Source: Anaerolinea thermophila
Lineage (GTDB): Bacteria; Chloroflexota; Anaerolineae; Anaerolineales; Anaerolineaceae
DNA: 64,000 bases
Reading direction: 5' to 3'
Assembly: GCF_020723905.1 (NCBI RefSeq)
Contig: NZ_DYHZ01000002.1
Coordinates: 372,001-436,000, forward strand
Part shown: in pieces, positions 1-64,000 of the stretch
Position numbering within the stretch: position 1 is the first letter of the stretch
How the letters are laid out: each line of letters opens with the position of its first letter
Notes under the pieces: generated by a model
What the model saw: only the letters and a program-made list of their open reading frames with translations
Database searches by the model: none
What the model was told of the DNA's origin: nothing
Made by a program: the position numbers and the translations under genes

Positions 1-1492
1 AATACGGCTCCAGCAGGACGCCACCCGCTACCACCTGTACGGGGTGGGCTTCACCGGTCACCCAGTGACGGCGAGCCCGTTCGATGGCGTAATGGACCAG
101 TTTGTTCTTGAGATGGCGGCGCACTGCCCAGATTTCTGCGTCGGGGATGTTGTCAATCATCATCCACATTTCGGGATCATCCAGATTGTCCATCCAGTCC
201 ATCCCCAGGTAGCGTTCAAAAAGCAAACGCCAGCGGCGCGCCATCCACGTGCCCACATGCACCCCGTTGGTGATGTGGAAGATGGGCACATCGTCTTCCT
301 TTCGGTCAGCCCACAGTTTATGCCACATGCGCCGCGAAACGCGTCCATGCAGTTCCGAAACGGCGTTGCATTTTTCGGAAAGGCGCAGTGCCAGCACCGG
401 CATGCTGAAAGTTTCTCCCCATTCCTGCATGTTCCGCCCGAGGTCAATGAACAGATCACGGTCCATCTTCAACTCGTTGTACACATGCGAGAAGTACTTG
501 TCCATCATCCACAGGGGGAATTCGTCGTTCCCGGCGGGCACGGGGGTGTGGGTGGTAAAAATGTTGGTCTTGCGGATGCGTTCTCTGGCTTCTTCCAGCG
601 AGAATCCCTGCGCTACATACTCCCGCAGGCGCTGAATGGTCAGGAAGGCGGAGTGTCCTTCGTTCATGTGCCAGACGGTCGGATCGTAGCCCAGCAGACG
701 CAGGGCGCGCAGACCGCCGATTCCCAGCAGAATTTCCTGAGAAATGCGCACTTCCTGATCGCTGGTGTACAGGCGTGCGGTCAGCGAGCGGTCGGCGAGG
801 GTGTTGCTTTCCACGTCGGTATCCAGCAGGAAGAGGGGAACCCGTCCTACCTGAATCTGCAAAATGCGGGCAAAGACTTTGCGCCCTGCCAGGGTTACCG
901 AAACCATCAGCGGTCCGCCTTCGGGGTGCACCAGCGGGACAACCGGCAGTTCCTCGTAGTTCAGGCGCAGATTGCGGGTTTCCTGCCATCCATCTTCGGT
1001 GATTTTCTGAGAGAAATAGCCTTGCGTGTAGTAAAAACCCACCCCTGCAAGGGGCAAGCCCAGATCACTGGCTTCTTTCAGGTGGTCGCCTGCCAGCACG
1101 CCCAGACCGCCGGCATACACCGGCAGCGATTCGTGCAAGCCAAACTCAAAGGAAAAATAGGCAATTTGCTGGCTGGTCAACTGCGGATAGGTGCGCCGGA
1201 ACCAGGTGTTTTCTTCAGCCATGTACTGGTCAAAGGCGCGAATCACTGCATCGTAACTTTCAAGGAAGTATCGGTCGTTGGTCGCCGCGTTGAGGTGGCG
1301 CCGTTCTACCCGGCGCAGGAATGCCACCGGATTGTGATAGACCTGTTCCCACAGGGTGCGATCAATGCGGGCAAACAATCGCAGGGCTTCCGGATTCCAT
1401 GCCCACCACAGGTTGTACGCCAGATCTCCAAGGCGTGCAATGCGGCGCGGCAGGCTGAAATGATTGGGCGTTTCACGAACGAAAGAAGACAT
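1..1492 (-). CDS. glgP: Alpha-glucan (glycogen) phosphorylase, C-terminus cut by window edge
   Basis: Phosphorolysis of alpha-1,4-glucan to glucose-1-phosphate in the cytoplasm (GT35 family). About 497 N-terminal residues are in the window; full family members of this short bacterial/archaeal type run to roughly 850, so the PLP-lysine region lies to the left of base 1. The N-terminus starts MSSFVRETPNHF and has the DUF3417-like region (NLWWAWNPEALRLF) typical of this subtype, followed by YAGGLGVLAGDHLKEASDLG, WHMNEGHSAFL and TTHTPVPAGNDEF, all conserved phosphorylase blocks. The start is the ATG at 1492; an ATG 15 bases upstream meets a stop after three codons but leaves GAGG as a ribosome site. 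A debranching enzyme (GlgX) lies 20 kb away and would act in the same pathway. Confidence 0.93.
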   Translation of the reverse strand, partial: MSSFVRETPNHFSLPRRIARLGDLAYNLWWAWNPEALRLFARIDRTLWEQVYHNPVAFLRRVERRHLNAATNDRYFLESYDAVIRAFDQYMAEENTWFRRTYPQLTSQQIAYFSFEFGLHESLPVYAGGLGVLAGDHLKEASDLGLPLAGVGFYYTQGYFSQKITEDGWQETRNLRLNYEELPVVPLVHPEGGPLMVSVTLAGRKVFARILQIQVGRVPLFLLDTDVESNTLADRSLTARLYTSDQEVRISQEILLGIGGLRALRLLGYDPTVWHMNEGHSAFLTIQRLREYVAQGFSLEEARERIRKTNIFTTHTPVPAGNDEFPLWMMDKYFSHVYNELKMDRDLFIDLGRNMQEWGETFSMPVLALRLSEKCNAVSELHGRVSRRMWHKLWADRKEDDVPIFHITNGVHVGTWMARRWRLLFERYLGMDWMDNLDDPEMWMMIDNIPDAEIWAVRRHLKNKLVHYAIERARRHWVTGEAHPVQVVAGGVLLEPY

Positions 1493-1530
1493 TTTCAGAA
1501 CCTCATTTTCTAAATTCCAAAATAAACTGA

Positions 1531-1588
1531 CCTGCTTTCGCAGGGTATGGGGTCAAAGCAGACTTTATTGATAGCGAAAGGGATTATA
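1531..1588 (-). promoter_or_regulatory. Extended -10 promoter and leader of the phosphorylase gene
   Basis: On the minus strand TATAAT at 1588-1583 is preceded by TGG, an extended -10 (TGnTATAAT). No convincing -35 is seen. The resulting leader of roughly 80 bases holds a small hairpin, CCTGC-TTTC-GCAGG (1531-1544). Promoter role is inferred from sequence only. Confidence 0.5.
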
Positions 1589-1651
1589 CCATATCCACAT
1601 GAAGCCTTCAGATGACTCTGGTTGTGCTTCATGTCCTCGAATCGCCCGCTT

Positions 1652-2560
1652 TTATCCCGGTTCCTGCCGGGTATTGCCGGTTCGGGTGGCGGCGGAGGAT
1701 TCCATCAACAGACGCCAGTTCAATCCCGCAGGCAGGAAAACCAGGACAAAGTTCAGCAATAACAGAAGGGTGGATTGGAAGATTTCCGATGAAGCAATGA
1801 TGTAGGGCGGCGTACCTGCCAGTTTGACCAGCCACAGGGCTGAACAGTAAGCAAAAGCGATCAGGAACATCGCCGAATAAAGGATGCTGGAACCCAGACG
1901 GTAAATGACGGGCAGTGCGCTGCCCGCCAATCCCAGCAACATAACCAGAAGGACGCTCATCCAGTAAGCATTCGGATCACACGATAGATCGGAAATACAC
2001 CGCGAGGAAGCCACCAGAGAAAAGAGCATGGAGGCTCCAACAAAGAAAAAGCCGATCAGGAAAAAGATGGGATACAGAAGCGGTTCCTCATGCGTGGAGA
2101 GCATGACGAATAACAAACCTGCACAGAGGATGATGGTGATGACAATTTCCCGGATGACAAAATCGTTGAAAAAATTCCAGAAAAAGGAAGATCCGGAAGC
2201 CAGATTAGGGTCTATTCCTCTACCGAATACATCTATCATATGAAGCGCTGCCCCCACCCCTGCGGGAAAGAAGAACATGAAGAGTCCAATGGAGATTCCC
2301 AGAACGCGCCAGATGAACGTATCATCGTCCTGAAATCGCCTTGATATGGCGCGGCGCCATTCTGCATTCCGGAAAATGAAATCCGGAGGAGGGGGAGGGG
2401 AGGAAGGTCGGGGGGATTCACCACCCCCACCGGGTCGGTGAGAGTGACCATTGTCAGACGAGGGAGCAGAGTGAAAAGATGAGCGGGAGGGCAAGGCGCG
2501 TCTTCTTCCCCCTGTGGAATAGGCGTTGGAATATGAATTAGGGTAGGGAACTAGATTCAT
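1652..2560 (-). CDS. Multi-pass membrane protein of unknown function
   Basis: 302 aa, not recognised. The first ~60 residues are polar and rich in Ser, Gly and Pro (a run of prolines near residue 55), then a charged stretch (RNAEWRRAISRRFQDDD) precedes six or so hydrophobic segments from about residue 85 to 290 (for example ISIGLFMFFFPAGVGAAL, IVITIILCAGLLFVML, LLYPIFFLIGFFFVGASMLF). The N-terminal tail is probably cytoplasmic and disordered. No catalytic motif is visible. It is transcribed alone, divergent from xylA, with a TATAAT at 2631-2626 on its own strand. No clear ribosome site precedes the ATG at 2560, so the start is uncertain. Confidence 0.7.
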   Translation of the reverse strand: MNLVPYPNSYSNAYSTGGRRRALPSRSSFHSAPSSDNGHSHRPGGGGESPRPSSPPPPPDFIFRNAEWRRAISRRFQDDDTFIWRVLGISIGLFMFFFPAGVGAALHMIDVFGRGIDPNLASGSSFFWNFFNDFVIREIVITIILCAGLLFVMLSTHEEPLLYPIFFLIGFFFVGASMLFSLVASSRCISDLSCDPNAYWMSVLLVMLLGLAGSALPVIYRLGSSILYSAMFLIAFAYCSALWLVKLAGTPPYIIASSEIFQSTLLLLLNFVLVFLPAGLNWRLLMESSAATRTGNTRQEPG

Positions 2561-2865
2561 GCGATTGTGGGTGATGCCCGCAGCCCTGCCTCCTCGTAAA
2601 GTCTCCGCACGCTACATATAGAATGATTATATACAAATTTTCTATTCGCATATACGCGATATGCGTTGCAATTTGCAATCAAATCGGGCAGGCAAGAATT
2701 CTGTGGATGCAAGCCTGAAAGAGGGCAATCCCTTATTCGGATTGGGGGAAGAGCCTGTTGTCATTTGTGAAATTCTTTCTACAATGAAAACAGGACGTTT
2801 CTGCCCTTTCAACGACAGGCTGTGATTCCTCGAGAGAAATCGTTACTTAAAAAGGAGATAAACCC
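2561..2865. promoter_or_regulatory. 305-bp divergent intergenic region with two promoters and inverted repeats
   Basis: Separates the membrane protein (minus) from xylA (plus). It holds a minus-strand TATAAT at 2631-2626, an inverted repeat CGCATAT-N5-ATATGCG at 2647-2665 lying about where the -35 of that promoter should be, a repeated TTGCAA pair (TTGCAATTTGCAA, 2666-2678), and the xylA promoter at 2758-2785. The arrangement suggests regulation of at least the minus-strand gene; the regulator is unknown. Confidence 0.5.
2758..2785 (+). promoter_or_regulatory. Probable xylA promoter
   Basis: TTGTCA (2758-2763), 16-base spacer, TACAAT (2780-2785). This is a good sigma-70-type match and leaves a leader of about 75 bases before xylA. 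Confidence 0.6.
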
Positions 2866-4032
2866 ATGTCAGACTTTACTCCCCGACCCGAACATCGTTT
2901 TACCTTTGGTTTGTGGACGGTTGGCTCAACCGGACGCGACCCCTTTGGCGCGCCTACCCGTGATGCGCTCACTCCGGTGGAACTGGTGCATCTGCTGGCA
3001 GAAGTGGGCGCTTACGGGGTGAACTTCCACGATAATGATCTGGTGCCCATTGATGCCACTCCCGCCGAACGTGATCGAATTGTGCGCGATTTCAAAAATG
3101 CGTTGAAAGAGACCGGGCTGGTTGTCCCCATGGCAACCACCAATCTCTTCAGCGATCCAGTTTTCAAAGATGGCGCTTTTACCAGTAATGACCCGAAAGT
3201 GCGCGCTTACGCGTTGCAAAAGACCATGCACGCCATTGATCTGGGTGTGGAACTGGGTGCGAAGGTGTACGTCTTCTGGGGCGGGCGCGAAGGCACTGAA
3301 ACCGATGCCACCAAGAATCCCGTAGATGCCATCAAACGCACCCGCGAAGCCCTCAACTTCCTGTGCGAGTACGTCCTCGATCAGGGGTACGACCTCAAGT
3401 TTGCGCTGGAAGCCAAGCCCAACGAGCCGCGCGGCGATATCTACAACCCGACCACCGGTCACATGCTGGCATTCATCGAGACCCTCGATCATCCGGAAAT
3501 GGTGGGGGTCAACCCCGAAGTGGCACACGAGCACATGGCGGGATTGAATTTCCTCCATGGCGTGGCGCAGGCATGGGAAGCCGGAAAACTCTTTCACATT
3601 GACCTGAACGATCAATATCCCGGACGGTACGATCAGGACTTCCGCTTTGGCTCTCGCGACCTCAAAGCGGCTTTCTTCCTGGTGAAATTCCTCGAGGATG
3701 TCGGTTACACGGGTCCTCGCCATTTTGATGCTCATGCTTACCGCACTGAGGATTACGAAGGGGTGAAGGACTTTGCCCGCGGGTGCATGCGCACCTATCT
3801 CATCCTGAAGGAAAAAGCCGCCCGCTTCAACGCTGACCCCGAAATTCAAGCCCTGCTGGCAGAAATCAATGCCACCGAGCCATCACTGGAAAGCGTCTTT
3901 GGGGCATACTCACGCGAAAAAGCCAGCCGTCTTAAAGCGATGTCCTTCGATCGGGTGGCGCTGGGCAAACGTGGACTGAAGTACGAACGTCTCGATCAAC
4001 TCACCATTGACCTGCTGCTGGGTGTGAGATAG
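2866..4032 (+). CDS. xylA: Xylose isomerase
   Basis: Interconverts D-xylose and D-xylulose (also glucose/fructose) in the cytoplasm. At 388 aa it belongs to the shorter actinobacterial-type class. Visible conserved parts: NFHDNDLVP with the catalytic His-Asp pair, [22 protein letters not shown] with metal-ligand Glu and Lys, [27 protein letters not shown] with metal-ligand Asp residues, and [11 protein letters not shown]. The ATG follows AAGGAG at good spacing. No xylulokinase or xylose transporter is adjacent; the gene stands alone between its own promoter and a strong terminator. Confidence 0.97.
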
Positions 4033-4068
4033 TCCTTCTTCTCCCTCCACTGGAGAAATGCTCTTCTT

Positions 4069-4100
4069 CCCGCGCTTCTGTCAGGCGCGGGATTTTTTTT
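4069..4100 (+). terminator. Rho-independent terminator after xylA
   Basis: Stem CCCGCGC/GCGCGGG (4069-4075 with 4085-4091), 9-base loop, then A and eight T. Confidence 0.9.
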
Positions 4101-4117
4101 GAAATGGAAAAGATGAC

Positions 4118-4161
4118 TTGACATATCTGATTTCCTGTGATATTATTTTGATATCAAAATA
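4118..4161 (+). promoter_or_regulatory. marR promoter with overlapping 18-bp palindromic operator
   Basis: TTGACA (4118-4123), 17-base spacer, TATTAT (4141-4146): nearly consensus. An 18-bp perfect palindrome centred on GAT|ATC (4144-4161, half site TATTTTGAT) overlaps the -10 and the likely start of transcription. A dimeric MarR protein binding here would block RNA polymerase, so autorepression is the natural reading. Confidence 0.75.
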
Positions 4162-4180
4162 TTTGAACTGGAGAATTTTG

Positions 4181-4672
4181 ATGCCAACCCATTTTCGGGG
4201 TGACCCTCAGATTGTTCTAGCCCTGGATACTTTTATCAAATTTACCCGCGCTTCCAGCGCGCTGGAAGCGTACCTGTTCCGTGACGGCATTCTGGAAGGG
4301 CTTACCCCTTCTCAGTTTGGTGTGCTGGAAACGCTCTATCATCTCGGTCCGCTCTGCCAGGGCGAAATCAGTCACAAGTTGTTAAAATCCAGCGGCAATA
4401 TTACCCTGGTACTGGACAACCTTGAAAAACGCGGTTTGATCGAGCGTCAACGCAGCCACGAAGACCGCCGCATGGTGACCATCGTGCTGACCGACTCGGG
4501 ACGAGATTTAATTGAACGGGTTTTTCCCCGTCAGGCGGCGCTGATTGCCGAAGCCTTCTCGCCTCTTTCACCCGAGGAGCAACGCACGCTGGGGGAATTA
4601 TGCAAAAAACTGGGGTTAGCCCTGCAGCAGAAAGATTCTCCAAATCTTATCCATCTTCATTCTAAACCTTAG
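4181..4672 (+). CDS. MarR-family transcriptional regulator
   Basis: 163-aa winged-helix repressor-type protein. The core LTPSQFGVLETLYHLGPLCQ, the recognition region ISHKLLKSSGNITLVLDNLE and the wing RQRSHEDRRMVTIVLTDSGR are classic MarR features. The ATG at 4181 (MPTHFRGD) was chosen because it follows GGAG and because upstream in-frame codons run through the promoter and operator. It sits 13 bp before a YceI gene on the same transcript. This MarR-YceI pairing is common in bacteria, and the regulator probably controls both. Ligand unknown. Confidence 0.92.
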   Translation: MPTHFRGDPQIVLALDTFIKFTRASSALEAYLFRDGILEGLTPSQFGVLETLYHLGPLCQGEISHKLLKSSGNITLVLDNLEKRGLIERQRSHEDRRMVTIVLTDSGRDLIERVFPRQAALIAEAFSPLSPEEQRTLGELCKKLGLALQQKDSPNLIHLHSKP

Positions 4673-4685
4673 GAGGTACTGTCTT

Positions 4686-5225
4686 ATGTCCTGGCAAATT
4701 GATACCGCTCATACCCAAATTCAATTCACCGTTCGTCATCTGATGATCAGCAAAGTGCGAGGCTGGTTCGAGAAGTTTAGCGGCACGGTCAATCTGGATG
4801 AGAACAACCTGGAAAACACTACTGTGGATGTCATCATTGACGCCGCCAGCATCAATACCCGTGAGCCTCAGCGCGATGCTCACCTGCGCTCGGCGGATTT
4901 TCTGGATGTTGAACATCATCCGCAACTGACTTTCAAGAGCACGCGGGTGGAGCGTACCGGTGAGAACACTGCCCGCCTTTACGGTGATTTAACCATCCGC
5001 GGCATGACCAGACCGGTGGTGCTGGATGTGACCTTCAACGGCATGCTGACCAATCCCTGGGGCATGACCAGCGCCGGTTTCTCTGCCTCAACCAGAATTA
5101 ACCGCAAAGATTGGGGGCTGGAGTGGAACGTTGCCCTTGAAGCGGGTGGCTGGCTGGTGGGAGATGAGGTGGAAATTGCCATTGAAGCCGAATTGATTAA
5201 GGTATCTGCCGAACAACCGGCATAA
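4686..5225 (+). CDS. YceI-family lipocalin-like protein
   Basis: 179 aa. It begins MSWQIDTAHTQIQFTVRHLM, followed by ISKVRGWFEKFSGTV, DAHLRSADFLDVEHHPQLTF and GDLTIRGMTRPVVLDVTF, the regular YceI signature. Family members form an extended lipocalin-like barrel that binds polyisoprenoid or other amphiphiles. No signal peptide is seen, so it should be cytoplasmic, unlike E. coli YceI. Strong ribosome site TAGGAGG. Co-transcribed with the MarR gene upstream and closed by a terminator. Confidence 0.92.
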   Translation: MSWQIDTAHTQIQFTVRHLMISKVRGWFEKFSGTVNLDENNLENTTVDVIIDAASINTREPQRDAHLRSADFLDVEHHPQLTFKSTRVERTGENTARLYGDLTIRGMTRPVVLDVTFNGMLTNPWGMTSAGFSASTRINRKDWGLEWNVALEAGGWLVGDEVEIAIEAELIKVSAEQPA

Positions 5226-5256
5226 AGGATTTTCCCCTTAACCTTCTCAAAATTTC

Positions 5257-5289
5257 GCCCCCTGCAATAAACAATAGCGGGGGGCTTTT
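5257..5289 (+). terminator. Rho-independent terminator after yceI
   Basis: Stem GCCCCCTGC (5257-5265) with GCGGGGGGC (5277-5285, one G-T pair), 11-base loop, then TTTTA. Confidence 0.8.
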
Positions 5290-5366
5290 ACGTTCTTCCT
5301 CCCCTTCCTGAGGTTGATTGTATAATGAGCAATAATGGCTATGCAATGAATGGAGGAAATCTGGAG

Positions 5367-8279
5367 ATGACTGCATTGATCCATGGTTTTGAACTGCTTC
5401 GGGATGAGCGCATTCCCGAGATGAACAGCCGCGCCCGTCTTTATCGTCACGTTCGCACGGGCGCGGAATTGCTTTCTCTGGAAAATGACGATGAAAACAA
5501 GGTTTTTGGTATTACCTTCCGTACCCTGCCCATGGATGATACGGGTTTGCCCCACATTATGGAACACTCGGTGTTGTGTGGCTCACGCAAGTACCCCGTC
5601 AAAGAACCTTTCGTCGAGTTAATGAAAGGTTCACTGAATACTTTCCTCAATGCCATGACCTATCCCGATAAGACCTGCTATCCGGTTGCCAGCCAGAACC
5701 TGCAGGATTTTTACAATCTGGTAGATGTCTATCTCGATGCCGTGTTCAACCCCCTGCTTTCGCCCTATACCCTCAAGCAGGAAGGCTGGCATTACGCTCT
5801 GGAAAATCCGGAAGGCGAGATGATTTATAAGGGTGTAGTCTTCAATGAGATGAAAGGCAGTTATTCCTCACCAGACAGCCTCATCTACGACCATGTGATT
5901 CGCCAGTTATTTCCCGATACCCCTTATGGGCGGGATAGCGGCGGCGATCCCGAGAAGATTCCCGACCTGACTTATGAACAGTTCCTTTACTATCATCGCA
6001 CTTTTTACCACCCGTCCAATGCCCGTATCTTCTTCTATGGCAACGACGATCCCGAGAACCGTCTGCGGATGTTGGACGCTTACCTGCAGAATTTCGAGTT
6101 CAAGCAGGTGCCTTCGGTGATTCCACTGCAGGAGCGGACAAACGAGCCACGCCGCGTGCGCCTGCCCTACGAGGTCAGCGCTGAGGATGAAGCCCCGCGC
6201 CATTTCATTGCCCTTTCGTGGATGCTTCCCGAAGTGCCAGATGCACAGGAAGCCCTTACCCTTTCCCTGCTGGAACATGTATTGATTGGCACACCGGCAT
6301 CGCCTCTGCGGAAAGCGCTGATTGAGTCGGGACTGGGCGAGGATCTGACTGCCGCCAACCTGACGCTGGATTTACGCCAGCCCGTCTTTTCGGTGGGTTT
6401 GAAGGGCGTGCCTTCTGAGAATCTGGAGCGCGTTGAAGGTCTGATTCTGGAGACGCTTCAGCAGTTAGCAGAGCAGGGCGTGGATGCCGAGACGCTGTGG
6501 GCATCGCTGAACACGCTGGAATTTCGCCTCCGCGAGCAGAATACCGGCTCGTATCCGCGCGGATTGTTTGTCATGCTCCAGGCGCTGGCACTGTGGCTGT
6601 ACGACAAAGACCCCATCGAAGCCCTGCGCTTTGAAGCCCCTCTGAGCGACCTGCGTCAGCGTCTCACCCGGGGCGAACGCCTGCTGGAAGAGCGCATCCG
6701 CCGCCTGCTTCTGGAAAATCCCCACCGCGTCACCGTGATTTTAGATCCTGACCCGACCCTGGCAGAACGACGCGCTTCTGCGGAGCGGGCGCGTCTGGAG
6801 AAAGCCCGGGCAGGCATGACTGAAGAGCAACTTCGACAGGTGGTGGAAGAAACCCTTGAACTGAAGCGCCGTCAGGAAACCCCCGATTCTCCCGAGGCGC
6901 TGGCGACCATTCCCACCCTGAAATTGAGCGATTTGGAGCGCGAGATTCGCCGCATTCCCAGCGAGGAACACACCCTTGCCGATATCCCAACCCTGTACCA
7001 TGACCTGTTCACCAATGGGATTGTGTACCTCGATCTGGCGTTCAATCTGCGCGTCATTCCGCAGGAATGGCTGGGGTTGCTCCCCTTATTTGGACGTGCC
7101 CTTACCGAAATGGGCACATCTCAGCAGTCTTACGTGCAGTTGATTCAGCGCATCGGACAAAAAACCGGGGGTATCTGGGCACAGTTATTCCTTTCTGCCG
7201 CACCGGAGCGCCAGAATGCCGAAGCCTGGTTGGTGCTCCGTGCCAAAGCCATGCTGGCACAAACCCGGGATTTGCTGACGCTGTTGCACGAGATTCTCAC
7301 CGGTGTCCGCCTGGATGATGCCGAACGCTTCCGGCAGATGGTGCTGGAAGAAAAAGCCTCGCTGGAAACCCGTCTGATTTACAGCGGTCACCGCATGGCG
7401 GCAACCCGACTGCGGGCAGGACTGGATGAAGCCGGCTGGCTCAGTGAACAGACCGGCGGGATTTCTTACCTGTTCTTCCTGCGTCAGTTAGCCCGAGAGG
7501 TGGAGCAGAACTGGACGGAAGTCCATGCGCGCCTGGAGGGTATTCGCGATCGCCTGCTACAGCGGCAGGGCTTGCGCGCCAATGTCACCGTGCATCGTGA
7601 AGGGTGGCAGACGCTTCAACCTGCGCTGAGCGACTTTCTGGCATCCCTGCCTCAGCGGGCTGTGCTTCCTTCGCAGTGGAAGATGGAAGTGCCGCCTCCA
7701 CAGGAAGGGTTGATCATCCCTGCGCAGGTTAATTATGTGGGCAAGGGCGGCAATCTTTTTGAGGCAGGGTACTCTCTGCACGGTTCAATCTATGCCATTA
7801 CCCAGTATCTCAACGCCACGTATTTCTGGGAGAAGGTGCGGGTGCAGGGCGGCGCGTATGGCGGCTTTTGTTCCTTCGACCCGCATTCTGGCGCTTTCCT
7901 GATGCTTTCTTACCGCGACCCGAATCTGTTAAGAACGCTGGATGTGTACGATCAGACGGCGCAGTTCCTGCGAAATCTGCAAATTGAAGAGAGCGAACGG
8001 GTCAAAGCCATCATCGGCGCAATCGGTGAACTGGATGCCTATCAACTGCCTGACGCCAAGGGCTACACGGCTTTTCAGCGGGCACTGCTGGGAATCACCG
8101 ACGAGCGCCGTCAGCGACTGCGCGACCAGTTGCTGAATACCCGGGTGGAGGATTTCCATCATCTGGCGGATGCGCTCGAGGCACTGGCGCATCAGGGGCG
8201 GATTGCAGTGCTGGGCGCTGAACCAGCACTGCAGGAAGCGGCGCAACAGCACGGCTTCAGCCTGCAACGAATTTTATGA
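5367..8279 (+). CDS. M16C metallopeptidase, presequence-protease (PreP/Cym1) type
   Basis: 970-aa zinc peptidase that degrades peptides inside a closed chamber; the length is right for the single-chain four-domain M16C type. The inverted zinc motif HIMEHSVL (HxxEH) lies in the first domain, with the following GSLNTFLNAMTYPDKTCYPV and FNEMKGSYSSPD blocks typical of PreP. The C-terminal half has FWEKVRVQGGAYGGFCSFD, as expected for the family. The ATG at 5367 (MTALIHGFELL) was chosen over one 42 bases upstream because it follows GGAGGAAATCTGGAG and fits family N-termini. TATAAT at 5321-5326 is a candidate -10. No secretion signal, so a cytoplasmic role in peptide turnover is likely. Confidence 0.93.
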   Translation: MTALIHGFELLRDERIPEMNSRARLYRHVRTGAELLSLENDDENKVFGITFRTLPMDDTGLPHIMEHSVLCGSRKYPVKEPFVELMKGSLNTFLNAMTYPDKTCYPVASQNLQDFYNLVDVYLDAVFNPLLSPYTLKQEGWHYALENPEGEMIYKGVVFNEMKGSYSSPDSLIYDHVIRQLFPDTPYGRDSGGDPEKIPDLTYEQFLYYHRTFYHPSNARIFFYGNDDPENRLRMLDAYLQNFEFKQVPSVIPLQERTNEPRRVRLPYEVSAEDEAPRHFIALSWMLPEVPDAQEALTLSLLEHVLIGTPASPLRKALIESGLGEDLTAANLTLDLRQPVFSVGLKGVPSENLERVEGLILETLQQLAEQGVDAETLWASLNTLEFRLREQNTGSYPRGLFVMLQALALWLYDKDPIEALRFEAPLSDLRQRLTRGERLLEERIRRLLLENPHRVTVILDPDPTLAERRASAERARLEKARAGMTEEQLRQVVEETLELKRRQETPDSPEALATIPTLKLSDLEREIRRIPSEEHTLADIPTLYHDLFTNGIVYLDLAFNLRVIPQEWLGLLPLFGRALTEMGTSQQSYVQLIQRIGQKTGGIWAQLFLSAAPERQNAEAWLVLRAKAMLAQTRDLLTLLHEILTGVRLDDAERFRQMVLEEKASLETRLIYSGHRMAATRLRAGLDEAGWLSEQTGGISYLFFLRQLAREVEQNWTEVHARLEGIRDRLLQRQGLRANVTVHREGWQTLQPALSDFLASLPQRAVLPSQWKMEVPPPQEGLIIPAQVNYVGKGGNLFEAGYSLHGSIYAITQYLNATYFWEKVRVQGGAYGGFCSFDPHSGAFLMLSYRDPNLLRTLDVYDQTAQFLRNLQIEESERVKAIIGAIGELDAYQLPDAKGYTAFQRALLGITDERRQRLRDQLLNTRVEDFHHLADALEALAHQGRIAVLGAEPALQEAAQQHGFSLQRIL

Positions 8280-8294
8280 TCAATGGGGGAACAC

Positions 8295-9128
8295 ATGGAA
8301 CGCTATCAAATCAAACCGGGGCAAAAAGTGAGTTTAAAGGACTGGTCTCCCGACCCGCCGAGGGATTTCGAGGGTGGGAAGGAATCTGCTCGGGCTGATG
8401 TTGCCGAACTCAACCGCAAACTGGAGGTGCTTCAGGAACGCCTGTTTGCCGAGCGCCGCCACAAGGTGCTGGTAATCCTTCAGGGGATGGATACCAGCGG
8501 AAAGGATGGTGTGATTCGCTCGGTGTTCGATGGAGTTAACCCGCAGGGCGTCAAGGTTGCCAGTTTCAAAGTGCCCACGCCGGAGGAACTGGATCGCGAT
8601 TACCTGTGGCGGGTGCACAAAGTGGTACCGGGCAGGGGAGAGATGGTCATCTTCAACCGCAGTCATTATGAGGATGTGCTGGTGGTGCGGGTTCATCAAC
8701 TCGTCCCGCCAGAGGTCTGGAAGAAGCGCTACGATCAGATTAACGAATTCGAGCGTCTCTTGTGGGAAACGGGTACAACCATCCTCAAGTTTTTTCTCTT
8801 CATCAGCAAAGAAGAGCAAAAACAGCGTTTGCTGGAACGGCTGGCAGATCCGGCAAAACACTGGAAGTTCAACCCCGGCGATCTGAAAGAGCGCGCCCTG
8901 TGGGATGAATACGAAAAAGCCTATGAGGATGTGCTCTCCCGTACCAGCACCGGGTATGCCCCCTGGTACATTGTCCCTGCGGATAAAAAGTGGTATCGTG
9001 ACTGGGTCATCAGCCGGGTGCTGGTTGAAACGCTGGAGAATCTGAACATCCAGGTTCCTCCACCGCTGGAAGATGCGGAGACCTACCGGCGTCAACTGCT
9101 GGAAGAAGATGAACGGGTAAGCCCTTAA
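8295..9128 (+). CDS. ppk2: Polyphosphate kinase 2 (PPK2) family nucleotide phosphotransferase
   Basis: 277 aa. Transfers phosphate between polyphosphate and nucleotides. Walker A region ILQGMDTSGKDGVIRSVFDG, then FNRSHYEDVLVVRVH (Walker B/lid), and a C-terminal DEYEKAYEDVLSRTSTGYAP / IVPADKKWYRDW block are diagnostic. The length and the TPEELDRDYLWRVHK stretch fit the class I/III-like PPK2 group that phosphorylates AMP and/or ADP; class cannot be settled by eye. The ATG at 8295 (MERYQIKPG) is preferred over 8283 because GGGGGA precedes it. It starts 15 bases after the M16 gene and is probably co-transcribed. Confidence 0.92.
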   Translation: MERYQIKPGQKVSLKDWSPDPPRDFEGGKESARADVAELNRKLEVLQERLFAERRHKVLVILQGMDTSGKDGVIRSVFDGVNPQGVKVASFKVPTPEELDRDYLWRVHKVVPGRGEMVIFNRSHYEDVLVVRVHQLVPPEVWKKRYDQINEFERLLWETGTTILKFFLFISKEEQKQRLLERLADPAKHWKFNPGDLKERALWDEYEKAYEDVLSRTSTGYAPWYIVPADKKWYRDWVISRVLVETLENLNIQVPPPLEDAETYRRQLLEEDERVSP

Positions 9129-9153
9129 AAAGTTCGGTATAATCGAGGCGCAT

Positions 9154-9915
9154 ATGAGTCCTGTTCAGGTTACGCTTCTTGGCACAAATGGCTGGTTTGA
9201 CACGTACACGGGCAATACCCCCTGTGTGCTGGTACAAACCCCCGATTGCGATGTCATTCTGGACGCCGGTTATGGCTTTGCCAAACTTGACCGCTTTATC
9301 CGCGGGGATCGCCCGGCATACCTGCTCCTCAGTCATTTCCATCTGGATCACTTAATCGGGTTGCATACTCTCGCCAAATTCCAGTTTCAGCATGGGCTGA
9401 CCATCATTGGACAACCCGGCACAAAATGGGCGCTGGAATCCCTGCTTTCTCCGGTGTATTCGGTGCCGCTTTCCGGTCTGCGCTACCCCGTTCACATTGT
9501 GGAGAGTCAGCCCGGGAAAATAGAACATCTGCCTTTTGAAGTGCTGGCTTTACCTCTGATTCACTCTCAGCCGTGCTTTGGCTATCGTTTGCAGGTGGAC
9601 GGCAAAGTTCTGGCGTATTGCACCGATACCGGTTACTGCGAGAACGCCGTCAAACTGGCACAGCATGCTGATATCCTGTTGACCGAATGCTCGCAGGCGC
9701 CCGGCACGCCGCACAACGATGAATGGCCCCACCTTTCCCCCACTGAAGCGGCGCGCATTGCCCGCGAAGCCGAAGCCCGTCAACTGGTGCTGATTCACTT
9801 TGATCCTACTCAGTACCCCACCCTCGAAGACCGCATTCACGCCGAAACTGAAGCCCGCAAGGTGTTCTCCAGCGTCACCGCCGGGCGGGATGAACTGCAT
9901 TTTACTCTGGCATGA
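9154..9915 (+). CDS. Metallo-beta-lactamase-fold hydrolase (RNase Z-like)
   Basis: 253 aa. Metal-binding motif HFHLDHL in SHFHLDHLIGLHTLAKF, with DAGYGFAKL before it and CTDTGYC, HAD-ILLTEC and VLIHFDPTQYP after, matching the ribonuclease Z / phosphodiesterase branch of the MBL fold. Substrate cannot be predicted. TATAAT at 9138-9143 sits 10 bases upstream of the start and GAGG serves as ribosome site. Its stop overlaps the start of the kinase-like gene as ATGA, so the two are translationally coupled. Confidence 0.87.
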   Translation: MSPVQVTLLGTNGWFDTYTGNTPCVLVQTPDCDVILDAGYGFAKLDRFIRGDRPAYLLLSHFHLDHLIGLHTLAKFQFQHGLTIIGQPGTKWALESLLSPVYSVPLSGLRYPVHIVESQPGKIEHLPFEVLALPLIHSQPCFGYRLQVDGKVLAYCTDTGYCENAVKLAQHADILLTECSQAPGTPHNDEWPHLSPTEAARIAREAEARQLVLIHFDPTQYPTLEDRIHAETEARKVFSSVTAGRDELHFTLA

Positions 9916-12896
9916 GCGCACTGGGGATTGAGAACGGGGTTGTCGCGGGGCAATCTGCCGCGTGGAGCCTCATCCAGAAACTCGGCGAGGGGGACGCTGG
10001 CGAGGTTTATCTGGTGGAGGGGCTGGTCAGCCATGAGCCAGCCATTCTCAAACGCCCGCGGCGGAGTGTTTTTCTGGGGGAGATTCGCCGTCAGGCTGAG
10101 CAGATACGCACCGAGGGGCGCATTTTACAGGCGCTGGAATACATTCTTAAGCCATTGCAGGGGCGGGTGCGCACACCGCGCCTGCTGGATGTGAGTAAGC
10201 CCGGCACGGAATTCTCCGAAAATCTTTTCATCGTTATCGAGCGCGCTGACGGATTTGATCTTTCCACCCTCACCCGTGTAGCCCAAATGGGCTTTTCACC
10301 TGCCGAAATGGCAGGGTACTCTCCCATTGAACAAAATTTCCTGCGCCATCTGGCAAAACAGGGAGCGGTACCGGAACGGGTCATTCTTGCCGCGCTTGCC
10401 GCAGTATTGGATGTCTTTGCCCTGATCCATGCGACTGAATGGGAATGGAACAATCAAATCATCCAGGGCATCCTCTGGAACGATGTCAAACCCGATCACC
10501 TTTTCTGGAATCCGTATCAAACCTGTGTGACCCTGATCGACTGGGGCAACGGCAGGGTGATTGAAAAAAACGAAGGTGGACGGAAAGCACGGTACTCCCC
10601 CATGGAGGACCTGCGTCAGTTCTGGGAAGAGATGGGACGCTTTCTCTGGCAGGTGCATCCTGCCCTGCTGGAACGGCTGGAATGGACGACGGGGCTCCCG
10701 GATTTGCGGGAAATGCCTTCCCGGGTGGAGATTTTGCGTCAGCGCATTGAGCGCCTGCGCCTGGATGCTGAACGGCAGGCGCGCCAGTTGCGAGAAGAAG
10801 AAATGCGCCTGCTTTCCCCCACTCTCGGAGAGGGATTATTGCGCGAAGCCCTGGAAGATGTGCATGCCCGTTTGATTGCAGTGGGCGAAATTCCTGATTA
10901 TGAAAATGCTCTCCGCATGGCGGGAAGCATCAGCGCCAACCTTGCTGCCGTGGGGGATATGGAGACCATCCGCTCGGTGTGCCGCTGGGCGGAAGGATTG
11001 CCCGGCAGTCAAAGTGCCATGTGGCAGGTGATTGCCCGGCTGGCGGATTTTGCCCGGCAGGCACAGCCGTCGCATAAAGAAGCCATCCTGCAAGCCGTTC
11101 AACATGCCGCCATGGGACAGTGGGAAAATGTCCTCTGGTACATGCTGGTGTTCCTGGAAAACGCTTCCGAGCCGGAAAACTGGCAGGAAGTGGTGGAGCA
11201 GGTACGCGCGCTGGCACTGCCGGAGGGCGACGTGAATGTGCGTCCTCTGCCAGTGCTGAAGCGGGTGTTGTTCACTCTGCAGTCCACCCTTCAACGCATG
11301 GAAGACAACAATGCGGAAGACGAAGAAACACTTGCCCTGCGTGCCCTTGTAGATCAACTGCGCTCGGTGACCTTCAACTGGGTGCAGGTGGACCCACTGC
11401 CGCCTCACACCACGCTTCTCTACGGAGATGCCGAAGCCCTCATTCCCGAGATCGAGCGATTTCTGCCCGGCGCAGGCGAGGACCTGCGTCGCGCCCTCGC
11501 CCCTCTGCGACAGCAGGTGCAGGAGGTGCTGGAAAACTGGGGAAGGCGGGAGTTTGTCCATGCTCAGCAGGAGTTACGTCGCCTGCTCTTGCTAGACCCG
11601 GATCGTCGCCGACTGTTGCGTGCAGATAGCGCGCTTCAAAAAGCACCCCAGTGGCTTCAGCAATTGCACAGTGGACCGCAGGAACAGGAACACCTCAGCG
11701 AATGCGTCACCCGCTGGGAATACGAAGGGCGGGAAATGCGCAATCAGGTGGGCAGTGCCGGATGGCTGGATGGTATTCTGGAAGGGCTGAAAGCCGTGCG
11801 CCGTGGCACCTGGCCCGGCGATTTACTCCTTTCCCAGCCTGAACTGGTGACCGATTTGCCCTGGCTCACCGAATTTGAACGCGCTGAGGAAGTCCAGAGA
11901 CGTTTGTATCCTCATCTGTCCCTGCCTGTGCCTTTGACCCTTCAGGGTATTCAGGAAACCCGTTTTGGTCCTGAACAAGCCATTCATTTCCTGGAGCCGA
12001 TGGATGCGTGGACGCCGGAAGCGCGCGGCTCATCGGCGCGAGTGTACCGGGCTACTTACCTTGCGGGAAACGGGGAACAGCAGGAAGCCGCCTTGAAACT
12101 CATGCGCATGGATAAAGCCGAATACGCCTTGCCGCTTTTCCGTGAAGAGGTGCGCGTCCTTTCCATTTTGCAGGGAGTATCTGGCGTCAACCCCATGCTG
12201 GAATGCGGTTTCCTCTGGATGGGCGAGGGCTTTGACCCTCCGCCGGATCACAATCTGGGCGCCATTCAAGCCCTGCGCGGCGATGCTGTGCGTATGGGAG
12301 TGGATCGAGCGGAAACCTTTCTGGAGCAACTGGATCAGCGGGTGCGGGAAGGCTGGTTGCCTTACCTGCTGGTGCAGAAACGCCGTCGCGAGGACAACCT
12401 TTTGCTGATGTGTGATGCCAGCATCACCCAGGGACGTTTACTGCCCGTCCCGCAGTTACTGATGATGAGCATTCAAATTTGCGAGATTCTCGAAGCGGCT
12501 CACCAGCATAACATTGTGTACCGCGATCACAAAATTCTGCATTATTACTGGGAAACTGCCCGGAACGGCGTATTTATCATTGACTGGAATGTTGCTCGTT
12601 ATCATCCCGGGGGCTTAACGTCGGTGGAAATCAGCATGGATCTGGTTCAGTTGGGCGCGCGCGGGTTACATCACATCCTCACCGGACGCCCTGCTCCCGG
12701 CGCTCTGCCTCTGGGACCTACCCGCCCGGAAGAGATTGAGCAAGCCGCACAGCAGTACCGCGCCCAGTGGACCTTTGATGACCAGCGCCTTTCCACTCAG
12801 GTGCTTGCCATTCTGGAGCAGTTGCTGGCGGGAAGTTACGCCAGCGTCAGCGATTTGAAAGCCGATCTCAAACGGGCATACCTTGACCTGCGCTAA
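9912..12896 (+). CDS. Large protein with two atypical Ser/Thr kinase-like domains
   Basis: 994 aa. Domain 1 (about residues 15-290) has a glycine loop LGEGDAGEVYLV, a candidate ATP lysine in AILKRPRR, a catalytic-loop equivalent WNDVKPDHLFW near residue 190 and IDWGNGR in place of DFG. The middle (about 290-690) is helical and charged, with no family recognised. Domain 2 (about 690-994) repeats the plan: SSARVYRATY, AALKLMRM, VYRDHKILHYYW near residue 869 and IDWNVARYHPGG. Both carry the catalytic Asp (in NDVKPDH and YRDHK) and a metal-binding Asp (DWG, DWN), so activity is possible despite the altered motifs. Coupled by ATGA to the MBL hydrolase and followed by a TPR/membrane protein: a likely signalling cassette. 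Confidence 0.8.
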   Translation: MSALGIENGVVAGQSAAWSLIQKLGEGDAGEVYLVEGLVSHEPAILKRPRRSVFLGEIRRQAEQIRTEGRILQALEYILKPLQGRVRTPRLLDVSKPGTEFSENLFIVIERADGFDLSTLTRVAQMGFSPAEMAGYSPIEQNFLRHLAKQGAVPERVILAALAAVLDVFALIHATEWEWNNQIIQGILWNDVKPDHLFWNPYQTCVTLIDWGNGRVIEKNEGGRKARYSPMEDLRQFWEEMGRFLWQVHPALLERLEWTTGLPDLREMPSRVEILRQRIERLRLDAERQARQLREEEMRLLSPTLGEGLLREALEDVHARLIAVGEIPDYENALRMAGSISANLAAVGDMETIRSVCRWAEGLPGSQSAMWQVIARLADFARQAQPSHKEAILQAVQHAAMGQWENVLWYMLVFLENASEPENWQEVVEQVRALALPEGDVNVRPLPVLKRVLFTLQSTLQRMEDNNAEDEETLALRALVDQLRSVTFNWVQVDPLPPHTTLLYGDAEALIPEIERFLPGAGEDLRRALAPLRQQVQEVLENWGRREFVHAQQELRRLLLLDPDRRRLLRADSALQKAPQWLQQLHSGPQEQEHLSECVTRWEYEGREMRNQVGSAGWLDGILEGLKAVRRGTWPGDLLLSQPELVTDLPWLTEFERAEEVQRRLYPHLSLPVPLTLQGIQETRFGPEQAIHFLEPMDAWTPEARGSSARVYRATYLAGNGEQQEAALKLMRMDKAEYALPLFREEVRVLSILQGVSGVNPMLECGFLWMGEGFDPPPDHNLGAIQALRGDAVRMGVDRAETFLEQLDQRVREGWLPYLLVQKRRREDNLLLMCDASITQGRLLPVPQLLMMSIQICEILEAAHQHNIVYRDHKILHYYWETARNGVFIIDWNVARYHPGGLTSVEISMDLVQLGARGLHHILTGRPAPGALPLGPTRPEEIEQAAQQYRAQWTFDDQRLSTQVLAILEQLLAGSYASVSDLKADLKRAYLDLR

Positions 12897-12925
12897 AACC
12901 GGTATAATTCCCGTACCCTATTTCA

Positions 12926-14671
12926 ATGGGAATGACTATGGATACTTCTTTGCTTGACCGAATTGAACAACAACTGGCTGATGCCAGCACCCCCGTGAAC
13001 GAACTGCGCCGGCTCTCCATTGAACTTGACGATGCCATGCATGAAAGTGGTTTTGCCTTACTGCCGGAAGCCGAGCGCACCCGCGCGCAGAGATTGTTTC
13101 AGGAACTGCGGGCACGTTTGCGCGGCGGCGAGGTGAAACCCGTCCCGGAAACGCCTCTGCGGGATGCGACAGTCCCGGAAGCCCCTTCTGCATCCAGATC
13201 TACCCGCCCGCGCAGTGAGGAACGCCAGCATAATCCCTATGCTCAGGAAACCATGGAGGAAGCAGAGCGCCTTTTTTACGGAGGACGTTATGCCGATGCC
13301 ATTCGCCTGTATGATCAGGTGCTTGCCATTGAGCCTGACTGGGAACGCGCCCGTCAGCACCGCAATGAGGCTGAAGGCTACCTGCGTACCGGATACATTC
13401 CGGCGGTGGCACTCCCTGCCGAAGCCGCTTCGGCGTTTGGCAAAGCCCAATCGGCGGCGCGACTGGGACGGTATCAGGATGCGCTTGCCCTTCTCCAGCG
13501 GGCTCAGAATATCCTTCAGCAATATGGCATTCAGCGCTGGCAGGAAGGAACGGAGTTTGAGCAGAAACTCCAGCAGAACATTGACGCTGAAAATGTCTTC
13601 AATGAGGGCTTGCAGTTGTTTGCCCAGGGACAACTGGAGGAGGGGATAGACCGGGTGGAGACCGCCGCTCAAGCCACCGGTTTGCCCCGCTATCATGAGC
13701 GTTTGCAGACGCTTCTGCGCGAACGCGAGCAGATTCAAGCCAGCGTTGAAGCGCTCAATGCCACCGTGCTGGATCCGCGCGCGGTCACTCAGGCGAAGAG
13801 CAACATCGAAACGCTGGTGTTGAAGTACGGCGAGAACCCAACCCTGCAAAAGTTGCGCGCGCAACTGGAAGCCGCGGTCCCGCGGCTGGCGTCCAGTTTG
13901 ATGGATCAGGTGCGTCAGTTGCGCGTACAGGCAGTGCGGGCGCAGACGCTGGAAACAGCCCGCAGTCGCATCCGGCAGGCGCGGCAATTGCTGGAGCAAT
14001 TAACCGGTCTGGGCTATCAGAGCGAGGAATTTGTTGATCTTCAACGCGAGGTGGAGAAAACGTTTCAGGAAATCTCCCGCTATGAGGACACGCTGGAACA
14101 GACCCGCGCTGTGCTGGAGACCAACCCGAACTGGCCCTCAGCGGCGGCGCGCATGAGCGCCGACCTGCGGGCGCGTTTTCCCAACGATCCCAACATCATT
14201 GAACTGAACAAAGCCCTTTCGGTCTACACCCGCACCCTGCTGGGATTGAAAATTGCCGGTGCGGCGCTGGCACTGGCGCTGGTGGTCTTTCTCATCGGGT
14301 TGGGAGTGGGACAGGTGCGCAGTTACATTCTTTCCCTGACTCCCACGGCGACACCTACTCCCACAGCAACTGCCACTCCCACCCGTACAGCAACGCCGAC
14401 CGCCACAGTCACTCCGACACCGCGTCCCACCGAGACGCCCACCATTACCCCCACGCCCCTCACCGCCTCGCTGGCGAGGCGGGTATGGGCCCGCAATGGC
14501 TGTTACGAGGAGTTTACCGGCATTGCCCAGATCCCAGAAGGCGCAGTGGTACGTCTGCTTCCTGCAGAACGGCGCTTCGACACCCTCTCGCGGGAATGTC
14601 TGCTGGTGGAATATGTCGGCGAAACACGCACGATCATTGGCTGGATTTTAATTGCCGATCTGGCAAGGTAG
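12926..14671 (+). CDS. TPR-like coiled protein with one membrane span, Thr/Pro stalk and C-terminal SH3-like domain
   Basis: 581 aa. Residues ~1-110 are charged; ~110-250 contain TPR-like repeats (AERLFYGGRYADAIRLYDQVLAIEPDWERA); ~250-430 are long helices; a single membrane span (IAGAALALALVVFLIGLGVG) lies near residues 440-460; then a Thr/Pro stalk (ATPTPTATATPTRTA) to about 510, and a ~65-residue C-terminal domain with one pair of Cys (NGCYEEF, RECLLVEY) that resembles a bacterial SH3 domain. By charge the TPR part is inside and the C-terminus outside. TATAAT at 12903-12908 gives it a possible promoter of its own; the start could also be the ATG at 12932 or 12938. It may be a target or scaffold of the kinase-like protein upstream (inference). 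Confidence 0.75.
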   Translation: MGMTMDTSLLDRIEQQLADASTPVNELRRLSIELDDAMHESGFALLPEAERTRAQRLFQELRARLRGGEVKPVPETPLRDATVPEAPSASRSTRPRSEERQHNPYAQETMEEAERLFYGGRYADAIRLYDQVLAIEPDWERARQHRNEAEGYLRTGYIPAVALPAEAASAFGKAQSAARLGRYQDALALLQRAQNILQQYGIQRWQEGTEFEQKLQQNIDAENVFNEGLQLFAQGQLEEGIDRVETAAQATGLPRYHERLQTLLREREQIQASVEALNATVLDPRAVTQAKSNIETLVLKYGENPTLQKLRAQLEAAVPRLASSLMDQVRQLRVQAVRAQTLETARSRIRQARQLLEQLTGLGYQSEEFVDLQREVEKTFQEISRYEDTLEQTRAVLETNPNWPSAAARMSADLRARFPNDPNIIELNKALSVYTRTLLGLKIAGAALALALVVFLIGLGVGQVRSYILSLTPTATPTPTATATPTRTATPTATVTPTPRPTETPTITPTPLTASLARRVWARNGCYEEFTGIAQIPEGAVVRLLPAERRFDTLSRECLLVEYVGETRTIIGWILIADLAR

Positions 14672-14694
14672 TCCAGCGGTTTCTTTTAGAAAAC

Positions 14695-14724
14695 CATCAG
14701 GCGCCGGATAAGCGGCGCCTGATG
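14695..14724. terminator. Bidirectional hairpin between convergent genes
   Basis: Perfect 12-bp stem CATCAGGCGCCG/CGGCGCCTGATG with loop GATAAG. It lies between two converging genes. T-runs are weak on both sides, so termination efficiency is uncertain. Confidence 0.65.
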
Positions 14725-14729
14725 CTGAT

Positions 14730-15536
14730 TTAACCGCCCAGATTGATGTTCACTCCGCCCTGACTTTTCCCCTCTGCCGCCGGCAAGAACTTGCGGATGG
14801 CTCCCGCCAGTTTCGACATCGGCATGGTCTGGAGCCAGATGCGCCCCGGCCCGGTGAGACTGACAAGGAACAGTCCCTCGCCGCCGAAGAGCAGGTTCTT
14901 TACCCCTTTGACCAGTTGTACATCGTAGGTCACAGTCGGCTCAAACATTGCCAGGTGCCCGGTGTCCACCAGCATTTTCTGGCCGGGCTGCAGGGTGTAT
15001 TCGACGATCTCGCCGTCGAAACTGGCAAAGAAGGTTCCGGGACCCTCAAATTTTTGCAGGATGAAGCCCTCGCCGCCGAAGAAGCCCGCTCCCAGGCGTT
15101 TCTGGAAGGCAATGCTCATGTTGACGCTCTGTTCTGCCACCAGCAGGGTATCTTTCTGAGCAATCATTGCCTGCCCCTGCGCCAGATTGACCGGAATAAT
15201 TTTCCCGGGGAAGTCGCAGGAGAAGGTCGCCATGGCGCCTTCGATTTCCGCTGTGTAGTTGACCACAAACAGCGATTCTCCGGTAAACACGCGCCCCAGT
15301 GCGCCCATCAACCCGCCTTTGCCAAGGTTTGTGTCCATGCGCACGCCCTGACTCATCCACGAAAGCGAGCCGACCTCGGTGTAAAAGCCCATGCCCGGTT
15401 TCATCCGCAGGGTGAGCGCCTGCATCACAGTGCCAATGATCTGATAATCTGCCCCGCCCATGGTGCGCCCCGAGAGGGTCACTACAGGTTCAGGTAAATC
15501 CAACCGCTGACCGGCGGTGTTGGTGTATTCGCTCAT
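14730..15536 (-). CDS. AIM24 / TIGR00266-family protein
   Basis: 268 aa. The repeated glycine-rich beta pattern (GMGFYTEVGSLSWMSQGV, GAGFFGGEGFILQKFEGPG, KNLLFGGEGLFLVSLTGPGR, WLQTMP) is the AIM24/TIGR00266 signature, a double-stranded beta-helix related to tryptophan RNA-binding attenuator-like folds. The bacterial function is not established. No signal peptide or membrane span. Ribosome site AAAGGAGAGG precedes the ATG. The C-terminus ends in a short Gly/Asn tail. Confidence 0.88.
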   Translation of the reverse strand: MSEYTNTAGQRLDLPEPVVTLSGRTMGGADYQIIGTVMQALTLRMKPGMGFYTEVGSLSWMSQGVRMDTNLGKGGLMGALGRVFTGESLFVVNYTAEIEGAMATFSCDFPGKIIPVNLAQGQAMIAQKDTLLVAEQSVNMSIAFQKRLGAGFFGGEGFILQKFEGPGTFFASFDGEIVEYTLQPGQKMLVDTGHLAMFEPTVTYDVQLVKGVKNLLFGGEGLFLVSLTGPGRIWLQTMPMSKLAGAIRKFLPAAEGKSQGGVNINLGG

Positions 15537-15599
15537 ATTGAAGCCTCTCCTTTTCTATTGAGAAATCTGTAATCAGAGTAACAGAAAATCCTTCCAGAA

Positions 15600-16769
15600 T
15601 CAATACGGATTTGAGGGCAAAGAAGTTGCACGGGAATGCTTCACCCATACCACAACCAGCAGGATGAGCAAAAAGGTGCGCAGTCCAACGGGAAGTGCCA
15701 GCCACTGGAACCATCCCCGGGAAAGCAAAAGGGGCCATTCCAGCAGGTTGACCAGCGTCAGCGTGCCGCTCATCAGTAAACCCTGCCGCAGGGGCAGACT
15801 GAGCAAAATCAGCGGGATAAGGTAAAGCACCCATTGAGGACTCCACCCCGGCGACCAGAGGAAAAAAAGCGCCCATGTCAGCCCCACCAGAGTCAGGCTG
15901 TTTTTTGGAGAAGCCACTGGATGTCGCAAATACAGGATAAACCCCAATCCACCGATGCCCAGCAAACGAATCCACGCAGGAATGCGCTCAGGGTTGCCCA
16001 TGGGTTGGACAGCGGCTTGTGGATCAAAACGAAGCGCAAGGTCTCCAAAATTTCCTGTGCCCCAGTTGCCGTCCAGCAATGCCCACACGGTCTCCCACGA
16101 TCCTTTGGCAGATTGAGATTGCAGGGAAGCCCGGGTGAACTCCGGTGAGACAAGCCATAAACTGCCATACACCGCTGCCACCAGCCCAAGCGCCGTCAGG
16201 GTGATGGTGATTGCCCGCCGCGGCGGCGCGCTGCGCCATATTGTGGGAAGAACAAGCGCCGGGAACCATTTTGTCAGCATACCCAGCCCGATAATTACGC
16301 CGGTTTGAGCGTCTGAACGTGAGGAGAGCAAAGCGTGCAGTCCCAAAAGGGTGAAGAACACGCACAGGCTATCAAAATACCACCAGGTGTAAGCCAGCCC
16401 GGCGATCAGCGCAGCGTAGAGTACAGCGCGGGTGTCGCCATCGGGGAGGGACAGATGCTCGGTGAGGCGCTGGAACAGCACAATGCTGGCTACATCCACA
16501 CCGGTCAAAAGAATTACCAGGAGATATGTGAAGGCGTTTTCTCGGGGAGCGAGATGCACCAGCCCTTCCAGCAGGAAGGGGAAGAGGGGCGGAAATTCCA
16601 CCCAGTAATTCACAAAAGGAAGTCCCGGCAGTTGCGCCAGACGGTAGAAGTGATAAAAATCCCCATATCCGCGCAGTCCGTCAAAGGGAAGCGCCAGCAA
16701 GAGCGGCACACGCACGAGCAGGAACACCATCCATGGCAGGGATTTGGGACGCATAAGAGGGATAGCCAT
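15600..16769 (-). CDS. GT-C-type membrane glycosyltransferase (GT87/DUF2029-like)
   Basis: 389 aa, about nine to ten membrane spans. Features that point to a polyprenyl-phosphate-sugar-using glycosyltransferase: LPFDGLRGYGDFYHFYRLA after the first span (acidic loop), VNYWVEFPPLFPFLLEG with the conserved YPP-like element, GMLTKWFPALVLP in the middle and LFFLWSPGWSPQWVLYLIPL toward the end. This fits the GT87 mannosyltransferase-like group. Its start overlaps the stop of the hydrolase gene by one base (TGATG), so the two form an operon. Substrate unknown. Confidence 0.78.
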   Translation of the reverse strand: MAIPLMRPKSLPWMVFLLVRVPLLLALPFDGLRGYGDFYHFYRLAQLPGLPFVNYWVEFPPLFPFLLEGLVHLAPRENAFTYLLVILLTGVDVASIVLFQRLTEHLSLPDGDTRAVLYAALIAGLAYTWWYFDSLCVFFTLLGLHALLSSRSDAQTGVIIGLGMLTKWFPALVLPTIWRSAPPRRAITITLTALGLVAAVYGSLWLVSPEFTRASLQSQSAKGSWETVWALLDGNWGTGNFGDLALRFDPQAAVQPMGNPERIPAWIRLLGIGGLGFILYLRHPVASPKNSLTLVGLTWALFFLWSPGWSPQWVLYLIPLILLSLPLRQGLLMSGTLTLVNLLEWPLLLSRGWFQWLALPVGLRTFLLILLVVVWVKHSRATSLPSNPY

Positions 16770-17431
16770 CAGCCTTTCTGTAAAAATTCGTCAAGCGTAT
16801 GCAAAATGAGCGCCATTCCTTTCAGAGTGGCGTCAAGGTCTCCCTCCACTTCCAGACTGTGGTTGGCGTTTGACAGCACCAGCAGATGAAAGTCGCCGTG
16901 TTTCATCAGGTCTTGCATGGCGCTTGCATCGAACAGCGGGTCAGCATCTCCGGCGATGAAGAGCGATCTGGGCTTGGTACGGCGCACGGCTTCGCGCAGG
17001 AAAGGCACCCGCACCAGCGGAGTAAGCCACACGTAGGTGGCGTGGAGCAACTCGGCTTCATGCACCAGCAACCATGCCAGCACCAGAGACCCCAGCGATT
17101 TCCCGAACAGCACCACCCGTTGATAGTCGCGCTGAGCCATTGCCACCTCAAAGGCGTTGCGGGCGTCATTCCCCAGCAGGCGCAGGCGCTCCTCCATATC
17201 CAGTTGATCAAAACCGGGGGCTCGCGAGGCGTTATATTCAATGGTCAAAGCATCCGCACCGCGGGCAATCATCAGCCGTGTGGGGTAGTACAGGACGGGC
17301 ATGGCGCAGGTGTAGCCGCGCCCCGGGAAGAAGATCGCCAGTTCATCTGTGCCCTCTTTTTGACGGAAAAAGGTGTTGGTCAACGGGGAGCCATCCATTC
17401 CGTGTATGGGTAAAGAAAGAATTTCTTCCAT
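16769..17431 (-). CDS. Alpha/beta-hydrolase
   Basis: 220 aa. Oxyanion segment FFPGRGYTCAMPVLYY, nucleophile elbow GKSLGS (Ser112), acid in IAGDADPLFD and base in SNANHSLEV make a complete Ser-Asp-His triad, in the small dienelactone-hydrolase-like/uncharacterised esterase group. The ATG at 17431 (MEEILSLP) is preferred because it follows GAGAGG. Cytoplasmic. Upstream partner of the GT-C gene with a one-base overlap. Confidence 0.82.
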   Translation of the reverse strand: MEEILSLPIHGMDGSPLTNTFFRQKEGTDELAIFFPGRGYTCAMPVLYYPTRLMIARGADALTIEYNASRAPGFDQLDMEERLRLLGNDARNAFEVAMAQRDYQRVVLFGKSLGSLVLAWLLVHEAELLHATYVWLTPLVRVPFLREAVRRTKPRSLFIAGDADPLFDASAMQDLMKHGDFHLLVLSNANHSLEVEGDLDATLKGMALILHTLDEFLQKG

Positions 17432-17509
17432 TTCATCACCTCTCTGAATGATTATAGTCAGTAAATGGATAACATTGGTGCTCTTTTTTGCCTTGCCGGT
17501 TAACAATTC

Positions 17510-17518
17510 TGCTATACT
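17510..17518 (+). promoter_or_regulatory. Extended -10 promoter of the M20 peptidase gene
   Basis: TGCTATACT (TGnTATACT); no good -35. The start codon at 17556 lies 37 bases downstream with AGGAGG in between. Confidence 0.5.
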
Positions 17519-17555
17519 GAGGTTAATTCGTCATCTGTTGAGGAGGAAGTGCGAG

Positions 17556-19028
17556 ATGCTGGAAAGTCTGGGGATCCTTGCGCTGGTTCTGGCGTTGTTT
17601 TTCCTCGCTTTTTTGTTAATTCGCACGGTACTGTTTGGTAAAGTCCCACCGCCCATCCCGGAAACGGAATTGCCGGCTGTGGATGGGGAGATTGTGGCAG
17701 AGCATCTTGCCGCAGTCCTGCGCCATCGCACCATCTCAGAGGCGGAGGAAAAACCTGTGGATGCCCAGGCTTTCCTCAACCTGCACCGTGAACTGGAGCG
17801 GCTGTATCCGCGCGTACATGCGACTCTGCGGGTGGAAGTGGTTAATCGCTTGAGTTTACTCTATATCTGGAAGGGCAAAGATGAAACGCTCGATCCGGTG
17901 CTGTTTGCCGGCCACCTGGACGTGGTGCCGGTTGATCCGGAAACCCGGGATGCCTGGAAATTCCCGCCTTTTGATGGACATATTGAAGAGGGGGCGGTGT
18001 GGGGACGCGGCGCGCTGGATACCAAAAACAGCGTGGTTGCCGTTCTGGAGGCAGTGGAAACCCTCTTGAAACAGGGCTATCAACCCGTGCGCACTATTTT
18101 GCTGGCTTTTGGACATGATGAGGAAATCGGCGGGTTTCAGGGCGCGGCGCAAATTGCCGGTCGTATTCAGGCGTACAATACCCGCCTCGCGGCAGTGCTG
18201 GATGAGGGCGGCGCCATTCTGAGCGGCGGGGTTGTTCCCGGGGTGCGTTTTCCTGTGGCGCTCATCGGCACTGCCGAAAAGGGGTATGCCACTCTTCAAT
18301 TGACGGTGGAATCGTCCGGCGGACATTCCTCCATGCCCCCCAGACATACAGGCATTGGCGTGCTGGCGTGCGCCATCACCCGTCTGGAAAATGCGCCCTT
18401 CCCTGCACGTTTATACCTGGTACGACGCATGTTTGAATTTCTGGCGCCTTTTTTGCCTTTTGGACTGCGGCTGGCGTTTGCCAACCTGTGGCTGTTCCGT
18501 CCGCTGATCAGCCGTGCGCTTGGAGCCAATCCCCGCACCAATGCGCTGATCCGTACCACCACGGCAGTGACAATGGTCCGGGGAGGAGTGAAAGATAATG
18601 TCCTGCCTGCCCGCACCACGGCGGAGGTTAACTTCCGGCTGATGCCCGGCGATCGTGTTGCGGATGTGGTGGCATTTGCCCGGCGGGTGATTGCCGATGA
18701 TGCTGTGCAGATTAATCTGCCACAGGGTAGGGCATGGGAAGCCTCCCGGGTTTCTCCCACCGATTCGGCGGCGTTTCAGGGTATTCTTCAGGCACTCGGG
18801 CAGGTTTATCCTGAAGCCATCAGTGCGCCATATCTGGTTGCCGGCGCCACCGATGCCCGTCATTATCAACCCATATGCGAGCAAATTTACCGTCTCAGCC
18901 CGATGATGATCACTGCGGAAGAACTTAAGACCATCCACAGTGTCAATGAGCACATTTCCATTGAGACGCTGGCACGAATGGTGCAATTCTATATACAACT
19001 CATCAAAATCTGGGGAGAAAACGGGTAA
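17556..19028 (+). CDS. M20-family zinc carboxypeptidase (CPS1-like) with N-terminal membrane anchor
   Basis: 490 aa. The first ~28 residues (ILALVLALFFLAFLLIRTVLF) form an anchor; the rest is an M20 peptidase of the yeast carboxypeptidase S / PM20D1 type: FAGHLDVVPVD (metal His and Asp), WGRGALDTKNSV (bridging Asp), GHDEEIGGFQGA (catalytic Glu pair), a dimerisation region with ESSGGHSSMPPRHTGIG, and AGATDARHYQ plus HSVNEHI at the end. Start at 17556 follows AGGAGG; a longer reading frame upstream runs through the promoter. It probably trims peptides or N-acyl amino acids at the membrane. Confidence 0.9.
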   Translation: MLESLGILALVLALFFLAFLLIRTVLFGKVPPPIPETELPAVDGEIVAEHLAAVLRHRTISEAEEKPVDAQAFLNLHRELERLYPRVHATLRVEVVNRLSLLYIWKGKDETLDPVLFAGHLDVVPVDPETRDAWKFPPFDGHIEEGAVWGRGALDTKNSVVAVLEAVETLLKQGYQPVRTILLAFGHDEEIGGFQGAAQIAGRIQAYNTRLAAVLDEGGAILSGGVVPGVRFPVALIGTAEKGYATLQLTVESSGGHSSMPPRHTGIGVLACAITRLENAPFPARLYLVRRMFEFLAPFLPFGLRLAFANLWLFRPLISRALGANPRTNALIRTTTAVTMVRGGVKDNVLPARTTAEVNFRLMPGDRVADVVAFARRVIADDAVQINLPQGRAWEASRVSPTDSAAFQGILQALGQVYPEAISAPYLVAGATDARHYQPICEQIYRLSPMMITAEELKTIHSVNEHISIETLARMVQFYIQLIKIWGENG

Positions 19029-19043
19029 AAACGGAGGTGAAGC

Positions 19044-19400
19044 ATGCCTATTACCGTCAACCAGCTCAAAAATATCAACGAACTGGTGGAGTACCTGAAC
19101 GATCTGGAAGCCAAGATTCGCGTGCTGGAAGATGAAAATTCCGCCTTGCGCAGCGCCATGGAGGAAGTTTCCAGCACCAACCGCAGCGTGGTCAACCTCT
19201 TACGGCAGGAATGGCCCCGCACGGGTCTGGTCAGCCGCAGTTTCTGGATTCGCGCCCTGACCGTGTACGGGCACTTCTTTGTGATTCAATTAATTGTTAC
19301 AGCATTCCTGTTCGTGGGGTATTTGATCTTCATCGCTCCGGTAATTGCCCGCTTCATTAACGAAGTCCTGCCTGCTTTGCTTCCCGGGATGACGCCCTGA
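19044..19400 (+). CDS. Small coiled-coil membrane protein, unknown function
   Basis: 118 aa. Residues 5-45 form a coiled coil (ELVEYLNDLEAKIRVLEDEN), residues ~72-100 one or two hydrophobic segments (FFVIQLIVTAFLFVGYLIFI, then VIARFINEVLPALL). Good ribosome site GGAGGTG; starts 15 bases after the M20 gene and is probably co-transcribed. No family recognised. Confidence 0.75.
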   Translation: MPITVNQLKNINELVEYLNDLEAKIRVLEDENSALRSAMEEVSSTNRSVVNLLRQEWPRTGLVSRSFWIRALTVYGHFFVIQLIVTAFLFVGYLIFIAPVIARFINEVLPALLPGMTP

Positions 19401-19407
19401 CGAACAT

Positions 19408-19439
19408 GCCCCCTGAGATGTTTGTGCATTTCAGGGGGC
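19408..19439. terminator. Hairpin between convergent genes
   Basis: 13-bp stem GCCCCCTGAGATG (19408-19420) with CATTTCAGGGGGC (19427-19439), one G-T pair, loop TTTGTG. It lies between the convergent 118-aa and 57-aa genes. No long T-run follows on the plus strand. Confidence 0.55.
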
Positions 19440-19471
19440 TCTACCGGTAAACCATTAAACGGTGGGGAAAA

Positions 19472-19645
19472 TTATGCTGTCTGGCGCAGTTCTACCAGTT
19501 CAGCCTCCACTGCAGCAATTTCCGCTTTCAAATCCAGTAAATATTGCTCTAACCGGGCAATGTATTCTTCGCGCGAGAGATATACGGTCGTCTCTTCAGT
19601 ATGACTGCCGCACCCGCAGGTACCGCCACAAGCGCATTCAGACAT
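19472..19645 (-). CDS. 57-residue protein with Cys-rich N-terminus and coiled-coil tail
   Basis: Reads MSECACGGTCGCGSHTEETT, then YLSREEYIARLEQYLLDLKA and a further helix ending LRQTA. Four Cys (CxCxxxCxC) and a His lie within the first 15 residues, an arrangement that could bind a metal or cluster; residues 22-55 are a leucine-rich amphipathic helix with heptad spacing. The gene has a perfect AGGAGG site seven bases before the ATG and its own extended -10 upstream, so it is very likely translated. Function unknown. Confidence 0.75.
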   Translation of the reverse strand: MSECACGGTCGCGSHTEETTVYLSREEYIARLEQYLLDLKAEIAAVEAELVELRQTA

Positions 19646-19678
19646 CTTTTTGCCTCCTGTACTTTTATTAGGTTACCA

Positions 19679-19687
19679 ATTTATTAT
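19679..19687 (-). promoter_or_regulatory. Extended -10 promoter of the 57-aa gene
   Basis: On the minus strand the AT-rich stretch contains TGATATAAT (TGnTATAAT) roughly 35 bases before the start codon. No -35 is evident. Confidence 0.45.
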
Positions 19688-19757
19688 ATCATTATTTGGA
19701 TAAAATATAGCATATTTAGTCTTGCGATTTGTTTTTCCGGCGTTCCTCACTCTGCGT

Positions 19758-19773
19758 TATAATCCTCACCATG
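19758..19773 (+). promoter_or_regulatory. -10 box seven bases from the start codon (leaderless gene)
   Basis: TATAAT at 19758-19763 is followed by seven bases and then ATG at 19771. There is no Shine-Dalgarno sequence. Transcription would start at or next to the ATG. Confidence 0.5.
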
Positions 19774-21474
19774 GAAAGAACTGTCCCCAGTGCTACCAGC
19801 GAAGAAATTAAACTGTACCGTGCCACATTGTATTCTCTGCTGCGTTCTACCGCAGAGGTATCCATCCGCACGCTGGAAGAAGCCCATGCGGGCATGAATT
19901 CCCTGCTCCATCCGCATGCGCGTGATCCTCAACCCGACCTCTCGGCATTCATCTATGCCATGTTGCGCCTGCCCGATTGCATGCCCGCTGTGCGTTCGGT
20001 CATCCTTGGGCAAAGCCAGGAAGTTTTCATGCGCCATGGTTATGGTAACATCGAAACCTGGCAGGAAGTCACCGCCCGGGCGCGGCGGCGGCGCTGTTTC
20101 TTCGATGGACAGAGCACCCTGGCATGTTACATCGCTTCGCGATCTGATATCGAGGATATTTTGCCTGCTCTGACTGCCTACCAGATTGAGTGGAACAAGA
20201 TGCGCTTGCTGCTTTCTGCTGTGCCGGAAGGCGAATCACTGGCAGATGCGGCGGTAGATCCACAGCGTTTCCTGCGTCTGGCGGATGTGCTGCGGCTCAG
20301 CGTGGAAGATCTGGGGCGTCTGCGCACCCTGTGGGGGGGACAGTTTACAGCCATGCTGGAGCGCATTCGTGCGCAAAAGATGAATCTGGGGGTGAGGTTG
20401 CTCTCGGGTTCGTTAAGCGCCTATCAGCGTGCCACACACCTGTGGTGGGAACACCTGGAAACAGTATGCCCGCAACTGGGCGAACGTCCGTTGTACTTCA
20501 TCTCCAGCAATACCCACAGCCTTGTCAATCTGCTTTCCGGGTATGCCCTGCGGCATGAAGATGCCATTGCCCGGTTTATCGAGGAGTCCAGTCCGGAATT
20601 GAAAAATGAGTGGCGCGATATCCAGAAGGGGCAGGTACGTTCCAGCCGCGAAAATTTTCTGTACTATGCCTTAAAGAAATACCAGCAAAGTCCTGCAGGG
20701 GCGCATGCCTTGCAGGAACAACTGGATGAGGAACGTGCCCTGGGGATTTTGCGGATTCCCTCTGAGCGTTCATTTGATCTGGAAGCGCAGGTGATTGACC
20801 TTTCCCGTCTTGATCCTGCCCGTTTTGATCCCCGTTTACAGGCTGGACTGGATCTGGACTTCTTGCGTCACAGCAATGCGCTGATACTGAACATTGATTA
20901 TCCGCTGGGGCTGGGGGCGTATCATTTACTCTCCAAGATTGCCGAGCAAGCCGTACAGATTTTGGGGGTGTACATCATGGGCAAAGCCGCCACGCTGAAC
21001 GCCCGTCGCGGTGATGTGATGATTCCTTCTGTGGTACAGGATGAGCATTCCCATAATACCTATCTGTTCCGCAACTGCTTTACCGCCGCGGATGTGCTTC
21101 CTTACCTTGTTTACGGAGCAGTGCTGGACAATCAGAAAGCCGTGTGCGTGCTGGGGACGTTCCTGCAAAATTCTCGCATTATGGACGTGTTTTATCGTGA
21201 AGGATATGCCGATATTGAAATGGAAGCCGGTCCGTACCTTTCGGCGGTGTATGAAATGTCCCGCCCCAAGCGCCATCCGGTGGATGAACTGGTCAACCTG
21301 AGCGATCTGCCCTTCGATCTGGGCATTCTCCATTACGCTTCGGATACGCCCTTGAGCAAAGGGCAAAATCTGGGTGCGGGCACACTGTCCTACTATGGCA
21401 TGGATTCGACCTACGCCACCACCATTGCCATTGCGAGGCGCATTTTCCAGCAAGAAATTCAACGTTTGCGGTGA
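19771..21474 (+). CDS. Uncharacterised 567-aa protein with nucleoside-phosphorylase-like C-terminal region
   Basis: Possibly the DUF6909 family; this assignment is from memory and uncertain. Residues 1-~370 are mainly helical with many Arg and Leu and no known motif. From about residue 380 the pattern resembles purine/uridine phosphorylases: a beta-alpha unit with LGVYIMGKAATLNARRGDVM (compare the G-x-G..GDV element) and a late MDVFYREGYADIEMEAGPY (compare the base- and ribose-binding E-M-E-x motif). Phosphate-binding residues cannot be confirmed by eye. A longer start at 19729 is open, but the ATG at 19771 sits right after the -10 box. Monocistronic, convergent with glgX two bases downstream. 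Confidence 0.7.
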   Translation: MERTVPSATSEEIKLYRATLYSLLRSTAEVSIRTLEEAHAGMNSLLHPHARDPQPDLSAFIYAMLRLPDCMPAVRSVILGQSQEVFMRHGYGNIETWQEVTARARRRRCFFDGQSTLACYIASRSDIEDILPALTAYQIEWNKMRLLLSAVPEGESLADAAVDPQRFLRLADVLRLSVEDLGRLRTLWGGQFTAMLERIRAQKMNLGVRLLSGSLSAYQRATHLWWEHLETVCPQLGERPLYFISSNTHSLVNLLSGYALRHEDAIARFIEESSPELKNEWRDIQKGQVRSSRENFLYYALKKYQQSPAGAHALQEQLDEERALGILRIPSERSFDLEAQVIDLSRLDPARFDPRLQAGLDLDFLRHSNALILNIDYPLGLGAYHLLSKIAEQAVQILGVYIMGKAATLNARRGDVMIPSVVQDEHSHNTYLFRNCFTAADVLPYLVYGAVLDNQKAVCVLGTFLQNSRIMDVFYREGYADIEMEAGPYLSAVYEMSRPKRHPVDELVNLSDLPFDLGILHYASDTPLSKGQNLGAGTLSYYGMDSTYATTIAIARRIFQQEIQRLR

Positions 21475-21475
21475 G

Positions 21476-23542
21476 TTATTCTTCGTCCAGTCCCGCCACC
21501 AGTACCACCACCGAGCGCCCTTCGGCGCGGTAGTGGGTGGAATGTAAACGGGGTGCGCGGAAGGGTGGGATTAAATCGTCAGGGGAGGGCTGACTGGTGT
21601 CCAGCACACGACGCCAGTGCCCGCCACTGGCAAGTGCGGGTAATTCAAAGGTCAGCGGATCGTGGTAGGCATTGAAAATCATGTGAATGAGGCGCCCGCC
21701 GCCATTGCTGACCGTCATTGCCAGAGAGTGCGAATGCGGACTCCAGTCGGGCTGGTTAAGGTGTGTGCCGTGCAGGGTGATGCGGGCTTCCTGAAGAATC
21801 TGCGAGAGCGATTTGAAATCGTCCTCAGGGTCCGAGGCAAAGTGCAGGCGGAAGCGAATCAATTCCCGAACGAACCGTAAAAGTTCGGCGTGTTTTTCAA
21901 CCAGCCGCCAGTCAAACCAGGAAATTTCGTTATCCTGACAGTAAGCATTGTTGTTGCCGCGCTGTGTGCGGCGGACTTCGTCGCCCATTTGAATCATCGG
22001 TGCGCCCAATGCCAGCAGAGCGTAAGCAAAAAAGTTCTTGATTTGCTGTTCGCGCAGGCGCTCGATTTCGGGGTCGTTGGAAGGACCTTCCACCCCGTGA
22101 TTGCAGGCGATATTCTCATTGTGCCCGTCGCGGTTGTTCTCGCCGTTGGCTTCGTTGTGCTTGTGTTCGTAGGACACCAGGTCGTTGAGGGTGAAGCCGT
22201 CGTGACAGGTGACGAAGTTGATACTCTGGTCGGGTTCTTTTTCCTCGTGACCGTATAAATCGGGGCTGGCGAGCATGCGGTTGGGGAATGCGTAGATACT
22301 GCCCGCATCTCCGCGTACCCAATGACGGATGTCATCGCGGAATTTGCCGTTCCATTCCCGCCAGCGGTCTCCCACGAAGTTCCCCACCTGATACAGCCCG
22401 GCTGCATCCCACGCCTCGGCAATGAGTTTGGTCCCCGCCAGGTAGGGGTCGTTCTCGATATCCAGCAGGACGGGCGGATTGGGAACAGGGTTGCCGTATT
22501 CATCGCGGGAGAGGATAGAGGCGAGGTCAAAACGGAACCCGTCCACGTGCATTTCAGAGACCCAGTAACGCAGGCTGTCGAGAATCATGCGCCGGACGAC
22601 AGGGTGGTTGGTGTTGAGGGTATTGCCCGTGCCGGTGTAATTGACGTAACGAGAGCGGTCTTTAGAATCCAGCATGTAGTACACGTCGTTGGCAATGCCC
22701 CGGAAGGACAGGGTGGGTCCATCCGAACCGTTTTCGGTGGTGTGGTTGTACACCACATCCAGAATGACTTCAATGCCGGCGCGGTGCAACAGTTTGACCA
22801 TGTCACGAAACTCGTTGAGCACCTCTTGCGGGTCCTGCCGGGAACTGTAGAAGGGATGCAGGGCAAAGAACGAAATGGGACTGTACCCCCAGTAGTTGCT
22901 CAATCCGGGCGGTGCATCCAGCGGGTCAAAGGCATACACTGGCAAAAGTTCTACCGCGGTGATGCCCAGATCAACCAGGTAGGGTATTTTCTCGATCAAC
23001 CCGGCAAACGTGCCGCGCTTTCCTTCGGGAACTCCGGAACTGGGGTGACGGGTAAAGCCCGCCACGTGCATTTCGTAAATCACCGTGCGGGCAAAGGGGC
23101 GGTGCAGGGGATAATCGCCGTTCCAGTCATAGGTGGAGGTATCCACCACCACGTTTTTCAGCGCATAGGGGGTGTTATCTCCCGGCTGGCATGCTGCCCT
23201 GCGATCGTACTGGCGTGGGAACACGACCGCTTTTCCATAAGGATCAAGAAGGACTTTGGCAGGATCGAAGCGCAATCCCTTCTCTGGAGCAAAGGGGCCG
23301 TGAACCCGGTAGGCGTAGATTTGCCCTGCCTTAAGCCCGGGAACAAAGACATGCCAGTAATGGAAGGTGCGATTCTTACGCGGATCCAGGGGAATGACCT
23401 CTGCCGGTCTGGCATCGTCGGCAGAATCGAACAGCAACAGGTCAACCCGCGTACTCCCGCGGGAGTAAAGGCTGAAATTGACACCCTTGGGGGAAATGGT
23501 TGCACCGAGTGGAAAACTACGACCTGGAAGAGTTGCCAGCAT
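21476..23542 (-). CDS. glgX: Glycogen debranching enzyme / isoamylase
   Basis: 688-aa GH13 enzyme that cleaves alpha-1,6 branches of phosphorylase-trimmed glycogen. N-terminal CBM48-type domain (GRSFPLGATISPKGVNFSLY), then the barrel: ELLPVYAFD, DVVYNHTTENG, DGFRFDLASIL (nucleophile Asp), LIAEAWDAAG (acid/base Glu), FVTCHDGFTLNDL (third Asp), and the GlgX-specific AYCQDNEISWFDW. The ATG at 23542 (MLATLPGRS) fits family starts and follows AGGA; a TTG at 23560 is an alternative. It works with the phosphorylase at the left end of the window but is not linked in an operon. Confidence 0.95.
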   Translation of the reverse strand: MLATLPGRSFPLGATISPKGVNFSLYSRGSTRVDLLLFDSADDARPAEVIPLDPRKNRTFHYWHVFVPGLKAGQIYAYRVHGPFAPEKGLRFDPAKVLLDPYGKAVVFPRQYDRRAACQPGDNTPYALKNVVVDTSTYDWNGDYPLHRPFARTVIYEMHVAGFTRHPSSGVPEGKRGTFAGLIEKIPYLVDLGITAVELLPVYAFDPLDAPPGLSNYWGYSPISFFALHPFYSSRQDPQEVLNEFRDMVKLLHRAGIEVILDVVYNHTTENGSDGPTLSFRGIANDVYYMLDSKDRSRYVNYTGTGNTLNTNHPVVRRMILDSLRYWVSEMHVDGFRFDLASILSRDEYGNPVPNPPVLLDIENDPYLAGTKLIAEAWDAAGLYQVGNFVGDRWREWNGKFRDDIRHWVRGDAGSIYAFPNRMLASPDLYGHEEKEPDQSINFVTCHDGFTLNDLVSYEHKHNEANGENNRDGHNENIACNHGVEGPSNDPEIERLREQQIKNFFAYALLALGAPMIQMGDEVRRTQRGNNNAYCQDNEISWFDWRLVEKHAELLRFVRELIRFRLHFASDPEDDFKSLSQILQEARITLHGTHLNQPDWSPHSHSLAMTVSNGGGRLIHMIFNAYHDPLTFELPALASGGHWRRVLDTSQPSPDDLIPPFRAPRLHSTHYRAEGRSVVVLVAGLDEE

Positions 23543-23674
23543 CCACGTTCCTGAAAACAAAGTCCTCTTTATTTTATCTTAATCGGAGATTTTGTGGGCT
23601 GCAAGCGTTTTCAATCCAATTGTTGTGCAACTGCAAGGATGGACTTCACATCTGTAACCGGTCTGGATTGATGA

Positions 23675-23692
23675 TAGAATCAAATTGCTATG
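23675..23692 (+). promoter_or_regulatory. Extended -10 nine bases from the start codon (leaderless gene)
   Basis: TGATAGAAT (TGnTAGAAT, box at 23675-23680) is followed by nine bases and the ATG at 23690. No Shine-Dalgarno sequence lies between. Confidence 0.45.
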
Positions 23693-25324
23693 GAGAGCAA
23701 TTTATTTGAATTTACCTCACGCCGTTCGCCGGTCATCAGCCGGTATGGCATAGTCGCTGCCTCTCAGCCGCTTGCCGTTGCCGCCGGGTTAAAGGTACTT
23801 TCGATGGGTGGAAATGCCGCCGATGCCGCTGTGGCTACTGCTGCAGCGCTTAATGTGACGGAACCGGGCAGTACTGGCCTGGGCGGAGATGCATTCTGCC
23901 TTTACTACGAAGCCAGCACTCGCAAGGTGTATGCGCTAAACGGCTCGGGGCGTGCTCCAGCCGCGTTGACGCTGGAGCGTCTCCAGGCCGAGGGTTTTGG
24001 GCAGACGCTACCGCGGTTTCATCCATACACCATCACCGTTCCGGGGGCATGCGCCGCATGGTGTGATACGGTAGAGCGCTTTGGGCGCTTACCGATGATT
24101 AAAGTGCTGGGCCCTGCTGTGGAACTGGCACAGGAAGGCTTCCCCGTTGCGCCTCAGACGGCATATCTCTGGCAGCGTGCCGCTACCCAGCAACTGGCTT
24201 CGGCGGTGAACGGGCTGGAATTAACCCTCACTGGACGGGGTCCGTGCGCGGGAGAGATTTTCCGCAACCCCGGCCTGGCGCAGGCGCTGACCATGATCGC
24301 CATTGAAGGCAAGGATGCCTTCTATCGGGGTGCAATTGCCCATGCCATTGTTGAGGTGGTGCGCGAGGCAGGGGGGTGCCTGACCCTTGAGGATCTGGCG
24401 GCACATCAAAGCACCTGGGAAGAACCCATCAGTGTAACCTATCACGGCGTTCGCTTCTGGGAGTGCCCGCCCAACGGTCAGGGCATTGCCGCTTTGATGG
24501 CGTTGAACCTGCTGGAAACCTACGATTTACACCGCCTGGATCCGCTCTCACCTGAACGCCTGCATTTGCTCATCGAAGCCATGCGCCTGGCGTTTGCCGA
24601 TGCCCGGCATTATGTGGCAGATCCGGCATTTTCCCGTATTCCTCTGGAGGAGTTGCTCTCCAAAGCCTATGCAGAGGAACGCCGTAAACTCATTGACCCG
24701 GCGCGCGCCAATCCGACAGTGCGTCATGGGGTGCCGTTTGCTTCCAGCGATACCGTCTATCTGGCAGTGGTGGATGCGCAGGGGAATGCCTGCTCGTTCA
24801 TTAACAGTAACTACATGGGATTTGGGACAGGCATTGTTCCGCGCGGATGGGGTTTCAGTTTGCAAAACCGCGGGCACAACTTCAGTCTGATTCCGGGGCA
24901 TCCCAATCAGGTGGCACCTTTCAAGCGTCCCTATCACACCATTATCCCGGCAATGGCAACCCGCGAAGAGGATGACAGCCTGTTTGCCTGCTACGGGGTA
25001 ATGGGCGGTTTCATGCAGCCGCAGGGGCATCTACAGGTGGCGGTGGCACTGGTGGATGACCATCTGGACCCGCAGGCGGCTCTTGATCGTCCACGTTTCT
25101 GCATCGAGCCGGATGAAAGCGGCAGTGTGGTGGCGCTGGAAGAGGGGATTCCGGTGAAGAGCATGGCGGCACTGGCAGATCGCGGGCATAACATCCGCCC
25201 GGTCAGCGGAAGCGGGCGCACCCTGTTTGGACGCGGGCAGGTCATTTATCGAGACCCCGAACAGGGGGTGCTGTGGGCAGGCTCCGATCCCCGCGCCGAT
25301 GGTTGCGCCATGACTCTGGGATGA
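23690..25324 (+). CDS. Gamma-glutamyltransferase family protein (YwrD-like)
   Basis: 544 aa. GGT enzymes are Ntn-hydrolases made as one chain that cuts itself before a Thr. Here the candidate nucleophile is Thr355 in SSDTVYLAVVDAQGNACSFI. Other family blocks: AASQPLAVAAGLKVLSMGGN, GLGGDAFCLYY, FGTGIVPRGWGFSLQNRG and PYHTIIPAMA. No signal peptide, unlike the classic secreted GGTs; the sequence resembles the cytoplasmic YwrD-type branch. Probable role in hydrolysing gamma-glutamyl compounds; exact substrate not predictable. Preceded by its own -10 and followed 12 bases later by uvrC. Confidence 0.9.
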   Translation: MESNLFEFTSRRSPVISRYGIVAASQPLAVAAGLKVLSMGGNAADAAVATAAALNVTEPGSTGLGGDAFCLYYEASTRKVYALNGSGRAPAALTLERLQAEGFGQTLPRFHPYTITVPGACAAWCDTVERFGRLPMIKVLGPAVELAQEGFPVAPQTAYLWQRAATQQLASAVNGLELTLTGRGPCAGEIFRNPGLAQALTMIAIEGKDAFYRGAIAHAIVEVVREAGGCLTLEDLAAHQSTWEEPISVTYHGVRFWECPPNGQGIAALMALNLLETYDLHRLDPLSPERLHLLIEAMRLAFADARHYVADPAFSRIPLEELLSKAYAEERRKLIDPARANPTVRHGVPFASSDTVYLAVVDAQGNACSFINSNYMGFGTGIVPRGWGFSLQNRGHNFSLIPGHPNQVAPFKRPYHTIIPAMATREEDDSLFACYGVMGGFMQPQGHLQVAVALVDDHLDPQAALDRPRFCIEPDESGSVVALEEGIPVKSMAALADRGHNIRPVSGSGRTLFGRGQVIYRDPEQGVLWAGSDPRADGCAMTLG

Positions 25325-25336
25325 TTCGGACGTGCG

Positions 25337-27199
25337 ATGAAAGCCATCTCTGAGCACCTTCAGCAAATTTTAGATAACCTTCCCACCCGTCCCGGCTGTT
25401 ATATCTACAAGAACGAAGCCGGGGAAGTCATTTACGTGGGCAAGGCAGTCAACCTGCGCAACCGGGTGCGTTCCTATTTCAACGAAAGTCCCAAGGATTT
25501 CAAAACCCGCCAGTTAGTGCGCCACATTGCGCATATTGACTGGATTGTAGTGGAAAGCGAACTCGAGGCGCTCATCCTCGAGATGAATCTGATTAAGAAA
25601 TACCGCCCGCGCTACAACATCCGTCTCAAGGATGACAAGCGGTACCCCTACATCAAAGTGCACTGGGCGGCACCTTTCCCCAAAGTTACCGTCACGCGCC
25701 AGATGGTTCAGGACGGCTCACGTTATTTTGGACCCTACACCAGCGTGTGGGCGGTACACCAGACTCTTGACGTCCTCCGTCGCATCTTCCCTTATCTGAC
25801 CTGTGATCGTGAAATCACCGGCAAGGATGCCCGTGCCTGCCTGTATTACGATATCAAACTGTGCACCGCGCCCTGTATCGGCGCTATCGGTCAAGCCGAA
25901 TACCGCAGGATGATCGAAGACCTGTGCGACTTCCTGCAGGGGCGCACTGAACCCATCGTTACCCGCCTGCAAAAAGAGATGGAAGAAGCAGCCGAAGCCC
26001 TGCAGTTCGAGCGCGCCGCCGCCATCCGCGACCAGATTTTTGCCATTGAGAAAATTGTCGAAAAACAGCGTGTCATCTCCAGCAAACAGATGGACTCCGA
26101 TGTCATCGCCATTGCCCGCACCAACGGAGAAGCCTGTGTGCAAATTTTCTTCATCCGCTCGGGGAAATTAATCGGGCGGGAGTACTTCATCCTGGAGGGG
26201 ACGCAGGAGGAAAAGGAAGCCGAAATTGTCGCGCAGTTCATCAAGCAGTTCTACTCCGAAGCGGCAACCCTGCCCGATCAGGTGCTCTTGCCCCATGAGG
26301 TCGAAGAAGCCCAGATCATCGAGCAGTGGCTGAAAACCCGTCGCGGAGGGGATAAGGTGCAACTGGTGGTGCCGCATCATGGCGAGGAACGCGAACTGGT
26401 GGAGATGGCAACTGAAAACGCCATTGAGACTCTTTCCGCTTTGCGGGCGCAGTGGGAAGCCGATACCAACAAGCAGCAGCAAGCCCTGGCGGAGATTCAG
26501 CAAGCCCTCAACCTGCCCGCTCCGCCGAACAAAATCGAGTGTTTCGATATTTCCAACACGCAGGGCACAGCCACTGTTGCCAGCATGGTGGTGTTTGAGC
26601 AGGGCGTGCCAAGCAAGAAAAACTATCGTCATTTCAACATTCGTTCGGTCCAGGGTCCGGATGATTTTGCCAGTATGGAAGAAGCCCTCAGCCGGCGCTT
26701 CAAACGCTGGCAGGCGGCGCAGGAAGGACAGTTTGAACCCGGTGCCAAACTGGACCCTGCTTTCACCATTCTGCCTGATCTGCTGATTGTGGACGGCGGA
26801 AAGGGGCAACTGAGCCGCGCTGTCAAGGTGCTGGAATCCTTTGGTTTGTCCGGAAAAGTGCCGGTGGTGGGACTTGCCAAACAAAACGAAGAACTCTTTC
26901 TGCCGGGGCGCAGTGAGTCTATCCTGTTGCCGCGGCACTCGCAGGGGTTGTACCTGCTTCAGCGGATCCGTGATGAAGCCCATCGCTTTGCCATTACGGC
27001 GCACCGCAAACAGCGCACCCGACAGGGCATGGCGAGCGTGCTGGATGCCATTCCCGGCATTGGTCCCGCGCGCCGCCGCTGGTTGTTACAGCATTTCGGT
27101 TCGCTGGAAGCCATCCGGCAGGCAAGTCTGGAAGAATTAACCGCCGCCCCGGGCATTACCCCGGAACTGGCGCAAAAAATCAAAGAACATCTGGAATAA
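25337..27199 (+). CDS. uvrC: Excinuclease ABC subunit C
   Basis: 620 aa. Makes both incisions in nucleotide excision repair with UvrA and UvrB. N-terminal GIY-YIG nuclease (PTRPGCYIYKNEAGEVIYVG, then NLRNRVRSYF), Cys-containing region (RACLYYDIKLCTAPCIG), UvrB-binding UVR motif (LQKEMEEAAEALQFERAAA), RNase H-like C-terminal nuclease (IECFDISNTQGTATVASMVV, LLIVDGGKGQLSRAV, LPRHSQGLYLLQRIRDEAHR) and helix-hairpin-helix pair at the end (IPGIGPARRRWLLQHFG). All domains are intact. Probably co-transcribed with the GGT gene and ended by a terminator. Confidence 0.98.
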   Translation: MKAISEHLQQILDNLPTRPGCYIYKNEAGEVIYVGKAVNLRNRVRSYFNESPKDFKTRQLVRHIAHIDWIVVESELEALILEMNLIKKYRPRYNIRLKDDKRYPYIKVHWAAPFPKVTVTRQMVQDGSRYFGPYTSVWAVHQTLDVLRRIFPYLTCDREITGKDARACLYYDIKLCTAPCIGAIGQAEYRRMIEDLCDFLQGRTEPIVTRLQKEMEEAAEALQFERAAAIRDQIFAIEKIVEKQRVISSKQMDSDVIAIARTNGEACVQIFFIRSGKLIGREYFILEGTQEEKEAEIVAQFIKQFYSEAATLPDQVLLPHEVEEAQIIEQWLKTRRGGDKVQLVVPHHGEERELVEMATENAIETLSALRAQWEADTNKQQQALAEIQQALNLPAPPNKIECFDISNTQGTATVASMVVFEQGVPSKKNYRHFNIRSVQGPDDFASMEEALSRRFKRWQAAQEGQFEPGAKLDPAFTILPDLLIVDGGKGQLSRAVKVLESFGLSGKVPVVGLAKQNEELFLPGRSESILLPRHSQGLYLLQRIRDEAHRFAITAHRKQRTRQGMASVLDAIPGIGPARRRWLLQHFGSLEAIRQASLEELTAAPGITPELAQKIKEHLE

Positions 27200-27228
27200 A
27201 AACGCTCCCTGGTCTCAAGGGAGCGTTT
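27200..27228. terminator. Bidirectional terminator between uvrC and the oxidase operon
   Basis: 11-bp stem AAACGCTCCCT/AGGGAGCGTTT with loop GGTCTCA. On the minus strand it is followed by TTTTTATT, and on the plus strand by GGCTTTTATTT, so it can serve both converging units. Confidence 0.85.
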
Positions 27229-27250
27229 GGCTTTTATTTAAACAGGTGCT

Positions 27251-29047
27251 TCACACCAGCACGTCAATGACCATTGCCAGGAAGAGGAAAGCCAGATACA
27301 TGCTGGAGGTGCGGTACATCGTCCAGGCGATTTTATTTCCCCCCTGTTTCAGCACCCGCCATGCCACGCCAATGAGCCACAAACCCAGCACCAGCGCAGA
27401 AATCAGGTAAATACTGCCCCCCAGATTGAACAGGGGGATGAGCAGTGTCAGCCCGACCAGTTCCAGGGTGTAGATGAACACCTGTTTGCGTGTTTCCATT
27501 TCCCCTCTCACCACCGGCAACATGGGGACACCCCCGCGGGCGTAATCGTTGCGGCGCACCAGCGCCAGCGCCCAGAAATGCGGCGGGGTCCAGAAGAAAA
27601 TGATGGCAAAGAGAAACAGCGAGGGGATGTTCAGACTGCCGGTTGCCGCCGCCCAGCCTACCAGCGGCGGAATTGCCCCGGCGCCGCCACCAATGACGAT
27701 GTTCTGCACAGTGGCATGTTTGAGCCACAGACTGTACAGAATCACATAGTACACCATGCCCGCCAGTGAGAGCAGTGCCGCCAGCAAATTCACAAACCCT
27801 GCCAGCAGGAAGAAGGCGGCAAGACAGGCGGCAATGCCGTAAGCCAGTCCCTCGGCAGGTTTCATCCGTCCGGAGGGGATAGGGCGTTTGGCGGTACGCT
27901 GCATGGCTTTGTCTACCTCGCGGTCAATGTATTGATTCAGCGCGCTTGCTCCGCCTGCCGCCAGGGCGCCACCCAGCATTGTCCAGAAGGTCAATTCCAG
28001 CGAAGGCAGGCGCTTTCCACCTACCACCATTCCTGCGTAGGTTGTCACCAGCAGGAGCAGGACAATGATGGGTTTGTTCAGGCGGTAGAAGTCGCCCAGA
28101 CGCTCTCGCAGAGGGAGCGTTTCCCGGGTTTCAAGTGATTCGTCCTCTGCCGTGCGTCCTGCCAGTCCCACTGCCAGCAGGCTCAGCGTATTCGCGATTA
28201 TCCATCCGGCGGTGGCAAGTGCATGGACACCCACCAGTTCAACCGGAAAATTGCGCAAAACCATCAGCGCTCCCATCAATCCCTGCCCGAAGAAGAGGAT
28301 GAATCCTGCTGTCACGGCAGGCAGGGTCAGCGTTTGACTGCGTTGCGAACGCCACGCCAGAACAAACTGCACGCTCACCAGTGTCCCTGTGATCAGCATC
28401 AGGGCGCGGTGTACCAGCGCCAGCCAGCCGAGCGGTTCCGTGGGCAGACATACCGGAAATTCTGCGCAGGCTTTTCCGGCATCCAGCGCACTGACCAGCG
28501 CTCCGCTGGTTAACAATGCCAGTCCTGCCGCATTGCTCCACAGGGTCAGGCGGGCAAAGGGTGAGGTAAAGCGCAGGGCATGGGTGGGGGCAGGCGAGAT
28601 TTGATGAGTGAGTGCAAATGCTGCAGTCAATGCGCCCAGCGCCAGCATGGAGAGCAGGAAGTGCAGGGCAGAAGACATCTGTGCCGCCATACCGAGGACC
28701 AGAATGGCTCCCAGGGGAATTTGAATCGCAAACAAAGCGGTAGCGGTAAGGGTGGCGATCAGAATGCCGCGTTGAGCGCGCAGATGCACTCCCGCCACAA
28801 TCAGCGCTCCCAGCAGTGCCAGGAAAGACGTCCCCGCCAGCCACCGGTGAAGCATGGAGGTGGCTTGTGCCGGGTCTGCGGGTAAAGCAAAGGACCCGTA
28901 ACAGGTGGGATAATCCGGGCAGGCTTGCGCCCCGCTGTTCAGGCGGAGCAGCGTGCCTGCGGTCATCATGGCGAGGGTGAGCACCAGCGCCAGCCCGATG
29001 AGCCAGCGGAAAGATTTAAGCGGATTCCGAAAGGTGTTTGCGTACAT
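27251..29047 (-). CDS. Fused heme A synthase (CtaA/COX15) and heme O synthase (CtaB/COX10)
   Basis: 598 aa, two enzymes in one chain. Residues 1-~290 are the CtaA part: eight membrane spans, LRLNSGAQACPDYPTCYG with the Cys pair in the first outer loop, LHRWLAGTSFLALLGALIVA and a second ACAEFPVCL repeat. Residues ~310-598 are the UbiA-type farnesyltransferase CtaB: LNQYIDREVDKAMQRTAKRP (first Asp-rich motif), GGGAGAIPPLVGW and FWTPPHFWALALVRRNDYAR. Together they turn heme B into heme O and heme A for the oxidase encoded upstream. The order CtaA-CtaB is opposite to the pathway order. The ATG at 29047 overlaps the SURF1 gene by 32 bases. Confidence 0.93.
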   Translation of the reverse strand: MYANTFRNPLKSFRWLIGLALVLTLAMMTAGTLLRLNSGAQACPDYPTCYGSFALPADPAQATSMLHRWLAGTSFLALLGALIVAGVHLRAQRGILIATLTATALFAIQIPLGAILVLGMAAQMSSALHFLLSMLALGALTAAFALTHQISPAPTHALRFTSPFARLTLWSNAAGLALLTSGALVSALDAGKACAEFPVCLPTEPLGWLALVHRALMLITGTLVSVQFVLAWRSQRSQTLTLPAVTAGFILFFGQGLMGALMVLRNFPVELVGVHALATAGWIIANTLSLLAVGLAGRTAEDESLETRETLPLRERLGDFYRLNKPIIVLLLLVTTYAGMVVGGKRLPSLELTFWTMLGGALAAGGASALNQYIDREVDKAMQRTAKRPIPSGRMKPAEGLAYGIAACLAAFFLLAGFVNLLAALLSLAGMVYYVILYSLWLKHATVQNIVIGGGAGAIPPLVGWAAATGSLNIPSLFLFAIIFFWTPPHFWALALVRRNDYARGGVPMLPVVRGEMETRKQVFIYTLELVGLTLLIPLFNLGGSIYLISALVLGLWLIGVAWRVLKQGGNKIAWTMYRTSSMYLAFLFLAMVIDVLV

Positions 29048-29801
29048 AAAAAGGGTATCCTGCCAGCAAAATAAGTGCGAAAGAAAACCATTGCAGGGCA
29101 TAACTCAGGTGTGAACCTTCGCTCACCTCGATGGAGGTGTCTGCACGATAGGGTAAAGCGGATGTTGAGTCATCGGGAAGCGCCAGCATATACACCGGTA
29201 AAAGTCTGCCGGATATCTGTCGGGATATACGCTCCACGTTGAGCCATTTCCACGCCGTCAGTCTGCCGCCTTCGGGAAGCACAGGGTCGCCCCCGCCGCC
29301 CCAGCGGGGTTCCATTTGGGAGGGCATCAGCCGTCCCTGAAGGCGCGCCTCGCCCGGGAGGCGATAGGCGGCGCGCTGATTCTCATCTCCCTGATTCAGC
29401 GGTATCCAGCCGCGATCAACGAGGATTACCGTGTCTGTTCCGGTGATGTGCAGGGGGGTAATCAGGTGATACCCCGGCTGTCCTTCCCAGACCTGATTGA
29501 GCAAGAGAACCTCTTCTTCGTATAGGTAAACACCGCTGACTTCCACCAGACGGAATGCTTTTTCCTCCCAGCGGGTTTCACCCTGTAACAGAGCGTTGTT
29601 GAGGTTCAACACTGGAGCGCTGGCGTTTTGAAGGATGAGGGCGTTACGGGCACGGCGTTGTTCCAGCCGGTCAAGTTGCCACAAACCCAGGCGCACCATC
29701 ACTGCGGCGGCAAGCAGTACCAGCACAGTGGTGCCCAGCCAGCGCAGACTGAAGAAGGGATGTGTCGTTCGTCTTTCCTGGGTCAGCGCAGCAGTTTTCA
29801 T
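29016..29801 (-). CDS. SURF1-family oxidase assembly protein
   Basis: 261 aa. Membrane protein needed to insert heme A into subunit I. Two spans: LRWLGTTVLVLLAAAVMVRLG near the N-terminus, followed by the family signature GLWQLDRLEQRRARN, and ALQWFSFALILLAGYPFYVR at the C-terminus. The loop between holds RLVEVSGVYLYEEEVLL, GYHLITPL and VDRGWIP, conserved in SURF1. The ATG at 29801 (MKTAALTQ) overlaps the preceding stop as ATGA. Part of the cytochrome oxidase operon. Confidence 0.9.
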   Translation of the reverse strand: MKTAALTQERRTTHPFFSLRWLGTTVLVLLAAAVMVRLGLWQLDRLEQRRARNALILQNASAPVLNLNNALLQGETRWEEKAFRLVEVSGVYLYEEEVLLLNQVWEGQPGYHLITPLHITGTDTVILVDRGWIPLNQGDENQRAAYRLPGEARLQGRLMPSQMEPRWGGGGDPVLPEGGRLTAWKWLNVERISRQISGRLLPVYMLALPDDSTSALPYRADTSIEVSEGSHLSYALQWFSFALILLAGYPFYVRKHLSESA

Positions 29802-30307
29802 GAGGAGGATTCCTCCCGCGAACGGACAGGAAAAATCAGAAAACTGTACAGCCACAGCATTGCCGCCGAGGGCAATCCCATCAGGACCAATCCCTGAATA
29901 CGCGTTTCCGTCGTCAGGTTGGGTTTGACCTCAATGCCAAACAACCGCGAAGTCTGGAAGGTGCAGGCATACTGATAGGTATTGGCTTTGCCCACTTCCA
30001 GCACCCCGCTGGATTGCGGCGGTACCCACACTGGACCTAATTGATGGCTGACCGAATCGAGGTTTTTTACCACCAGTAAATCGCCTTCCACAAAAGTCAT
30101 CTTTTCTGGCAGAGACAGCACCGGCTCACCCGCGGCAATTTTCTCAGCCGTCCCGCTGGGGATGACCAGTTCAATGCGCCGTGCCTGATCGCGGGCATTC
30201 GGGTCTTTGAGCAACTGGTAGGAAATCTCATTCACCCCCCATGCCCCCAGCATACCTAGGATGAGCGAGAAAATCAGGCGAAGGGTAACGGCTTTCCACA
30301 TCTTCAT
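29798..30307 (-). CDS. Membrane-anchored cupredoxin-like protein in the oxidase operon
   Basis: 169 aa. N-terminal span (LRLIFSLILGMLGAWGV), an outer domain of about 100 residues and a C-terminal span (LVLMGLPSAAMLWLYSFLIF). The outer domain reads like a cupredoxin: PEKMTFVEGDLLVVKNLDSV, SHQLGPVWV and YQYACTFQTSRLFGIEV. One His and one Cys stand where copper ligands are expected, but the second His and the Met after the Cys are missing, so the copper site looks degenerate. Coupled by ATGA to both the SCO and SURF1 genes, which suggests a role in oxidase assembly or copper handling (inference). Confidence 0.72.
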   Translation of the reverse strand: MKMWKAVTLRLIFSLILGMLGAWGVNEISYQLLKDPNARDQARRIELVIPSGTAEKIAAGEPVLSLPEKMTFVEGDLLVVKNLDSVSHQLGPVWVPPQSSGVLEVGKANTYQYACTFQTSRLFGIEVKPNLTTETRIQGLVLMGLPSAAMLWLYSFLIFPVRSREESSS

Positions 30308-30885
30308 GGTTTGAGCAAAAAACGAACATCGGAAAGAATATCTTCTACGGGCGTTCCAAATGAATAGGTTGCCCGGAGCATCCCTTCGGTGTCGATGAGA
30401 TAAACCCGCGCCGAATGATCCACCAGATAGCCCGCCGCTGTGCCGCCCTGCCGGATCTCCCGGTACACACCGTACGCCTGCCAGATGGGTTGCAGATCTT
30501 CTTCTGTGCCGGTCACTCCTGTAATACGCGGATCAAACGCTGCTGTGTACGTGCGCATCTTTTCGGCGGTATCCCGCTGGGGATCCACGGTGACGAATAC
30601 GACCTGAACCCGCTCTGCCTGTGCTCCCAGTCGCTGGAGGACCTGCTTCATCTCCCCCAGTGTTGCCGGGCAGACGTCCGGGCAGGTGGTGTACCCAAAG
30701 AAAATCAGCACCACCTTGCCGCGTTGAGCGGAGAGGTCGAAGCCGTTCAGGTCAATTGGCGGGGCTGGCTGGGGTGGGTCTATAATGGAGCCACGCAGGC
30801 GATACGGTTGCGCCAGCGCCAGCCCTGCCACAGCCAGCAGGGCGATGAAAACCCCAAGCCCCAGCCAGAAAGCATACTTTCTCAT
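30304..30885 (-). CDS. SCO1/SenC copper chaperone
   Basis: 193 aa. Delivers copper to the CuA centre of subunit II or maintains its Cys pair. One N-terminal membrane span (FWLGLGVFIALLAVAGLALA), then a thioredoxin fold with the copper-binding FFGYTTCPDVCP (CxxxC) and the conserved His in YLVDHSARVYLID. The ATG at 30885 (MRKYAFWL) overlaps the subunit III stop as ATGA, hence the choice over an upstream ATG at 30927. Confidence 0.94.
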   Translation of the reverse strand: MRKYAFWLGLGVFIALLAVAGLALAQPYRLRGSIIDPPQPAPPIDLNGFDLSAQRGKVVLIFFGYTTCPDVCPATLGEMKQVLQRLGAQAERVQVVFVTVDPQRDTAEKMRTYTAAFDPRITGVTGTEEDLQPIWQAYGVYREIRQGGTAAGYLVDHSARVYLIDTEGMLRATYSFGTPVEDILSDVRFLLKP

Positions 30886-31460
30886 AGCGTTCCGATCAGG
30901 TACAGCGCTGGATAATAGAAAATCCACACCACATCCACAAAGTGCCAGTAGTTTGCCGCCGCTTCCACTGCCCAGTGACGTTCAGGGCTGTAGTGTCCGC
31001 GCAGACCGTTGCGCAGGATGATGCCGAGGAAGACCACACCGGTCAGCACATGAAAGGCGTGCATGCCCGTCATCATGTAGAACACCGCCCCCTGTGCGCC
31101 ATCGGCGGGACCGAAAGGAGCGATTTGCCACTCCACGCCCACCACACCAATCAAGAAGGCAATACCCAGCGCCATGGTGATGGCGGTGCTGGTGATGAAG
31201 CCTTTCCGGTTCCCGCGTGAAATTTCCACTTCGGCGCGGTTCATGAAGAAACTGGAAATGAGTAAAACCGAGGTGACGATCACCCCCACCATTTGTTCCA
31301 GTTCAGGGCGGTGTCCACCCAGCAGGTAGAAGCGCGTTACCAGTAACCCTGCAAACACAAACGAATCGGAGAGGATGAACAGCCACAGTCCGATGCGGGA
31401 CGTGCGCAGCTTGTACGCGTAAGAGTGCATGTGTTCCACCGCGGAGGTTTGCGTTGCCAT
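30882..31460 (-). CDS. ctaE: Cytochrome c oxidase subunit III
   Basis: 192 aa with five membrane spans, the short form lacking the first two helices of mitochondrial subunit III, as in many caa3 oxidases. Conserved parts: RIGLWLFILSDSFVFAGLLV, FYMMTGMHAFHVLTGVVFLG and the end YWHFVDVVWIFYYPALYL. Starts directly after the stop of the subunit IV gene. Confidence 0.96.
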   Translation of the reverse strand: MATQTSAVEHMHSYAYKLRTSRIGLWLFILSDSFVFAGLLVTRFYLLGGHRPELEQMVGVIVTSVLLISSFFMNRAEVEISRGNRKGFITSTAITMALGIAFLIGVVGVEWQIAPFGPADGAQGAVFYMMTGMHAFHVLTGVVFLGIILRNGLRGHYSPERHWAVEAAANYWHFVDVVWIFYYPALYLIGTL

Positions 31461-31676
31461 TTAATGTCCTCCTTCTTCGCGGAATGCGCGTTGAATGTGC
31501 ATATAAAACCAGATCACCAGACCTGCTTTTAGCAGGGCAATCAACCACAGGAAGATGCCGGGAGCACCGTGAGTGCCCAGAAAGTACTCGATGACAGTCA
31601 ACACTGCCAGTACCACAAAGACCAGCACCCCGCGGCGAAGTTCCATTTTCTTTTCCTGATCATGCGAAGTTTCCAT
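31461..31676 (-). CDS. ctaF: Cytochrome c oxidase subunit IV (caa3 type)
   Basis: 71 aa, two membrane spans: VLVFVVLAVLTVIEYFLG and IFLWLIALLKAGLVIWFYMH, then a charged end (QRAFREEGGH). This is the small prokaryotic subunit IV family, in its usual place between subunits I and III. Its function is structural. An internal ATG at residue 11 is an alternative start. Confidence 0.9.
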   Translation of the reverse strand: METSHDQEKKMELRRGVLVFVVLAVLTVIEYFLGTHGAPGIFLWLIALLKAGLVIWFYMHIQRAFREEGGH

Positions 31677-31694
31677 CTCGTATTCTCCCTTTTA

Positions 31695-33551
31695 TCAGTC
31701 AGCCGCGTGCGCTGCAGGCGCCGCGCCATCCAGTTCTACGTACTGCTCACTTCCACCGGCGTAGTCATACGGCTCGCCCACCACCCGCAGAGGAACGGGG
31801 TAGTTGTGCTGAGGTGTCGGAGAGGGGATTTGCCATTCCGGTGAGCGAGACTGCCAGACGTTGCCCACAGCGACCTTGCCAAAGCGGGCACTGCGATACA
31901 GGTTGATGAAGAGAATAAGCACGGAGATTGCCACCATGAACCCTGCCAGGGTGATGATGATGTTGGGGATCTGGAAGCCCATGGCAGGGTCGTAATCGGC
32001 AATGCGGCGGCGCATGCCCAGCATTCCAATGCGCATTTGTCCCAGCGACATGACCATGAAGCCGATAAAGAGCAACCAGAACTGCCATTGTCCCAGTTTC
32101 TCGCTCATCTGCCGCCCGGTAATTTTGGGAAACCAGTAATACAGCGCCGCAAAGAAGGGGAAGATGTAGCCGCCAAACATGGTGGCGTGGAAATGACCCA
32201 CCACATAATATGTATCGGTGAGGTGTAAGTCGGTAGATACGGTACCCAGCATGGGCCCGGTGATGCCGCCCAGCAGGAAGATGATGATGCTGCCCAGTAT
32301 AAACAGCATGGGCACGCGCAGGCGGATGTTCCCCTGCCAGATGGTTGCCGTCCATGAGAAGAACTTTACGCCGGTAGGCACCGCCACCAGCAGAGTGCTG
32401 TACATAAAGGGCACACGCAGGTATTCCTCCATCCCTGCGGCGAACATGTGGTGCGCCCAAACCAGGAATCCCACCAGAGCAATTCCCAGCGAAGACATTG
32501 CCACCCATTTATAGCCAAACAGGGGTTTGCGCACGAATACCGGTAGCAGTTCGCTGATTACCCCCAGTCCGGGCAGGACAAAGATGTAAACAGCGGGGTG
32601 CGAGTAGAACCAGAACAGATGCTGGAAGAGAATGGGATTGCCGCCGTTGGAGGGTTCAAAGAAACCCATCCCCAGGAGGCGTTCAAACAGCACCAGTTGA
32701 AAGGATAAGCCAATTAACTGCGTGGCGGTGAGGGCAATAATGGATGTTGCCAGCACGCTCCATGCCAGAATGGGCATGCGGAACATGGACATGCCCGGGG
32801 TGCGCATACGCAGGATGGTGGCAATCAGATTGAGCGCGCCCAGGATAGAGGACCATCCCACTAACCACACCCCCAGAAAGAACATCTGCACACCCATTGG
32901 CCCGCGGATAGAGAGCGGCGGATAGCCCGTCCAGCCGGTTTCAAAGCCACCCAGCGCCAGGCTCCACACCAGAATTAACGCGCCGGGCACGGCTACCCAG
33001 AAGGAAAAGGCGTTCAAACGTGGAAACGCCATATCGCGTGCGCCAATCAGCAGGGGGATGATGTAGTTGGAGATGGCGGCAATCCCCATCAGGATGGAGG
33101 CAATCAGCACCATGCCGTGCAACCCGATCAGGGTATTGAACAGGTTAAACGAAAGGAATTGCAGTTGCGGCGCCAGCAGTTCGGTACGGAAGATCAGCCC
33201 AAACAGTCCGCCCAGCACCAGTAAGAACAGGGAGAGGAAACCATACTGCACGCCGATCACCTTGTGATCGTAGGAAAGCCCCCAGTAGCGTTTTCCTCCC
33301 TGCGGCTCTTCGATTTCTTCCGGCTCAGGGACGTTTTCGCCCTTTGCCATGCGGAACCAGTCGGTGAACGCGCCCAAAGCAATCAGAAAACCGATGGCGC
33401 CAAATGCCCCACCCACCACCCAGGCAGGTTCGGCGCGCAGACGGGCGCCTGAAAGCAACTGCAGAACGGTGACCAGACCGTACCCCAGCGCCATACCGAG
33501 AATCTGTCCAAAAATTCCCCGCACCAGTCCGTATTGGAATATCTTTCTCAT
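31695..33551 (-). CDS. ctaD: Cytochrome c oxidase subunit I, A2-type
   Basis: 618 aa. Catalytic subunit with low-spin heme, heme a3 and CuB; reduces O2 and pumps protons. An extra N-terminal pair of spans (residues ~1-65) precedes the usual 12 helices. Low-spin heme region LHGMVLIASILMGI; active site FWFYSHPAVYIFVLPGLG near residue 317, where the A1-type Glu of HPEVY is replaced by Ala and the YS pair of A2-type oxidases is present; VWAHHMFAAGM carries the CuB His pair; TDTYYVVGHFHATMFGG carries the heme ligands. These features put it with Thermus/Rhodothermus-like A2 caa3 oxidases. Confidence 0.97.
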   Translation of the reverse strand: MRKIFQYGLVRGIFGQILGMALGYGLVTVLQLLSGARLRAEPAWVVGGAFGAIGFLIALGAFTDWFRMAKGENVPEPEEIEEPQGGKRYWGLSYDHKVIGVQYGFLSLFLLVLGGLFGLIFRTELLAPQLQFLSFNLFNTLIGLHGMVLIASILMGIAAISNYIIPLLIGARDMAFPRLNAFSFWVAVPGALILVWSLALGGFETGWTGYPPLSIRGPMGVQMFFLGVWLVGWSSILGALNLIATILRMRTPGMSMFRMPILAWSVLATSIIALTATQLIGLSFQLVLFERLLGMGFFEPSNGGNPILFQHLFWFYSHPAVYIFVLPGLGVISELLPVFVRKPLFGYKWVAMSSLGIALVGFLVWAHHMFAAGMEEYLRVPFMYSTLLVAVPTGVKFFSWTATIWQGNIRLRVPMLFILGSIIIFLLGGITGPMLGTVSTDLHLTDTYYVVGHFHATMFGGYIFPFFAALYYWFPKITGRQMSEKLGQWQFWLLFIGFMVMSLGQMRIGMLGMRRRIADYDPAMGFQIPNIIITLAGFMVAISVLILFINLYRSARFGKVAVGNVWQSRSPEWQIPSPTPQHNYPVPLRVVGEPYDYAGGSEQYVELDGAAPAAHAAD

Positions 33552-33569
33552 AAAGCCTCCTCCTCTCGG

Positions 33570-34970
33570 TTATTTGAGAGACTTGATGTATGCGATGATG
33601 TCGCGAATCTGTTCATCGCTCAACTGGTCCGCATAGTTGCCAGGCATGGAGTTGGGATAGCCTTTGACCAGTTGGGATGCCGGGTTGACAATAGACGTGT
33701 AAAGATAGGCGTCATCGGAGATGAGCGTGGTTCCATCTGTCAGTTCCACAGTGTGCCCGTAAGCGCCTTTCCACGTTGGTCCCACCAGTTTGGTGCCATC
33801 CACCGAATGACAGGACAGACAGCCGCTCAGTTCTGCCCAGCGTTTGCCCCGCTCCACCGGGTCGGCGGTCACGGCATTGACTTTGCTGGACACCCAGGCG
33901 TCAAATTCCTGCTTGCTGACCACCACAACCGGGCGGTTCATGTTGGCGTGTGCACCACCGCACAGTTCTGCGCACATCACTGTGTAATTACCTTCTTTAA
34001 TTGGAGTGATGCGCAGTTCTTTGACCAGATTTTCCCCCGGCAGAGCATCCTGTTTGACGCGGAACTCTGGCACCCAGAATGAGTGAATCACGTCCAGCGA
34101 AGTCAGTTTGAGCAATACCTGACGGTTGACGGGCAGAACCAGTTCGTTGGATTTGATTCCGTAAGCAGGGTATTCAAAAACCCAGTCCCATTGCCGGGCA
34201 ATAACCTTTACTTCCATGGCTTGCGGGTCGGCAACGCGGGTCTCTGCCAGATTGCGTGCGCCGAAGAACGAGAAGATCAGTACGGTTGCCAGCGGAATGA
34301 GCGTCCAGATGATTTCCAGGGTATTGTTACCCTTCATGTTGGCGCCGGGTTGATCTTCCGTGCCGGGTTTACTGCGAAAGGCAAACAAACTGTAGCCGAT
34401 AAAAACGGTGATTAAGGAAAACAACAGGGCAATCATGAAAAAGTGTGCGTTGAAGAGGCGATCAATGGCTTGCGCCTGTGTGGATGCCTGATCGGGAAGC
34501 AGGTTGATTCCCAACAGGGCAAAGTACATCAGCGCTGTTGCCACAATCACCAGCCCTCCGGCGATGAAGAGATGTCGGGTATTTCCCTTCATGGGATGAC
34601 TCCTTTTGGATGGGGGATTGGATTGAAAATCGCTCAGCCATGCATCTGCCTGAGCAGGGGTAAGTGTCTTGCGGTCGTACACCACCACCGCGCCACTTTC
34701 ACGGAGCGAAACCAGCATGACCTGCATGGGATGTTGCCCTGTGATGAAATGACTGAGGAATTCTTCGCGGTGAATGGTTTTATCGTCGTAATCCACAATG
34801 ACCAGGTCCGGTTGCCAGCGGTCTAACTGTGCCAGGGTCTCTTCCATGCTGGAGGTGAGTAAAAACTCCACCGCTTCAAAGCGCTGGCGGTAAATTTGCT
34901 GAAGACCTTTTCCAAACAGCGGGTTCGCCGAGGCGATTAACACTTTACGAAAAAGGGGCGTTTGACGCAT
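33570..34970 (-). CDS. ctaC: Receiver-like domain fused to caa3 oxidase subunit II (CuA plus cytochrome c)
   Basis: 466 aa if read from the ATG at 34970 (GGGGAGG upstream); 340 aa from an internal ATG at 34592, which has an excellent AAAAGGAGT site and matches ordinary subunit II N-termini. Residues 1-~126 are receiver-like (RKVLIASANPLFGKGL, WQPDLVIVDYDDKT, MQVMLVSLRESGAVVVYDRK) with one candidate Asp but no acidic pair at the first strand. Then come three hydrophobic segments, the CuA site MCAELCGGAHANM (~residue 333), and a C-terminal cytochrome c with CLSCH (~residue 385) and a Met in YPNSMPGNY. Accepts electrons from cytochrome c or a similar donor. Both products may be made. Confidence 0.9.
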   Translation of the reverse strand: MRQTPLFRKVLIASANPLFGKGLQQIYRQRFEAVEFLLTSSMEETLAQLDRWQPDLVIVDYDDKTIHREEFLSHFITGQHPMQVMLVSLRESGAVVVYDRKTLTPAQADAWLSDFQSNPPSKRSHPMKGNTRHLFIAGGLVIVATALMYFALLGINLLPDQASTQAQAIDRLFNAHFFMIALLFSLITVFIGYSLFAFRSKPGTEDQPGANMKGNNTLEIIWTLIPLATVLIFSFFGARNLAETRVADPQAMEVKVIARQWDWVFEYPAYGIKSNELVLPVNRQVLLKLTSLDVIHSFWVPEFRVKQDALPGENLVKELRITPIKEGNYTVMCAELCGGAHANMNRPVVVVSKQEFDAWVSSKVNAVTADPVERGKRWAELSGCLSCHSVDGTKLVGPTWKGAYGHTVELTDGTTLISDDAYLYTSIVNPASQLVKGYPNSMPGNYADQLSDEQIRDIIAYIKSLK

Positions 34971-35080
34971 TCGGGCATCCTCCCCAGGTTGAAATCCGAG
35001 TAAAACCATCTTTATTCTAGATAAAAAGGCTCAGAATTTCATCCATCCTGCTACCTGAATACGGGTTAACCTGCCATAAA

Positions 35081-35111
35081 AAGAAGGGTGATTGTCTGAA
35101 TCACCCTTCTT
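35081..35111 (-). terminator. Terminator after the 273-aa lipoprotein gene
   Basis: Perfect 13-bp stem AAGAAGGGTGATT/AATCACCCTTCTT with 5-base loop. Read on the minus strand it is followed by TTTTATGG. It separates the lipoprotein gene from the oxidase operon downstream. Confidence 0.85.
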
Positions 35112-35138
35112 GAGTGTGTGAAAATTTCCTTCAAAGCA

Positions 35139-35960
35139 TTACGGAGAAGTCACCCGCCACTCCAGCCGGGAGCGCGCCATCGGTGGAAAGCGGTCGCCCA
35201 TCAGCGCAGCGGCATTGGGGAACAGGGCTTCCAGAAACAGAGTGGTTTCACCCTGTTTCCATACGGTGCGATGCAGCGCCCAGTCCCAGGTGGAGACTTG
35301 CCAGTTTGCCTGTTTGAGTATGGTATACATCATCAACAGGACAGCGCGGGCTTCGTAGGTGGTATAAAGAAATGTAGTGCTGGCTTGCTGGCGGCAGTTC
35401 AAAACGGTCTCTGGCTGGAAGAACAGCACCTTCAGGTTGTTGCAGTCCGGTGGTCCAGGAAAGAGACCTGGTATGGTCTGATCAGAAAGGGCGATGAAGA
35501 TTCCCAGCGCCATTCGTCCGCGTGTCCCGGGCGGCAGTTCGGTTTTTCGTTGTGGATCTTCTATGCCGGGTTCAGGGTCATAGACCACCAGCAGGGTGTT
35601 ATCCTTCTGGAACACACTTCCCTCAATCGCCCCCTCAACGGTATGCCATCCCTGCGCTTCACACCAGCGGTAGAAATCGCCGATGGCTTCCCTGTATGGC
35701 ACACGGAAGGTAATCCAGATCATACCGCTTTGTTCTGTACAGTCCAGCACGTCGTTCAATCCCGACGCGGGCCGGGTGAGAATATCGCAGGAAACCATAT
35801 CCTCTGGCGCCATGGGGGTATGCTCTGGAGTGGATGTGTGTGTTGGCGTAAGATAGAGGGGCTCGGATGGAATTGGGGTGGCTGGTGAAGGTGGAGCACT
35901 GCAGGCGCTCCATCCCGCCAGAAACAGCACCGTCCAGAAAATTCTTCGAATTTGGTTCAT
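35139..35960 (-). CDS. Putative lipoprotein of unknown function
   Basis: 273 aa. Signal-like N-terminus (RRIFWTVLFLAGWSAC); the Cys after Trp-Ser-Ala is a non-ideal lipobox. A short Pro/Thr-rich spacer (residues ~22-50) follows, typical of surface lipoproteins in this genome. The rest is a mixed alpha/beta domain with several Cys and no recognised motif. Transcribed alone, upstream of the oxidase operon but separated by a terminator, so no functional link is implied. Confidence 0.72.
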   Translation of the reverse strand: MNQIRRIFWTVLFLAGWSACSAPPSPATPIPSEPLYLTPTHTSTPEHTPMAPEDMVSCDILTRPASGLNDVLDCTEQSGMIWITFRVPYREAIGDFYRWCEAQGWHTVEGAIEGSVFQKDNTLLVVYDPEPGIEDPQRKTELPPGTRGRMALGIFIALSDQTIPGLFPGPPDCNNLKVLFFQPETVLNCRQQASTTFLYTTYEARAVLLMMYTILKQANWQVSTWDWALHRTVWKQGETTLFLEALFPNAAALMGDRFPPMARSRLEWRVTSP

Positions 35961-36014
35961 GTTTTCATGGTAATCAATATTGTTTTTTTTTCAAGCGGTT
36001 TTTGGGGTTGGGTC

Positions 36015-36042
36015 TTGACTTCTCCCTAAACTCTGTCATAAT
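36015..36042 (+). promoter_or_regulatory. Promoter of the LuxR-type regulator
   Basis: TTGACT (36015-36020), 16-base spacer, CATAAT (36037-36042). Followed by a short AT-rich leader. Confidence 0.55.
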
Positions 36043-36081
36043 AGAACAAAATTTCTATAATTAAACCGGGATTCAATCAGC

Positions 36082-36498
36082 ATGACGCGCATTCTTTTTC
36101 TCCCTGATCCCCATACCCTGCTCTGGCTGGAAGAAGGACAGCCTGCCGAAGCCATCCTTGAGGCGCTCCAGCGGGGAGAATGGATTCCGCCGGCGCCTTT
36201 CCATGAGTTGCCCTGTGCTGACCTGAGAGCCATGCAAATTGAGGATATGGTGCTGATCACCCGCGCGGAGCCGCGCGCGGTGGTGCAACCCTATCTCCCA
36301 AATCTCAGTCGTCGTCAAATGGAAGTGCTTAAGGGGCTGGCAGATGGGCTGACCACCCGCCAGATTGCGCACCGTTTACGCATTTCCACCCGCACGGTGT
36401 ATCTGTACGTTGCCGATTTGAAACGCCGCTTTGATGCCGGAACCCGCGCTGAACTGGTGCGCCGCGCGATGATTGTCCTTTCCAGTTTACGCAGGTAA
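36082..36498 (+). CDS. LuxR-type (FixJ/NarL class) DNA-binding regulator
   Basis: 138 aa. The C-terminal ~65 residues are a LuxR helix-turn-helix (LSRRQMEVLKGLADGLTTRQ, IAHRLRISTRTVYLYVADLK). The N-terminal ~70 residues are too short for a receiver domain and have no phosphorylatable Asp pattern; ITRAEPRAVVQPYLPN links the parts. The input signal is unknown. It lies 76 bases upstream of a large surface protein gene on the same strand and may control it (inference). Confidence 0.88.
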   Translation: MTRILFLPDPHTLLWLEEGQPAEAILEALQRGEWIPPAPFHELPCADLRAMQIEDMVLITRAEPRAVVQPYLPNLSRRQMEVLKGLADGLTTRQIAHRLRISTRTVYLYVADLKRRFDAGTRAELVRRAMIVLSSLRR

Positions 36499-36532
36499 AA
36501 AAACTGTAAGGTCACAGACAACTGGCATTCCG

Positions 36533-36538
36533 TATAAT
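36533..36538 (+). promoter_or_regulatory. -10 box of the surface protein gene
   Basis: TATAAT, 36 bases before the start codon at 36575. No clear -35, which would be compatible with activator-dependent transcription. Confidence 0.45.
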
Positions 36539-36574
36539 CACAATGGATCAAATTCCACGGAGGTACAGAATGCC

Positions 36575-39112
36575 ATGAATGGCGGGCAAAAAGTTTTTCG
36601 CGTGTTGCTGAGCCTGTTCATCCTGCTGGGATGGTTATTGTCCTTCTCCACACCAGCCAGGGCAGCGGTAGTGACTATCCGTTACGTGGTGGACAGGCTG
36701 GATGATACTCTGCCCCCGGATGACGCAAACGGCGAACCGGGGTGGTTGAATGCCTGCACAGAGGTACCGGGGGATTGCACACTCCGTTCTGCCATCATGC
36801 TGGTGAATGCCAACGCCTACGAACTTGCTTCCAGTGACCCCGACAACACCTATCAATTTGAAATCGTCTTTGATGAGGCACTTGCCTGTACAAGCGATAC
36901 CCCCTGTGTCATTGCCGTTAATCCTGATCTGGCGGGGTCAGGGGAAGAACTGAATGCTCTCGGCGATTTCGATATCGGCGCGCGTATTCCCAATACCGGT
37001 GAGCCTTACCCGCTGACCCTGAGCCTTATGGGTAACCCGGCAGATCCGGCTTCGATTGTGCTCGATGCCTACCTCGATGAGTCTAATCCACGGGATCGCG
37101 TGCTGGATATCCATCCCTTAGCCACCGTTTCCATTTCTGATCTGACCTTGCAAAACGGCAAAGCGGGTGAGCACACCGATGGTGGCGGGGGCATTCGCAA
37201 TCGGGGGAACTTAACCCTCAGGAATGTTGCAGTCATCAACAACAGGACTTCCGATGCAATCTCACAGGTTCCGGGTGGTTTTGGCGGCGGTCTTTATAAC
37301 ACCGGTACCCTCATGTTGCAGAATACGATCGTATCCGGCAACACAACCGGTAGAGGGAACGGCACGGGCAATCAGGGCGGGGATGGCGGTGGAATTTATA
37401 ACGCCCGTGGGGCAACGCTGACCATTCAAGGTGGAGAGGTCAGCAATAACGCGACCGGCACTGGTGGAGATGGCTATGCCTCGGGGGCAGGGGGCGGATT
37501 GTACAATGATGGCACTGCCGTCCTGAACAATGTAAATTTTGTGGGAAATTCCACCGGCAACGGTGCGCCTCCTGGAGGGAGCGCCGGTTTAGGGGGAGCC
37601 ATTTTCAACAATGCTCAATCTGTTCTCCGTCTGGAAAATGTGCTCTTCTCGCAAAACGCGACCGGCAATGGTGCGGCATCCATTGAGAGCAATGGGGGCA
37701 ATGGCGGCTCGGGAGGTGCCATTGCCAATGCAGGCATCATTGACAAGATGGATAATGTGACCTTTTCTTACAACCAGACCGGCAACGGTGGGCAGAGCGT
37801 GAACTTCAACGGTGGACATGGCGGCAATGGCGGCGCTGTGTTCAACGCGGGCACGGCTGAGATTGGCAATGAGGACGCCGCCCCGCTGTATGTTCGCTTT
37901 AAAGAAAATAAAACCGGAAACGGCGGCGTGGCTGGCGTGGGCAATGGCGGCAACGGCGGCAACGGCGGTGCCATTTACAATGAAGGCAGGATCATCAGCC
38001 CGCTGATTGAATTGAACCCGGAATATCCTGTGTTTGAAGCCAATGCCACCGGTAATGGCGGAACGGGCGGTATCTACGGGGATGGAGGCAGTGGCGGGAA
38101 TGGCGGCGCGCTGGCGAACGTGGGTACCCTTCAGATTCCCGGCGCACCTGCCCTCTGGGTCATGCAGAATGTCACTTTTCTGGGAAACTATACCGGTTAC
38201 GGCGCCAAATGTGGTGGTGAAAGCGTGGGGGGCAACGGTGGTTCAGGCGGCGCCATTTATAACAGCGGCAATATCGGCATTTTGGTGAATGTCATCTTTG
38301 AAGCCAACAAGACTGGATTGGGCGCCTCCGATCTCTCTGGAAATTGCGGGGGCGGGAACGGCGGTTCGGGTGGTGCCATTGCCAATACCGGCACCGTCCA
38401 GGAAGTACGCTTTGCCAGTTTTGTCCGCAACGAAACCCGTGCGGGTGGATCATCGGTCAACCCGGGAAGAGGTGGTCATGGCGGCGCCATTTTCAATGCC
38501 GGTGAGGGCAGAATCGTGGCCATCCACTCCACGCTGGACGGCAACAAGACCGGTGCGGGAGGCACAAAAGTGGGCGGCGGTATTGCTGGATCGGGCGGGA
38601 ATGGCGGGGCTGTCTATGCCGAAAATAAGAGCAATGTCTCGCTCAAGAATGCAACCATTACCGGGAATCAGGTAGGCGGGACAGGGAAAGGCGGCGGCGT
38701 GTACAATGCCTCAGGTTTGCAGACGCGCATTTTTGTGCAGAGTTCTGCTCTGGGATACAACAAGTTGTCAAGCCAGGTTCTCAACGACTGCCAGGATGAC
38801 AGCAGCGGCAACCTGCGTTCGCTGGGATACAATGTGGTCCAGAGCATTGGCAACTGCAGTGAGTTTGCCGCACCGCTGGATCGCATCAACACCGACCCGC
38901 AACTGGGCACGCTCTCCACAGGGAAACCATACGTAAGGCTTCCGCTCACCGAGACCAGTCCCGTGGTGGATTTTGTCCCCCTCAGCGCCTGTGCCTATCC
39001 TTATCAGGACCAGCGCGGTTCCATCCGTCCGCGCGGGTGGGCGTGCGATGCCGGGGCGGTGGAGTTTGAGAGCAATTATCGCATTGCACTGCCCATGATT
39101 CGCAAACCATGA
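36575..39112 (+). CDS. Large secreted Gly/Asn-rich beta-helix surface protein
   Basis: 845 aa. Signal peptide (VFRVLLSLFILLGWLLSFST, cut after ARA). A CSLREA-like element (CTEVPGDCTLRSAIMLVNAN) near residue 65 is followed by ~550 residues of repeats built on GNGGxGGxGGAIYN and NVTFxxNxTG, typical of a right-handed parallel beta-helix in which turns carry the Asn/Gly. A non-repetitive end contains a few Cys. No LPxTG or membrane anchor is visible at the C-terminus (IALPMIRKP), which resembles the short PxxIKP-like tails seen on exported Chloroflexi proteins. Likely adhesin or polysaccharide-binding protein. The ATG follows GGAGG at 11 bases. Confidence 0.82.
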   Translation: MNGGQKVFRVLLSLFILLGWLLSFSTPARAAVVTIRYVVDRLDDTLPPDDANGEPGWLNACTEVPGDCTLRSAIMLVNANAYELASSDPDNTYQFEIVFDEALACTSDTPCVIAVNPDLAGSGEELNALGDFDIGARIPNTGEPYPLTLSLMGNPADPASIVLDAYLDESNPRDRVLDIHPLATVSISDLTLQNGKAGEHTDGGGGIRNRGNLTLRNVAVINNRTSDAISQVPGGFGGGLYNTGTLMLQNTIVSGNTTGRGNGTGNQGGDGGGIYNARGATLTIQGGEVSNNATGTGGDGYASGAGGGLYNDGTAVLNNVNFVGNSTGNGAPPGGSAGLGGAIFNNAQSVLRLENVLFSQNATGNGAASIESNGGNGGSGGAIANAGIIDKMDNVTFSYNQTGNGGQSVNFNGGHGGNGGAVFNAGTAEIGNEDAAPLYVRFKENKTGNGGVAGVGNGGNGGNGGAIYNEGRIISPLIELNPEYPVFEANATGNGGTGGIYGDGGSGGNGGALANVGTLQIPGAPALWVMQNVTFLGNYTGYGAKCGGESVGGNGGSGGAIYNSGNIGILVNVIFEANKTGLGASDLSGNCGGGNGGSGGAIANTGTVQEVRFASFVRNETRAGGSSVNPGRGGHGGAIFNAGEGRIVAIHSTLDGNKTGAGGTKVGGGIAGSGGNGGAVYAENKSNVSLKNATITGNQVGGTGKGGGVYNASGLQTRIFVQSSALGYNKLSSQVLNDCQDDSSGNLRSLGYNVVQSIGNCSEFAAPLDRINTDPQLGTLSTGKPYVRLPLTETSPVVDFVPLSACAYPYQDQRGSIRPRGWACDAGAVEFESNYRIALPMIRKP

Positions 39113-39115
39113 GGG

Positions 39116-39865
39116 CTATAACCGTTTCCAGATCTGGTAGAGGCTCAGGCGGTTTCCCAGACCATCTGAGGAAAAGGTCTCTTCGATGCTGAAACCGGCC
39201 TGTTCCGCCAGTTGTTGAAGTTCCTCGGGTGTAAATAAATGTACGTAGCGTAACCCTCCCTGTTCCGAACCGGCAGGGAGGGTTTCGCGCCAGTCCAGCA
39301 GGGTGTCGCCTGCCTCGAGGTCTTCATCCTGAAGTCCAACGGTTGCCCATGGCAGGCGGCGGCTCATCAGTTTGGGGCTGTGTTGAAACTGCCATTCCGA
39401 ATGCACGAACCATCCGCCGGGCGGCAAGAGGGTGTGAACCCGCCCCAGCAGGGCAAGCCTCAGGTCGAATGAGGGGATGTGATGCAAAACGGCAAAGGCA
39501 AGGATACCGCGGAGTGGCACGTCTTTCACCGCCAGATGCCAGTCCGGGGCGGTCAGATCGCCGTGCAGGAAAGTTACCTGTTCTCCGGCGTGGAATGGAC
39601 TCACTGCGCGGCGGGCTTCTTCCAGCAGAACAGTGCTGAAATCCATGCCGATGTAATGGCTGGTGCGCCCGCGTTGAAGCCATTCAACCGCCAGCGCGCC
39701 CGAACCGCACCCGAGATCCAGCCAGATGCCCTCGTCGGGCAGGCATTCCAGCACCCTCTTGACCCCGTTCTGCACCCGCCGCCGTGTGCGGGCAAAGGAC
39801 TCGCCGAACTGCAGGTAAAAGGTGCGGTTGATCTCCCGCAACTTCTCAATCACATGATTCTCCAT
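39116..39865 (-). CDS. SAM-dependent methyltransferase, class I
   Basis: 249 aa. SAM-binding motif I GIWLDLGCGSGALAVEWL, then YIGMDFSTVLLEEAR, VTFLHGDLTAPDWH and GILAFAVLHHIPSFDLRLAL are the normal Rossmann blocks; LLPPGGWFVHSEWQF follows. The late YVHLFTPEELQQLAEQAGFS is seen in small-molecule and Trm9-like methyltransferases. Trm9/ALKBH8-type proteins modify wobble uridine, and the divergent neighbour is Elp3, which acts on the same base; a shared role in tRNA wobble modification is possible but unproven. The ATG at 39865 (MENHVIEK) is preceded by TATAAT on the minus strand with almost no leader. Confidence 0.85.
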   Translation of the reverse strand: MENHVIEKLREINRTFYLQFGESFARTRRRVQNGVKRVLECLPDEGIWLDLGCGSGALAVEWLQRGRTSHYIGMDFSTVLLEEARRAVSPFHAGEQVTFLHGDLTAPDWHLAVKDVPLRGILAFAVLHHIPSFDLRLALLGRVHTLLPPGGWFVHSEWQFQHSPKLMSRRLPWATVGLQDEDLEAGDTLLDWRETLPAGSEQGGLRYVHLFTPEELQQLAEQAGFSIEETFSSDGLGNRLSLYQIWKRL

Positions 39866-39916
39866 AATCTGAAAGGCATTATAAAACAAAGCCCCCAAAA
39901 TTCCTCCATTTTCTGG

Positions 39917-39932
39917 TAAGATTCGCACCATG
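39917..39932 (+). promoter_or_regulatory. Extended -10 seven bases from the elp3 start (leaderless gene)
   Basis: TGGTAAGAT (TGnTAAGAT, box 39917-39922) followed by seven bases and the ATG at 39930; no Shine-Dalgarno sequence. The divergent methyltransferase start is only 64 bases away. Confidence 0.45.
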
Positions 39933-41528
39933 GATTTTGAAATCTGGCAGGAAACGCACGAACCTACCCCCGAACGGCAGGAAATTGCCCGCCGTGTGCT
40001 GGAGGATGTGCGCCGCGGCATGGATGTCGTGCGCGCTCTGCGCCGTCATCCCCTGCCCGAGGGCGGGTACCTGCCCAAATCCATTCTGGTGCAGACGTAT
40101 CAACGTCTGGTGGAGCAAGGGGAATGGCAGGCAGATGCTCATTTCCTTGCCGCCATTCGCATGAAGCCGGTGCGCACCCTTTCCGGCGTCACCACCGTGA
40201 CGGTGCTGACCAAGCCCTATCCCTGCCCGGGCAGGTGCATCTTCTGTCCCACGGATGTGCGCATGCCTAAAAGTTACCTGCCCGATGAACCCGGCGCCAT
40301 GCGCGGTTTACAGAATGACTTCGATCCCTACCGGCAGGTTGCCAGCCGTCTGGAATCGCTGGAAGCCACCGGGCATCCCACCGATAAAATTGAACTGTTG
40401 ATTCTGGGCGGTACATTTACCGCTTACCGGCGCGATTATCAGGAATGGTTCATTCGCCGTTGTTTTGATGCTCTGAATGAAAGGGAGTCTGCTACATTGG
40501 ATGAAGCCCACCGCCTCAATGAGACGGCGCCGCACCGCAACGTGGGACTGGTAATTGAAACCCGCCCGGATGAGATCACCCCGCAGGAACTGGCGTGGCT
40601 CCGACGGTTAGGAGTGACTAAAGTGCAAATGGGCGTACAGTCACTGGATGATCGTATTCTGGCGCTCAATCAGCGCGGGCATACCGCTGCTGAAGCCCTG
40701 CAAGCCACTGCCCTTTTGCGGGCGGCGGGGTTTAAGATCGTTCTGCACTGGATGCCCAACCTGCTGGGTGCCACCCTGCAGAGTGACCGCGAGGACTTTG
40801 CCCGCCTGTGGACGCACGGCTACGCACCGGATGAGATCAAGATTTACCCCTGTCAACTGCTTCAAAATGCCGATCTGTACGCTTACTGGGAGCGCGGCGA
40901 GTATCAGCCTTACACCACGGAAGAATTGATTGACCTGATTGCCGATTTGAAGCCCACGGTACCGGAGTACTGCCGCATTAATCGCATCATCCGGGATATC
41001 CCCTCGACCAATGTGGTGGCGGGCAACCGCCGCACCAGTTTGCGCCAGGATGTGCTGGCGGAGGTCGCCCGCCGCGGGCAGCGCTGTCACTGCATCCGCT
41101 GTCGCGAAGTGCGCAATGAGCGCGTGGATCCCGTCACCCTTACCCTGCGCGACCTGACCTACACCGCTGCGCATGCCGAAGAACACTTTTTGCAGTTTGT
41201 CACACCAAACGACCGCATTGCCGGGTATTTGCGCCTCTCCCTGCCCCTGCCTGAAGCGCCCGATGTCACCGGAGAACTGCCCGACCTGAAAGGTGCCGCG
41301 TTGATTCGCGAAGTGCACGTGTACGGGCAATCCCTGCCGGTGGGTTTTGAACTGCCCGGTGCGGCACAGCATATCGGTTTGGGAACACAACTGCTCAACC
41401 GCGCCGCGGAGATTGCCCGCGCGCGCGGCTTCCGCCGCCTGGCGGTGATTGCCGCCATCGGCACGCGCCTGTATTACGAGTCGCGCAACTTTGAGCGCGG
41501 CGACCTGTATCTGATTCGAGAACTGTGA
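39930..41528 (+). CDS. elp3: Elp3-family tRNA uridine-34 carboxymethylation enzyme (radical SAM plus GNAT)
   Basis: 532 aa. Installs the cm5U side chain on wobble uridine. Radical-SAM cluster motif KPYPCPGRCIFCPTD (~residues 92-106), then MRGLQNDFDPYRQV, LILGGTFTAYRRDYQEWFIR, GLVIETRPDEI and GVTKVQMGVQSLDD, all Elp3 hallmarks. A Cys cluster near residue 390 (RCHCIRCREV) and a C-terminal GNAT domain (IREVHVYGQSLPVG, GLGTQLLNRAAEIARARGFR) complete the enzyme. Bacterial Elp3 proteins work alone, without Elp1/Elp2. Monocistronic with a strong terminator. Confidence 0.95.
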   Translation: MDFEIWQETHEPTPERQEIARRVLEDVRRGMDVVRALRRHPLPEGGYLPKSILVQTYQRLVEQGEWQADAHFLAAIRMKPVRTLSGVTTVTVLTKPYPCPGRCIFCPTDVRMPKSYLPDEPGAMRGLQNDFDPYRQVASRLESLEATGHPTDKIELLILGGTFTAYRRDYQEWFIRRCFDALNERESATLDEAHRLNETAPHRNVGLVIETRPDEITPQELAWLRRLGVTKVQMGVQSLDDRILALNQRGHTAAEALQATALLRAAGFKIVLHWMPNLLGATLQSDREDFARLWTHGYAPDEIKIYPCQLLQNADLYAYWERGEYQPYTTEELIDLIADLKPTVPEYCRINRIIRDIPSTNVVAGNRRTSLRQDVLAEVARRGQRCHCIRCREVRNERVDPVTLTLRDLTYTAAHAEEHFLQFVTPNDRIAGYLRLSLPLPEAPDVTGELPDLKGAALIREVHVYGQSLPVGFELPGAAQHIGLGTQLLNRAAEIARARGFRRLAVIAAIGTRLYYESRNFERGDLYLIREL

Positions 41529-41540
41529 GCAACGATTTGA

Positions 41541-41586
41541 AAAAAAACCAAGCCCTCCGATGGGTACTGGAGGGCTTGGTTTTTTC
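41541..41586. terminator. Bidirectional terminator between elp3 and the beta-glucosidase
   Basis: Stem core CCAAGCCCTCC (41548-41558) with GGAGGGCTTGG (41569-41579), extended by A/T pairs, 10-base loop; A-run on the left and T-run on the right give a terminator for both strands. Confidence 0.93.
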
Positions 41587-41595
41587 ATTCAGGGG

Positions 41596-42924
41596 TTATT
41601 CAGGAAAAATCTTCGGAAGTGCATCCGGCGCGTATTCAGCCACGGCGTCATAGGTGAGGGCGTTTTTCTGGCAGATGCTGGCATACAGATCCACGCTGGG
41701 ACGGCGGATACGGCGCTGGGTTTCCACATCCAGCCCCCATAGACCAAAGCGCTGAGTCCAGCCGCGCTCCCATTCGAAATTGTCCACCAGCGTCCAGTGG
41801 AAATAGCCCTTGATCTGCCAGTTGAAGTTTGCCGCCCGCCATACCTGATGAATGTGCTCTGCCAGGTAACGCGGGCGCAGATGGTCATCGGCATCCTCCA
41901 CACCGTTTTCGGTGACAATGATGGGCAGGTTGAAGCGTTTTGCCCATTTCAATGTCAGGTACATACCTTCCGGAAAATGGGCAATGAAGCCGGTATCGCT
42001 CAGTGGCGCATCGGGCGGGTAGAAGCGGTGGGCAAACATCTCCTGCGGGCGCAGCAGGTCAAAACGCACCAGGTCCACGGTGTAGTAATTGACGCCGACG
42101 AAATCCTGTGTTCCCTTGGCTTCGGGGATAGAGAGGGTGCGGGTGATGAGCCTTAATTTGCCATCCTGAAGTGCGTCGGGGAAGGCTTCATTGAAAAATT
42201 GCCCGGCAATTTTTGCCGGAAGCGCATCCAGCACTTTAAGCGGTCCGGCGGGCAACAACGGGCGGATTGCCAGTGCCAGTCCCACACGGGCTTCGCGCTG
42301 GATGGCGTGAATTTCACGGTATGCCAGCGCGTGACCGCGCACCAGATTTGCCATCACTCTCATTGCCGCTGAGAGGTCTTTCTTTCCGGGAGGGAACAGC
42401 CCTGCTACATAACCTTCGTAGGCGTACACGTTGGGTTCGTTGATGGTAATCCAGAAACTGGTGTACTCGTGAAAGGCTTCCATGCATTTGCGCACATAGC
42501 GTGCAAACAGCGCCGGGGTTTCCTCGTTTTCCCACCCACCCCGTTCTGCCAGCCAGAGCGGCAAACTGAAGTGATGGAAGGTAACCAGCGGCAGCAGGTT
42601 GCGGTCGCGCAAACCTCTCAGCATGTCGCGGTAGTGATCAATGGCGTCCTCATCCCAGCGGTCGGGGGTGGGCTGGACACGGCTCCACTCGATGGAGAAA
42701 CGGTGGGCATTTTGTCCTGTCTCGGCAGCGCGGTCGAAGTCCTCGCGCCAGCGCCCGCCCCACCAGTCGCATGCCAGTCCGGAGCGGTGCCCGTGGATGA
42801 TGCGTCCGGGTTGTTGCTCCCATGCCCACCAGTCGTTGTTCGTGTTGTTCCCCTCCACCTGATGGGAGGATGTGGCTGTGCCCCAGAGGAATCCATTGGG
42901 GAAGACAAAATCGGCTTTCGGCAT
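41596..42924 (-). CDS. bglA: GH1 beta-glucosidase/beta-galactosidase-type glycosidase
   Basis: 442 aa, single-domain retaining glycosidase. N-terminal FPNGFLWGTATSSHQVEGN, FSIEWSRVQPT, acid/base Glu163 in ITINEPNVYAYEGY, nucleophile Glu near residue 345 in IIVTENGVEDADD, and the C-terminal YFHWTLVDNFEWERGWTQRF are standard GH1 blocks. No signal peptide, so it hydrolyses imported cellobiose-like sugars in the cytoplasm. The ATG follows AAAGGAG. Linkage and sugar preference cannot be read from sequence alone. Confidence 0.96.
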   Translation of the reverse strand: MPKADFVFPNGFLWGTATSSHQVEGNNTNNDWWAWEQQPGRIIHGHRSGLACDWWGGRWREDFDRAAETGQNAHRFSIEWSRVQPTPDRWDEDAIDHYRDMLRGLRDRNLLPLVTFHHFSLPLWLAERGGWENEETPALFARYVRKCMEAFHEYTSFWITINEPNVYAYEGYVAGLFPPGKKDLSAAMRVMANLVRGHALAYREIHAIQREARVGLALAIRPLLPAGPLKVLDALPAKIAGQFFNEAFPDALQDGKLRLITRTLSIPEAKGTQDFVGVNYYTVDLVRFDLLRPQEMFAHRFYPPDAPLSDTGFIAHFPEGMYLTLKWAKRFNLPIIVTENGVEDADDHLRPRYLAEHIHQVWRAANFNWQIKGYFHWTLVDNFEWERGWTQRFGLWGLDVETQRRIRRPSVDLYASICQKNALTYDAVAEYAPDALPKIFPE

Positions 42925-43081
42925 TGTGGATCTCCTTTAGAGGGGTTCTTATCCTTATTATGACATGAGCAAAAACGAGTGTCAAACCGTTTCCGCTAAA
43001 ACAACCTTCCATGCCCACCAATGCATTCAGGGGGGTTTTGTGGTAAACTAAAGCCGCTGAGAAAGGAGTTGCAGAATCGTC

Positions 43082-44179
43082 ATGCCGCCTATTTATCCGT
43101 TTACTGCCATCGTTGGTCAGGAGCGCATGAAGCGTGCTCTGGTATTGAATGCGGTAGATCCGCGTATTGGCGGGGTGTTGATTCGCGGCGAGCGCGGCAC
43201 GGCAAAATCTACCGCGGCGCGTGCCCTTGCGGCACTGCTGCCCAAAGTCAAAGTGGTCAGTGACTGCCGTTTTGGGTGCGATCCGGATGCTCCGGCAACC
43301 TGGTGTACTGAATGCCGCGAGCGCGCCGAACGCGGCGAATCCCTGCCGATGACGCTGCGGCAAATTCCTTTCATTAACCTGCCGGTTTCTGCTACTGAAG
43401 ATCGCGTGGTTGGCACGCTGGACATTGAAGCCGCCATTCAGCGCGGTGAACGACATTTTGAGCCGGGTGTCCTTGCCGCCGCCAATCGCGGCTTGCTTTA
43501 CATTGACGAAGTCAACCTGCTGGATGATCATGTGGTGGATGTTCTGCTGGATGCCGCGGCTATGGGCATGAACATTGTGGAGCGCGAAGGTATTTCTTTC
43601 AGCCATCCGGCGCGCTTCATTCTCGTGGGGACGATGAACCCTGAAGAAGGCGACCTGCGCCCTCAGTTGCTGGATCGCTTTGCTCTTTCGGTGGAAATCT
43701 ACGGCATTCGCGATGCCCGCGAGCGCGTACTTATCATGGAGCGCAATCTCGCATTCGAAAAAGACCCCCTGGCTTTTGTCGCTTACTGGCAGCCCAAAGA
43801 GCAGGAACTTTCTCAGCAGATCGAACAGGCTCGCAAACTGCTCGATCAGGTTACCTATACCAGCCGTGACCTGCTTTCGATTGCTTCTCTCACTGCCTCT
43901 TTGCAGGTGGATGGTCACCGTCCCGATCTCGTCATTCTCAAAACTGCCCGCGCACACGCCGCCTTTGAAGGGCGCACGTCCATTACCGCGCGGGATATTG
44001 CCCTGGCGGCGGAACTGGCGCTCCCGCATCGCCTGAAGCGTTCTCCCTTCCAGCAAGCCTCGGCGACGATGGAGGAACTGGCGGAGCGCATTGAGCAGTT
44101 ACAGGGCGGCGCTACCTCCGGCGAGCCGCGGGAACACCCCGGCGGCATGGAAGAAGAATCCGGGCAAAAAAAAACGTAA
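43082..44179 (+). CDS. chlI: ChlI-like AAA+ chelatase subunit (zero-frame product of the chlD gene)
   Basis: 365 aa. AAA+ ATPase of Mg/Co chelatases: Walker A GERGTAKSTAA (~residue 37), the ChlI-specific Cys-rich insertion FGCDPDAPATWCTECRERAE, Walker B LLYIDEVNLLDDHVVD (~residue 139), FILVGTMNPEEGDLRPQLLD (sensor 1) and LKTARAHAAFEGRTSITARD (helical lid). It ends SGQKKT at a stop placed just after nine A. A -1 shift there joins it to a VWA domain; without it the product is a small subunit. Ribosome site AAAGGAG is 13 bases from the ATG, rather far. No cobN or chlH lies in the window. Confidence 0.92.
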   Translation: MPPIYPFTAIVGQERMKRALVLNAVDPRIGGVLIRGERGTAKSTAARALAALLPKVKVVSDCRFGCDPDAPATWCTECRERAERGESLPMTLRQIPFINLPVSATEDRVVGTLDIEAAIQRGERHFEPGVLAAANRGLLYIDEVNLLDDHVVDVLLDAAAMGMNIVEREGISFSHPARFILVGTMNPEEGDLRPQLLDRFALSVEIYGIRDARERVLIMERNLAFEKDPLAFVAYWQPKEQELSQQIEQARKLLDQVTYTSRDLLSIASLTASLQVDGHRPDLVILKTARAHAAFEGRTSITARDIALAAELALPHRLKRSPFQQASATMEELAERIEQLQGGATSGEPREHPGGMEEESGQKKT

Positions 44180-45165
44180 CCGATGGGGAGACCGGGCAGG
44201 TTGAACAGCCCGATGCGACTCAGCAGGAACCATCCCGTCAGAACATCTTTGATCAGGGGAATACCCAGTGGTGGAACGGCGGTAAGCAGGTCAGTACCGG
44301 CGAGACTTTTGAGGCGCGCCGCCTCGATACCCCTTTAGATAAAATGATGCGCCGCCAGGCAGGTCGGCGTTCGCGCACCTATACGGACCGTAAACGCGGA
44401 CGCTATATCCTTGCCCGCCCGGCAGGCAGACGCCGGGACGATCTGGCGTTCGACGCCACGCTGCGCACAGCGGCGCCTTTCCAGCGTCAGCGTGAGGAAC
44501 TCAAAAAGCGCAACCGTGTGGCGTTTGCCGTGCGCCCCTCCGATTACATGCGCAAGGTGCGGGTGCGACGTGCCGCCAACCTCGTCCTCTTTCTGGTGGA
44601 TGCTTCCTGGTCAATGGCGGTTGCCGAGCGTATGCAAGCCACCAAAGGCGCTATTTTGTCCCTGCTGAATGATGCTTACCAGCGCCGTGACCGTGTAGGC
44701 TTGATCACCTTCCAGCGCGACCGCGCCACCTTGATTCTCCCTCCGACCAACTCCGTGCAACTGGCAGAGCAAGCCCTGCGGGAGATTCCCGTTGGGGGCA
44801 AAACTCCCCTCTCGGCGGGATTGGATCTGGCATACAGCATCCTCAAACGCGAGAAGATGCTTCATCCCGATGTCCTGCCCCTGTTGATCGTCCTGACCGA
44901 TGGAGCCGGTAACGTCTCTATGGGACATTTGCCGCCCCTGGAAGAAGCCCACTATCTGGCCGAGCGCATTGCCGAAGAACACGTCCATTCGGTGGTCATC
45001 AACATGGAACATGCCGCCTTTGATCAGGGGCTGGCGCAGGAACTTGCAGATCACCTCAAAGCCCCCTGCTACAACCTCACCGACCTGCGCGCCGAGAGTC
45101 TGTACTATACCGTGCGGCAGGAAATGCAATCCAGCCTCCTCAAAGGGCTGGAAGACAAACGCTGA
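43082..45165 (+). CDS. chlD: ChlD-type chelatase medium subunit made by -1 frameshifting
   Basis: Predicted 694 aa: bases 43082-44173 then 44173-45165. After the AAA+ part (residues 1-~340) the shifted frame continues KKNVTDGETGQVEQPDATQQ, a polar linker, then NIFDQGNTQWWNGG, ETFEARRLDTPLDKMMRRQA and a VWA domain with MIDAS residues LFLVDASWSMAV (~503) and IVLTDGAGN (~604). The linker and ARRLDTPLD region are typical of ChlD, and they lie upstream of the first ATG of this frame (44344), which has no ribosome site. Hence the VWA part must be reached from the upstream frame. Either programmed frameshifting, transcript slippage or a sequence error in the A-run would explain it. Confidence 0.75.
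44166..44174 (+). promoter_or_regulatory. A9 slippery tract for -1 frameshifting
   Basis: Zero-frame codons CAA AAA AAA ACG TAA contain the heptamer A-AAA-AAA. GGAAGAAG about ten bases upstream is a weak Shine-Dalgarno-like stimulator candidate, and a small stem CGGGC/GCCCG (44193-44197 with 44208-44212) lies 18 bases downstream. Confidence 0.65.
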
Positions 45166-45257
45166 CCCGCTTCCCCTCCCTGTTTCCTGTCAAAGCGAGA
45201 TTGCCAGTGCGGGTGAAGGCAAAATTCCCTTTTGGCTGAATTGTTTCCAAAAACCTC

Positions 45258-45326
45258 TTGACTTTGCAGTGTGATTTTGCTACACTGTTTATGCAATCGT
45301 TTGCGCAAAGGATTGCGCAATCCTTT
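45258..45326 (+). promoter_or_regulatory. Ribose operon promoter with LacI-type operators
   Basis: TTGACT (45258-45263), 17-base spacer, TACACT (45281-45286). Directly downstream are two palindromes with a central GCGC: TTTGCGCAAA (45300-45309) and a 20-bp perfect one with half site AAAGGATTGC (45307-45326), the two overlapping by three bases. LacI-family proteins recognise palindromes with a central CG or GC, so the first gene of the operon is the likely repressor, relieved by ribose. Confidence 0.75.
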
Positions 45327-45346
45327 TCCTGTCAGGTCTCCGCCCT

Positions 45347-46348
45347 ATGCCCACCATCCATCAGGTTGCCGAACGCGCTGGAGTTTCTTCTACGACCGTT
45401 TCCCATGTGATCAACAATACCCGCTTCGTCTCACCGGAAACGCGGGAGCGGGTGTTGCGTGCCATGGAGGAACTGAATTACCGTCCCAACATCCTGGCGC
45501 GTTCCCTGCGGCGGGGCGAAACCCGCACCCTGGGCTTGATTCTCCCGGACAGCGCCAATCCCTTCTTTGCCGAAATTGCCCGTGCACTGGAGTTTGCTGC
45601 TTTCCGCGCCGGTTACAACGTCATTTTTGGTAACAGCGAAAACGATCTGGAAAAAGAACAGGTCTATATTGATGTCCTTGTTACCAAACAGGTGGATGGG
45701 CTGATTTTTGTCGCCACCGGTGACCGCAGTCAATCGCTGGAGAATCTGGTGCGTGGTGGCTTGCCGGTGGTGGTGGTGGATCGTCAGTTGTCTGCTCTGG
45801 AGGTGGATACTGTCCTTACCGATAATCTGCAGGGAGGTTTGCTGGCAACTCGCTATCTGCTTTCTCGAGGTCATCGTCGGATTGGTTGTATTACCGGTCC
45901 ATCCCATCTGACTCCCAGTGCTCAACGGGTGATTGGCTACCGCCAGGCTTTGCAGGAAGCGGGTGTGGCGGTGGATGAAGACCTGATCGTACGAGGAGAT
46001 TTTCATCCCCGTTCAGGGTACGAAGCCGGGAAAGTTCTGCTGGAACAGCGTCCTTTGCCAACCGCCATCTTTGCCTGCAACGACATGATGGCAATTGGTG
46101 CCCTGCGCGCGCTGGCAGAAGCCGGTTTGCGTGTGCCGGAGGATTGTTCCATCGTCGGTTATGACGATATTGAACTGGCGACCTATGCCGTTCCTCCCCT
46201 GACGACCATCCGGCAGGACAAGATAGCCATTGCTGAAGCCGCCCTGCGGATGGCGCTGGAGCGAATTAACCAGTCCGATCTGCCCGCCCGCTGTGAGACC
46301 CTGCCGGTTGAACTGGTGGAGCGGCAATCTGTGCGGAGGATTGCATGA
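45347..46348 (+). CDS. rbsR: LacI-family repressor of the ribose operon
   Basis: 333 aa. N-terminal helix-turn-helix and hinge: PTIHQVAERAGVSSTTVSHV, then RPNILARSLRRGETRTLGLI; the rest is a periplasmic-binding-protein fold for effector binding (LPDSANPFFAEIARALEFAA, DGLIFVATGD, GHRRIGCITGP, IFACNDMMAIGALRAL, VGYDDIELATYAVPPLTTIR). The context with rbsK, rbsD and a ribose transporter makes it RbsR-like. Binding sites lie in its own promoter. Its stop overlaps rbsK as ATGA. Confidence 0.93.
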   Translation: MPTIHQVAERAGVSSTTVSHVINNTRFVSPETRERVLRAMEELNYRPNILARSLRRGETRTLGLILPDSANPFFAEIARALEFAAFRAGYNVIFGNSENDLEKEQVYIDVLVTKQVDGLIFVATGDRSQSLENLVRGGLPVVVVDRQLSALEVDTVLTDNLQGGLLATRYLLSRGHRRIGCITGPSHLTPSAQRVIGYRQALQEAGVAVDEDLIVRGDFHPRSGYEAGKVLLEQRPLPTAIFACNDMMAIGALRALAEAGLRVPEDCSIVGYDDIELATYAVPPLTTIRQDKIAIAEAALRMALERINQSDLPARCETLPVELVERQSVRRIA

Positions 46349-47262
46349 GTGGAATCATTGTCATCGTGGGAAGTTTGAACATGGATCTGGTGGTGCGTGC
46401 TCCGCGCCACCCTCTTCCTGGTGAGACCCTCATCGGGAGCAGTTTTCAGACCTTTCCCGGTGGGAAAGGTGCCAATCAGGCTGTGGCTGCGGCGCGTTTG
46501 GGCGCTCAGGTGCGCATGATTGGACGGGTGGGGCAGGATGCCTTTGGCGATGCCCTGCTGGCAACCGTTCAGCGCGATGGCGTGGATACCACCTTTATCC
46601 GCCGGGATCCGCAAGCCCCTACTGGTGTGGCGCTCATCACCCTGGATGCCGCCGGGCAAAATACTATTGTGGTGGCGTCGGGCGCTAACGGCAACGTCTC
46701 TGCTGAAGATGTTCTTCAGTCTGTGCCGGCATTTGAAGGGGCAGATGTCCTGCTGGTGCAACTGGAGTGTCCGCTGGATGCTGTGCAAACTGCCGTTCAG
46801 CAGGCACATCAAGCCGGTATGAAGGTGGTGCTGAATCCTGCTCCGGCACGTCCGCTCCCGCCGGATTTGCTCCGCCAGGTGGATTACCTCATTCCCAATC
46901 AACATGAACTCACCCTGCTGGCAGGGGGCATTGCCGACCGCGAGCAAGCCATCCGCACCATCCAGGCGCTGGGAGTGCCGAATGTGGTGGTGACCCTGGG
47001 TGATGAAGGCGCTCTGCTGGCGCTGGGCGAGGATCGCCTCTTCCTGCCTGCTTATCGTGTGGAAGTTATGGATACCGTTGCCGCTGGCGATGCCTTTGCG
47101 GGAGCCTTTGCGCTGGCGCTGGCAGAAGGGAAGTCACCGGTGGAAGCCGCCCGGTGGGGCAACGCCGCCGGTGCCATTGCTGTGACCCGTCCCGGTGCGC
47201 AGCCATCTATGCCCACCCGTCAGGAACTGGAACAATTTTTGAAGGAGAGGAACAGCCGATGA
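46345..47262 (+). CDS. rbsK: Ribokinase
   Basis: 305 aa, PfkB family; phosphorylates D-ribose to ribose-5-phosphate. Substrate region VGSLNMDLVVRAPRHPLPGE and first PfkB signature GGKGANQAVAAARLGAQVRM; second signature with catalytic Asp VMDTVAAGDAFAGAFALALA; ATP-site TLGDEGALL. Length matches the family. Coupled to its neighbours by ATGA overlaps on both sides. Confidence 0.96.
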   Translation: MSGIIVIVGSLNMDLVVRAPRHPLPGETLIGSSFQTFPGGKGANQAVAAARLGAQVRMIGRVGQDAFGDALLATVQRDGVDTTFIRRDPQAPTGVALITLDAAGQNTIVVASGANGNVSAEDVLQSVPAFEGADVLLVQLECPLDAVQTAVQQAHQAGMKVVLNPAPARPLPPDLLRQVDYLIPNQHELTLLAGGIADREQAIRTIQALGVPNVVVTLGDEGALLALGEDRLFLPAYRVEVMDTVAAGDAFAGAFALALAEGKSPVEAARWGNAAGAIAVTRPGAQPSMPTRQELEQFLKERNSR

Positions 47263-47654
47263 AGAAAACTGCCCTGCTCAACACTGCCCTTTCTGAGGTC
47301 ATCGCCACGCTTGGACATGGCGATATGCTGGTGATTGGCGATGCTGGTTTGCCCATTCCCGCTGAAACGTACCGCATTGACCTTGCGCTCACCCGCAACA
47401 TTCCCCCGTTCATCGAAACGGTACGCGCCGTGCTGACAGAGATGCAGGTGGAAAAGGTCATTGTTGCAAAGGAAACCGGAGAGGTCAGCCCGCAGGTCCT
47501 GGCAGAGTTGAAACGTCTGCTTCCCAATACGCCTTTCATCGAGGTGAGCCATGAGGAACTGAAGCGCCTCACGCGGGATGCCCGGGCGGTGGTGCGCACG
47601 GGAGAATTTACCCCCTACGCCAATGTCATCCTGGTTTCGGGCGTGGTTTTCTAG
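47259..47654 (+). CDS. rbsD: D-ribose pyranase
   Basis: 131 aa. Converts beta-pyranose to furanose ribose so that ribokinase can act. MKKTALLNTALSEVIATLGH with the catalytic His, MLVIGDAGLPIP, and the C-terminal RTGEFTPYANVILVSGVVF are diagnostic. The ATG at 47259 overlaps the rbsK stop (ATGA) and follows GGAGAGG. Confidence 0.96.
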   Translation: MKKTALLNTALSEVIATLGHGDMLVIGDAGLPIPAETYRIDLALTRNIPPFIETVRAVLTEMQVEKVIVAKETGEVSPQVLAELKRLLPNTPFIEVSHEELKRLTRDARAVVRTGEFTPYANVILVSGVVF

Positions 47655-47672
47655 CCCCTGGAGTGCCCCTGC

Positions 47673-48641
47673 ATGAGCCAGACGAGATCTTCCCACCTTG
47701 CCACCTTTGACCGCCGCGCTTTCTTTCAGCGTTTCGGGCTGGTATTTTCCTTCCTGTTGCTGATGATTGTCCTTTCCGCGCTTTCGGAGCGCTTTCTCAC
47801 CCCATCCAACCTGATGAATGTGCTGCGCCAGGCGACCATCAACGGCATTGTCAGTGTGGGTATGACCATTGTCATCCTTACCGGTGGAATAGACCTTTCG
47901 GTTGGCTCGGTGCTGGCGCTTTCGGTCACGGTTGGGGCTTCTCTGATGAAACAGGGTCAGCCGGTGGCTTGGGCGGTAGGAGTGGCTCTGGGAACTGGCA
48001 CCCTGCTGGGAGTGGTCAACGGGTTGATGATTACCCGTGCCAAAATTCCCCCGTTTATTGCCACGCTGGGCATGCTTACGGTGGCACGCGGTTTGACTCT
48101 GCTGTACACGCAGGGACAGCCCATCACTGGTTTGCCGGCGGAGTTCCGCTGGATTGGTACAGGGGTGGTGGCGGGCATTCCCATGCCGGTGATTCTCTCG
48201 CTGGCAGTTTTTGCGCTCGGATGGATTTTCCTCACCCGCACCAAATACGGCGCGCAAATTTATCTGCTGGGCGATAACCCCACCGCTGCCCGTCTGGCGG
48301 GGGTGCCGACCGATCGCATGACCGTGCTGGTATATGCCATTTCCGGTTTTTGCGCCGCTCTGGCTGGGCTGGTGCTGGTTGCCCGTCTGGACTCGGCGCA
48401 GCCCATCATCGGGCAGGGGTATGAGTTCAACGCCATTGCTGCGGTGGTGGTGGGCGGAACCAGTTTTTCTGGTGGCGAAGGCGGGCTGGCGGGTACCCTG
48501 CTGGGCGCTTTGCTCATCGAGACTCTGAACAACGGTCTCAATCTTTTGAATGTTTCCCCGCTGTGGGAACAGGTCGTCAAGGGTGTTGTCATCGCGCTGG
48601 CGCTGTTGTTGTACAAGGTCTTCAGCCCGCCCTCGAAATGA
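47673..48641 (+). CDS. rbsC: Ribose ABC transporter permease (first copy)
   Basis: 322 aa with about eight to ten membrane spans; BPD_transp_2 family. Signature NLMNVLRQATINGIVSVGMT, TGGIDLSVGSVLALS, IPPFIATLGMLTVARGLTLL, LLGDNPTAARLAGVPTDRM, and FNAIAAVVVGGTSFSGGEGG. The N-terminus is cytoplasmic and polar (SQTRSSHLATFDRRAFFQRF). Shares its fold and motifs with the second permease at 51267, and the two may pair as a heterodimer. Confidence 0.94.
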   Translation: MSQTRSSHLATFDRRAFFQRFGLVFSFLLLMIVLSALSERFLTPSNLMNVLRQATINGIVSVGMTIVILTGGIDLSVGSVLALSVTVGASLMKQGQPVAWAVGVALGTGTLLGVVNGLMITRAKIPPFIATLGMLTVARGLTLLYTQGQPITGLPAEFRWIGTGVVAGIPMPVILSLAVFALGWIFLTRTKYGAQIYLLGDNPTAARLAGVPTDRMTVLVYAISGFCAALAGLVLVARLDSAQPIIGQGYEFNAIAAVVVGGTSFSGGEGGLAGTLLGALLIETLNNGLNLLNVSPLWEQVVKGVVIALALLLYKVFSPPSK

Positions 48642-48755
48642 ATGGGCTGGAAAGGAGGTTGATGGAGGAAAAGAGAAGGGTTCAATCTGTTCCAAATGTT
48701 TGTATCTCGGTTCAAAATCTACTTTTCAACGTTCTCACACTTTAGGAGGAGAAAC

Positions 48756-49688
48756 ATGAAACGGTCCATTATCTATTTGCTTCTGGCATTCGTGCTTGTT
48801 CTGGCGGCGTGCACCCCGGCAGCGCAGACTGCCACACAGGCGCCCCAGCAGGGTGGAGAAATCACCCTCGGGCTGGTCATTTCGACCCTGAATAACCCCT
48901 TCTTCGTCACCCTGCGGGATGGCGCGCAGAAAGCCGCCGATGCTGCGGGCGTTAAACTCATCGTGGTGGATGCTCAGGATGACTCCGCCAAGATGACCGC
49001 GGGCATTGAAGACCTCATCAACAAGAAGGTTTCGGCTCTGCTCATCAACCCCACCGACTCGGACGCTGTTGTCCCTGCCATCCAGAAAGCCAATGAAGCC
49101 GGCATCCCCGTCTTCACCGTGGATCGTGGATCCAATGGCGGCACGGTAGTCAGCCACATTGCTTCGGATAACGTGGCGGGCGGTAAGATGGCGGCGGAAT
49201 TCCTCTGCAAAGCCATTGGCGGCAAAGGGAATGTGGTGGAACTTCAGGGCATTGCCGGCACTTCTGCTGCCCGCGACCGCGGACAGGGCTTTAACGAGTA
49301 CATGTCCGCGTCCTGCAAGGATGCCAAAATCGTTGCTCAGCAGACCGCCGATTTCAACCGCGACAAGGGCTTGAAGGTCTTCGAGAACATCCTGCAGGCT
49401 CAACCGGAGATCGCTGGCGTGTTTGCACACAACGATGAGATGATCCTCGGCGCCATTCAGGCGGCTGAGGCGGCGGGACGCACTGGCATCGTCTTTGTGG
49501 GCTTTGATGCCATTGATGACGCTGTGCAGGCAGTGAAGGATGGCAAACTTGCCGCCACGGTGGCGCAGCAGCCCGCTTTGATGGGGCAGATGGCAGTGGA
49601 AACCGCTGTCAAATACCTGAAGGGCGAGAAGGTGGATGCTTCCATCCCCGTACCGCTCAATCTGGTCACCAAAGACACAGTGAAATAG
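48756..49688 (+). CDS. rbsB: Ribose-binding lipoprotein
   Basis: 310 aa. Lipobox LAAC after IIYLLLAFVLVLAAC, then a short Thr/Ala/Gln linker and the binding protein: LGLVISTLNNPFFVTLRDGA, INKKVSALLINPTDSDAVVP, IPVFTVDRGSNGGTVVSHIA, VELQGIAGTSAARDRGQGFN and GVFAHNDEMILGAIQAAEAA. Arg in RDRGQ and Asp/Asn in HNDEM are the sugar contacts known from E. coli RbsB. The start at 48756 follows TTAGGAGGAG, the strongest ribosome site of the operon, in line with the high level needed for a binding protein. Confidence 0.95.
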   Translation: MKRSIIYLLLAFVLVLAACTPAAQTATQAPQQGGEITLGLVISTLNNPFFVTLRDGAQKAADAAGVKLIVVDAQDDSAKMTAGIEDLINKKVSALLINPTDSDAVVPAIQKANEAGIPVFTVDRGSNGGTVVSHIASDNVAGGKMAAEFLCKAIGGKGNVVELQGIAGTSAARDRGQGFNEYMSASCKDAKIVAQQTADFNRDKGLKVFENILQAQPEIAGVFAHNDEMILGAIQAAEAAGRTGIVFVGFDAIDDAVQAVKDGKLAATVAQQPALMGQMAVETAVKYLKGEKVDASIPVPLNLVTKDTVK

Positions 49689-49701
49689 TCTTCTGACACC
49701 C

Positions 49702-49736
49702 GGATGGGGGTGGCAATAACATTGCCGCCCCCATCC
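49702..49736 (+). promoter_or_regulatory. Hairpin between rbsB and rbsA
   Basis: 15-bp stem GGATGGGGGTGGCAA (49702-49716) with TTGCCGCCCCCATCC (49722-49736, one T-G pair) and a 5-base loop; no T-run follows. Such hairpins after a binding-protein gene often protect the upstream message or reduce read-through, giving more binding protein than ATPase. The role here is inferred. Confidence 0.6.
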
Positions 49737-49753
49737 CTCTCGCATGAGGGAGT

Positions 49754-51253
49754 ATGACCGAAATCGCCATTCCACGCCTGAAACTTGAGCATATCTATAA
49801 ATCCTTCCCCGGTGTACAAGCCGTGAGTGATGTCAGCCTGAATGTGTACGGGCATCAGATTCTGGCGCTGGTGGGAGAAAACGGCGCTGGAAAATCCACC
49901 CTGATGAACATTGTCAACGGGGTGGTGCCGTTGGATTCGGGCAAGATTTATCTGGATGGGCAACTGGTGTCTATTCCATCGCCCCGTCGGGCGCTGGAAC
50001 TGGGCATCACCATGATTCACCAGGAACTGGCGCTGATCCCCGAACTCACAGTGGGGCAGAACATTTTTCTCGGGCGCGAACCACGGCGCTGGGGAATTGG
50101 CGTGGATTGGAAACGGCTGTACGCTCAGGCACAGCGCGAACTGGATCGGCTGGGAATTGAGGTTTCAGCGCAGGCAACCATTGCCGATTTGAGCATTGCC
50201 CAGCGGCAACTGGTGGAAATTGCCAAAGCCCTTTCCTACAATGCCCGCCTGATTGCCCTGGACGAGCCTACCAGTTCGCTCACTTCGCGGGAAACGGATA
50301 CCCTCTTCCGACTGGTACGTTCCCTGCGCGAAGAAGGTGTAGCGCTGATTTACATCTCCCATCGTCTTGAAGAGGTGTTTGAACTGGCAGACCGAATTGC
50401 TGTAATGCGAGATGGGCATCTGGTGGCGGTGGGGAATGCCAGCGAATTTACCCCCGCTGAGGTGGTTCGTCTGATGGTGGGGCGCGAACTGGCGGAGTTT
50501 TTCCCAAAAGTTCCTGCAAAACGGGGAGAGCCTGTTCTCAAAGCCGTGAATTTGAAAGCCGGACGAGAGGTGCGCGGGGTCAGTCTGGAACTGCATCGCG
50601 GCGAGATTGTCGGACTGGCGGGACTGGTAGGTTCCGGACGCACCAATGTTGCCCGTCTGCTGTTTGGCGCCGACCGTCTTGAAGGAGGGGAGATCTGGTT
50701 TGAGGGCAGACAGGTACACCTGCGCTCTCCTCAGGATGCCATTCGCCTGGGGATTGGTCTGGTGCCGGAAGACCGTAAAGCCCAGGGGTTGTTTGCCGGT
50801 CAAAGTGTGCGTTACAATGCCGGTGCCGGTCTGATTCAGCGCCTTTCCCGCTGGGGCTTTATCCGTTTTCAGGCAGTCAACCGGATTGTTCGTGAACTGG
50901 TGGAACGTCTGCGCGTGCGCACCCCGCATTTGAATCAAAAAGTGCGCAACCTCTCAGGCGGGAATCAGCAAAAAGTGATCATTGCCCGCTGGCTCGGCTT
51001 GAATCCCAGGGTCTTAATTCTCGATGAACCCACCCGTGGCGTGGATGTGGGTGCGAAAGCCGAAATCCATGCACTGATGAGCGAACTGGCTGCTCAGGGT
51101 ATGGCGATTCTGATGATCTCTTCCGAGTTGCCGGAAATCCTGGGGGTGAGCGATCGCATCCTGGTGATGCGCGAGGGGCGCATCGTGGCGGAATTGTCCC
51201 GCGAAGAAGCCACCCAGGATCGCATCATGCAAGCCGCTACCGGTCAATTATGA
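49754..51253 (+). CDS. rbsA: Ribose ABC transporter ATPase (two ATP-binding domains)
   Basis: 499 aa. Domain 1: Walker A LVGENGAGKSTLMN, signature IADLSIAQRQLVEIAKAL and Walker B ARLIALDEPTSSL. Domain 2: degenerate Walker A LAGLVGSGRTNVAR, signature VRNLSGGNQQKVIIARWL and Walker B RVLILDEPTRGVDVG. This is the duplicated RbsA/MglA layout with a normal first and an altered second site. Energises import with the two permeases. Confidence 0.96.
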   Translation: MTEIAIPRLKLEHIYKSFPGVQAVSDVSLNVYGHQILALVGENGAGKSTLMNIVNGVVPLDSGKIYLDGQLVSIPSPRRALELGITMIHQELALIPELTVGQNIFLGREPRRWGIGVDWKRLYAQAQRELDRLGIEVSAQATIADLSIAQRQLVEIAKALSYNARLIALDEPTSSLTSRETDTLFRLVRSLREEGVALIYISHRLEEVFELADRIAVMRDGHLVAVGNASEFTPAEVVRLMVGRELAEFFPKVPAKRGEPVLKAVNLKAGREVRGVSLELHRGEIVGLAGLVGSGRTNVARLLFGADRLEGGEIWFEGRQVHLRSPQDAIRLGIGLVPEDRKAQGLFAGQSVRYNAGAGLIQRLSRWGFIRFQAVNRIVRELVERLRVRTPHLNQKVRNLSGGNQQKVIIARWLGLNPRVLILDEPTRGVDVGAKAEIHALMSELAAQGMAILMISSELPEILGVSDRILVMREGRIVAELSREEATQDRIMQAATGQL

Positions 51254-51266
51254 TGGGGAGGAACTC

Positions 51267-52250
51267 ATGCTGAACGGAAACCATTCATCTTCCTTCATTA
51301 GCTTTTTGCGCCGCACCAGCACCTACCTGATTTTGCTGGTCATTCTGGTGTGGTTCGCTTTGCTCTCCCCGGAGTTTTTGACCGTAGGCAATCTGCTGAC
51401 CATTGCCCTGCAAACGTCTCTGGTTGCGCTGGTTGCCATTGGTATGACTCTGACCATTATTACCGGTGGGATTGACCTCTCTGTTGGTTCGGTTGCCGCT
51501 TTGAGCGGCGCACTGGCGGCAGGGCTGGCAACGCGCGGTGGGCTGGGAACATACCCCGGCTTGCTGATTGGCTTGCTAACCGGTCTGGGCATGGGGTTTC
51601 TGAACGGGGCGATGATCGTCTGGGGACGCATTCCTCCCTTTGTAGCCACGCTGGCGAGCATGGCAATTGCCCGCGGGCTCACGCTGGTGTACACCCAGGG
51701 GCGTCCCATTGCCGGGCTGGATAAAACTTTTACCTTCTGGGGTGGGCAGGGAGCACTGGGCATCCCTGTACCGGTATGGGTGCTGATTGTGGTGGCGTTT
51801 CTGGCGTATTTCCTGCTCAAGCACACCCCGCTGGGGTTGCACATTTACGCTGTTGGCGGAGGCGAGGAAACCACCCGCCTGGCAGGCGTTAATGTGGGGC
51901 TGGTCAAGTTCAGCGTGTACCTGATCAGCGGGTTGTGCGCTGCGCTGAGCGGGTTGATTCTCACTGCGCGTCTCTGGTCGGCACAGCCCAATATCGGCGT
52001 GGGGCTGGAACTGGATGCCATTGCCGCCGCAGTGCTGGGCGGTACCAGTCTTGCCGGTGGGGTGGGCGGTATTCCCGGCACTCTCGCCGGAGCCTTTATC
52101 ATTGGTGTTTTGTCGAACGGCTTGAATCTGCTGGAGATGCCCTCGTACAATCAGCAGGTCGTTAAAGGGATGGTCTTCATTCTGGCAGTGATGCTGGATT
52201 ACTTCATTAAACAGCGGCAGGCCAAACCAAAGGGAAACCCTGCAGACTAA
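51267..52250 (+). CDS. Ribose ABC transporter permease (second copy)
   Basis: 327 aa, same family as the gene at 47673. NLLTIALQTSLVALVAIGMT, TGGIDLSVGSVAALSGALAA, IPPFVATLASMAIARGLTLV, AVGGGEETTRLAGVNVGLVK, and LDAIAAAVLGGTSLAGGVGG. GGAG site precedes the ATG. E. coli uses one RbsC as a homodimer; here two non-identical permeases in one operon suggest a heterodimer or two alternative pores. Confidence 0.92.
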   Translation: MLNGNHSSSFISFLRRTSTYLILLVILVWFALLSPEFLTVGNLLTIALQTSLVALVAIGMTLTIITGGIDLSVGSVAALSGALAAGLATRGGLGTYPGLLIGLLTGLGMGFLNGAMIVWGRIPPFVATLASMAIARGLTLVYTQGRPIAGLDKTFTFWGGQGALGIPVPVWVLIVVAFLAYFLLKHTPLGLHIYAVGGGEETTRLAGVNVGLVKFSVYLISGLCAALSGLILTARLWSAQPNIGVGLELDAIAAAVLGGTSLAGGVGGIPGTLAGAFIIGVLSNGLNLLEMPSYNQQVVKGMVFILAVMLDYFIKQRQAKPKGNPAD

Positions 52251-52299
52251 ACTGGCAGAATCCATACACTGCGTATAGGTAAAAATTCCAGTTTTTTTC
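52249..52299 (+). terminator. Terminator of the ribose operon
   Basis: Outer stem AAACTGG (52249-52255) with CCAGTTT (52288-52294), an inner short stem around CCATAC/GTATAGG, and a run of T through 52298. Confidence 0.55.
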
Positions 52300-52312
52300 T
52301 TTCCCAAAAAAC

Positions 52313-52341
52313 TTGTCACATCTTCCCGCTGATGTTATGAT
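52313..52341 (+). promoter_or_regulatory. Promoter of the Thr/Pro protein and M42 peptidase cluster
   Basis: TTGTCA (52313-52318), 17-base spacer, TATGAT (52336-52341). Confidence 0.6.
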
Positions 52342-52361
52342 GAAGGGAAGCGGGATAACCT

Positions 52362-52772
52362 ATGGGAGAATACGAAAATCACCTCGACCGGCGACGTTCT
52401 GAAATTCGCACCGTCTTGATTGTCATTATTGTGGCGGCTTTTGCCTGCTACTGTGTTGGGCTCAGCATCTTGCAGGTCAATGCCTGGATCAATCGCCCAA
52501 CGGTTACGCCAACCGCCACCCCTACCGTAACCGAAACTCCTGCGGCAACCGGTACTCCTCCAGAGGCTTCTCCAACCCTCATTACCCTGACCGCGACAGC
52601 CACCGGTACTCCAACTCTGACCCCTTCCTTTACCCCCACTTTCTTCACCTTTACGCCGACTGTGACTTCTACGCCCACCCAAACCCCTCAACCGCCTACG
52701 GCAACCCATACACCGGTGCCTCCTACACCGACCGATACCGAGACTCCGGTGCCTCCTACATCAACCCCCTGA
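52362..52772 (+). CDS. Single-span membrane protein with Thr/Pro stalk
   Basis: 136 aa. A charged cytoplasmic start (MGEYENHLDRRRSEIR), one span (TVLIVIIVAAFACYCVGLSI) and ~85 residues made almost only of Thr, Pro, Ala, Ser and Glu (repeats of the TxTPT type) to the end. There is no folded outer domain. Function unknown; it may be a spacer or glycosylated surface thread. It is the first gene of a probable unit with the M42 peptidases. Confidence 0.7.
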   Translation: MGEYENHLDRRRSEIRTVLIVIIVAAFACYCVGLSILQVNAWINRPTVTPTATPTVTETPAATGTPPEASPTLITLTATATGTPTLTPSFTPTFFTFTPTVTSTPTQTPQPPTATHTPVPPTPTDTETPVPPTSTP

Positions 52773-52784
52773 TCGAAGACGCCT

Positions 52785-53849
52785 ATGACCGAAATTAAAG
52801 ACTTTCTCAAGACATTAATTTCCCTGCCGGGACTTTCTGGCTATGAAGAGCCGGTGCGAGAGGTCATCTCTCGTGAATGGCAACCGCTGGTGGATGAACT
52901 CAGCGTGAGCCGGTTGGGCAGTTTACATGCCCTCAAACGCGGCATCTCCCCCGAACCGCGCCCGCGCATTTTGCTCGCCGCACACATGGATGCCATTGGG
53001 ATGATGGTCACCCGCATTACCCCGGAAGGGTTGATCGCCTTTACCGAAGTGGGTGGACTGGATCCGCGCATCCTGCCCGCTCAGCCGGTGCGGGTGTTCG
53101 GCAAAGAGCCGCTGCGCGGCGTAATCGTCCAGCCTTCTGACCGGCTGCTTCCCCCTTCGCAAAAAGGTAAACCGGTGGAGATGAAGCATTTGCTCATTGA
53201 TACGGGCTTGCCTGCGGAGGAAGTGCGCCGTCTGGTGAAAATTGGCGATCCTGTTGCTTTCGATACCGAACCTCTCGAACTGCCCGATGAATTGATTTGC
53301 GGACATACCCTCGACAATCGCGCTTCGGTTGCCGCGCTGACGGTCTGTCTGCAAACGCTCCGGCGGGCAACCCACGACTGGGATGTGTATGCGGTTGCCA
53401 CGGCACAGGAAGAAGAGACCCTGGGCGGCGGGTTGACCTCGCCGTTCGAAATTCGTCCCACCCTGGCGATTGCCATTGATGTCACCTTTGCCAAAGGACC
53501 GGGCGTCAATGACTACCGCGGCAAGACCCTGGACGGCGGTGTGGTGCTGGGCTGGGGTCCGCAGTCGCATCCGCGTGTTTTTGATGACCTGAAGGCGCTG
53601 GCAGAGCATCTGGATATTCCCTTTGAGATTGAGGTGTACCCGCGCGCTTCCGGCACCGATGCCTACGCCATGCAAATTGTGGCAGAGGGTATTCCCACCA
53701 TGGTGGTGAGCATCCCCCTGCGGTACATGCATACGCCGGTTGAGGTGGTCTCGCTCAACGATATCCGGCGGGTGGGCAGATTGCTGGCGGAGTATATTCT
53801 GCGATTGACCCCTGAAGATGTCCAGAAGATTACATGGGAGGAGGCATAA
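52785..53849 (+). CDS. M42-family aminopeptidase (first of three)
   Basis: 354 aa, cytoplasmic dinuclear metallopeptidase of the FrvX/TET/PepA-glutamyl type. SLPGLSGYEEPVREVI at the start; metal ligands in LLAAHMDAIGMMVT (His and Asp), HTLDNRASVAAL (bridging Asp), AQEEETLGGGL (catalytic Glu and ligand), AIDVTFAKGPG and a late MVVSIPLRYMHTPVEVVSL with a His. It differs in several places from the two following copies. Such enzymes form large hollow dodecamers that trim peptides. Confidence 0.9.
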   Translation: MTEIKDFLKTLISLPGLSGYEEPVREVISREWQPLVDELSVSRLGSLHALKRGISPEPRPRILLAAHMDAIGMMVTRITPEGLIAFTEVGGLDPRILPAQPVRVFGKEPLRGVIVQPSDRLLPPSQKGKPVEMKHLLIDTGLPAEEVRRLVKIGDPVAFDTEPLELPDELICGHTLDNRASVAALTVCLQTLRRATHDWDVYAVATAQEEETLGGGLTSPFEIRPTLAIAIDVTFAKGPGVNDYRGKTLDGGVVLGWGPQSHPRVFDDLKALAEHLDIPFEIEVYPRASGTDAYAMQIVAEGIPTMVVSIPLRYMHTPVEVVSLNDIRRVGRLLAEYILRLTPEDVQKITWEEA

Positions 53850-53851
53850 CG

Positions 53852-54922
53852 ATGAGCCCTGCAACTTCTGCCCCTCAAATTGGCGAGAATCAGATCGCTT
53901 TACTGGAAAAACTTTCCAACGCCTGCGCTGTCTCCGGCGATGAAGCCCAGGTGCGCAGGATTGTCCTTGAGGAAATCAAACCCTTTGCCGATGATCTGCG
54001 CGTGGATGCGCTGGGCAATGTGCTGGCGGTGCGCAAAGCCCGTACCCCTGGCGCCCTGCGGGTGATGGTGGATGCGCACATGGATGAAGTCGGTTTTATG
54101 ATCGTCGAAGATGACAAGGACGGGCTGTTCCGCTTTGTTGCTGTGGGTGGAATTGACGAGCGCACCCTGCCCGGAAAGAAGGTGCTGGTCGGTTCAGAGA
54201 ATGTCCCCGGCATCATTGGAGCCAAACCCATCCATCTTGCTGAAGAAGGCGAAACTGAGCGCAAAATTCCTCTTGAGTCCTTGCGCATTGATGTGGGCTT
54301 GAAAGGCGGAAAGAAGGTCAGGGTGGGCGACCGTGCCACCTTTGCCACCCGTTTCTGGCAATCGGGAGTGGCGCTGTTTGGCAAGGCGCTGGATGACCGT
54401 CTGGGTGTAGCCACATTGATTGAACTGTTCAAGAATCCTCCAGAAAACATTGAACTGCTGGCGGCGTTTACCGTGCAGGAAGAGATTGGCTTGCGCGGTG
54501 CCCGTCCGGCGGCGTATGCTTTTAACCCTCAACTTGCCGTTGCCCTCGATTCGACCCCGGCGAACGATCTGCCCGTCTGGGATGGCAGTGAAAACATCTT
54601 CTACAACACCCGCCTCGGAGGGGGTCCTGCCCTCTACGTTGCCGATTCTGCCACGCTCTCCGATCCGCGGCTGGTTCGGCATTTTGCCCAGACCGGCGAA
54701 CAGATGGGGATTCCCTTCCAGTTCCGCCAGCCCGGCGGGGGCGGCACCAATGCCGGTGCAATTCACCGCGTCCGCGAGGGCGTTCCTTCCCTCTCGGTCT
54801 CGGTGCCGGGACGGTACGCGCACACTGCCGTGATGCTGGCGCGTCTGGATGACTGGCAAAACACGCTGGCTCTGGTGTATCATGCGCTCTCACGTCTGGA
54901 GCCGGGCATCCTTCAGCGTTGA
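53852..54922 (+). CDS. M42-family aminopeptidase (second of three)
   Basis: 356 aa. LSNACAVSGDEAQVRRIVLE, VDAHMDEVGFMIVEDDKDGL, GKALDDRLGVATLIELF, AFTVQEEIGLRGARPAAYAF, ALDSTPANDLP and SVPGRYAHTAVMLARLDD keep all metal and catalytic residues. The ATG at 53852 (MSPATSAPQ) lies two bases after the previous stop, behind GGAGGAGG. Substrate preference unknown. Confidence 0.92.
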   Translation: MSPATSAPQIGENQIALLEKLSNACAVSGDEAQVRRIVLEEIKPFADDLRVDALGNVLAVRKARTPGALRVMVDAHMDEVGFMIVEDDKDGLFRFVAVGGIDERTLPGKKVLVGSENVPGIIGAKPIHLAEEGETERKIPLESLRIDVGLKGGKKVRVGDRATFATRFWQSGVALFGKALDDRLGVATLIELFKNPPENIELLAAFTVQEEIGLRGARPAAYAFNPQLAVALDSTPANDLPVWDGSENIFYNTRLGGGPALYVADSATLSDPRLVRHFAQTGEQMGIPFQFRQPGGGGTNAGAIHRVREGVPSLSVSVPGRYAHTAVMLARLDDWQNTLALVYHALSRLEPGILQR

Positions 54923-54972
54923 GTTTCGTCACTGTTTCGACCCTGCAATCATAGAACGGAGAAAGAAAAGCC

Positions 54973-55971
54973 ATGAAAGCATTAATCCAAAAACTGGTGG
55001 AAACCGTTGGACCTTCCGGCTACGAAGAAAAGGTGCGCGAGGTGGTGCGCGCGGAAATCGAAGGCTGGGTGGATGAAATGAAAGTGGATGCGCTGGGCAA
55101 CCTGATTGCCCGCAAAGGCACCCGCACGGAAGGCGGGATGCGCATTGCTCTCTCCGCCCACATGGATGAAATTGGCGTGATTGCCACTCACGTGGATGAA
55201 AACGGCTTCGTGCGCTTTACGACCATCGGCGGCGTTTCCCCGCGCACCTGTATTGGCGGACGGGTGCAGTTCCTTAACGGCGTGCGAGGGGTCATTTACA
55301 TGGAAAGTCTGGAAAGCGCTACTGCCCTGCCCACCCTGGATCAACTGTATATTGATGTGGGGGCATCCAGCCGCGAGACCTGCCCGGTAAAGGTGGGCGA
55401 CATCGCCGCTTTTGACCGGCCATTCCTGGACCTGGGCGGTCGTCTGGTCTCCAAAGCCATGGATGACCGCATCAGCGTGGCGGTGATGATTCAAGCCCTG
55501 AAGGAATTGACTGCCACCCCGCATGAATTGTATTTCATCTTCAGCACACAGGAAGAGGTGGGGCTGCGCGGTGCCACCACAGCGGCTTACGGGGTAGATC
55601 CCGAACTGGCGCTGGCGGTAGACGTGACCCGCACCGGTGACACTCCCAAAGGCGTCAAGATGGAAGTGGCGCTCGGTAAAGGTCCTGCCATCAAGGTGCG
55701 CGACAGCGGCATGCTTTCCGATCCGCGGGTGGTGCGCTGGATGGTGGAGACGGCGGAAAAAGCCGGTATCCCGTATCAACTGGAAGTGCTGGAAGGCGGC
55801 ACTACCGATGCCCGCGCCATGCAGTTGACCCGCGCCGGCGTGCCTGCGGGATGTCTATCCATCCCAACCCGCTACATTCACAGCCCTTCTGAAATGGTGG
55901 ATTATCAGGATGTTCAACTGTCGGTGCGCTTGCTGGTGGCTTTGCTGAGCGCTCCGGTTACACTGAAATGA
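54973..55971 (+). CDS. M42-family aminopeptidase (third of three)
   Basis: 332 aa. LVETVGPSGYEEKVREVVRA, LSAHMDEIGVIATHVDENGF, SKAMDDRISVAVMIQAL, FSTQEEVGLRGATTAAYGVD, AVDVTRTGDTP and LSIPTRYIHSPSEMVDYQDV. All metal ligands (His, two Asp, Glu, His) are present. It is closer to the second copy than to the first in the N-terminal region (inference by eye). Its stop overlaps the next gene as ATGA. Confidence 0.93.
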   Translation: MKALIQKLVETVGPSGYEEKVREVVRAEIEGWVDEMKVDALGNLIARKGTRTEGGMRIALSAHMDEIGVIATHVDENGFVRFTTIGGVSPRTCIGGRVQFLNGVRGVIYMESLESATALPTLDQLYIDVGASSRETCPVKVGDIAAFDRPFLDLGGRLVSKAMDDRISVAVMIQALKELTATPHELYFIFSTQEEVGLRGATTAAYGVDPELALAVDVTRTGDTPKGVKMEVALGKGPAIKVRDSGMLSDPRVVRWMVETAEKAGIPYQLEVLEGGTTDARAMQLTRAGVPAGCLSIPTRYIHSPSEMVDYQDVQLSVRLLVALLSAPVTLK

Positions 55972-57314
55972 GCCCTGTTTTTCCCTGCAGACGAGCATTT
56001 TTAACGCATTGCCTGAAGCCCTTCAGGTGGGTGGTTGTTTTACTCCTGATGGCGTTTCTGGTCTTAAGCGGCTGTTTGCCATCGTGGGGGACATCGCCGA
56101 CTTCCACTCCGCTTCCACCCACATCTACGGCGATACCCGTCATCAGTCCGACGCCCTCGGCTGAGAGTTCTGCTACGCCAGCAGTCAGCAAACCGCTGGT
56201 CATCTGGTTGCCGCCGCAGTTTGATCCCGAAAATGGCAGTCGAGCAGGAAATCTCCTTAAGGAAAGGTTGACGGCGTTTGCACAGGAGAATCAGGTAGAG
56301 ATCAAAGTGCGCCTGAAAGCCGTGAGTGGACCGGCTAGCCTGCTGGAATCGCTCATCCTTGCCAGCGCTGCCGCTCCTGCCGCATTACCTTCGGTGGTGG
56401 TGTTATCCCGGGAAGATCTGGAAAATGCCGCTCTCAAGGGTGTCATTTATCCGCTGGATGGGCTGAGCACAGCCATTGATGCCTCGGACTGGTTTGAGTA
56501 TGCCCGTGAACTGGCTCTGGTACAGGGTTCGGTGTATGGTTTGCCCATGGCGGGCGATAGTTTGGGGCTGGTGTATCGTACCGGAAATTTGCCGCGTGCC
56601 CCTGATTCGTGGCAGGAAATCCTGGATCAACGCTATACCCTCACCTTTCCGGTGCAGGAAAGCAAGAGTCTGACCACCCTGGCCCTGTATCTCTCGGCAG
56701 GTGGAGACAATCAGGATACTCAGCGGCGTCCCCTTCTGGAAGAAGAGCCATTGACCACGGTGTTTACATGGTATCGCAATGCCGTGGAACGGGCAGTTAT
56801 TCCGATCTGGACGACTCAGGTCGAAACGTATTCTCAGGCATGGCAGGCATATCAGGATAAACGCACCATGATGGTGGTTGCCTGGGCGAGCACCTATCTT
56901 TCAGATTTCCCCCCCGACTCGCTTTTTTCCCCTTTGCCTTCGATGGGCGATGCTCCTGCCAGTCTGGCGACAGGATGGATTCTGGCTGTGGCTGAACCCG
57001 ATCCGCAGCGCCGTGCGCTGGCAGCGCGTTTGTGCGAGTGGTTGACGCAGAGCGACTTTTCCGGTGCCTGGAGCGAAGCCGTCGGCGCGCTGCCGGTTCG
57101 CCCCAGTTCGTTCCCTCTGTGGAAAAATCAATCCTTCGTCCCTGTATTTCAGCGCATGGCGGAAACTGCTCGACCTATTCCTTCAAATGATGTGATTGCC
57201 GTGCTGGGACCGGTTTTGCGGGAGAGCACCCTGGAAGTCCTGCAGTTAAAGACCCTTCCGGCACCTGCCGCCCAAAACGCGGTGAAAAAGGTTGCCACTC
57301 CGGGGGTAAAATGA
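55968..57314 (+). CDS. Extracellular solute-binding lipoprotein (ABC family 1)
   Basis: 448 aa. Membrane/lipobox region VVLLLMAFLVLSGC followed by a Thr/Pro spacer to about residue 60. The binding domain (WLPPQFDPENGSRAGNLLKE, DLENAALKGVIYPLDGL, VYGLPMAGDSLGLVYRTGNL, AWASTYLSDFPPD, GWILAVAEPDPQRRALAARL) is of the sugar/oligosaccharide-binding type. No permease or ATPase gene is nearby. Its translational coupling to the M42 genes hints at a peptide-related or sensing role (inference). Confidence 0.85.
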   Translation: MSPVFPCRRAFLTHCLKPFRWVVVLLLMAFLVLSGCLPSWGTSPTSTPLPPTSTAIPVISPTPSAESSATPAVSKPLVIWLPPQFDPENGSRAGNLLKERLTAFAQENQVEIKVRLKAVSGPASLLESLILASAAAPAALPSVVVLSREDLENAALKGVIYPLDGLSTAIDASDWFEYARELALVQGSVYGLPMAGDSLGLVYRTGNLPRAPDSWQEILDQRYTLTFPVQESKSLTTLALYLSAGGDNQDTQRRPLLEEEPLTTVFTWYRNAVERAVIPIWTTQVETYSQAWQAYQDKRTMMVVAWASTYLSDFPPDSLFSPLPSMGDAPASLATGWILAVAEPDPQRRALAARLCEWLTQSDFSGAWSEAVGALPVRPSSFPLWKNQSFVPVFQRMAETARPIPSNDVIAVLGPVLRESTLEVLQLKTLPAPAAQNAVKKVATPGVK

Positions 57315-57607
57315 ACGATAATTCCTCTTCGACCATTTCTTATCGCGATTTCCGTGTGTTTGCTCTGCTGGGAGTGTTGTTGTTTTTTCTGTTCCTTTCT
57401 CTGGGGGCGAATGTGCTTCAGACTTCCTCCTTGGACGCAACCCCCACGCCAGAAAGTGCCCTGGTTTCTCCCACGGTGACTCCACTTCCACCGGAGTATC
57501 TGGATAACTACGCTCAAACCACCGGTATTATTCTGGCGACCGCGGTGATTGTGTTGATTGTGGTGGGGAGTGTGTTGTATGGCTTGCTGTCCAATAAAAA
57601 ACGCTGA
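57311..57607 (+). CDS. Small two-span membrane protein
   Basis: 98 aa. Two hydrophobic segments (FALLGVLLFFLFLSLGANVL and TGIILATAVIVLIVVGSVLY) flank a ~40-residue outer loop with a short Thr/Pro stretch (DATPTPESALVSPTVTPLPP). C-terminus NKKR. Coupled by ATGA to the solute-binding protein, so it may be its membrane partner. No family recognised. Confidence 0.7.
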   Translation: MNDNSSSTISYRDFRVFALLGVLLFFLFLSLGANVLQTSSLDATPTPESALVSPTVTPLPPEYLDNYAQTTGIILATAVIVLIVVGSVLYGLLSNKKR

Positions 57608-57637
57608 AAAGGTTTTCATTGTGACCCTCTCTTGAGA

Positions 57638-57643
57638 TATAAT
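57638..57643 (+). promoter_or_regulatory. -10 box of the adenosine deaminase gene
   Basis: TATAAT, 25 bases before the ATG at 57669; the -35 is not obvious. Confidence 0.45.
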
Positions 57644-57668
57644 CTCTTCAAGGAGGGTGGAGGGAAGG

Positions 57669-58727
57669 ATGGGCTGGTATCCGCGCATTCCAACGGGTGA
57701 ACTCTCACTGTATCGGGCAATTCCAAAGGTGGAACTGCACCGTCATCTGGAAGGGTCTCTGCGTCTGGAGACACTTCTGGATATTGCCCGTCAGCACGGT
57801 CTGACCATCCCTCAAACGCATTTCCATTCTCTGGTGCAAATGCAGCGGGATGAGCCGCTCACCTTTACCAATTTCCTCTCCAAATTCCAGACACTGCGCA
57901 TGTTTTACCGCTCACCGGAGGTGATTCGCCGGATTACCCGTGAAGCCATTGCGGATGCTGCTGCGGAAAATGTGCGCTACCTGGAACTGCGCTTCACACC
58001 GGTAGCGTTGAGCCGCTTGCAGGGGTTTTCTTACGATGAGGTGATGGACTGGGTCATTCAAAGCGCCGAGGAAGCCAGCCGGGAATACCATATCAAGACT
58101 CGTCTGATTGTTTCGGTCAACCGCCATGAACCGGTGGATCTGGCGGCGCAAATTGTTGAGTTTGCCATTCAGCGCCGGGATCGCGGTATTGTAGGCTTTG
58201 ATCTGGCAGGGAACGAGGTGGAATTTTCGGCGCTGCCCTTTGAAGAGGTTTTCCATGAGGCGCAAAAGAATGGTTTGCATCTCACAGTCCATGCCGGAGA
58301 ATGGGGCGGCGCTGAAAACGTGCTGGAAGCGATTGAATTTCTCGGCGCAGAACGGATCGGTCACGGAGTCAAGGTTCTGCAAAGTTCCAGAGCCCTTCAG
58401 GTAGCGCGGGAGCGAGGGGTTGCCTTTGAGGTGTGCATCACCAGCAATCATCAGACGGGTGTGATTGGTGCTGTTCATCAACATCCCCTGCCGCGCATGC
58501 TCCAGGAAGGCTTAAAGGTCACGATTAATACCGATGATCCGGGCATCTCGCGCATTACCCTCACCGATGAGTACCGGGTGGCACTGGAAGAACTGGGAAT
58601 GCCCGTCTCCATGTTTAAAGAAACGGTATTAAATGCCGCACGGGCGAGTTTTCTGCCTCCTGAAGAACGTCAGTCTCTGGTAGAGATGCTGGAACCTGAA
58701 CTGAATCGTGCGTTACAATGGCTTTAA
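57669..58727 (+). CDS. add: Adenosine deaminase
   Basis: 352 aa. Converts adenosine to inosine with a zinc-bound water. Metal motif KVELHRHLEGSLR (HxH), HAGEWGG (metal His and catalytic Glu region), ERIGHGVKVLQ, FEVCITSNHQTGV and INTDDPGIS (catalytic and metal Asp). The ATG at 57669 (MGWYPRIP) follows GGAGGGAAGG; a GTG 12 bases upstream is too close to its Shine-Dalgarno. Together with SurE next door and the ribose operon it fits nucleoside salvage. Confidence 0.95.
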   Translation: MGWYPRIPTGELSLYRAIPKVELHRHLEGSLRLETLLDIARQHGLTIPQTHFHSLVQMQRDEPLTFTNFLSKFQTLRMFYRSPEVIRRITREAIADAAAENVRYLELRFTPVALSRLQGFSYDEVMDWVIQSAEEASREYHIKTRLIVSVNRHEPVDLAAQIVEFAIQRRDRGIVGFDLAGNEVEFSALPFEEVFHEAQKNGLHLTVHAGEWGGAENVLEAIEFLGAERIGHGVKVLQSSRALQVARERGVAFEVCITSNHQTGVIGAVHQHPLPRMLQEGLKVTINTDDPGISRITLTDEYRVALEELGMPVSMFKETVLNAARASFLPPEERQSLVEMLEPELNRALQWL

Positions 58728-58740
58728 AGGGAAAGCCTTT

Positions 58741-59514
58741 ATGCCCCATTTTTTGATTTCCAATGATGATGGCGTTCATGCGCCGGGCATTTTAGCCCTC
58801 GCTCAGGCGCTCATGCCGCTGGGCAGGGTGACGGTGTTTGCCCCCGACCGCAACTGGTCGGCTTCGGGGCATGATAAAACCATGGATCGTCCCCTGCGGG
58901 TGCGCGAAACCCACCTTGCCGATGGCACCCCTGCGTTGACTTCGGATGGCTCACCTGCCGATTGCGTCGCGCTTGCCTTGCTGGGGGTGGTGCAGGAACC
59001 GGTGGATCTGGTGGTCACTGGCATTAACGCCGGGGAAAACCTCGGACAGGACATGACCTATTCCGGAACGGTGACGGCTGCGATGGAGGGAGCGCTTGCC
59101 GGGTTGCCGGCTGTGGCGGTCTCCATGAAACTGCCTGCCAATGGCAGCAGACCGGATTTCACCGCCGCTGCGCACATTGCTCGCCGGGTGGTGGAGCGGG
59201 TGCTGCGCTTTGGTTTGCCGCCCCGGGTGGTGTTGAATGTCAATGTGCCGCCCCTGCCGCTCGAACAAATCAAGGGGATCCGCATCACCCGGCTGGGAGA
59301 GCGCATTTACCGCGACGCTCTGGTGACCCGTCTCGACCCTCGCCAGAAACCATACTACTGGATTGGCGGGGAGCCGCCGGACGGAATTCCTGAAGAGGGC
59401 ACGGATATTGGGGCACTGGCGGAGGGATATGCTTCTGTCACCCCTCTGCACCTGGACCTGACTCTGTACAGTCTGATTGAACCGCTCCGTCAATGGAACT
59501 GGGAGGAAGATTAA
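58741..59514 (+). CDS. surE: 5'/3'-nucleotidase SurE
   Basis: 257 aa. Dephosphorylates nucleoside monophosphates. N-terminal metal motif FLISNDDGVHAPGI, then VFAPDRNWSASGHDKTMDRP, SDGSPADCVALAL, VVTGINAGENLGQDMTYSGT and ALAGLPAVAVSM are conserved. The ATG at 58741 (MPHFLISND) begins the fold; an earlier ATG overlaps add. Starts 13 bases after the deaminase gene and should be co-transcribed. Confidence 0.96.
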   Translation: MPHFLISNDDGVHAPGILALAQALMPLGRVTVFAPDRNWSASGHDKTMDRPLRVRETHLADGTPALTSDGSPADCVALALLGVVQEPVDLVVTGINAGENLGQDMTYSGTVTAAMEGALAGLPAVAVSMKLPANGSRPDFTAAAHIARRVVERVLRFGLPPRVVLNVNVPPLPLEQIKGIRITRLGERIYRDALVTRLDPRQKPYYWIGGEPPDGIPEEGTDIGALAEGYASVTPLHLDLTLYSLIEPLRQWNWEED

Positions 59515-61565
59515 TCCGTTTTCGTTCCAGAGGTGTACCGCTGTGGAAAATCGGCGGGGGTGTGCTTTGCCTGCTTGTCGTCCTGACTGCATGCGCCGCC
59601 CCGCCGACACCTGCACCGCCCAGTCCCACTCCCAGTCCTTCACCCACCCACACGGCAACCGTGACCCCTTCCCCAACGGCTACCTTCACTCCCACCCCTA
59701 CTGCTACACCAACCCCTACCCCCACACCGGTGCGTGCAGGCACGCCGTTTGCTTCCGACCCGCAGGGGATTCTCGAAATCAACCTTGAGCAGGTGGTAGA
59801 ACTGGCACGCTGGGGGTATGGTTCCAGCCGCGATATCGCTCTCTCGCCCGATGGAACCTGGCTGGCGGTGGCAACCCGCCTGGGAGTGGTTCTGTACCGC
59901 GCCAATCCCTTGACGTTCTTTACCCTGTTGAACGTCTGGGAGCCTCTTCAGGTAGCATTTTCTGCCGATTCACAGCGGCTGTACATTGCCAGCCAGGGGA
60001 TTGAAGAATGGGATCTTACCACTATGCAGCCAGAACGGACTTTTCCGTCTGAGGGAGCCTCTCGGGCAATGGAGATGATCCTTTCCAGGGATGAACAAAC
60101 CCTTGCCCTGCTTTACCCTGACCCCATCGGGAAAAGCGCTGCATGGCTGGAACGCTGGGACCTTTCCAAAGGTGCGCTTACGGCAACTCTGCGCCTGCCC
60201 TCGCCGGGTTCAGCGGTGCGAGAGGTGGCGCTCTCGCCCGACCTGAACCATGCCGCGCTCCACGGTGGCGGTCTGGTGCAGGTAGTCAATGCCCGCACCG
60301 GCGACCCGCTGACGTTGCTCCCGGCTTCGCAATCGCCGCCGGGAAAGATGACTTTTTCACCGGACGGCTCCTTGCTGGCGGTGGCATATCCGGATCAGCG
60401 TTACGATTTTCAAAACACGAACCGGATTGAAGTCTTTACCGTCCCGCATGGGGTGCGGCAGTTTACCTACCGTCTTTCGGGCGGTGAGGGAAAAGATCAG
60501 GCCCTGATCAGTCTCGCGTATAGCCCTGCAGGAGATTTTCTGGCGGCGGGGTTTGCCAACCGCGTGGTGCGTCTCTGGCAGGGGGTGGGTTTACCGCGCA
60601 TGACCCTGCAGGGTGAAACCGAACCGGCGCAGTTGCTTTTCTCACCCGATGGCGCCCGTCTGGTTTCTTCTGGCGTGGATGTCTGGGAGATTGCCTCTGG
60701 CGAGCGTCTGGCATCCAGTGGCGAGCATTTTGCTCCGTTGAATGATTTTGTGATTGCCCCTGACGGCTCCTGGGTAGCGCTGGCGGGCTTTGCCAGGGTG
60801 GAATTGCGCCAGATTCAGGATGGGAAACTGCTGCGCACGATCACGGAGGGGTTGAGCGGTCCCGTTCGCGATGTGGATGTCTTCCCCGGCGGGCAGACGA
60901 TTGTGACTTCCAGCGATGAGGGAATGGCGCATCTTTACCGCGTTTCAGATGGGCGTTTCCTCTCCCGTCTGGGGGAGACTGGACCGCGTCTCTGGGCAGT
61001 GGCGTTTTCTCCCGATTCACGCTGGCTTGCCTGGAGCGGGGAAAACGGATGGCTGTACCTTTACGATCTTGAGCGGGATTTGCTGGCGCGCAAAATTGAA
61101 GAGCCGTATCTGGCAACGCGGATTCTCTTCTCGCCTACCAGTCAGCAACTGGCGGTGCTGACTTCCAGCGGGGTAAATCTTCGCCAGTTAAACGGCACGC
61201 TGGTGCGCGCCATTGGCGGCGCAGGGCTGGAGGATATGGCTTTCTCGCCGGATGGTGGTGTGTTGTTTGTGGCGGGAAATCAGGTTCTGCGTGGGGTGCT
61301 GGTGAGCGATGGATCTGACCTCTGGAAAGCCGATTACGATCCCCGGCAATCGCCCGGCGCGCTGGCAGTTTCTCCGGATGGGGCTTTTCTGGCGGTGGGC
61401 TGGCAGGATGGGCGCATCGAATTGCGGTGGGCGGGGGATGGCGAAGTCCTGCGCACGCTCTACGGACATCACGGCGCAATCACCCGTCTGGCATTCGCAC
61501 CTCAAAACCGCCTGCTCCTCTCGCTGGGTCAGGATGGCACAGTGCGCCTGTGGGGCGTTCCATGA
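59493..61565 (+). CDS. WD40-type beta-propeller lipoprotein
   Basis: 690 aa. Lipobox LTAC in GVLCLLVVLTACAAPP, a Thr/Pro stalk (residues ~30-80), then WD40-like blades to the end. The blades carry the repeated xLSPDGxxLAV pattern (DIALSPDGTWLAVATRLGV, MTFSPDGSLLAVAYPDQ, VAFSPDSRWLAWSGENG, ALAVSPDGAFLAVGWQDG, AFAPQNRLLLSLGQDGTVRL), probably two seven-bladed propellers. Likely a surface binding or scaffold protein. The ATG at 59493 overlaps surE by 22 bases; no better start was found. The stop overlaps the next gene as ATGA. Confidence 0.85.
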   Translation: MELGGRLIRFRSRGVPLWKIGGGVLCLLVVLTACAAPPTPAPPSPTPSPSPTHTATVTPSPTATFTPTPTATPTPTPTPVRAGTPFASDPQGILEINLEQVVELARWGYGSSRDIALSPDGTWLAVATRLGVVLYRANPLTFFTLLNVWEPLQVAFSADSQRLYIASQGIEEWDLTTMQPERTFPSEGASRAMEMILSRDEQTLALLYPDPIGKSAAWLERWDLSKGALTATLRLPSPGSAVREVALSPDLNHAALHGGGLVQVVNARTGDPLTLLPASQSPPGKMTFSPDGSLLAVAYPDQRYDFQNTNRIEVFTVPHGVRQFTYRLSGGEGKDQALISLAYSPAGDFLAAGFANRVVRLWQGVGLPRMTLQGETEPAQLLFSPDGARLVSSGVDVWEIASGERLASSGEHFAPLNDFVIAPDGSWVALAGFARVELRQIQDGKLLRTITEGLSGPVRDVDVFPGGQTIVTSSDEGMAHLYRVSDGRFLSRLGETGPRLWAVAFSPDSRWLAWSGENGWLYLYDLERDLLARKIEEPYLATRILFSPTSQQLAVLTSSGVNLRQLNGTLVRAIGGAGLEDMAFSPDGGVLFVAGNQVLRGVLVSDGSDLWKADYDPRQSPGALAVSPDGAFLAVGWQDGRIELRWAGDGEVLRTLYGHHGAITRLAFAPQNRLLLSLGQDGTVRLWGVP

Positions 61566-62446
61566 TAAAACGCTGGTTAGCCGCAATCTCGCTGCTGGTC
61601 ACCCTCAGTGCCCTGTTTGCAATGGCCCCTTACGGTCCGGGGGTGGCGCGGGATTCGGTGGAATACCTTGCCGCCGGGATTCATCTGGCTCAGGGTCGGG
61701 GTTTCCTCACCTTTGACGGAACTCCCTTCCGTCTCTGGCCTCCCCTTTATCCAATCGTGCTGGCTGGTCTGGCGTTGCTCCCTGTCGACCCACTGCTCAC
61801 GGGCGGATGGGTGAATGCCCTTTTGCTGGGTGTCGGCGTATATCTGGCTGGTTGCCTGTTTATGGATCTGTTCCCTGTCCGCCGCTGGCTGGGCTTGCTG
61901 GGCGCCGGGGTGTTGGGTATCTCGCATTCCATTTTTCCCCTGTCCATTCATCTGTTGTCCGATTTGTTATTCATCGTCCTGGTCTTTGCGTTTTTCCGGA
62001 TCGTTTCTACGGAGAAAGGGATGCGCGGGGTGATCCCTGCCGGCATTCTTGCGGGTTTGACCTGGCTGGATCGGTATATCGGTGTATTGCTCCTTCCTTT
62101 TGGGGTGGGATGGGTGTGGATGCATGCTCGTCTTTCCCTGCGCAAACGTCTGGAACACACCGGGTTATTCCTGACGGCGGCTTTCCTCCCCATGGCGGTG
62201 TGGATGGTGCGCAACCTGCGTCTGTTTGGACACCCTTTCGGCGCTCCGCCGCCAGCCCGACGTACACTGGCAGAAAATGTGGATGCCGCTCTTGCGGAAA
62301 TGCACCTGTGGCTCTTCCCCGATGCTTTTCCCCCGGTATGGGGATGGCTGACGGTTTTCCTGTTGGCGGTGGGAGCAGGATGGTTTGGACTGCGCTGGCG
62401 CACGGGCAGGTTGATGGGGGCTCCGGGATGGTGGCGGCTCTGCTGA
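61562..62446 (+). CDS. GT-C glycosyltransferase, N-terminal part before a frameshift
   Basis: 294 aa to the stop. Starts MIKRWLAAISLLVTLSALFA; the loop after span 1 has VARDSVEYLAAGIHLAQGRG and FRLWPPLYPIVLAGLALL, the acidic and WPPLYP elements of GT-C (ArnT/PMT-like) enzymes that use lipid-linked sugars. About seven to eight spans follow. After LRWRTGRLMGAP the frame ends in GWWRLC, a sequence unlike the family. The missing half continues in the -1 frame. Coupled to the WD40 gene by ATGA. Confidence 0.75.
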   Translation: MIKRWLAAISLLVTLSALFAMAPYGPGVARDSVEYLAAGIHLAQGRGFLTFDGTPFRLWPPLYPIVLAGLALLPVDPLLTGGWVNALLLGVGVYLAGCLFMDLFPVRRWLGLLGAGVLGISHSIFPLSIHLLSDLLFIVLVFAFFRIVSTEKGMRGVIPAGILAGLTWLDRYIGVLLLPFGVGWVWMHARLSLRKRLEHTGLFLTAAFLPMAVWMVRNLRLFGHPFGAPPPARRTLAENVDAALAEMHLWLFPDAFPPVWGWLTVFLLAVGAGWFGLRWRTGRLMGAPGWWRLC

Positions 62447-63069
62447 GCCTCTGGGGAGGGGGGTATTTTGTGTTTCTACTTTTCTCTTCTACTCAGGCGG
62501 ATATCACCCGTCTGGATGCCCGTCTGATGGCGCCGCTCTACCCCTCATTTTTGATGGTGATTCTCAGCGGGCTGGAAGGCACCTCACAGGCACTGAAACG
62601 CTGGCAGCGTCTTTCCTGGCTGGTGCCGCTCTTCATCGGTTTCATCTGGGGTATCCCTTCCGTGCAGGAATGGGGTCAGATGATTCAGCAAACCCGTAAC
62701 CAGGGCGCACCCCTTTACAATTATCTCAACACACCTGAATTTCGTCAGTCGGGGGTGACGGCATACCTGCGGGCGGAGAGCATTCCCGAGGAACTGCCTC
62801 TGTACAGCAACTATCCCACCGCGGTTTTTCTGTATACCCGCAGGATTTGTTCAGGTTCACCATGGAGCCGTCATCCTCATTATGCGATTGAGTATCCGCT
62901 GGAACAGTATCTGCCGGAGTTTCCTCAGGGGGAGTCAGGAGTGCTGATCTGGTATGAAGCAGGGGTGCACACCCATTATTATGCGCCTGAGGAGATTGCC
63001 CGGTTCTATCAAATGGAGCCCCTGTATCATGGTGAGGATGGTGGTGTATATCTGATTCGGCGGCGTTAA
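62428..63069 (+). pseudogene. GT-C glycosyltransferase, C-terminal part in the -1 frame
   Basis: 213 aa from the ATG at 62428; the family homology probably begins a few codons earlier. MVAALLSLWGGGYFVFLLFS, then ITRLDARLMAPLYPSFLMVI, a pattern found late in GT-C enzymes, and a soluble end (FRQSGVTAYLRAESIPEELP, RFYQMEPLYHGEDGGVYLIR). With one added base at the G-run 62416-62420 the two parts form one 502-aa protein. Whether this is a real mutation, a sequence error or a working two-piece or shifted gene cannot be told here. Confidence 0.65.
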
Positions 63070-63073
63070 ACAA

Positions 63074-63105
63074 ACCGTCGGAGAGGCGTTCACCTCCCCG
63101 ACGGT
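63074..63105. terminator. Hairpin between convergent genes
   Basis: ACCGTCGGAGAGG (63074-63086) pairs with CCTCCCCGACGGT (63093-63105) at 12 of 13 positions, 6-base loop. There is no T-run on the plus strand; it lies between the glycosyltransferase and mannosidase genes, which converge. Confidence 0.5.
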
Positions 63106-63125
63106 AACAGGCTCAGGTATCCGAA

Positions 63126-64000
63126 TCAGGCAAAGGACTCATACAGTGAGGTCACCCGCAGGGCTTTGCTCATTTTCTTCAGCGTCCAGCCCCTGGGAAT
63201 GGGGCAGGTGACAGTCACGCTGAACCCGGCGGGCACGTCGAAGTAATTGTCGCTGAAGATGACATCTGCCCCTTCGAGTTTCAGTTCGACGAAGCGCGCC
63301 AGTTTACGGGCTTGAACCACGATGACCGCCTGATTGCCCTCGCGGTGCAGAGAGTACTCCATTTGCGGATCGCTTAATTGAAGGTGTTTGTTGGGAACAA
63401 AGGTCGCCAGCGAGCGAGAGATTAACTCGTTTGCGTGATACAGTTCTGCCATGAAGACCAGTTCGCGACTGCGGTCCTCTTCACCGTACACCACTCCACC
63501 GAAATCCTGTGAGAAGACTGCCTGAGAGGATAACGGTGCAAGGTGGACCGGCACTTCACCGGAAAGTACCATTTGCCCGTCCACCGAAACCAGCGCCCAG
63601 CGTACTTTGCCTTCCCAGGGGGCGGTCAGGTCGCTGGTGAGGTGCACTTTCATCTTGGTACCCTGATCCTCGATGGAGAGCAGAACCGGCGCATAGAAAC
63701 GTTTTGCCGCATAATGCAGGGCTTTCCAGCGCCCAAAATAATCAATGCTCGACCACGACGCTACGGGCCAGCAGTCGTTCAACTGCCAGTACAGCGTCCC
63801 GCTGACGCGGTCGCGGTTGCGTCGCCAGTGTTCCACACCGTAGCGAATGCCCTCGGCTTGCAGGACCATGCTCAGGTACACCAGTGAGGGGAAGTCTTTG
63901 GGCATGCGGAAGGTTTCGGTCATCTGGGTAATGATCAAGCCGTTGCCGCTGGCGCTGCGCTGATGATGTTCCATGATGTACGAGGTCATGTTCCAGTCTT
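63126..64000 (-). CDS. GH2 beta-mannosidase, C-terminal part
   Basis: About 291 residues; the N-terminus lies beyond base 64000. Visible: DWNMTSYIMEHHQRSASGNG near the edge and SGTLYWQLNDCWPVASWSSI, DYFGRWKALHYAAKRFYAPV, the end of the GH2 barrel characteristic of beta-mannosidases. The two C-terminal Ig-like domains follow (for example VHLTSDLTAPWEGKVRWALV and FSDNYFDVPAGFSVTV). The catalytic nucleophile region is outside the window. With the beta-glucosidase it points to use of mannan and glucan fragments. Confidence 0.92.
   Translation of the reverse strand, partial: DWNMTSYIMEHHQRSASGNGLIITQMTETFRMPKDFPSLVYLSMVLQAEGIRYGVEHWRRNRDRVSGTLYWQLNDCWPVASWSSIDYFGRWKALHYAAKRFYAPVLLSIEDQGTKMKVHLTSDLTAPWEGKVRWALVSVDGQMVLSGEVPVHLAPLSSQAVFSQDFGGVVYGEEDRSRELVFMAELYHANELISRSLATFVPNKHLQLSDPQMEYSLHREGNQAVIVVQARKLARFVELKLEGADVIFSDNYFDVPAGFSVTVTCPIPRGWTLKKMSKALRVTSLYESFA

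Follow-up and report, generated by a model that had tools for sequence, protein, structure and literature searches.

A conserved -1 frameshift of the fs-chlD family in Anaerolinea thermophila, and variation of its slip site and gene architecture among the Anaerolineae

Overview

On comparative sequence evidence, the ChlI/ChlD-like gene carried by a stretch of 64,000 nucleotides from Anaerolinea thermophila (hereafter the window) is a real and conserved programmed frameshift of the already described fs-chlD family. Slippage on its run of nine A's is predicted to yield two proteins that have the same N-terminus, a small AAA+ ATPase and a medium AAA+/VWA protein. The greater novelty of this analysis lies in patterns seen at the level of the class: a toggle of the default product and a trade-off of run length against RNA structure. 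The job of the fs-chlD family is stated in print to be unknown, and these patterns provide testable handles on it. Indeed, the family is probably no fossil chelatase, its two-product design seems mostly to survive changes of architecture, and the balance between run length and RNA structure may offer a natural series for how product ratios are kept.

The gene, its slip site and its predicted products

Frame 0 reads CAA AAA AAA ACG TAA at the run, and direct reading confirms that the ChlI-like frame stops straight after the nine A's, as had been claimed from the letters alone (hereafter the sequence-only reading). The -1 frame is free of stops from about position 44095 to the end of the open reading frame and encodes a linker followed by a VWA domain (Table 1). 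Its first ATG, GTG or TTG is the ATG at 44344, in agreement with the claim that no ATG lies ahead of that position. A slip after the AAA at 44171-44173 joins 364 residues of frame 0 to 330 residues of the -1 frame, i.e. 694 aa, and this arithmetic reproduces the two product sizes, 365 and 694 aa, given by the sequence-only reading. The MIDAS residues said to be intact hold up as well, since all 20 aligned rows agree at the MIDAS-type positions D143, S145, S147, T211 and D243 of the -1 product.

By chance alone, the A9 run is unremarkable and its conservation is what counts: the window holds two A9 runs, for 0.74 expected, and at least two are found in 15 of 100 shuffles. The only one besides the slip site lies at 35983-35991 on the minus strand. 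Furthermore, nine A's contain the heptamer in any phase, and the phase is uninformative for the window itself.

Table 1. Positions, within the window, of the features of the frameshifted gene
Feature	Positions	Strand	Remarks
ChlI-like AAA+ frame-0 ORF, small product, 365 aa	43082-44179	+	read from sequence
Walker A GERGTAKST in small product	43187-43213	+	
SD-like GGAAGAAG of the sequence-only reading	44149-44156	+	not supported as stimulator
A9 run	44166-44174	+	in-phase slippery heptamer A_AAA_AAA at 44167-44173
-1 frame extension of medium product, 330 aa	44173-45165	+	ORF end 45165
TAA, frame-0 stop of small product	44177-44179	+	one codon past heptamer
5-bp stem of the sequence-only reading	44193-44212	+	arms 44193-44197/44208-44212; not supported
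VWA domain	44584-45084	+	Pfam VWA_2 and VWA; MIDAS-type DASWS at 44599-44613
Tryptic peptide NVTDGETGQVEQPDATQQEPSR			predicted -1-frame product

Conservation of the slippery run in the order

The ChlI-half loci comprise 63 loci from 61 order-level genomes, the source genome included, and a second set made of the best 80 of 580 matches from named genomes, hence 143 loci. As both sets overlap in genomes, repeats were removed, which leaves 120 distinct junctions. Among the first 63 loci, the two halves are split by -1 in 54, by +1 in two and are in frame in one, one half being missing in six; all 54 -1-split loci carry the in-phase A_AAA_AAA. Likewise, the 143 loci (best 80 of 580 matches included) comprise 132 that are -1-split with the in-phase heptamer and none that is -1-split without it, the others being +1-split (four), in frame (one) or devoid of one half (six). 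Thus, a search of related Anaerolineae for the A run, suggested by the sequence-only reading, finds the run kept in 132 of 132 -1-split loci (same 80 of 580 included).

The 120 distinct junctions, which include those of the best 80 of 580 matches, display A7 (15), A8 (two), A9 (72) or A10 (31) runs, and all 15 distinct A7 runs of this set are in the sole phase that gives the heptamer. The frame-0 stop is found 0-8 codons past the heptamer in 113 of these 120 junctions (best 80 of 580 included) and 18 codons past it in the seven others. Heptamer-bearing splits include those of Pelolinea submarina, Leptolinea sp. HRD-7 and Levilinea saccharolytica, and two split junctions (L114 and L135) come from records titled complete genome.

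Proposed stimulatory elements and run length

The sequence-only reading had proposed two stimulators of the slip, and neither withstood analysis. The downstream 5-bp stem is at chance level in the window (z -0.94; equally good folds arise in 32 of 200 shuffles). The stretch that carries it folds with -11.8 kcal/mol, for -4.9, -5.9 and -10.3 in the genus relatives L006, L007 and L008, respectively. Around the upstream SD-like GGAAGAAG, anti-SD pairing is weaker than in synonymous recodings (z +1.7), and no SD-like enrichment was found at 120 loci (best 80 of 580 matches included), z being -0.17 for the 17 short-run and +0.21 for the 103 long-run loci. A downstream stimulatory RNA structure was thus not found for the window gene; the available part of PMC9227772 calls such a structure usual in fs-chlD genes, and it is thus no defining criterion here.

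Averaged over 54 junctions in 50-nt windows, RNA structure displays only a slight dip, and a signal surfaced once the loci were sorted by run length. In the order set (best 80 of 580 included), the A7/A8 split genes carry a downstream hairpin beyond the synonymous-codon control (z -1.91, n=17), whereas the A9/A10 split genes of this same set, again with the best 80 of 580, do not (z +0.18, n=103, p 0.013 towards less structure). This contrast is repeated in the class set, in which four loci (L158-L161) belong to the same order as the window: z is -1.90 for A7/A8 (n=18) and +0.17 for A9/A10 (n=39, p 0.46). For genes fused in frame, structure is mixed at A7 runs (n=5, mean -0.97, p 0.62) and flat at A9/A10 runs (n=20, +0.06). 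One clade of 10 members has an invariant 6-bp stem, CGCCGG/CCGGCG, located 6 nt 3' of the heptamer.

The short-run class requires 11 changes on a quick tree of 210 tips, at least four of them forced by supported branches. Sign tests on independent pairs rely on few pairs (four of 11 on supported branches, median p 0.5; one of five in a further test) and are underpowered; PGLS was therefore used. Over 202 junctions, it relates run length to structure with a slope of -1.85 (lambda fitted at 0.5, p 5e-8; lambda 1, i.e. pure Brownian motion, p 0.024). Run length and RNA structure thus appear to balance each other in setting the strength of the slip site. This pattern fits a published reporter series, since the chelatase fs-gene cassettes assayed in E. 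coli gave 63% (A11), 40% (A9) and 10% (A7), according to the available part of Antonov 2013 (PMC3711429). The window gene belongs to the A9 class without structure, and in its lineage nine A's are probably sufficient for slippage, with no need of a structured stimulator.

Fused relatives and the default product

The class-level survey covers 97 loci. Of 115 further class genomes, 80 were searched and 35 left out; among the 69 matches listed, 67 were taken, a partial match (G121) and a second match (G143) being set aside. The loci are -1-split with the heptamer (58), fused in frame with an in-phase heptamer (25), fused without a run (eight), +1-split with a run (two) or without it (two), or devoid of one half (one). 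The sole -1 locus without a run, L215, has a ChlI half that meets an early stop.

All 25 fused genes that keep the run have a -1-frame stop 2-32 nt past it, for 8.8 expected when the order of the 40 codons that follow the run is shuffled (a single value being taken for each of 13 families, p 0.0017). Stops of the +1 frame are also enriched, 15 of the 25 genes having one within 32 nt of the run for 4.9 expected (p 0.0029); these +1 stops are found in 14 of 20 A9/A10 genes and in one of five A7 genes. A null drawn from the whole gene had been tried for the -1 stops (combined p 3e-9) and was discarded as too lenient, because the acidic linkers are TGA-rich out of frame.

In such a fused gene, as in E. 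coli dnaX, normal decoding would give the long protein and a slip the short one. Insertion of one A into a split gene would give the fused layout, the old frame-0 stop becoming the new -1 stop. As 25 fused relatives keep the run, all with a near -1 stop, the default product can apparently flip. Among run-bearing genes, the best tree requires 13 switches between split and fused layouts, of which well-supported branches force at least six; when run-less fused genes are counted, these values are 14 and six. The view that ten A's would mean a plain fused gene, taken by the sequence-only reading as a refutation test, is therefore too simple, since 25 of the 33 fused class relatives keep both the in-phase run and a near -1 stop. 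An uninterrupted frame without slippery run, which it had also named as refuting, is seen in eight fused class relatives. A close second chlI (E <= 1e-80) was found in none of the eight genomes carrying these run-less genes, four of which are less than 90% complete, and two products may therefore not be needed everywhere.

Several loci depart from both layouts. In L095 and L110, as in L230 and L239 from the class set, an A10 run goes with a +1 relation; these four loci are one base from either architecture and represent either assembly errors or toggles caught mid-way. L253 and L254 are +1-split without any A run, and the sequences near their frame-0 stop (CCGAAAAGT and CCCAAAAGA) are possible other shift sites.

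Taken together, these data lead us to a broader reading that we hold with even confidence for and against. The class Anaerolineae would keep the run while a one-base change toggles the default product, and run length would be traded against hairpins as if the product ratio were selected. A7 runs would slip on the ribosome and A9/A10 runs perhaps also in transcription, and the motor would be a non-chelatase AAA+/VWA machine.

Ribosomal and transcriptional slippage

Reading frames, conservation and domain content, together with the lack of any large-subunit or HemC match (see below), are the observations on which an explanation can be built. On the heptamer A_AAA_AAA, tandem tRNA-Lys would slip by -1, giving two proteins from one mRNA. 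Normal decoding would give the 365-aa AAA+ ATPase and slippage the 694-aa AAA+/VWA protein; both subunits would have identical first 364 residues and the slip rate would set their ratio. Together, the products would most likely make up a motor of the ChlI/ChlD-like AAA+/VWA type, not a porphyrin metallochelatase. We consider this whole, a programmed -1 ribosomal slip with two products that serve such a motor, to be probable, a translational rather than transcriptional slip, the ratio, the complex and the non-chelatase role being its inferred parts. The conserved heptamer supports what the sequence-only reading proposed in this respect, namely programmed -1 slippage on the A run and two products of common N-terminus.

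Alternatively, the slippage could be transcriptional: at the nine A's, RNA polymerase would add one A or drop two, yielding an mRNA that encodes the fused protein. The commonest class, A9/A10 (103 of the 120 junctions, best 80 of 580 matches included), has no structured RNA stimulator and, in the available part of PMC3711429, nine A's of Thermus dnaX slip during transcription. Moreover, the fused A9/A10 genes have stops of both other frames near the run, as two-way slippage would use, and the clustering of +1-frame stops is not predicted by -1 ribosomal slip alone. A -1 ribosomal slip agrees with the fused A7 genes; in the fused A9/A10 genes, slips in either direction would truncate the product. 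However, the A7 sites (15 of 120 junctions, best 80 of 580 included, all in the heptamer phase) are short for transcriptional slippage and go with hairpins in the split genes. Furthermore, polymerase slippage should presumably serve the +1 relation about equally, but the C-terminal half lies at -1 in 132 and at +1 in only four of the 143 loci (best 80 of 580 included), and the 97 class loci comprise 58 at -1 with the heptamer for four at +1. The enrichment of +1 stops in fused genes led us to raise our estimate for transcriptional slippage slightly and to lower that for the ribosomal slip by about as little. Transcriptional slippage is a serious possibility at A9 sites; as the explanation of the gene we hold it to be rather unlikely, and programmed ribosomal slip stays our preferred explanation.

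Chelatase subunits or another motor

The products could be true cobalt or magnesium chelatase subunits whose large subunit escaped detection. The literature name of the family points this way, and so does NCBIfam, in which the best match of both halves is TIGR02442, 'putative cobaltochelatase', although neither half alone reaches the curated cut-off. The small product, which carries the Pfam domains AAA_lid_2 and Mg_chelatase, matches PDB ChlI chains with E-values of 6e-104 to 1e-98, and the VWA part matches the BchD domain 2x31 with 6e-26. An AAA+ small subunit and an AAA+/VWA medium subunit with MIDAS residues, as expected of a chelatase, are both encoded. TIGR02030 (BchI/ChlI) comes second for the small product with 436.6 bits, below its cut-off of 466.95, for 536 obtained by the chelatase-side ChlI of a class genome.

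Nevertheless, the large subunit (PF02514, CobN/ChlH) was found in none of 61 order genomes, among them the source genome, where the sequence-only reading had suggested looking for cobN; the profile is positive in five of 14 named control genomes. HemC (PF01379), positive in 11 of the 14 controls, is not found in the 99.96% complete source genome, in which methylmalonyl-CoA mutase is present. As neither large subunit nor HemC was found, the motor is most likely no porphyrin metallochelatase.

The class genomes argue in the same direction. A large subunit above the cut-off is found in 13 of 150, and all 13 hold the fs-chlD family, always on a contig other than that of the large subunit. Eleven of the 13 carry a distant second ChlD, which in eight of these 11 lies on the contig of the large subunit, within about 2.2 kb of it. 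In six genomes, a separate ChlI ORF stands ahead of the second ChlD; for one of the six (L256), the three ORFs exceed the BchI, BchD and BchH cut-offs. One genome, G073, has a second ChlD without large subunit. In a ChlD tree of 46 chosen rows, the 32 fs-family rows and L063 form a 100/100 branch that leaves all 11 second ChlDs outside, with a long-branch warning for L255, L061, L062, L063 and L056. The fs rows alone need two changes, L063 falling among them, and a single clade is not rejected (AU p 0.38).

The coexistence with a ChlD linked to the large subunit fits a separate paralogue better than a fossil chelatase and is compatible with an ancestral role. True chelatase subunits are thus improbable, and the sequences are best read as encoding a ChlI/ChlD-like AAA+/VWA motor that would act on another client. 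What stands of the chelatase proposal of the sequence-only reading is one gene making two products by -1 slip; the assignment of these products to a cobalt/magnesium chelatase does not, given PF02514 in 0/61 genomes, no HemC and a second ChlD in 11/13.

The absence of another chlI, put forward in the sequence-only reading as a check, is contradicted by a second distant ChlI-like ATPase of 394 aa and 40% identity in the source genome (G000, contig C6, 169989-170948; L003, L068). By eye, it has no VWA neighbour and is followed by TPR-like and URO-D-like ORFs (L068), and the gene order around it is common to seven of seven genomes fetched. Three order genomes carry extra ChlI copies (L049, L057 and L059), which are 65-72% identical and have no VWA half that could be found.

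Neighbourhoods were compared for 79 loci (the window and 78 named loci) with flanks of up to 6 kb, many contigs being shorter, and no operon common to the 79 was found in these flanks. The flanks include, as named by reading the sequences, a divergent S1-domain-like protein at 28 loci and downstream M42-peptidase-like genes at 15. A divergent MeaB-like GTPase and a B12-binding mutase-like protein, named by eye, are found at 14 loci each (e.g. L081, L150), which at most hints at a link to B12 enzymes.

Independent initiation and sequence error

Two coupled genes, the VWA protein being initiated on its own at the ATG 44344, would account for the ORF listed from that position in the -1 frame, and a possible precedent exists in two divergent homologues whose ChlI and VWA halves, by eye, overlap in +1: L061 seems to rely on an SD and a start of its own and L062 on an overlapping GTG, so that both seem to use their own start codons, with no slip. 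A start at 44344 would, however, lose the conserved WW-GG...RRLDTPLDK block, whose W33 and W34 are invariant in 20 of 20 rows. Moreover, in 62 of the 120 junctions (best 80 of 580 included), the -1 frame is devoid of start codons from the slip to the WW motif; in the 58 others of this set, again with the best 80 of 580, it has an ATG, GTG or TTG ahead of the motif, an ATG in 31. Coupled genes are thus very improbable.

A sequencing error or pseudogene, i.e. a true A10 run in a plain fused gene, would agree with the proneness of homopolymer runs to error and with close relatives off by one base (L095, L110), but as the same -1 split is seen at 120 distinct junctions (best 80 of 580 included), A7 junctions and two records titled complete genome (L114, L135) among them, assembly error cannot account for it, and we regard this alternative as negligible for the window and refuted at family level, and recoding, not error, as well supported by the sequences compared.

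Comparison with known systems

The window gene displays what characterizes fs-chlD genes, namely ChlI-like and VWA halves in a -1 relation and a conserved, in-phase A_AAA_AAR-type site. Its products are homologous by sequence to the AAA+ and VWA subunits of magnesium chelatase (ChlI/BchI, 8osf, 6l8d and 1g8p; BchD, 2x31), a system that differs in its large subunit and HemC, neither found here.

In the available part of Antonov 2013 (PMC3711429), a cluster of chelatase genes likewise uses a -1 frameshift at a poly-A site, but in other genera (Pseudomonas, Burkholderia, Delftia, Herpetosiphon, Methanocaldococcus and Methanococcus). Fused relatives are handled there as plain fusions, whereas most of those reported here keep the slippery run. 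The genes described by Kuznetsov, Milenkin and Antonov in 2022 (PMC9227772) are closest: in the available part of that paper, fs-chlD genes of Anaerolineaceae, Anaerolinea thermophila and Brevefilum fermentans being named, come from the same genus and family, have a frameshift signal, lack a large subunit and have a function stated to be unknown, and a separate chlI is given for Anaerolinea thermophila, Levilinea, Ornatilinea and Longilinea. These genes are read there as chelatase 'living fossils', whereas the class tree and the large-subunit genomes suggest here a separate paralogue family. The same part of that paper makes no mention of the fused-with-run architecture or of the trade-off between run and hairpin, and none of the words dnaX, truncated, premature or in-frame appears in its text. 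More generally, no mention of both architectures for chlD was found in the available parts of the chelatase fs-gene literature compared.

The nearest parallel to both architectures is dnaX (tau/gamma). According to the available part of PMC3711429, it also has an A-rich slip site at which slipping gives the short or the long product, hence two architectures, and its slip is ribosomal in E. coli and transcriptional in Thermus. It encodes a different protein and, for chlD, both architectures are found here within one bacterial class.
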